Assembly (NCBI GenBank): GCA_025526915.1
Contig: JAHLKH010000264.1
Location: 1 to 28,667, forward strand
DNA from: Entophlyctis helioformis
Lineage: Eukaryota > Chytridiomycota > Chytridiomycetes > Chytridiales > Chytriomycetaceae
Direction of reading: 5' to 3'
DNA length: 28,667 bases
Positions 1-28,667 of this stretch are shown piece after piece. Each line of letters begins with the position of its first letter. The stretch's first letter is position 1. The position numbers and the translations under genes were made by a program. The notes below the pieces were generated by a model, which made no database searches, was not told the origin of the DNA, and worked only from the letters and a program-made list of their open reading frames with translations.

Positions 1-470
1 TGCGCGCAGACGATCCTTCAAAAGGCCACGGCAAACCCGGACCTGGCGACTCTCGTCTCACTGGCGAGCCAGTTCCCAGCCATCGTCGGCGTGCTGAACG
101 GCACTGAGCAAATCACCGTGTTCGCTCCGACGAACGCAGCGTTCGTCAAGCTAAAGACCGAGTTCCCCGCTCTGTATGCCGCCGTCACGGCCGACGCAAA
201 GCTGCTCGCCGGCGTTCTCTCGTGTAAGTCATTTGCAGCCGCTCTTCACCACTGCCATAGCTGTATGTGCATTGACCGATAAGCCATTCGCTCCTCGCTG
301 GACATCCATCATCAGACCATGTCGTCAACGGCATCTTCGACCCCAAAACGGCTGCTCCTTACAGCTTCGTCAAGACCTACCAAGGCGGCATCCTTCGCGC
401 GGTAGTCTCTGGCAGTGACATCTCGCTTGGCTTTGGTTCCTTCACGTCCAAGGTCGCCAGCACAGTGCCA

Positions 471-505
<35 letters not shown>

Positions 506-1265
506 CCTTATGCCGCCGGCTGGCGCATTGGCGATGCTCGTTGGTCGCGTAAAGAGCAGGCTTGGCGATGTGATCACCAAGATCAACTTTGCCAAGGTGA
601 TCGATACCCTCAAGGACGTGACCATCTTTGCACCTCAAGACACGGCGTTTGAGGAGTTTGACGACTACGTTTCCAAGAACAAGATTGCCATCACGCCCGC
701 GATCCTCTCTGCCATCCTCGACAGCCACATCTTCAAGGGCATCATCTACTCGACAAACATCACCACCACCCCCATCAAGGGCGTCAGCGCGTTCAATGGT
801 CGCACGGCGGATATCTACCTCAACGGCTCGACCATCATGGTCAAGGGCGGCGGCAACACGGTCCCCGTCGTCGTCTCACAGGTTGACAACCTGATTGACG
901 TTGGCGTTGTCCACATTGTCGAAAGCCTGATCCTCCCAGCCAACTTTGCAGAGATTCCTGCCGGTCCAGACGTGCTCGGCATCTACCTCCCTTCGTTTGA
1001 CCCCATCACCACGACCGACGGCAAGCCTTACACGCCTGGTACCGATGGCAAGCCAAACACGCCCACCACTAGCGACAAGCCGTCCTTGCCCAACGATTAC
1101 AAGCCCTACACGTCGCAAGCATCGACCAACGACAACGCAGACAAGGACACCGGTAGCTACATCAAGGACGATCAGATCGTGTCCGGCTCCAATCCATCAG
1201 CAATGCTTGCCAGTGCCGGCGTTGCCATCGCTGCTGCTGTCGCTGCCGTTTTGCCCGTCTTCTAA
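1..1265 (+). CDS. Fasciclin (FAS1) domain cell-surface protein, 5' end cut by the window edge
   Basis: The coding sequence is already open at base 1. Exon 1 is 1-223, a phase-1 intron is 224-315 (gtaagt...cag) and exon 2 is 316-1265. Two FAS1 domains are visible. The first has ITVFAPTNAAF and, across the intron, the YH motif followed by a VIHVIDSVLMPP end. The second has VTIFAPQDTAFEEF and ends VVHIVESLILP. A Thr/Pro/Lys-rich linker and a hydrophobic Ala/Val-rich C-terminus after a Ser/Asn site suggest a GPI anchor. FAS1 proteins act in adhesion at the cell surface. About 20 N-terminal residues (the signal peptide) should lie off the left edge, judging from the paralogue at 6379-7572, whose mature part begins with a similar AQT segment. 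The family call is firm; the ligand is unknown. Confidence 0.9.
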
Positions 1266-1380
1266 GCATTTGCCTGTGTCACTTGTCTTCCCAAATGAAC
1301 CACTTCTGAATCTGATCTGCCAAGTGTCGTCAGACTGTATTGCAAAGGGGTCTGCAGAGTGGAGCGCTTGCTGTGCGTGA

Positions 1381-2661
1381 TCAACCAGCTAATGGGTCTG
1401 GATCCTCAGACTCTTTCCCGGCAGATTGACCTTTCTGGGACTTGCGGATACGGTCAATGATCATCGTGAGCAACACCGTCTCGCCGTACAGATGGATGCC
1501 GGCCAGTGCGAAGCTGATTTGCCGCAATGCCGTGCGGTTCAGGAGAATGTCGACATCTGACGATCCAAACGTTGCATACGACGCGAGGAACGCGATGCTC
1601 GTCAGCATGTCGATGATCAACAGTCCCAGCACCCACATTATGATGTCGAGCATGACTTGCTGCTGCTCTCTCTGGTTGTTTTGGCTGAGCCGATTGAAGC
1701 GCTTTTTGGCTGTGCGAGTTGGATTGAGATGGCTGGTGGCAGGAACGCTTGGCTGGGCGATCGTTGGCAATGGCGGCTCTGCCGTCGGAGATGTGCTGTC
1801 TGAAAACTCGTGGGCCATTATGCTACTGGCGCCTTGACTTGTTTCCGGACTAAAGGCTTCCATCATTTTGACCATGTGCCTGCGGACGTGGTACACAATG
1901 AAGATGGTCTGGAAGAGACCATTGAATGCAACGAGCATCGCCATCAGTCCTGGCCCAAACGAAGTGAGCTTTGTCCGAGTTTATTTGATCCCATTGTCAT
2001 GTGTCAGTCGCATCGAAGAAGCATGCAGCGTCAGAGGCAGGCATCACACAATGCGGAAGCGTACCAGTGATTTCCAGCTGGATCCGTCCTGAATCGGAAA
2101 GGCGACGCCCTCGACATAATTGAATGAGCACAGGACGATGTTGAGCGTGATCATGCCTGCATACAACTGCTTGCGGTACTGCGGGCCAAGTACCGACGGC
2201 AGCATGAGACCTCTTGAGAACACCAGCTGGATCTCGATTTGGACGAGTACAAGAGCCAGAATCGATACGCCATATGTCCAGTTGCGTGCGACCAGAAACA
2301 AGGCGGTGTCGTCTGTGTCGGTGTAGATGAAGGATGCCTCGGCCAGCTGCATCAGCGTGCCAACGATGTTGACGAGCAGCAGGCCGGCTGTCATGGCTGT
2401 CCATGAGCGTTTTTGGCCACGCCGCACGTAGTGGATCGATCCAGCACCGCAGCAGAAGAAGGCAAGGATACCGTTGAGCAGGCCAATGACCGCCAGTGGC
2501 TTTGAAAAGATCAGGCTCGGTGGGATGCGAAGCATCTTTGGTTCCTGGGTAACACCAGAGGCATTGTTTGGCTTTTTGAATGCCAACATTGCCGGATTGC
2601 GCGAGATCTGGATGGGCACAAAGGCTGACAGTTGACGGCACGTTCGCAAATCCGCGATCAT
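1381..2661 (-). CDS. Seven-transmembrane protein of unknown family, GPCR-like topology
   Basis: Two exons: 2065-2661 and 1381-1968. The 96-nt intron starts gtacgc and ends aaag; the AAG acceptor is the only one that keeps phase. The product is about 394 residues with the most upstream ATG. I count seven hydrophobic helices at roughly residues 55-79, 87-113, 127-150, 166-189, 202-226, 305-333 and 348-372. The loop between helices 5 and 6 is about 75 residues, Ser/Thr/Pro-rich and ending in basic residues, as in the third intracellular loop of many G-protein-coupled receptors. The C-tail is short and charged. I recognise no family signature, so receptor function is inference from topology alone. 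Start is uncertain: the ATG at 2661 overlaps the ATG of the opposite gene, and in-frame ATGs at 2589 or 2535 would leave room for a promoter without losing a helix. Confidence 0.72.
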
Positions 2662-4018
2662 GGCGGGCGGAGCCACCCCAGGCGTGGACACGAGCGCTGG
2701 GCTTGGCTCGGGCGATACGAAGCAGGCTCAGAGCGTCGCCACTGGCACCGACGCCATCAAAGAGCCGCCCTTGCCGCACGGACACAGTCGATGGGATTCG
2801 CTTCCCGTCGAGCTTCACCTGCACATCTTTCTGTTCGTTGGCCTGCTCACACGATTCATCAACGGGCTGCTGACGTGGCCACTGGATGACATTGAGGTGG
2901 GGCAGCTCTGGCTGGACACCATCCAGCTCGATTGGGCCGGGGACCTGCGACTGCTGCCCGTTGCCGAGATTGGCTTTTCGGCGTTCATCCAAACCCGCTC
3001 GCGGTCCATGTACCACCGCCTCTGCAGCCGGCTTGCCGACCAAAGCAGCCAGGAGGCGTACGCAATGTGGGCCGGCTTTCTCAACAACTACGACTCTGGC
3101 GCCTTCCCCCGCGGCCTGGCAAGCGTCCTCGACATCGGCTCGCATCTGCGACACGTTCCGATGCGCCAACAGTGGTTGGATCTCGTTGATTTCTCAGCTC
3201 CGATCGCTCTTGCATGGATGGCCATCCTGTTCGATCACGCCGATCTTCTCATCCATCTGTCGCAGGATCTGATGGTTGTTGATCTTGCCCGCTTCCGGCA
3301 CCTGTCGTGGCCGTCTGGCCAGCGGTTCCATGCGATGGACATGGCTGCCGAGCGAGGCCATCTGCGCATCGTGCAGCTGCTCCACGAGGCCGGCAGCCCT
3401 GCCTGCTCCACTCGCGCGATGGACATGGCCGCCTCCAACGGCCATCTCGACGTTGTGCAGTTCCTCCACACGCACCGCAGGGAAGGATGCTCCACCAAGG
3501 CGATGGACTGGGCGAGCGCAAACGGCCATCTCCATGTCGTGATGTGGCTCCACGCCAACCGTACAGAGGGATGCACCACGCGTGGGATGAACTGGGCGGC
3601 CCAGAATGGGCATCTGCACGTTGTTCAGTGGCTCCACACCAACCGGACGGAGGGATGCACCACAGGGGCGATGGACTGGGCAGCCGGCGGCGGTCATCTT
3701 CACGTCCTCCAGTGGCTCCATGCCAACCGCAGCGAAGGATGCACCACATATGCGATGGACATGGCCTCAGGCAATGGGCATCTGGACGTTCTCAAGTGGC
3801 TGAATGCCCATCGCGTTGAAGGATGCTCGCCAGACGCCATCACATGGGCCGCCCTCGTTGGAAACCTCGACGTTGTCGTCTTCCTTGTCGACCACTGCGC
3901 ACAGGTCCCGTCGTCCGCCTTGATCGACGCTGTTGTCGCAGACAACAAGCACCAGCCCGTCATTGACTATCTCCTGGCATACCGCCGCCGCCATGACACA
4001 GCAGCCATCCACACCTAA
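2660..4018 (+). CDS. Ankyrin-repeat protein with an F-box-like N-terminus
   Basis: Single-exon frame of 452 residues ending in TAA. Around residues 44-70 there is an F-box-like stretch (WDSLPVELHLHIFLFV). From about residue 225 run eight or so ankyrin-type repeats of about 30-33 residues, with cores such as AMDWAAGGGHLHVLQWLH and a recurring EGCTT spacer. The middle copies are nearly identical. This style of repeat is common in large families of chytrids, oomycetes and amoeba-infecting giant viruses. An F-box plus ankyrin layout suggests a substrate adaptor for an SCF ubiquitin ligase, but the F-box call is weak and the target is unknown. The ATG at 2660 is the first in frame and overlaps the divergent start at 2661. 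Confidence 0.85.
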   Translation: MAGGATPGVDTSAGLGSGDTKQAQSVATGTDAIKEPPLPHGHSRWDSLPVELHLHIFLFVGLLTRFINGLLTWPLDDIEVGQLWLDTIQLDWAGDLRLLPVAEIGFSAFIQTRSRSMYHRLCSRLADQSSQEAYAMWAGFLNNYDSGAFPRGLASVLDIGSHLRHVPMRQQWLDLVDFSAPIALAWMAILFDHADLLIHLSQDLMVVDLARFRHLSWPSGQRFHAMDMAAERGHLRIVQLLHEAGSPACSTRAMDMAASNGHLDVVQFLHTHRREGCSTKAMDWASANGHLHVVMWLHANRTEGCTTRGMNWAAQNGHLHVVQWLHTNRTEGCTTGAMDWAAGGGHLHVLQWLHANRSEGCTTYAMDMASGNGHLDVLKWLNAHRVEGCSPDAITWAALVGNLDVVVFLVDHCAQVPSSALIDAVVADNKHQPVIDYLLAYRRRHDTAAIHT

Positions 4019-4353
4019 TTGACACTCCTCTTGCAATTGGTTATTGGTCCTTCACGCAACAGCAAAGTATGCAACAATCGGGCGGCCGCTTCACCGCCTT
4101 TCTGTCTCTCTCTCTGCCAAACCGGCAGGTTTCTTCTTGTGGACTTCATCTCACGTTTTCCTGGTGGACAGCCGTCTGCACCATCGGCCAGCCAGCCATT
4201 CGCGCTTGAAATGAACCTCATAGTAGTGGCTTTTTTCAGTTGGCTGCATGACAACGCTTGGCAGAGTGGCGATACAGGCGATACACACGGTATGCCAACA
4301 ATCAGCATGAGTTGGATTTATATTCTGTACAAATCAGCACGCCGCATAGGAGG
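4019..4353. other. Intergenic stretch before the tRNA
   Basis: About 335 bases between the ankyrin gene stop and the tRNA. It holds a pyrimidine-rich tract (ctgtctctctctctgcc, near 4100-4117) and moderately AT-rich sequence. I see no supported coding frame here; the short open frames lack family features and splice context. Confidence 0.5.
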
Positions 4354-4426
4354 GGGTTACTGGTCTAAGGGTTATGATTCTCGCTTTGGGTGCGAGAGGC
4401 TCCCGGTTCGAGTCCGGGGTGACCCC
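4354..4426 (+). tRNA. tRNA-Pro (anticodon TGG)
   Basis: The 73-nt sequence folds into a standard cloverleaf. The acceptor stem GGGTTAC pairs with GTGACCC at 4419-4425 with one G-T wobble, and the discriminator base is C. The anticodon stem CTCGC/GCGAG encloses the loop TTTGGGT, giving anticodon TGG, which reads proline CCA. The T arm CCCGG-TTCGAGT-CCGGG carries the usual TTCGA box. The D arm contains TGGTCTAAGGGTTATGA. There is no intron. The anticodon arm matches the familiar eukaryotic tRNA-Pro(TGG) arm. Confidence 0.95.
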
Positions 4427-4434
4427 GCCTTCGC

Positions 4435-4439
4435 TTTTT
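4435..4439 (+). terminator. RNA polymerase III terminator of the tRNA gene
   Basis: A run of five T residues starts 8 nt after the end of the tRNA, which is where and how Pol III normally stops. Confidence 0.75.
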
Positions 4440-4757
4440 GCTCTGTTGCCAAACAGCGCCACCATCTCCTCCTTATCTTCATGCAGGAGTCTTGGTTCTT
4501 TGCCCCATGGCACTGGTCCTTGGCTGCTGCGCAGACGCAGACGATATATGCAAGCCAATGCATCTGCCAGAGCATTGCCAATGAGCCCAATGCGCGCACT
4601 GGGAATCCACCTGTACCCATTCAACGCACTGGGCCCGCGGCGTGCCATGTTGTCTAGCAAGCTTGGTGATGCTGGTGATGTTGTGTGTTTGCAGCGCATG
4701 TTTGTGACTTGGCCCGGCTCGCGTCTGTTGTCTGTATGGCGTCCATGCGGTTTCCCC

Positions 4758-4764
4758 TTAAATA
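4758..4764 (+). promoter_or_regulatory. TATA-like element of the FAS1 gene at 4832
   Basis: TTAAATA lies 68 nt upstream of the ATG. The paralogue on the other strand has a TATAAG 65 nt upstream of its ATG, so the similar spacing supports both. The rest of 4440-4831 has no supported gene. Confidence 0.45.
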
Positions 4765-4831
4765 CGACGGCCGCAGCACTGCACAAGCACGCAACACAAG
4801 CACATCCGCCTCAAAGCCGACACCAAGAACA

Positions 4832-6097
4832 ATGCTGCTCAACGCTCTCGTCCCCACTCTGCTTGCGGCCTTGTCTGTCGCTGCCCTGCCCCTCGAGTCC
4901 TCGTCCCTCGACAAGCGTGTCGACTTGCCACCTCCAACGCGTCGAGCCAGAGAAACCATCTTTGACGGCACCATCTTTGACTATCTCTCGTCTCCCGACT
5001 TTACTCGCTCTGCCAACGAGGGTCTTCGTGCGTTCACCGTCGGCATCCAAACCAACGAGCGTCTGGCTACAACTCTTCAGACCTCGGATTCTGTCACGAC
5101 GCTCTTCCTGCCAAACAATGCCGCCTTTGACAACTTTGTCTTGGACGAGCCTACTCTTGCCCAAAAGTACAACGGCCCAAACGCTCTTGCGAATCTCGTT
5201 GCATGTAAGCGTGGCTGGCCGTGTGTGTCGAGTCGAGTCGAGTCGATGGCTGACTTGCCGTACTGATTCTTGGCCCTCAACAGACCATGCCATTCCCAAC
5301 CTCATCGTGGAGTCGCGTCCATCGTCCAACAAGCTGATCACGTTCCTCAGGACGTTCGGCGGCAAACGGCTGCGCGCGGACACCTCGAGAGACGGCATCA
5401 CAAACCTCGGTCTGGGCTTTGGCCGTGGCTCGTACATTGTCGAGACGATTGTCGCCAGCAACGGCCTGCTGCACATTGTGGATGCCGTCCTGCTCGAGCC
5501 GTTCTCGCTTGTTGACACGCTCCCCAGAGCCGGCTTGACCAGCCTGTCCAACTACATCGACAGAGCCGGGCTGACTAGTGCTGCCGAATCTCTCAAGAAG
5601 CCCGTTACCATGTACGTCTCGCATGTTGCTCGGTGCATGCTGGCATGTCATGCCTCGCCCACACGTCCCATCCTCATCACACTGACCAACACGCGTTGAT
5701 GGCCAACAGCTTTGCCCCAAGCAACATCGCCTTCAGCAGACTGAGCGCAGTGCTTACTGCTGCCAACCTCCGAGCGTCTGTCGGTCTGCTGTCGACCGTC
5801 CTCGACTTCCACATTGTCACCGAGTCGTTCACATCCGCCGATATCTACTCGCTGGCCAAGGACCCCATCCTTGCCGGCACTGGCGTCCCGTCCGAGGCCG
5901 TCAAGATTGCAGTCAACTCCGACCGCTCCATCGAGGTTTCCGGCGACAGCAACGTCCTGCCTGCCGTCGTAACGATCAGCGACATTATCCTCTCCAGCAG
6001 CGGCATTCTCCACGTCATCGATGCGGTCTTGCTGCCGTCTGCGGACGTGCTGACCCGTGCAAGCCGGATCGAGGAGACTGTGCTGCCCGTGCTGTAG
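4832..6097 (+). CDS. Secreted fasciclin (FAS1) domain protein
   Basis: Three exons: 4832-5204, 5284-5611 and 5710-6097. Introns are gtaagc...cag in phase 1 and gtacgt...cag in phase 2. The product is 362 residues. It starts with a signal peptide (MLLNALVPTLLAALSVAALP) followed shortly by LDKR, a possible Kex2-type processing site. The first FAS1 domain has TTLFLPNNAAF and a GLLHIVDAVLLEP end. The second, spliced across intron 2, reads VTIFAPSNIAF and closes with GILHVIDAVLLPS. Intron 1 splits the Tyr codon of the conserved YH motif, exactly as in the other two FAS1 genes here. Unlike those two there is no clear hydrophobic GPI tail, so it is probably secreted. Role in adhesion or wall structure is inferred from the family. 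Confidence 0.9.
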
Positions 6098-6378
6098 GTG
6101 CATCGGCCGAGTGAACAGATGGTGAATAGTCGTACTAGGTGTGCAGCCGCTGCAGGTTCTTCTTGCTTGCTGTGGCCTCGCTCCCCACATTGGCGTGTTT
6201 TGGCGTTGTGCTCGGCCCTCAAAAGCACTCGAATACATATTGAATTGCAAAACAGCGTGAGCACGGTTGGCATCGCACTCGGTATGCAGTGGAATCGCGT
6301 GCTATAAAAAGCGCGCAATGAGGTTGCAAAAATGTGGCATGTTGTTCATTGGAAATCTATCTAGACAAGCTCTTGCAT

Positions 6379-7572
6379 CTAGAAGAGGAGAGCAGCGGCA
6401 GCGGCAGCGACGGCACCGACGGCACCGGCAACAACCTTGTTGGCGCCAGAGTAGATGGGCTCGTCCTTGTAGTAAGGAGCAGGCGAGGGCGAGGCAGCGG
6501 GCTTGTCGTCCTTCTTGGGGGTGTAGGGAGCAGCAGGGGCAGTGAACGAGGGCAGGTTGATGCCGTTCTTGCCAGAGCCAGCAACAATCTTGGCGAGGTC
6601 GGGGAGGATGACCGTGTCGACAACGTGCACAACACCGCCGGCAACGAGGACATCGGCAACGACAACCTTGGCAGGCGTGGTGTTGCCGGCACCCTTGACC
6701 GTGACGTCGGTGCCGTTCAGAGCCACATCAACGCTGGCGCCATTGTAGGCAGTGGTGGCCTTGGCAGCCTTGGCCTTGACGACATCGGTCGAGTAGACGG
6801 TGCCCTTGACAATGTGGTAGTTGAGGACGGCCGACAGGATCGAGTCGGTGATGGTCAGGTTGTTCTTGGCAGCAAACGCGTTGAGGTCGTCGAAAGCCTT
6901 GTTGGTGGGAGCAAAGATGGTCACGTCCTTGAGGCCGTCAACAGTCGAGATGAAGTCGACCTTGGTGAGAGCGGCAGCGAGCGAGGTGAGGCCAGCGGCG
7001 ACGGCGGTGGACGACGCGCTGCCGGGGGGAGTGAGGACAGTGTCGACGATGTGGACGACACCGTTGGAGGCGGGGGCAGACGCAGCAACCTTGGAGGTGC
7101 CGAGACCGAAAGCGAGGGTCACACCCTCCTTGGCGACATCAGCGCGGAGGGTCGAGCCCTGGGCGGTCTTGACAAAGTTGCGGGCAGCAGCCTTCGTGGG
7201 GTCAAAGACGGTGCCGGCAAGGACGTGGTCTGATGAGATCGGAGCGGCGGGTTAGCGCGGTGCACAAATCACAGCCACAGTTGCACTCGACTCACAGGTC
7301 AGGACGGTCTCGAGGAGCTTGGCATCCTCGGTGACGGTCTTGAAGAGAGCAGGCGACTCGGTCGACAGCTTGGTGAAGGCGGCGTTGGTGGGAGCAAACA
7401 CCGTGATGGGGGTGGTGCCGTTGAGGACGGACACGATGCCGGGGTACTTGGCAGCGAGCGACACGAGCGTCGAGAAGTCCTTGTTGCCGGCGGCAATCTG
7501 GAGTGCGGTCTGGGCCGAGGCAGACGAGACAAGGAGGGCAGCGGCGGCAAAGAGCGAGGTCGAGAACTGCAT
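6379..7572 (-). CDS. GPI-anchored fasciclin (FAS1) domain protein
   Basis: Two exons: 7296-7572 and 6379-7229. The phase-1 intron (gtgagt...cag) splits the Tyr of the YH motif. The product is 375 residues. I start it at ATG 7572 because the frame then opens with a clean signal peptide (MQFSTSLFAAAALLVSSASA); the more upstream in-frame ATG adds a polar stretch ahead of it. Two FAS1 domains follow, with ITVFAPTNAAF and VTIFAPTNKAFDDL boxes and GVVHIVDTVLTPP and GVVHVVDTVILPD ends. A Pro/Lys-rich linker leads to a small-residue hydrophobic tail (AVGAVAAAAAALLF) typical of a GPI signal. It is the closest relative of the partial gene at the left edge: the linker and tail layout is the same. Confidence 0.93.
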
Positions 7573-7636
7573 TGTAGCTGTAGTGGTGGTCGAGTTGGAC
7601 TTGATACGAATGTTTTGCTGCGGGGTTGCAGCCATT

Positions 7637-7642
7637 CTTATA
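7637..7642 (-). promoter_or_regulatory. TATA box of the FAS1 gene at 7572
   Basis: On the minus strand the sequence reads TATAAG, 65 nt before the start codon. Spacing agrees with the TATA-like element of the paralogue at 4832. Confidence 0.5.
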
Positions 7643-8309
7643 GTCGCTGCCGTGGTAGACTGGGCAGTGGCCCACGATCCCGAAATTCGCCGCGCGATCT
7701 AACGGCGCATTGCGGATATTTGCTTTGTGGGACACACTGCCCGGCACCGTTCCAACTTTTTGGCCGCTTCCGAGAGGGGACCCGAGCGCCTTCTGGGCTG
7801 CCGGCTCTGCGCCTCCAGGGCTCCGGCAGCGTGCGGTATTTCTCTCCGTGAGGCTACCAGCTGCGCCAGTTCCTTGGCCTGCTGCGTCGCCAGCCCTTGC
7901 CAGCCCTCGCCAGTCCGTCTGCCACAGGGGCTGACGGCCAAGCGCCAGCGCTGGTGCGTGTGCCAGGCCGACTGACCAGACAACGGGCTGTGCACTTGCG
8001 TGCCAGTGTCGACAGATGACACCACCTTGAGCAACATGCACCCCACAGCCTCATCACGCGACTGTGTGCATCGCAAGCTTCGTCTCGATGGTGGCGTGAT
8101 TTGGGACCGATTCACGCCGATGCGGGGCAATTGTTGGCCGTCATTCCCGCGAGTTCAACGAGGGGGGGGGGTAATTGATTTCGTTCCCATAGAAAACCTT
8201 GCGCCGGCACCTGATTGGCCGGCTGGTTTGCCTCGAATTTTGTTCAATTTGGCATCCAATTTTTAGACTTTTTGAATCCAATTTCATATTCTTGTCCGGA
8301 ATTCCCCAG
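7643..8309. other. Intergenic region upstream of the FAS1 gene
   Basis: About 670 bases. The left part is GC-rich, with several short overlapping open frames on both strands that show no domain or consistent splicing. Around 8160-8170 there is a run of ten G. From about 8228 to 8300 it turns AT-rich, which fits the 3' untranslated end of the minus-strand gene that stops at 8310. I see no gene of its own. Confidence 0.4.
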
Positions 8310-9698
8310 TCACTCTGAGCAGTCTGCAGGCGATGCCTTCTCAAGTCGTGGTCGCTTTGACGCTGGCTTGTGGTCTGCTGAGCCTGTCCAAGGGGCAGCA
8401 GTTGGTTGCGTGTTGGTAGTGTCACGAAGGACTGTCGTGCCATTGCCTGTTGCAGCTGTTGGCCTTCTGCGTCCAGGCGGCGCACTTGTGTGTGCTGCTG
8501 GGGCTGCCTGCTGCAATGTCCGAACGACCGACGTCACAGGCGACACAGACGCACTGGCATCTGCTGCTGCTGGTATCTTCCGCTTGCTTGTCGCTCCACG
8601 GCGGCTGGCTGTTGGCGTGGCAGCTGCATCAACGGTTGGCTGTCCATGCTCGCCTGCAAGGTCCTAGCCGTCGTCGAGATTGTCAAGGCACACAGTGTCA
8701 ACAGAGTCGCAACTGTTGGCAGCCATCACACAAGAGGCAGACGGGCTCACCAACGAGGAGGTGGATGGATCACTCGGCGTATCGTTGAGCTGCTGCGTAT
8801 CATCGAGCTGCTGTAAGGCATCGCGCTTGGATTGGTCTGACTTTGAGAACTGTCGAGGCGATACACACAGAATGCCTGCAGCAATTCTGCTCACTCATGT
8901 CAACCTCTGTCCTGGCTGCCTTTGTGTACACAGCAAGGTCACAGCGACAAGTGTCTTTGCAACAGCCAGCAGCGCAGATGATCAACATGTCTTGCATTCA
9001 AGGCACGATGCCGTCGCACCCCGTCATCCACAGCCAACAGCCATACCCACCTGACTTGTCAGCATGCCCGCGAATGCAATGACGAGCAGCATGCACAGTC
9101 TCGGTCAACAACAAAGGGCTGATCGACTGCAGGCTGCAAAGAACAAGTCGTCTCAGACCTGCTGGCGACTGAAGTCAACAGCATCCAAAGTCGGCAATGA
9201 AGACACCGTGCCCAAGGAGAAACTCGCCTTGCACCATCATCACAAGAAAGTGCGACACATTTGTGCGATCTGGGATGACTACTCGGTCAAAGATTGGAGG
9301 GTTGTCATGGTGTTGGTTGGCAATCTCTGTTCCAAGGAGCCAGATAGCGATATGGCGCATCTCAGTACTGCTCAGAGCACAAAGGAGGGCTGGACATCAG
9401 GTTGGAGGAATTCACACGGATGAGATCTAGCAATTCCATGCGCACTTGGTGATTCCAACTGCGGCATGGACCCTATGAACAAGGCTGGATGGGCAACCAG
9501 TGCTGTGGCTGCCATGCCAGCACCCAAACCCTGTTGAGCATCAAGCAAGTCTTTGGTTGCCCATTCAACCAAGGCATCCAGGTCTGCTGTGGCGCGGTTG
9601 TCTCTGCAGCACACAGAAGAGTGCCGGCTGGATGCAAACAGGTGCCAGTTGAGACTGCCATAGGCAGGAGAGCCCTTGGTGTGCCGCCCAGTGGCCAT
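8310..9698 (-). CDS. Probable spliced gene, unknown function
   Basis: I do not recognise this gene; the model rests on reading frames and splice sites. The last exon, 8310-8663, is open for 117 residues, Ala/Thr/Pro-rich, ending with a basic KRPRLEK patch. It joins in phase across an 87-nt intron (8664-8750, gtgagc...ctag) to a Ser/Asp/Gln-rich exon upstream. That intron removes the only stop in a long open frame. At the 5' side, exon 9418-9698 joins across a 50-nt intron (9368-9417, gtgtga...gcag) to a segment containing RHIAIWLLGTEI and FDRVVIPDRTNVSHF. Exons between about 8900 and 9200 are unresolved. The ATG at 9698 is a guess. A nuclear, partly disordered protein is possible. It could also be a decayed gene. 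Confidence 0.4.
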
Positions 9699-9991
9699 CA
9701 AGCCATACCCTCCAAGACGGGCTGCGTGCCAGCCTCGATGTGGAGACGATCTGCATCAACAGCATCGCTGCTCAGAGTGGCATGGCATTCCAGCCAAGAA
9801 GAATGAAGTTGAAATCAAACCAGGCGTCAACCTGAACAAAAGTCAATGCGAGCCAGCCAGCCAGTCAGCGGCATGTGCATGGTCGTGGACGAGAACACAC
9901 GCCTCGCAACAGATCCATGCCACCAGATCCACAACAAACATGGCTGTACTGGTGGAAGAGGCGGCATTGTTGACCTTTTCATAGACTTCTG

Positions 9992-10023
9992 ATTGGTTGG
10001 CTGTTTGGTCAAGCCATAAAAGG
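9992..10023 (+). promoter_or_regulatory. Possible promoter: inverted CCAAT box and TATA-like site
   Basis: ATTGG (CCAAT on the other strand) at 9992-9996 is followed 20 nt later by ATAAAAGG at 10016-10023. This is a plausible core promoter for the plus-strand gene that begins near 10494, with the minisatellite then lying in its 5' leader. No transcript evidence is available. Confidence 0.35.
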
Positions 10024-10084
10024 CGAGTTTGCTCTTTGCTGTGTTTTGCTCAGGTCACTGAACAGGTGAGAGACAAGCACCACC

Positions 10085-10490
10085 CGATCACTCGACGCAC
10101 GGGCACGCACGGACACGCACGGACACGCACAGACACGCACGGACACGCAGGATCGCAGGCAGGATCGCAGGCAGGATCGCAGGCAGGATCGCAGGCAGGA
10201 TCGCACGCAGGATCGCAGGCAGGATCGCAGGCAAGACTGCACGGACACGCAGGATTGCTTGCAGGATCGCAGGATCGCAGGCACGAGCGCAGGATCGCAG
10301 GCACACAGGCACGAGCGCAAGATCGTAGGCAAACAGGCACGGCCACGACCGCACACACAATCGCTCGCAGGCACGATTGCACGAGCACGCACAATCGCAC
10401 AATCGCACAAACAAACAAACAAACGGTCACACACGGATACGCAGGCACGGGCACGCAGGCGAGACCGCACGATCGCAGACACAATTGCAC
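10085..10490 (+). repeat. Minisatellite of 10-12 nt units
   Basis: The left part repeats CACGGACACG-type decamers. The middle, about 10148-10232, is a tandem array of ggatcgcaggca (12 nt, about seven copies, one with a cac variant). The right part is a degenerate mix of gatcgcaggcac, cacaatcgcac and aaac units. All unit lengths in the clean part are multiples of three, so one frame reads GSQA repeated, but there is no other sign of coding. It lies immediately upstream of the ATG at 10494. Confidence 0.85.
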
Positions 10491-10493
10491 GAC

Positions 10494-13400
10494 ATGGGGC
10501 TCCCTATGCTTGTTTTGTGGTTGGGGAAGCATGGCGGCAGCTGTGTACTCTTGATCGGTATGCTTGTGTCCACGTTCGTGAGGCTTGTGCTAGACAGCGC
10601 ATGGCCATCACGAGATCCAAGCGACGCCAACACGGCCACACCAAGCAACCCTGGTATTCTTCATGTCGATGTGATGAGCGTGTTCTTTCCGCACTTCTCG
10701 GGGGCAGCAGGGCCCGATTACCCAGTATCCACAGCTGGGTGGATACCGATCCTCAAGCCTGTCATCACATCGTTCATTGCCGAGTACGGTGCTGAGCACG
10801 CCTATATCTTTCACGTTGACGGCAAGTACGGCGATACCGGTATCAAGTCCGCTCACAAGGGCCGTGCCCTACAAGTCCTGCGTTCAGTGGTGTAGTACTG
10901 GGCCGCCAGACGGGCTTGCCGGCTGGTCTCGGGGCAGTGAGTATGCACGCAGGGGAACGGCGGGCAGACGACTACTTCATTGGGAGGCAGCACAGACCTG
11001 GTCTCGGGGCAGTGAGTATGCACGCAGGGGAACGGCGGGCAGACGACTGCAAGAACGGGGGAAACCAGAGCGGCCGGTGCGGCCCGACAATGTCTGTCCG
11101 GTCATGTGGGTCACGTGGATCACGTGGATCACGTGACCGCGACCGAGCATCCGTTACAAGTGGGCACTATTCTGCGCTGCCTTTACAGACGGTGCATAGG
11201 CAAAGGATCTTGGCACTTGAAGCGGTACGTACACTTCTTTGTGCCTCCATGTGGCGATTCTAACATTTGGTTGACGATCCAGGAAAGAGAAGCGTGCACT
11301 GCGACTTTCGTTCACCATCACACATGATGACAAGAGGCTCATCAAAGAGGCGATCGCGGAGATCCTTGGCTCTGGGTCTCGACACAAGGCCTGTTGGTGT
11401 AATCATGAGGCCGACGTCTGTATTGCCCGCCGCGCAGCCCTCCATGCAAGCGAGCCAAGGTATAGATTGCCATGACATCTGTCTGCTATGATTGACGTCT
11501 TACAGTCTTTGTCTCGCATCAGCGGCATTCCCATGGCCGTCATTTGTAATGACTCGGATCTCATTGCGCACTGCGCTGGACGCTGCCCGGTCATCATGAC
11601 GTCTAAGCGGAAGGGGGAGGCCAAAAGCCTGCGGTCTTTTAACCATCCAGGTATCGCGTCCGTTGCATCGGCCCTTGACGTCTATGTCTTCCCTGATGTT
11701 TGCCAGTTTGTGGCTTCGTTTGGCAAGACCGACTATCATGATTGTTACAGCCGTGGTGCGTGCGATTCCTGTCTTGATGCTCTGTATTGCCATCCATGCT
11801 ACAATGCCGACTAACTCACGTTACCATTCACATTGCCTGGAAGGCCATTGCACGGCCGTCAACACCACCAACAAGTACGTTGAGGAGGCGGCAAGCAAGC
11901 GGAATATCTCGCCGGAGGAGTTCTGCATCCTACTGCACAAACCAAGGATCGCAAAGAATTTCAGGAAATACGTTCGAAATGCTTACGCCGAGGAGATGTG
12001 GACAATCGGAGGCGAGGACCTTGCAAAGTCGTTCCTTAACGCCTTCTCCGTTTTCGTGTACCACGATGAGTCGGGGGCATTGGCCAATGCATTCAAACCT
12101 CCAACTGGCTCCAGCAGCCCATCTGGCAACGCACCTGTGCATAGGCAAGCTATTGCGTGACTGGCTATGGGATGGTGGCATGGACGCGTTTGCATGCATA
12201 GCGCCATACTGACCATCCATTTCCGCATGGCAATGACAACAGCACGGCTGTTGACGCGACTGCCACGCCTCAAGCAAGGTATGCATGCACGCATGTGATC
12301 TCTTGGTGTGTCTCGCATGACTGATTCATCATTCCTGTCTTTGATGTCATTGTTGGATCACGATGCAGCTGTCAGCTACACGCCGGTTGCCTCCTGATCC
12401 ACCCCAAGTCGCAGCAAGGCAACCCCGATCCCAACATTGTGCACCTGACGCAGAAGGATATCGACTGGCACATCAAGAAGATTGTCAAGACAAGGCAAAT
12501 GGATGCTACCTTTCTCAATGTCAAGCGATGTCCGATTGCATTTGACTGCATTGTCAAGCACGTGCCAGGTTACCTCGCTTGCAACCCCGATGGAGTCGCA
12601 GGCCGTGACATTCTGGCGACGATCAGCAGGACGGCAAGTTTGCAACTTTTAGAGATTGCCTGCGAGAAGTCTCAAGCAGCGGTAGTGCGCGCAGAGCTTG
12701 GTCGACTTGATCGGTTTGTTTGGGACACACATGTACGTTATGGCATGACTTGGATGCATGTGCATCTCTCACCTTAAACTGTCTAACTCAATCCACTGCC
12801 CGTTGGACAGGGCGCCGCTCGGAGGATGACGAATCAGTTGGGCAAGATTCTGGATCCTAAAGGTTCATCCTTCCAGAATCTGTCAACACCGCGTACATTT
12901 GGCTTGCATTGGAATGACTCGACGCCATGTACTGACAGCAGCCATTTTGCCGAATGTGCTATTCCAGAACCAAAACCGCAGCCAGGCATGCAGCAAGTCA
13001 AGCAAAAGCCCAAGCAGCAAGGCAAGGTCATCAACCAAGCTGATCTCCATGAATTCTCGGCCAAGAACCGCAAAAAGGCCAGAAAAAAGCTCAAGGCCCT
13101 GGGACGCATCATGGATGACCAATCAGTGACGCTTGTCAAGCAGCTGAAAGAGGCCACCAAGATGCTATTTTTGATCATCAATCAACCCTCGGTGCGTCTT
13201 CATCTTGACTGTCGGTGTGTGCATGCAATGATTTGGTGCAATCACTCATTTCTCCAATTGGCAGGCGGCTCCATCTAGAAAGCGGCACAAGCGGCGTAAG
13301 CGACGACAGCCATCTGTTGACGCTCAGGCGGAAGAAGCACAGCCCGTGGTCTTTTCTCTCAATCGACATTTAGACACCAAGACGACGGTTAGTTCTGATG

Positions 13401-13896
13401 TACCATTGGCGCTTGCGTATGCATTGTGTGCACTCGGAATGCATTGCTCATGCTGCATCCAACCTCCACAGCCACGACTTCAATTCACAAAGAAGCAGGA
13501 GGCCGCGCTCATGAAGAGAAGCACATTGCAAGCTGCAAAGGCCGCGACACTGAAGGCCATCAAGGCCAACAAGGGAAAGTCGAGCCGGTTTGCCCGCAGT
13601 AGTTTGCCTGGTGGCTCGAGACATGGGTAAGTGATGTATGCTGTGCCATTAGCCTTGAGTGCTCTTGCTGACATGCGTGTTTTGGCAGAATCGTGCTTCG
13701 CTCACGATGGGCACTACATCTGCTGATTCAAAAGCTGGGTCGCACTGTTACAGGGCCACTCATGTCGCTCTCTGCGGCGATCGGCAACAATGATCAACAA
13801 ACGGCAGAGCAAGCAACCAATCAACCTGCTGTGGATGCGCCAGATCAGCCTGCCGTGGACAAGCCTGATCATCGTGGTGCGAGAGTGGCGCTTAAG
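10494..13896 (+). CDS. XPG/FEN1-like 5' nuclease, N-terminal half of an XPG-Fanzor reading frame
   Basis: The ATG at 10494 opens MGLPMLVLWLGKHGG, like the MG-x-x-x-L start of Rad2/XPG nucleases. The acidic residues of the family follow in order: HVD (Asp codon 10668-10670), FHVDG (Asp 10818-10820), HEAD (Glu 11407, Asp 11413), NDSDL (Asp 11551 and 11557) and GKTDY (Asp 11731-11733). These hold the two metal ions in FEN1/EXO1. Exons that fit in phase are 11283-11459, 11523-11755, 11844-12136, 12202-12278, 12369-12732, 12811-13191, 13265-13387, 13472-13626 and 13689-13896. The part from 10871 to 11282 is not resolved. After the nuclease comes a Lys/Arg-rich region (about 12980-13620), perhaps DNA-binding. 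No stop separates this from the Fanzor half. Family known: structure-specific DNA flap or exonuclease. Role here is inference. Confidence 0.72.
10923..11048 (+). repeat. Perfect 51-bp direct repeat
   Basis: Copies at 10923-10973 and 10998-11048 are identical, separated by 24 nt (period 75). Each contains cagtgagtatg, a strong splice-donor-like sequence. The repeat lies in the part of the XPG-Fanzor gene where exon structure is unresolved. Confidence 0.9.
11112..11135. promoter_or_regulatory. Three CACGTG (E-box) palindromes in tandem
   Basis: CACGTG occurs at 11112-11117, 11121-11126 and 11130-11135, as a 9-nt repeat tcacgtgga. CACGTG is the core site of basic helix-loop-helix factors such as fungal Cbf1/Pho4. 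Whether it acts as a promoter inside the gene or is simply a short tandem repeat cannot be told here. Confidence 0.4.
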
Positions 13897-13972
13897 GTAC
13901 GATTTAGGATTGCCATTCTGCCTGCATGCATGGCTTTGCATGGACTGACTCAGAGGTTGGCGTGGTGCGCAG

Positions 13973-16900
13973 AAAATGTTGTTGGGCAATCCAGGAAGCG
14001 CCAAGGTCTATGGCATTGAAGCCAGGAAGACGCCAAAGACATGGACGTGGCGTCTGATCATTGAGGACATGTTTGCAAAGGTGTACTCGTTCATCGTCGG
14101 TCTTCGGCATGCTGGGTTTGTCGTGATTGGTGCCATCGCCGAAGAGCTACTCGATCTCGACGCGGATGCACCACTCCCGCCCAAGTACCACGTCTACAGG
14201 TGGCTTGATGACAAGACGACGCGGTATTGTTTCTGGACTTCAAGGGCATCGACAACCTCGGCGACCATGCCAGCATCGACGGCCTCGGCGGCGTGACCAA
14301 GGCGGAGCTCTTCTCGGGTCGATTCACCCTCGGAAAGGACATCACTGCCCGCCTCATGTACGGCTCGAGTTTGTACAATCACAAGAGCAAGAAGCCTCGG
14401 TATGGCCATCCGGTGCAACTGGCGACGGGTACAAGACTCGAGCGTGTTATGTTTGAGAAGGTCGACAAGCCCAAGACAGCCGAGGAGTCAAAGGACGCAG
14501 AGCAGCATGAGGATGCTGAGGACGCCGAGGATGCCGACATTCACGAGCAGCCTGACGATCACGAGCAACCTGACGAGCCTCAGCAGCCTGATCAGCCTGC
14601 AGCAGCAGCACCAACAGTGCCGACATCCAACCAGCTGTTCACGGCACAGCACCTCTGGCGGCGAGACAACCGTGGCCTGCATCTTTCGCCACCTGTCGTT
14701 CATTTTCACCGGCAAGGAGATGGCCAAGCTGCTGCATGACATGGAGACGATCAATGCATGGGTCGTCACTGTCATGCAGTTGATGATCCACCGCGCATGG
14801 ACACGCAAGATGGTGCAGGCCAGTGCAGACAAGATGTACGCGGACAAGTATGGCGCGCAGCAGGCCGACACAATCCAGACGGACATGCAGGAGGACGTCA
14901 CGTATCAGGCAGCTCTACCATACCGCCTGGACAACACTCTCTGCGGGAGCGCAACAGATGACATCTTCAACAACCTCGCCAGAGAGGTGAGCACCATTCT
15001 CGCGCGGCACTACATTGCAAGTCAGGTCGACCTGGCGGTTGGTGCAGCCATCAAGCTTGCTCCCGGAATGTCTCGCGAGCAGGCGAAAGAGTTGGTTCAA
15101 TCCCTGTTCGAGGAAGCCGATGCCGCCAAGGCTGCTGCTGCCAAAGCCACCAAGGCTGCTGCTGCCAAAGCCACCGCGCCAAGACCATCGGCGGCCAAGA
15201 GAGGGAGACAAACAAGTGTGGCGTCAAGCACTGAGGACGCCGCGTCAAGCCCGACGCAACCCAAGAGGGCAAGGCGCAAGAGTACAGCGCCAAACCCATC
15301 GTCGGCCGGTCTTGACACCACCCCTCCCGCAACAAGCCACGAGACACCGCGTCAAGCTCATCGTCGGCCACTGACAAGAGCGACGCGACCAAGAAGGCAC
15401 GCGGCAAGAAGCCGGCCGCCAAGGACGCCGCAGGGAACAAGAGCGCTGTGGTGACCCCGCCAGCATTGCACAAGCTCGTGGCCATCATACGCAACATGTC
15501 GCTGTCGACTGTTGGACGCTTCAAGCAGCTGCGCGATCTCGCTGGAAGAGAGAGCATCAAGCTCTGTCCTCAAGCGGCAAGTCGTGATCCCTTTGTTCTT
15601 ATCACCGAGACCGTCCTCTTCTGGGCGGTTATGGGGCTGAAAAGGGATCGCACCAGCAAGTCACAAGATCCCATCTTGCGAGCATTGAGATCGGAGCTTC
15701 TTGCTGCCATAAGTCAGTCACACTGCCTGTCTATGCCATCTTTTTATGATTTGATGCTAACAATCCACTCTTCTCAAAGAGCCTGGCTGGCTTCTCAAAA
15801 AGCTTAAATGGAAAGACTCGGAGCTTAAGTTGCCCAATGACAAGATCGAGAAGGCGTTCAGTTCAAGTGACGAGCTGTGCGTCATGGATCTCCTGCTTCC
15901 GGGTCTTGCCTCCGATACACGGCGCTATCAAACGCCAGCACAGGCCAAGTTGCAGATTGACCCAGCCGACACCGTGGAAGAGGCCAGAGCAACTCCTGAT
16001 GTGACACAAGAAGCCAAGGCTGACGATCTTCAACTGGACGACAAGCAGTCGGCGGACTTGATCAAGGCCAAGGTTGATGCTCTTCCTCAAGTGCTACCAA
16101 CCAAGTCGGTCAGATTTGGCAGCATCAAGACCGACGGGAAGAGTGTCTTTCAAACTGTTCTGGAGTTTCGCACAAACCGTCCAAAGTCACCTCGCAGTAT
16201 GTGGCGTGCTTGGATGCTGTGGTGCACGCATTGATTCTGACCACTGCCTTGCTCTGCAGATCCCAACGCGGCGACTTCAGACGAGCAGTCCAGTCACGTT
16301 GAGGATGCTGATGACTCTGATTCTGACGATGATTCAGATGATGACTTGGATGACGATGACTTGGATGATGGCTTGGATGATGGCTTGGACGTCACATGTG
16401 AGTTGCTGTGCCAATCCAGACGGTACTTGTTGTCCACACCAACTGACATGCCATCCACAGCCGCCAATCCAGCCGACTCATCAGCCACCAAGCCATACAC
16501 ACCCAATCCTGTAAGCCACTTGCATGCCAACCTCGCGCATTGGTGCACATGCATTGCACATTCCTCACTCATGCCATGGCATGACAGGTCAAGTGCAACT
16601 TTTACGCCTCGCAGCGACTGCCCGATGTTGCTGATGCCAACAAGCTGCTCGCCGACAAGGACTTTGTGCGGTTGTCAGCTTTGATTGGGGCGAGCGGTAC
16701 CTGTTTGGCGCGTCCAGCATGCTGGTCAATGTCAAGGAGGAGACATACACGCTCGAGGCCAACTACGTGCTCTCCTCTGGCGTATTTCATGCTGAGCGTG
16801 ACCTTCAGCGGTGGTATGCATGCAATGACTCTGCCACGCGCACTCTTGACCAGATCAACTCACAGTGCCTGCCTCTTGTGCCAGGCTCAACAATCGATAT

Positions 16901-17992
16901 GCCAAGGCAGCCGACGTCCACGAGGCCATTGCATTCAAGACAGCAAAGCATGCCGATCCAAACGCCACAGCAGGCGAGAGAGCCTTTTGGGATCTGCGCT
17001 GCCATGCGTACTGCACGCCATTCCTGAATGCACGGGTACGTTTTCTCTGTTTCTGGATGTCCATTGACATGGCCGCCATGCTGCTTGATTGCCTGCTGAT
17101 TGCACTGGATGGCATGGCATGGCATGGCATTCCACAGAAGGTCAAGGACAAGCGGTTTGCCATGCGCTGCAAGCGCATGTCTGATCGCGGACAGGCTCTT
17201 GAGGGCATCATGAAGCTGGCAGGATCGACCACTAGATATCGCGCATCTCGTGCATCTCAAGGCCTCCCTGTCAGCAACCCAGAGAAGGACATTCCCGTTG
17301 TGTGGGCATTTGGCATCGACTTTACAGGCCAAGGTGGCCGGCACGCTGTGTTTGAGAAGTTTCTCATCAGGCATCTGCGGTCGTCTGGATATGCCTATGT
17401 GCGTCTGATGCCACGCTGTCCATCCATCCATCTGTGCACCAACTGACACACAATCATGCACACCACAGATCTACCGCTGCAACGAGAACCTGACCAGCCA
17501 GATGTGCCCGCAGTGCAAGCAGCGGATCCCATACGAGAACCGCACCAACCTGCGACGCTACGAGTGCACAGACTGCGAGACTGTCTACCACCGCGATGTG
17601 CTTGGAGCCACCAACATCGGAATGGTCGCACTGGAGCATCTGCTCTTTGGACAACGGCCGCTCTACTTGACACACACGCCAGTCGATCCGCCTGTCGTCC
17701 AGCAGCCTCCAGCACCAGATCCGCCTGTCGTCCAGCAGCGTTCTAGACACGCCATCAAGCGACGTCTAGAACCAGATCCACCTGTGACCAGCAGCGCCCA
17801 AGACGTGCCATCAAGCGGCCTCCAGCACCGGATCCGCCAGTCGTCCAGCAGCCTCCAGCACCGGATCCGCCTGTCGACCAGCAGCGTCCAACACGCAGAC
17901 AGCGTGCCAGCAAGTCAGGTGCCACTCCAAATGCTCTGACTTCCAGCACAACCACCAACACTTTGAATCGGGGCACCTCCCGATCGACCTAA
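13973..17992 (+). CDS. Fanzor (eukaryotic TnpB-like) RuvC nuclease, C-terminal half, frame-disrupted
   Basis: Exons: 13973-15712, 15780-16196, 16260-16396, 16461-16510, 16588-16813, 16885-17035, 17138-17398 and 17469 to the end. The RuvC fold is assembled from FDWGER (RuvC-I Asp 16683-16685), NENLTSQMC (RuvC-II Glu 17484-17486) and HRDVLGATNI (RuvC-III Asp 17595-17597). A CPQC...CTDC zinc ribbon (Cys codons 17505, 17514, 17565, 17574) lies between II and III, as in TnpB and Fanzor. Fanzors are RNA-guided DNA nucleases carried by eukaryotic transposons. Extra parts are a histone-tail-like Lys/Ala stretch (15120-15450), an acidic Asp run (16305-16391) and a C-terminal PPV repeat. Small frame changes are needed near 14212-14224, 14640-14670, 15320-15360, 16640-16680 and at 17785. 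As written it ends at TGA 17939; the corrected frame ends at TAA 17992. It may be a pseudogene, or the indels may be sequence errors. Confidence 0.78.
17685..17885 (+). repeat. Degenerate tandem repeat encoding DPPVVQQ-type units in the Fanzor C-tail
   Basis: Units of the form gatccgcctgtcgtccagcag followed by cctccagcac or a basic spacer recur about five times. They encode DPPVVQQ/DPPVDQQ with PPAP or Arg-rich spacers. The third unit (around 17776-17795) reads cctgtgacc where the last unit (17870-17880) reads cctgtcgacc. That single missing C shifts the frame. Confidence 0.8.
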
Positions 17993-18258
17993 CGGGTCAC
18001 TTATCACATCATTGTTCAAACAATGGTGCAAGGTGAGCATCTCGCTGGTGTGCCACGCCCGCCTGTCGTCGCATGCTCGTTGCTGACTCGAACCTTCCAT
18101 CGTGTGATGTGCTTGCTTGCATTCGACGCCTCTCGGGTCGAATCCAATTCCAAAACGCTTGGTAATTGTTTGAATGTCGGGCCATTTGCCGGCGGTTTGC
18201 CGGCATTCCCTCGCCCTATTGCCCACCCCTTGAGTTCAACCCCAGCAATCGCGCTCAC
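17993..18258. other. Intergenic region between the Fanzor frame and IFT81, with a small perfect hairpin
   Basis: No coding frame is supported. At 18010-18025 there is a perfect 7-bp inverted repeat, CATTGTT-ca-AACAATG. In known Fanzor and TnpB loci the guide RNA comes from the region next to the nuclease gene, so this stretch is where one would look. It must also hold the promoter of IFT81. No guide RNA structure can be claimed from sequence alone. Confidence 0.35.
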
Positions 18259-21200
18259 ATGGCATCTGCATCCGACCTGAAACTCGTGGTCGAGCGGCTC
18301 GCAGCGCCACCGTTTTCAAAGACATGGAGCGTCATCCAGCTGCACGACGAGGTCACGCCCGTCCAGCTGCTGCAGTGCGTGAGCGACATTGTCTCGCACA
18401 TCGACCAGGGGAATCCGCTGTCGCCGCACCGCAACTTTGACCTGCGCAACGAGCTGCCCGAAGACACGGTCGCGAGGCTGTCCGAGTTTCTGCGCATGCT
18501 CAAGCTGAAGGAGGCCGTGGCCGACATGTAAGTGTCGTGCCGGTGTTTCCTGTTCTTCTGCTTCTGCTGCCTATGCTCTTGCATGCCCCTCCGCTGGCCC
18601 ACTCTGGCCGTCTCTGCCTTGTCTCGCCCAAACATGCGTGCCTTTATGCCCAATAACAACATTCGCGTCCATGTCGCGTCGGCCGCGTTGCTGCTGCGTG
18701 ACATCTCTACAGCGACGGCTTTCGCCAGCGTCTCTTTGAGCTCGACCGCATGGTCTTGCTCTCGGTCCTGCACTTTCTGCTCAAAGATCTCGCCATCCAC
18801 AAGAAACGCGCATACCTGGCCGTGTTCCTGTCCATGCCCGATGTCCCACCCGAGTTTGGCCAAGACGAAGGTGGGCCAGACTGCGCCAGATCTTGCAAAC
18901 AGAAACTGTTGCTCACACGGCACGCTCTCTGCGCCAGTCGTTCTGGACCTGTCGCAGCAGATCGAAGGCCTTCAGGAAGAGTTCAAGAATGCGCACAAGT
19001 GGCTCGAAGGTCTCAAGCAATCTGGTAATGACCATCGCATGTCCTGGTGGACAGCCAGCCCAACGGCCAACCTCCCTCCATCTGTCTCTGTCTCATCTCA
19101 CCACCTCCCTAGGCAACAATGCGTCCAATCTCAAGCGCGAGATCCAGCAGATGGAAGAAGAGAAGCAGCAGGTCTTTAACAAGGTCTCACGTCTCAAGAA
19201 GAAAGTCGACGGTGTTGTAAGTGGATGCATTGGCGTCTTTGCTGGACCGACCAGACAGCCAACTTTGTTCTTTATCATTTGATGCCATACCATGCCAGGC
19301 CAATCGCGACCAGTGGCTGCAGGCGGCCAAAAATCTGCGCATGGAGCAGCAGAACGAAGCGGCACTGGCAGATCGGATCCGCGACCAGCGGCTTCAGGTC
19401 GCATCTGCCGACAAGAAGCTCAACTTGGCTCTGCAGGCACTCAAAGACGCCAAGGTGGCTGCGTCTCGTGCCGTTTTGGTGCCATTGTATGCCTTTTCTG
19501 CTGCTGACCACGACTGACTGGCAACGTTGACTCGGACGCCAAGGCCAATCTCGTGAGCTCCAGCCCAGACGCATTCTTTGCCAAGATGCAGGAAGAGAAC
19601 AAGATGAACCGGTTCTTGGCCGAAGATAACCTGCCAAAGAGCGTCGAAGAGACGCGACAGAAGCTGCGCGATCTCGGCAGCATTCTTGCCGAGCCTGCGA
19701 TGAGCGAGAACGATCTTGCGACCATCGAAAAGGAAATCACCGAGACCAACCAGCTGATTGCGCAGCTTGCCGAGAAGAAGATGGCCAAATCCAAGTCAGT
19801 CGTCTGATGCCGTCGCTCGAATGTTTGCATGCTTCAGTATCCTCGTGCGACTCACCCAATGGGACGGCAATGCCGCCATCCATGGCGCGGATCAGCACAA
19901 GCGATGCCAACCTGGCTCTGTTCCGCCAGCAGGCGGCCATCATCTCGCGCAAAAAGGAAGGAGCCGTGCAGAAGCTCGCGATCCTCACCGACGAGCTCGC
20001 GCAGCTCAGTCTCGACTGGGACAAGAAGCAAGAGGCCATCAAGGGCTCGTCTGGCACAAAGATGCTCAAGGGCGAGGATTTCAAGCGCTACGTGTCGGAG
20101 CTGCGTGGCAAGTCCACCAACTACAAGAGGAAAAAGGCCGAGCTGTCTGAGCTCATGGCCGAGTACGGCATTCTGCAAAGAACAGAAGAGGTGGGGGTGG
20201 CTGTGCGAGCGGAAATGGAATGTGCGTGGACACTCAACGGCTTTGTGCGATGGACAGATCTTGACGGCCAAGGCAACGGCGCTTCAGGAAATGATCGATG
20301 CTGTCGAGAAGAAGAGTGGCGTTGTTGGGTTCCATGCTGCGCAGGAGACGCTTGAAAAAGTGAGTGCTAGTCCAATGGCAATCAAGAAAACTGGTGCTGA
20401 TGCGTACTCGGCCAATGCACAGGTTTCCGAGAAGAAGAGCGAGGTTGATGAAGCCAAGGGCAAGACGCTCAACGAGATTTCTGAAATCATCCAGACGCTC
20501 ATGTCGACCATCAATGCAAGTGGCTGCCACGCAGATATGACCATTGCGAGACCTAGCTGTAGATAGGCGACTGGCTGGCTGACTGACTCGGTCTGATTGG
20601 CTGTGAGCAGGACAAGAAAAACATGCTGGCGCCAGTGATCCAGGAGCTGCGTCAACTACGCCAGCAGGCACAAGAGTTGGAGGCCGAGTACATTGAAAAG
20701 AAGCGGCTCTACGATGCCACGATCATTGGCATTGAGAGGTCAGATCTGCAACGCTGGTGGTTTGAATGCAAAGGAGGAGAAGGCGGGAGACTCACGCGAA
20801 CGCTTGGCTGGCCATCACACAGTGAGACGGCAGAGCTCGAGCAGGAGATCAAGTCGAACCGCCAGGACATTGCCAATGACCAGAGCCGCTACCACTACCT
20901 GCAGAGCATGCTTCGGCTGACAGAGATTTCCCAGGACCGAGGTACGGGTTTCGTCTTGTGCGCACGCCTTGCGATCAACACTGCGCTGACGCGCGCAATG
21001 GCGCGATGGCGCGATGACAGTCATGAGCGAGATGAAGGCGTACATTGGCGGCGACGACATGGTCGAGCTGCAGCAAAAGGCGCGTGGCTTCAAGACGTAC
21101 CGCGAGCTGTACAACAAAAAGATTGCCGAGCACGAGCACCAAGTCAAGTCGCTCAAAGAGCAGCAAAAGGACATCAAGGTACGGTGTGATGCCTGCGTGC

Positions 21201-21414
21201 GCTGGATAGCTCTGTGGCGTGGTGGCTGAAACACATGGCATTGCGGCGCTGTCCAACACCGTAGAGCAAGCAGGAGCCCAACATGAAGCAGATTGCCATG
21301 TTCCGCGACGTGCGCAAGCTGCTCGATCTCAAGTGCGAGTACAACCAGAAGCTGCTGAGTGGTGGCGGCCAGGTGGAGAACGGCGTGGTGACCATGGATC
21401 GGCTGGTCCTGTAG
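18259..21414 (+). CDS. IFT81: Intraflagellar transport protein IFT81
   Basis: Thirteen exons, all in phase, give about 697 residues, close to animal IFT81 (about 676). Exons: 18259-18527, 18713-18870, 18938-19024, 19113-19216, 19299-19478, 19544-19794, 19896-20190, 20258-20359, 20423-20515, 20611-20738, 20823-20941, 21021-21178, 21265-21414. Residues 1 to about 120 match the N-terminal calponin-homology-like domain, which in IFT81 binds tubulin. The rest is coiled coil and matches closely, for example FRQQAAIISRKKE, GEDFKRYVSELRGKSTNYK, VIQELRQLRQQ, PNMKQIAMFRD and the MDRLVL end. IFT81 pairs with IFT74 in the IFT-B complex that carries cargo into the flagellum. Intron 9 (20516-20610) has a GC donor (gcaagt), and the intron before 19544 ends in AAG. 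The next gene begins 54-87 nt downstream. Confidence 0.96.
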
Positions 21415-21467
21415 ACCGGCTACCGCTGCGTTTGTTGCCCGTTTGCCATCCAATGCGCGCATGACCA

Positions 21468-23281
21468 ATGCACGATCTGCGGCGGCTTTCCCCTTCAACC
21501 ATGCTTGCTCGTGCCCGTCTCGCCCGCTTCTCACCAACAGCAACTGGAATGAACCGTCTGCAAGCCATCACCAACCACTTACAGCCGGCATCGGCATCTG
21601 TGCTGGCATCGCCCGCAAAGGCTGCCGGCCACGCCATGCTGCTTGCTCCCTCGAGCAGCCTGGCACGCTCGTCGTCGTCGTCGTCGTCGTCGACCGGTCT
21701 CGTCTCCAAGGCACTCACGTATGCCCAGATTGGCTCGCCAAGCAAGGTGCTGAGGTCCGTATGCCGTGTGCACACTTGCAAGTCTGTGCCAGGGGGGCAA
21801 TTGTCCCGCTTGAGCGCAGCCTGGACGGCTGTAGGAGCGCCTGCTGACGCTGCTGTGCACACCCGCCAGCGTCAAGACCATTGCTGTCCGTCCGCACGGT
21901 CCGACGCAGGTGCTGCTCAAGATCCTCGCGGCTCCCGTCAACCCAGCCGACGTCAACATCATCCAGGGTAACGAGAAACATGCCGGTGGCTGTCTGGACG
22001 TTCAAGTCGCAGGCGTGCTCACCCTGTCCTGCTAGGCACCTACCCTGTCAAGCCAACCTTTGAGGACGGCGTGCAGGTCGGCGGCAACGAAGGCGTCTGC
22101 GAAGTCGTCTCGGTCGGCGCTTCCGTGACCGACCTCAAGCCTGGCGACTGGGTCATCCCTCTCGGCCGCGAGTTTGGTCCGTCCGAGCGTTGCGTGACCA
22201 GCCCAGATCTGCGCAGCTGGCCCGTGGATCTGACACGTTTCCCTGTGCACCCCATCAGGCACTTGGCAGACCTACGCCACCTCCGAGTCGTCGCAGCTGC
22301 TCAAGCTCAACAACGTGCAGGGCGTCCCTGCTGTGCTGGCTGCCACCATTTCCGTCAACCCGCCCACCGGTACGACACGCATCTCAGTCTTGCATCTCAG
22401 TCTTGCATCCTCTGCCTTGCACCGAATCCTTCCCCGTTTCGCTTGTCAGGCTGGCTCACTCCGCTGCCATCACGCCATGCTTGTGTGCAGCCTACCGCAT
22501 GATCAAGGACTTTGCAAAGCTCCAGCCCGGCGACGTCATTCTGCAAAACTCGGCCAACTCGGGTGTTGGACAGGCTGTCATCCAGCTTGCACGCGCCTGG
22601 GGATACAAGACAGTCAATGTCATCCGCGATCGGTGCGTTACCGTTCTCTCACGCACCATGCCATGACGATCGCCTGCCAGCTGACGCCGCTGCGCTAGTC
22701 CCAACGTTGAGGAGCTCGTCAAGCAGCTGACCGAGCTGGGTGCCGACATGGTCATTACCGAGGAGCAGGTGCGACTGCCCGAAACAGCCAAGCGCATTGC
22801 CGCTCTCGGCCCGCCGCCCAAGCTTGGTCTCAACGGCGTTGGAGGCAAGAGCGCGACCAACCTTGCTCGTCTTCTTGGGTGGGTCACCTGCACTTGCCTT
22901 GCTATCATCAAACACACATCCATGCCACCCCATGCCTGCCGCGTGTCGCGTTGCTAAAACCAAGAGACAACCAGTGACCACGCGTACTTTATCACGTACG
23001 GCGGTATGTCCAAGGAACCCGTCACGCTCCCAACGTCGCTCTACATCTTCAAGGACCTCCGATGCCAGGGTTTCTGGATGAACAAGTGGTACCTGACGCA
23101 CACGCTTGCCGACCGCCAGGCTATCCTGTCCGACCTGTTTGATCTCGTGCGTGCGGGCAAGTTCAAGGAGCCCATTGCCGATGTGCTGTCGATCAGCCAG
23201 CGTCCCGACGCTGAGCTTGTTACGGCCGTGAGTGGATCGCTCGACGGATTCCTCAAGGGCAAGCCCATCTTTGTGCCGTAA
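21468..23281 (+). CDS. ETR1: Mitochondrial enoyl-[acyl-carrier-protein] / 2-enoyl thioester reductase
   Basis: Seven exons in phase: 21468-21754, 21870-21968, 22036-22176, 22259-22369, 22491-22632, 22699-22878 and 22976-23281. The product is 421 residues (410 if the ATG at 21501 is used). The start is rich in Arg, Ser and Ala with no acidic residue for long stretches, as in a mitochondrial presequence. The body is an MDR-family reductase: [39 protein letters not shown], then the nucleotide-binding part [28 protein letters not shown] and YGGMSKEPV, with [11 protein letters not shown] near the end. These match human MECR and yeast Etr1 almost block for block. The enzyme does the last, NADPH-dependent step of mitochondrial fatty acid synthesis, which feeds lipoate production. 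Confidence 0.95.
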
Positions 23282-23420
23282 CCGGGCAGCCGCACATTGC
23301 ATTGCAGCACCTGCTTGGACGGCCTTGGTCCATGGTCCATGGCCGGGATAAGGATGCAGAGATTGAACACTGGATGCACGTATTTACTGGTGTGTTTTAT
23401 TGGTGCCGATCTGCAGCAGG

Positions 23421-24395
23421 TCATGCAGCAGGCGCCTGTTGATGGTCAATGAGGTTGCTGCGGCTGCTGTTCCTGGTCGGGTTGCTCGCGGTGCTCTGGC
23501 TGCTGGCACTCCGCGAATGGCCCATGCCAGAGGACGAGGCGTTGGAGGGCCGCCTCAGACTGCGCTGCGGCACCCGCGTGTCAGTTGGCTGTCGCCGGGG
23601 CAATCGCAGCGGTTGTTGCAGCAACAGAGGCTGTGACTGTGACTGTGACTGTGGCTGTGGCTGTGGCTGCATCTCAATATCGGCTGGCATGGGACTGGGA
23701 AGCGGATCGTAGAGCTGCATGATCTGCCTGGTTGCACGCAGTGCGTCGTTGAGCGCCGACTGGATCTTGGCACGATGCTGTTGGTCTTCGTACTGGTCCA
23801 TGATGTCTGCGACTGTGACGGCATCGGCATCGGCACCGGCATGATCGTCATCGACGGCGTTGGATGGAGATGCTCGGTCAACGCCTTGCAGTACCTGCTG
23901 GCTGATGCCCATGGACGAGCCTCGTGGCGGCTGGGTCACTGTGGCTGGCCTTGGCCGCTGCATTGATCGCTGCAAGGTTGGCGGCCGGTCGACGAGCAGC
24001 GGCAGCGGGCGATCGGCTTGGTAGGCAGCGGCGGAGCCGGCAAGGGACGACGATGGAGGGGCGACGTAGAGGCCGTCTTGGGTCACGGAAGCAATGAGCA
24101 GCGAGTTGCGGTTGGACGAGTCGCGCTGCCAAGGGACCCGCGGCGACTGCGGGGCTGTGACGGTGCGGATGTCGCCGCTGGCCGAGCGGGCCGCGCGTTT
24201 CCACGAGCGCTCGTCTTGACTGACTCTGCGGGCGAGCACGAGCGACGAGACGGAGAAGGCCAGGGCAGCGAGGATCAGCAGGCCGAGGAGGACGGCCGAG
24301 GGGTAGTTGAGCGGGAACGGATTGGGGCTTGCGAGCAGAGCGTATCCGTCGACGGTGTTTGGCGGGGACGGCTCGGCGGGTCTTGGCGTTGCCAT
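23421..24395 (-). CDS. Single-pass membrane protein, Ser/Gln/Pro-rich, unknown function
   Basis: A single open exon of 324 residues when started at ATG 24395 (MATPRPAEPSPP). The frame stays open upstream, but only into a translated dinucleotide repeat (alternating His-Thr), so the shorter start is preferred. One membrane segment lies at about residues 32-55 (SAVLLGLLILAALAFSVSSLVLA), followed at once by basic residues, so the long C-terminal part is probably cytoplasmic. That part is low in complexity: Ser/Arg-rich stretches, an alternating Q-P/Q-S run near 23630-23670, and a Ser/Arg/Asn-rich C-terminus. A short region with YEDQQHRAKIQSALNDALRATRQ could form a helix. I recognise no family. 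It converges on ETR1, with 139 nt between the stops. Confidence 0.68.
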   Translation of the reverse strand: MATPRPAEPSPPNTVDGYALLASPNPFPLNYPSAVLLGLLILAALAFSVSSLVLARRVSQDERSWKRAARSASGDIRTVTAPQSPRVPWQRDSSNRNSLLIASVTQDGLYVAPPSSSLAGSAAAYQADRPLPLLVDRPPTLQRSMQRPRPATVTQPPRGSSMGISQQVLQGVDRASPSNAVDDDHAGADADAVTVADIMDQYEDQQHRAKIQSALNDALRATRQIMQLYDPLPSPMPADIEMQPQPQPQSQSQSQPLLLQQPLRLPRRQPTDTRVPQRSLRRPSNASSSGMGHSRSASSQSTASNPTRNSSRSNLIDHQQAPAA

Positions 24396-24457
24396 GGCGT
24401 GGTTGACGAGATGTGACGAGCGGGCAAGTTCAAGTGGTGCGAGCGATGGCGAATGCG

Positions 24458-24461
<4 letters not shown>

Positions 24462-24536
<75 letters not shown>
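24462..24536 (+). repeat. (GT)n microsatellite, about 37 units
   Basis: An uninterrupted GT run of 75 nt in the space between the divergent membrane-protein and septin genes. Confidence 0.97.
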
Positions 24537-24539
<3 letters not shown>

Positions 24540-25338
24540 TTGCTCAGAGGATGCAGATCCCAGGATCCCAGAGGAGGGCGGGCTGTTGGGCAACTGTTGG
24601 GCGACTGATAGGCAACTGCTGGCAGTGTCTGGCTGTGACCGGGTGCGACTGAAAGGCCAACGCTGGCCGCGGCCGCGGTTTGACCAACGACGAAATGGCT
24701 GGTGCGTGTGCCGCTCGGATGGCTTGCAATCGACGGTGCGGCCGGTGCTCTGCTGCGGCTGCTGCGGCTGCTGCGGCTGCGGCTGCTGCCCTGGTGCCGC
24801 CTATCCACAACCACACAGACACAACTGCATAGACACAACCACAGTTGCAGCAGGCTGGATGCCCTGCACGTCTGCATGCACAGTCCCCGCAGACTGCGCT
24901 GCTCCAGCAAGCCGGCCGGCTGTTGAGCCAGCCAGCCAGGCAGGACGCCAGCCAGCACGCCGCACACACAGCCGCAGACAGCAACGCCAAGCGAGACGAG
25001 GCACAAAACGGACCTCGCCCAGCCGCCCCGTGTCGCTCTGCGGCCTGCGGCAGCGGGAGCGGGAGCGGGCAGTGCGGGGCAGCAGCCGCAGCACAGCACA
25101 CCGCACCACACCACACCACACCACAGCGCAGCGCAGCGCAGCGCAGCGCAGTACTGACCCATTGCCGTCCGTTCATCCCGTCCATCCCGTCCATCCCGTC
25201 CATCCTGTGCTTGCATGCCGTCTGTGGCTGCTCTGCGGACGCCGTTGTTTGGGCCGTCGCTTGCCGTCGCTTGCCGTCGCTTGCCCTGCTGGCTCGCTGC
25301 CGCCCGTGCGTGCGTGCCCCGCTGCAGACGTTGTCAAT
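24537..25338. other. GC-rich, low-complexity region upstream of the septin body
   Basis: It contains several short tandem repeats: gctgcggctgctgcggctgc near 24755-24785, a caccacac run near 25100-25125, gcagc/gcgca runs at about 25125-25150, gtccatccc at about 25178-25205 and cgtcgcttgc near 25254-25280. Long open frames exist on both strands but are artefacts of base composition. It probably holds the septin promoter and first exon. The sequence gacgttgtcaat|gtaagc at 25327-25344 gives a good donor, in phase with the septin exon at 25674, so the first exon may end at 25338. Confidence 0.4.
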
Positions 25339-25673
25339 GTAAGCCCTCTGCCCCCTCGCCCCCACGCCGCCTGCCGCTGCACACGCTGCGGCTCTGTGTC
25401 CGGCCAGCCGCACCGCTGGCTGCCTTGGGCCGCCTGCCTTGGGCCGCCCGCCCGCCCGCCCTGGCCGCGCCGTCCTGCCAATTTGCTCCCGCCGGCCTTG
25501 TCTGCACGCCAGGTTGGCCGCAACACGCTGCGTCTGGCGTGTGCCGTCCAATGCAAGCCACACTTGTGCCGCCGCTCGCCTCGCCTCCCATTGCACCTGC
25601 AACAGCCGACTGCAAGCTGCAAACTGCAAACTGCCAGCCTGACTGACACTCGCACCCATCGCTACCCTCCCAG

Positions 25674-27315
25674 ATCCCCATCGTGAAGAAGAAGCTGCAG
25701 GCCTTTGTCGGCTTCAACAACCTGCCCCAGCAGTTCCACCGCAAGGCTCTCAAGAAGGGCTTCCAGTTCACGCTCATGGTCGTTGGCGAGTCCGGTCTGG
25801 GCAAGTCTACCCTCATCAACACCCTCTTTGGCTCGACCCTGTACCCTGCAAAGGAGCCCAGAGAGCCTTCGCCCGACACCCCCAAGACCGTCGAGATCGA
25901 GTCCATCAGTGCTGGTAATATCCTGCGGTCCTGTGGCGCTGTGCTCGTCATCTGCTGTTGATCGATCCGCCAGCCAGACTCACGCCCAGTCGTCTGCGGC
26001 TCTAGATCTCGAGGAGAACGGCGTCAAGCTCAAGCTCACTTGCATCGACACCCCTGGATTCGGCGACCTTGTCAACAACGAAGAGAGCTGGCGTCCCATT
26101 CTCGAAAACATCGAGGCTAGATTCGACGCTTTCCTTGAGCAGGAGAACCGCGTCAACCGCAAGAAGATTGTCGACACCCGTGTCCACGCATGTATCTACT
26201 TTATCGCCCCCACTGGCCACAGCCTGCGGCCGCTCGACATTGAGTTCATGAAGCGACTTGCAAACCGCGTCAACCTCGTGCCCGTCATTGCCAAGTCCGA
26301 CACGCTCACCGAGGAGGAGATCAAGGCCTTCAAGGCTCGCGTATGTTGCGCTGCTCGTTGCTGTGATGTGCTGCTGTGCCGCCTGGCCTGATTGCGACTC
26401 CATGGTGGGCTGACTCTGGTATCCTTCTGCTCGTCATGGCCACAGATCCTCGAGGACATTGCCTTCCACAACATTGCCATCTACCAGCCTCCCACCTACG
26501 AGAACGACGACCCCGAGACCATCCAGGAGAACAGAGAAATCAGCGTATGTCCAGCGAGCCGTCTGCCATCCCACCCATTCTGCCGTAGCTGCCATGCTGT
26601 TCCTCACACTCTGCCTCTGGCCATGACGTCGCGTACAGTCCAAGATCCCCTTTGCTGTGGTCGGCTCGGACAAGGAGATTGAGATTGGCGGCAAGAAGGT
26701 CCGCGGCCGCAAGTACCCATGGGGTGTCATTGAGGTTGAGAACGAGGAGCACTGCGACTTTGTCAAGCTGCGCCAAATGCTCATCCGCTCCCACATGGAG
26801 GAGCTCAAGGAGTTTACCAACGAGGTGCTCTACGAGAACTACCGCATGCAAAAGCTTGCCGAGATTGGCCCTATCGACAATGTCGACTCTGGCGTGTAAG
26901 TCTGTGTTTTGCTATGCAGTGCGTCCGCGGTTGTCGGCATGGACTGACACGGCCGACCGACCGACCGACTGGATGGATGGATGGATGGATTGTGCACACT
27001 ATCAACGGCATCAACGGCAACAACGACGACAACGACAACAGCTCGCCCATGTCCAAGTTTGAGCAGGAGCGCCACGCACACGAGCAAAAGATGGCCAAGA
27101 TGGAGGCCGAGATGAAGGCCGTGTTCCAGCAAAAGGTGGCCGAGAAGGAGGCCAAGCTCAAGCAGTCCGAGGACGAGCTCTACGCGCGCCACCGCGAGAT
27201 GAAGGAGCAGCTCGAGCGCCAGCGTCTGGAGCTCGAGGACCGCAAGAAGCGTCTCGAGTCGGGCCGGGCCATCACGGTCGACAAGAGCAAGAAGGGCAAG
27301 GGCCTGTTCAAGTAG
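25674..27315 (+). CDS. Septin, Cdc3/AspB type (first exon not resolved)
   Basis: Exons 25674-25915, 26006-26340, 26446-26544, 26639-26895 and 27042-27315 join in phase. The frame opens after a cag acceptor with no ATG, so a short upstream coding exon is missing, perhaps ending at 25338. The polybasic and [20 protein letters not shown] start is typical of septins. GTPase motifs follow: GESGLGKS (P-loop), DTPGFGD (switch II) and AKSD (G4). The septin-unique element [20 protein letters not shown] comes next, and the C-terminus is a charged coiled coil from about 27050. Similarity to the fungal Cdc3/AspB group is close throughout. Septins polymerise into filaments and rings at the plasma membrane in cytokinesis and morphogenesis; the coiled coil serves pairing with other septins. 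Confidence 0.93.
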
Positions 27316-27736
27316 ATCTGAGCTGTTTCCCCTTTGCTCCTTCCCCCCGGAGGCTTGCGACTGTCATGCCCGTCGTGCCCGTCAAGCAGATACAGTCGCT
27401 TCCCTAAACAACTGCCCCCTATCATCTACTCTTTCAAGTCACGCCAACTACCCTCCTACCCACCTCCACCCCTCCTCCTCCTCCTCTCTTCACCCATCTT
27501 GTCTTTCAACAAAGAAGCGCCGCAAACATATCCCCCCCCCCCTCTTTGTGCACGCGCAGAGACTCGCAGACTCGCAGACTCGGACACCGCCTGCCATGCC
27601 AGACAAGAAGAAAAGCACCAGGTGAATGCAGCAAAAACTTTGTTCATGGATATTGTTCATCAAGAAGGCAAGGTGTAGAGAGCATGAGAGGGAGGGAGAG
27701 GGAGGGAGAGAGGAAGGCGGGGAGGGTAAAACCACA
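27316..27736. other. Intergenic region between convergent genes
   Basis: Roughly 420 bases with a pyrimidine-rich tract (cctcctcctcctc, near 27471-27486), a poly-C run at 27532-27541 and a gagggagg purine tract near 27687-27711. This should contain the two 3' untranslated ends. No gene is supported. Confidence 0.5.
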
Positions 27737-28667
27737 TTAGTCTTTGAGAAAGCCCAACATATCTTGGTTGGACGGCGGCGGGAACGCGGAGGTGGTGGTG
27801 GAGGAGGAAGAAGAGGAAGGATGTCTAAACCCCTGAGCCAATGCCAATGTCTGGTGGTGGTGGTAGTGGTGGTGATCGTGATGGTATGTCTGTGTAGGTG
27901 CTGATGTCGACAGCAGCGACGGTGCGTGGTGATGGGAATGGGGATGCACAGCAGGGGGTATGGCGTAGTTGGGTTGTAGGGGTATACCCGCCATGCCGCC
28001 CTGCATCTGCGTGCCAGCAGCCAGCCCACTCGCATTCGCATTCGCATTCGCACTCGTTCGACTGACCGACGCGTCCATCTTGGATGGCATGGATTGCAGC
28101 ATGCCGAGCTGCTGGGCGTAGTAGTCGGCGGACGCATCGACGGTGCGTGAGCCTGGGTGGTAGTTGAGCGGTACACCAAAGTCCATACCGAGGGGCAGGC
28201 CAAGCGGCAGACCGGCCAGGCCGCTCATGCCCAGCGCGGATGGATCGCCGGCACTCTTGCCAGCAGCCGTGCCAGCCGTGCTAGTCATGCCAGTCATGCC
28301 CGTTGCGGTTGGAGCTGACGTGTACGACATACCCATGCTGGACAGATCCAGGCTCATGGCGTTGCCGAGTCCCGTGTCCATGAACCCGAGGGAGCCGAGA
28401 TCCATGTTGGTGTAACCCATAGCCGCAATACCGCCAAGGTTGGCGAATGACGCAGGAAGAGTGCTGTTGGGGTCGACCGCAAAGAGAGCGGACAGAGTGT
28501 CGTTGACCGAGACGGACGACGGCTGCGTTGTTGCCAAGATGGGCGTGTACCCGAGCATGCCGTCCATGGATAGCGGGATGGGGACCGTGCCGCTGTTTGC
28601 TTGGACTTGGCCTGATTCTGGCCGCGGCAAGGATGTCCATAGTGGCAGAGGTGCCGAGGGTGCTGGC
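27737..28667 (-). CDS. C-terminal part of a low-complexity protein, cut by the right edge
   Basis: The frame is open from the right edge of the window to TAA at 27737-27739, about 309 residues. Upstream codons to base 28667 contain no stop, so the gene continues outside. The sequence is Met/Gly/Ser/Ala/Thr-rich, with repeated GM and TGM units, a short Asn-Ala run, a His-rich block (HSHHHAP, then YHHDHHHYHHH) and a poly-Ser stretch before the end FPPPSNQDMLGFLKD. I see no folded domain. Such tails are common in fungal transcription regulators, but that is only a guess. It converges on the septin gene. Confidence 0.65.
   Translation of the reverse strand, partial: PAPSAPLPLWTSLPRPESGQVQANSGTVPIPLSMDGMLGYTPILATTQPSSVSVNDTLSALFAVDPNSTLPASFANLGGIAAMGYTNMDLGSLGFMDTGLGNAMSLDLSSMGMSYTSAPTATGMTGMTSTAGTAAGKSAGDPSALGMSGLAGLPLGLPLGMDFGVPLNYHPGSRTVDASADYYAQQLGMLQSMPSKMDASVSRTSANANANASGLAAGTQMQGGMAGIPLQPNYAIPPAVHPHSHHHAPSLLSTSAPTQTYHHDHHHYHHHQTLALAQGFRHPSSSSSSTTTSAFPPPSNQDMLGFLKD

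Follow-up and report, generated by a model that had tools for sequence, protein, structure and literature searches.

Does one gene of the chytrid Entophlyctis helioformis encode two nucleases and, if so, what carries it? The question comes from an earlier note, made from the letters alone, which placed an XPG/FEN1-like nuclease and a Fanzor RuvC nuclease in a single spliced gene within a window of 28,667 nucleotides (the whole stretch analysed, contig JAHLKH010000264.1, forward strand). XPG-type motifs, an open spliced chain and a Fanzor-type zinc ribbon all lie where that note had put them. Our reading, to which we give a probability of about one half, is that the locus holds a broken copy of a DNA transposon that is ~10 kb long, occurs many times in the E. 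helioformis genome and has one predicted spliced gene joining a nuclease of predicted XPG/FEN fold, a long middle part and a C-terminal Fanzor-like (TnpB-family) RuvC nuclease; the protein would likely cut with its RuvC part and trim with its XPG part, leaving host repair to copy or restore the element.

A broken copy of a high-copy transposon

The locus, which spans 8160..18231 on the plus strand (~10.07 kb including a later insertion; repeat edges at ~8162 on the left and ~18230 on the right), belongs to a repeat with many copies in E. helioformis. Short inverted ends bound the ~10-kb repeat: the left terminus (8160..8173, plus strand) is GAGGGGCAGGCAAT in other copies, the reverse complement of the right terminus (18218..18231, plus strand) is GAGGGGTGGGCAAT in other copies, and the common forms of the two termini agree at 12 of 14 bases. 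Target-site duplications of 9 bp, both GAGTTCAAC, can be read directly at 8151..8159 on the left and 18232..18240 on the right. Among eight copies examined, three had an exact 9-bp duplication and one a duplication matching at 8 of 9 positions, while no convincing duplication was found in four. In copies C10 and C172, which end at the equivalent of 18183, a duplication was looked for and none was found; their left ends were not located.

Compared with copy C16, five frame-changing indels sit in the predicted exons (near 13863, 14232, 14557, 15346 and 16670), so the window copy is a relic. It is broken by these frame changes and by a later 273-bp insertion at about 10887..11159 (plus strand), which interrupts exon 1 and is absent at the corresponding place in C16, C108 and C112. 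Because the insertion splits exon 1, the chain had seemed to start at 11283; relatives move the start to the ATG at 10494. Intact copies are predicted to be catalytically competent. The 5' region (8174..10493, plus strand) holds no recognised domain: ten of its open reading frames were scanned, none scored above a Pfam cut-off and no DDE domain was seen. Within it, several copies with diverged XPG parts are 93-96% identical over 8300-9725.

The XPG/FEN-like part

Alignment A1 (five rows, partly hand-assembled), exon mapping, and structural modelling plus fold searches on relatives place the XPG/FEN-like part at 10494..12136 on the plus strand, with exons at about 10494-10886, 11160-11224, 11283-11460, 11506-11755 and 11844-12136. 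Seven acidic positions are invariant in all five copies of A1: D59, D109, E195, D197, D227, D229 and D287, whose codons in the window start at 10668, 10818, 11407, 11413, 11551, 11557 and 11731 (span 10668..11733, plus strand). We take these to correspond to the metal-binding residues of FEN1, whose second glutamate is replaced by aspartate in the chytrid proteins. The structure model of the relatives (pLDDT 63.2, pTM 0.55) matches EXO1 and FEN1 with modest TM-scores of about 0.3-0.44, and on this modelling a FEN/XPG nuclease fold is predicted. Sequence profiles gave less: XPG_I_2 stayed below its Pfam cut-off in four of five proteins (E 0.0038-0.038, 13.9-17.2 bits against 24.2), XPG_I matched no place anywhere in the element, and PDB sequence searches with the XPG part found no relative. 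A profile check of the spliced translation, as the earlier note had proposed, thus bears out the zinc ribbon of the second nuclease, which is over its cut-off, and leaves the XPG models under theirs.

The Fanzor-like RuvC part and its exchange between lineages

At 15801..17939 (plus strand), placed by PF07282 and exon mapping, lie a pre-RuvC-I stretch, RuvC-I, a displaced glutamate (Ealt), a zinc ribbon (17469-17669) and RuvC-III. The TNB zinc ribbon profile PF07282 scores 40.4 bits against a Pfam cut-off of 26.3. The codon of the RuvC-I aspartate is at 16683..16685 (plus strand), and the displaced glutamate (codon at 17484), the ribbon cysteines and the RuvC-III aspartate (codon at 17595) fall within 17484..17597 (plus strand). 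In C298 the Fanzor pattern D-X(125,275)-[TS][TS]XX-C4-X(5,50)-RD is present, with X = 188, TSQM ahead of the ribbon and five residues ahead of RD; judged from sequence only, Ealt stands by the zinc finger, six residues from the glutamate to the first cysteine. RuvC-I reads DWG and not DPG in all six rows of alignment A4, and DPG at this place is reported as near exclusive in Fanzors (PMC10711439). The Fanzor identity given by the earlier note therefore stands for PF07282, Ealt and the ribbon pattern and falls short of the strict DPG fingerprint, and because of the DWG we call the C-terminal part only Fanzor-like.

PDB sequence searches with the RuvC part found no relative (E up to 1, then up to 10), the sole match being the zinc ribbon against a designed RNA-guided nuclease at E 0.99. 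The RuvC part may be RNA-guided. Across 32 copies, the 3' end has a fold energy of -31.8, compared with -22.9 (sd 4.4) in 30 column shuffles, with a covariation term near 0, and an Rfam search for an omega RNA at this end gave no match. What looked like a stand-alone Fanzor reading frame on C153 was a chance frame of the same element.

Distant lineages share a block at 16490..17739 (plus strand) that is 83-100% identical, in its introns as well, while the XPG parts of these lineages are near saturation. This comparison of copies shows that the RuvC block was exchanged between lineages as a cassette.

One spliced gene or two

Between the two nucleases lies a middle part (12202..15712, plus strand) with no recognised domain, whose final long exon, starting near 13973, is frame-broken in the window copy. 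With an intron-aware codon model, 10490-16700 of the window gave a chain of 868 aa in 11 exons with a score of 49.0, while the reverse strand scored 7.3 and none of 10 shuffles exceeded 7.5; over six tested sequences the real chains scored 48-80 and the controls below 10. One chain holds both RuvC-I and the second pair of XPG motifs in each of the eight modelled copies. Two of the eight models continue through the zinc ribbon and RuvC-III to a stop, and the other six end earlier. The models are 1515-1750 aa long (C298, 1569 aa), with starts set by hand in six of eight; the best chains with free starts are shorter, at 619-1239 aa. Six of the eight skip the EAD motif, and the model is able to treat a frame break as though it were an intron. 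A homology-boosted model was discarded since introns, being conserved at the DNA level, were merged into exons; it was kept solely for hand-assembled rows (the EAD motif of two copies and the post-XPG stretch of C10).

Intron positions in the XPG, middle and RuvC parts are common to up to seven of the eight models. The earlier note's nine introns from 11283 to ~14211 are about right, as mapped exons give nine in C366 and ten in C16 and C298; the GT-AG borders are no evidence, because the gene model permits GT-AG introns only. Coding order is co-linear: among the matches listed, a zinc ribbon lies downstream on the same strand at no fewer than 58 of 118 XPG loci (median 6.0 kb), and in neither control, upstream or on the opposite strand, at any of the 118. 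Among the same matches 60 of the 118 loci have no ribbon partner, yet the 3' part is present in at least one of them, C95. Shared chain, shared intron positions and ribbon order support the prediction, made by sequence comparison, that XPG to RuvC is one spliced gene with one spliced transcript.

It is quite unlikely, in our estimate, that the model has joined two separate genes lying side by side in one transposon, the first covering the XPG and middle parts and the second, Fanzor-like, having its own start. Such an arrangement would agree with the annotated E. helioformis proteins found, eight separate fragments of 187-397 aa, with the empty full-length search (no homologue among 7992 scored candidates) and with the RuvC block recombining as a unit; the fragments and the empty search also count against the earlier note's single gene, which the chain, introns and ribbon order favour. 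Against two genes, protein-level conserved blocks relative to C298 tile 10665-17700 with gaps of at most about 100 bp except where the insertion interrupts exon 1, the middle is spanned by one C298 exon of 1636 bp, and intron positions are common on both sides.

How the element could move

If both nucleases do belong to one protein, the RuvC part would likely cut DNA, the XPG part could then trim the resulting 5' flaps or ends, and host repair would copy or restore the element. We infer that the two nucleases work on shared DNA ends and that the protein brings about its own mobility. A competing account, which we consider doubtful, makes the element a passenger: an unrelated transposase works in trans on the termini, and the XPG-RuvC protein merely aids retention or repair, as proposed for TnpB and Fanzor generally. 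The 9-bp duplications are those of MuDR-type elements, and Fanzor1 is described in such elements, with 9-bp duplications and without a MuDR transposase (PMC3627910). Against a passenger, one Pfam search for the MULE transposase domain (PF10551) had no match across the assembly, and no DDE domain was found in the Pfam-scanned gene model or, as noted, in the 5' reading frames; the ~900-aa middle part could hide a transposase. Academ elements, like the chytrid element with its predicted XPG part, are eukaryotic DNA transposons that carry an XPG nuclease. An Academ-type transposon whose XPG-bearing transposase captured a Fanzor-like tail is decidedly improbable. Helicase- and nuclease-encoding lineages are described, with duplications of 9 or 10 bp in AcademH, which would fit, and of 3 or 4 bp in AcademX (PMC10045372), against 9 bp here; a domain scan found no helicase domain in the C298 model, and the chytrid element differs further in its RuvC/TNB part.

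Returning to the cut-and-trim protein, its boldest form is unlikely: an element that lacks a conventional transposase spreads by cut-and-copy through a single polypeptide of its own, which combines an RNA-guided RuvC with a flap nuclease, and an Ealt/DWG RuvC cassette that falls beyond the published Fanzor fingerprint moves from one transposon lineage to another as the flap-nuclease half diverges. A Fanzor-like and a FEN/XPG-type enzyme in one predicted protein would suggest a post-cut step, in which flaps or ends are processed and the break is handed to host repair. The element offers many, diverse copies, so the idea is testable. A fusion that proved genuine and active would be a naturally occurring enzyme with two nucleases that could interest genome engineers, and its Ealt/DWG combination would widen the eukaryotic TnpB family.

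Relatives and comparison with known systems

A search with the RuvC part returned at least three proteins, from E. helioformis only among the matches listed, and an XPG profile search at least five among 7998 candidates scored, all from E. helioformis. No fused relative outside this species was found among the candidates scored, viral contigs held no relative of the RuvC or the XPG alignment, and the open-licence literature searched gave no description of a Fanzor combined with an XPG nuclease.

Predicted fold and seven acidic positions liken the first nuclease to FEN1, EXO1 and XPG, from which it differs in scoring below Pfam cut-offs, being transposon-borne and being fused to a RuvC nuclease. 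With Fanzor1 (e.g. SpuFz1 of Spizellomyces punctatus) the second shares the TnpB-type C-terminal motif, zinc ribbon, displaced glutamate and eukaryotic transposon carrier. Most Fanzors described so far are single-nuclease proteins of 600-700 aa, and their role in transposition is called unclear (PMC11423790, PMC10711439); the chytrid protein differs in DWG for DPG, in its predicted length (1515-1750 aa, where most Fanzors have 600-700 aa; PMC11423790), and in a predicted gene that also encodes an XPG/FEN-like nuclease. The MCi-2 Fanzor elements of Mucor circinelloides have diverse 5' regions and near-identical 3' Fanzor regions (PMC3627910). Those elements have 11-12 bp duplications, compared with 9 bp here, and the excerpted text of that source mentions no XPG part. 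The chytrid element resembles them in pairing a variable 5' part with a near-identical 3' Fanzor-like region.

One predicted gene joins an XPG part to a Fanzor-like RuvC part

The earlier note proposed that an XPG/FEN1-like nuclease and a Fanzor RuvC nuclease share one gene, here predicted at 10494-17939 on the forward strand and comprising an XPG part (10494-12136), a middle part (12202-15712) and a RuvC part (15801-17939). At the protein level, conserved blocks between the window copy and the copy on contig C298 tile from 10665 to the zinc ribbon (17469-17669), with gaps of at most about 100 bp except at an insertion site in exon 1. Intron-aware models of eight copies, built from codon usage and GT-AG signals, gave chains 1515-1750 aa long, made up of 15-21 exons, and in 8/8 a single chain carries RuvC-I together with the second aspartate pair of the XPG part, with the limitation that a frame break can pass as an intron in such models. 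The models of C298 and C10 continue to RuvC-III and a stop codon, and that of C16 extends as far as the zinc ribbon. The codon table was initially trained on window exons picked by conservation, six of the eight starts were set by hand, the C298 and C172 models begin within the XPG part, and six of the eight miss its EAD motif. In a control run on six sequences, with codon usage taken from three distant copies and starts left free, forward chains of 619-1239 aa scored 48.0-80.3, against 6.8-9.8 for reverse strands and at most 8.1 for shuffles (ten per sequence). Intron positions are common to up to seven of the eight models in all three parts of the gene.

The two ends of the gene are also co-linear across the genome. 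We compared 118 XPG loci, merged by hand from the matches listed, with 177 ribbon places (150 from the ribbon search and 27 further from the PF07282 search), both sets being lower bounds. Over a downstream search range of 3.5-9.5 kb, at least 58 of the 118 loci have a same-strand ribbon at 5.0-8.6 kb (median 6.0 kb). Among the matches listed, no locus has a ribbon upstream (0/118) or on the opposite strand (0/118), and the remaining 60 have no listed partner; C95 was scored as ribbon-less, yet its 3' part aligns to the element. These comparisons support the proposal of a single predicted gene, with the XPG part and RuvC-I in one chain in all eight models and a stop reached in two.

The RuvC part passes the cut-off of PF07282 (Cas12f1-like TNB, 3.3e-10). 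Matches to the NCBIfam TnpB models fall far under their cut-offs, and PDB sequence searches with this part gave no good match. The Bao-Jurka motif is satisfied, with 188 residues from D to TS. A published analysis (NAR 2023, PMC10711439) gives the Fanzor fingerprint as DPG together with a glutamate six residues ahead of the zinc finger. The element shares the displaced glutamate, but RuvC-I reads DWG rather than DPG in 6/6 alignment rows, and we therefore call the C-terminal part Fanzor-like.

No paper combining Fanzor with XPG was found in one open-licence library of papers. Protein and viral-contig searches gave no relatives outside E. helioformis among the matches listed, where every protein found by similarity was annotated as Entophlyctis helioformis. 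A wider distribution is possible, since the searches covered a limited set of candidates or those sharing exact words.

The element is a high-copy transposon

In the 29.6-Mb assembly (482 contigs, the window being C264), window DNA from 10490-18000 aligned to at least 75 pieces elsewhere (29 scored candidates). The zinc ribbon recurs at 90-100% identity in at least 150 places (150 scored of 258 candidates, all matching), and PF07282 is over its cut-off at every one of at least 150 places (150 scored of 205 candidates). In the window, the repeat edges fall at ~8162 and ~18230, and the termini are short inverted repeats in which 12/14 bases match in the common form. An exact 9-bp target duplication flanks three of the eight common-end copies with both ends read (the window, where the pair was read by eye, C108 and C22). 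The flanks of C235 match at 8/9 bases and those of C95, C16, C103 and C13 at only 7, 7, 5 and 5 of 9; among 56 swapped flank pairs, the best had 7 matches, reached by three pairs. Copies of another type, among them L056 and L057, stop 48 bp short of this right end, at ...AATATCGGGCC, and a search for their left ends and duplications found neither.

The RuvC block has been exchanged between lineages

Compared with the window, C298, C10 and C172 show 38-76% identity up to ~16.24 kb and 83-100% over 16.49-17.74 kb, and the five introns between 16397 and 17470 are 90-100% identical. In C95, C103 and C366 the step comes at ~13.24 kb, where 63-86% identity gives way to 85-99%. Between distant lineages, dS is 1.21-2.59 or saturated in the XPG part and 0.17-0.32 from RuvC-I onward (five pairs). 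These comparisons indicate that recombination or conversion has moved the RuvC block between lineages, because constraint alone would not account for such similarity at synonymous sites and in introns. Every part has a dN/dS below 1 (0.15-0.63; seven non-independent pairs, well-aligned columns only). A Mucor Fanzor family, described in PMC3627910 as having diverse 5' parts and near-identical 3' parts, provides a precedent for this pattern.

Like the 3' block, the non-coding stretch at the 5' end of the element (8300-9725) is well preserved, at 93-96% identity, among several copies whose XPG parts have diverged.

A possible cut-and-trim mechanism and the state of the window copy

The RuvC part would make a DNA cut, perhaps guided by RNA from the element's 3' end, and the XPG part would remove flaps or resect 5' ends, so that homologous repair off another copy could restore or spread the element. 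If the repairing copy were not identical, the alike ends flanking a diverged middle would be accounted for as well. The window copy itself cannot act in this way, because exon 1 is interrupted by a 273-bp insertion and, relative to C16, five frame-changing indels fall within predicted exons.

The exon 1 insert is a short repeat of ~270 bp (10887-11159) with related pieces in other copies, including one within a different exon of C108, and it has the look of a small mobile element that targets this transposon for insertion.

The right end of the transposon lies 27 bp ahead of the start codon (18259) of an IFT81-like gene (PF18383, 1.2e-12), and with so short a separation the transposon may sit within the promoter or 5' UTR of that gene. 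The window also holds fasciclin-domain genes (PF02469) at 276-1262 (+) and 6379-7251 (-), an ankyrin-repeat ORF at 2636-4015 (+) and a septin exon at 25647-25958 (+). GC-rich tandem repeats with 10-28 bp units (10095-10341) stand directly upstream of the first exon.
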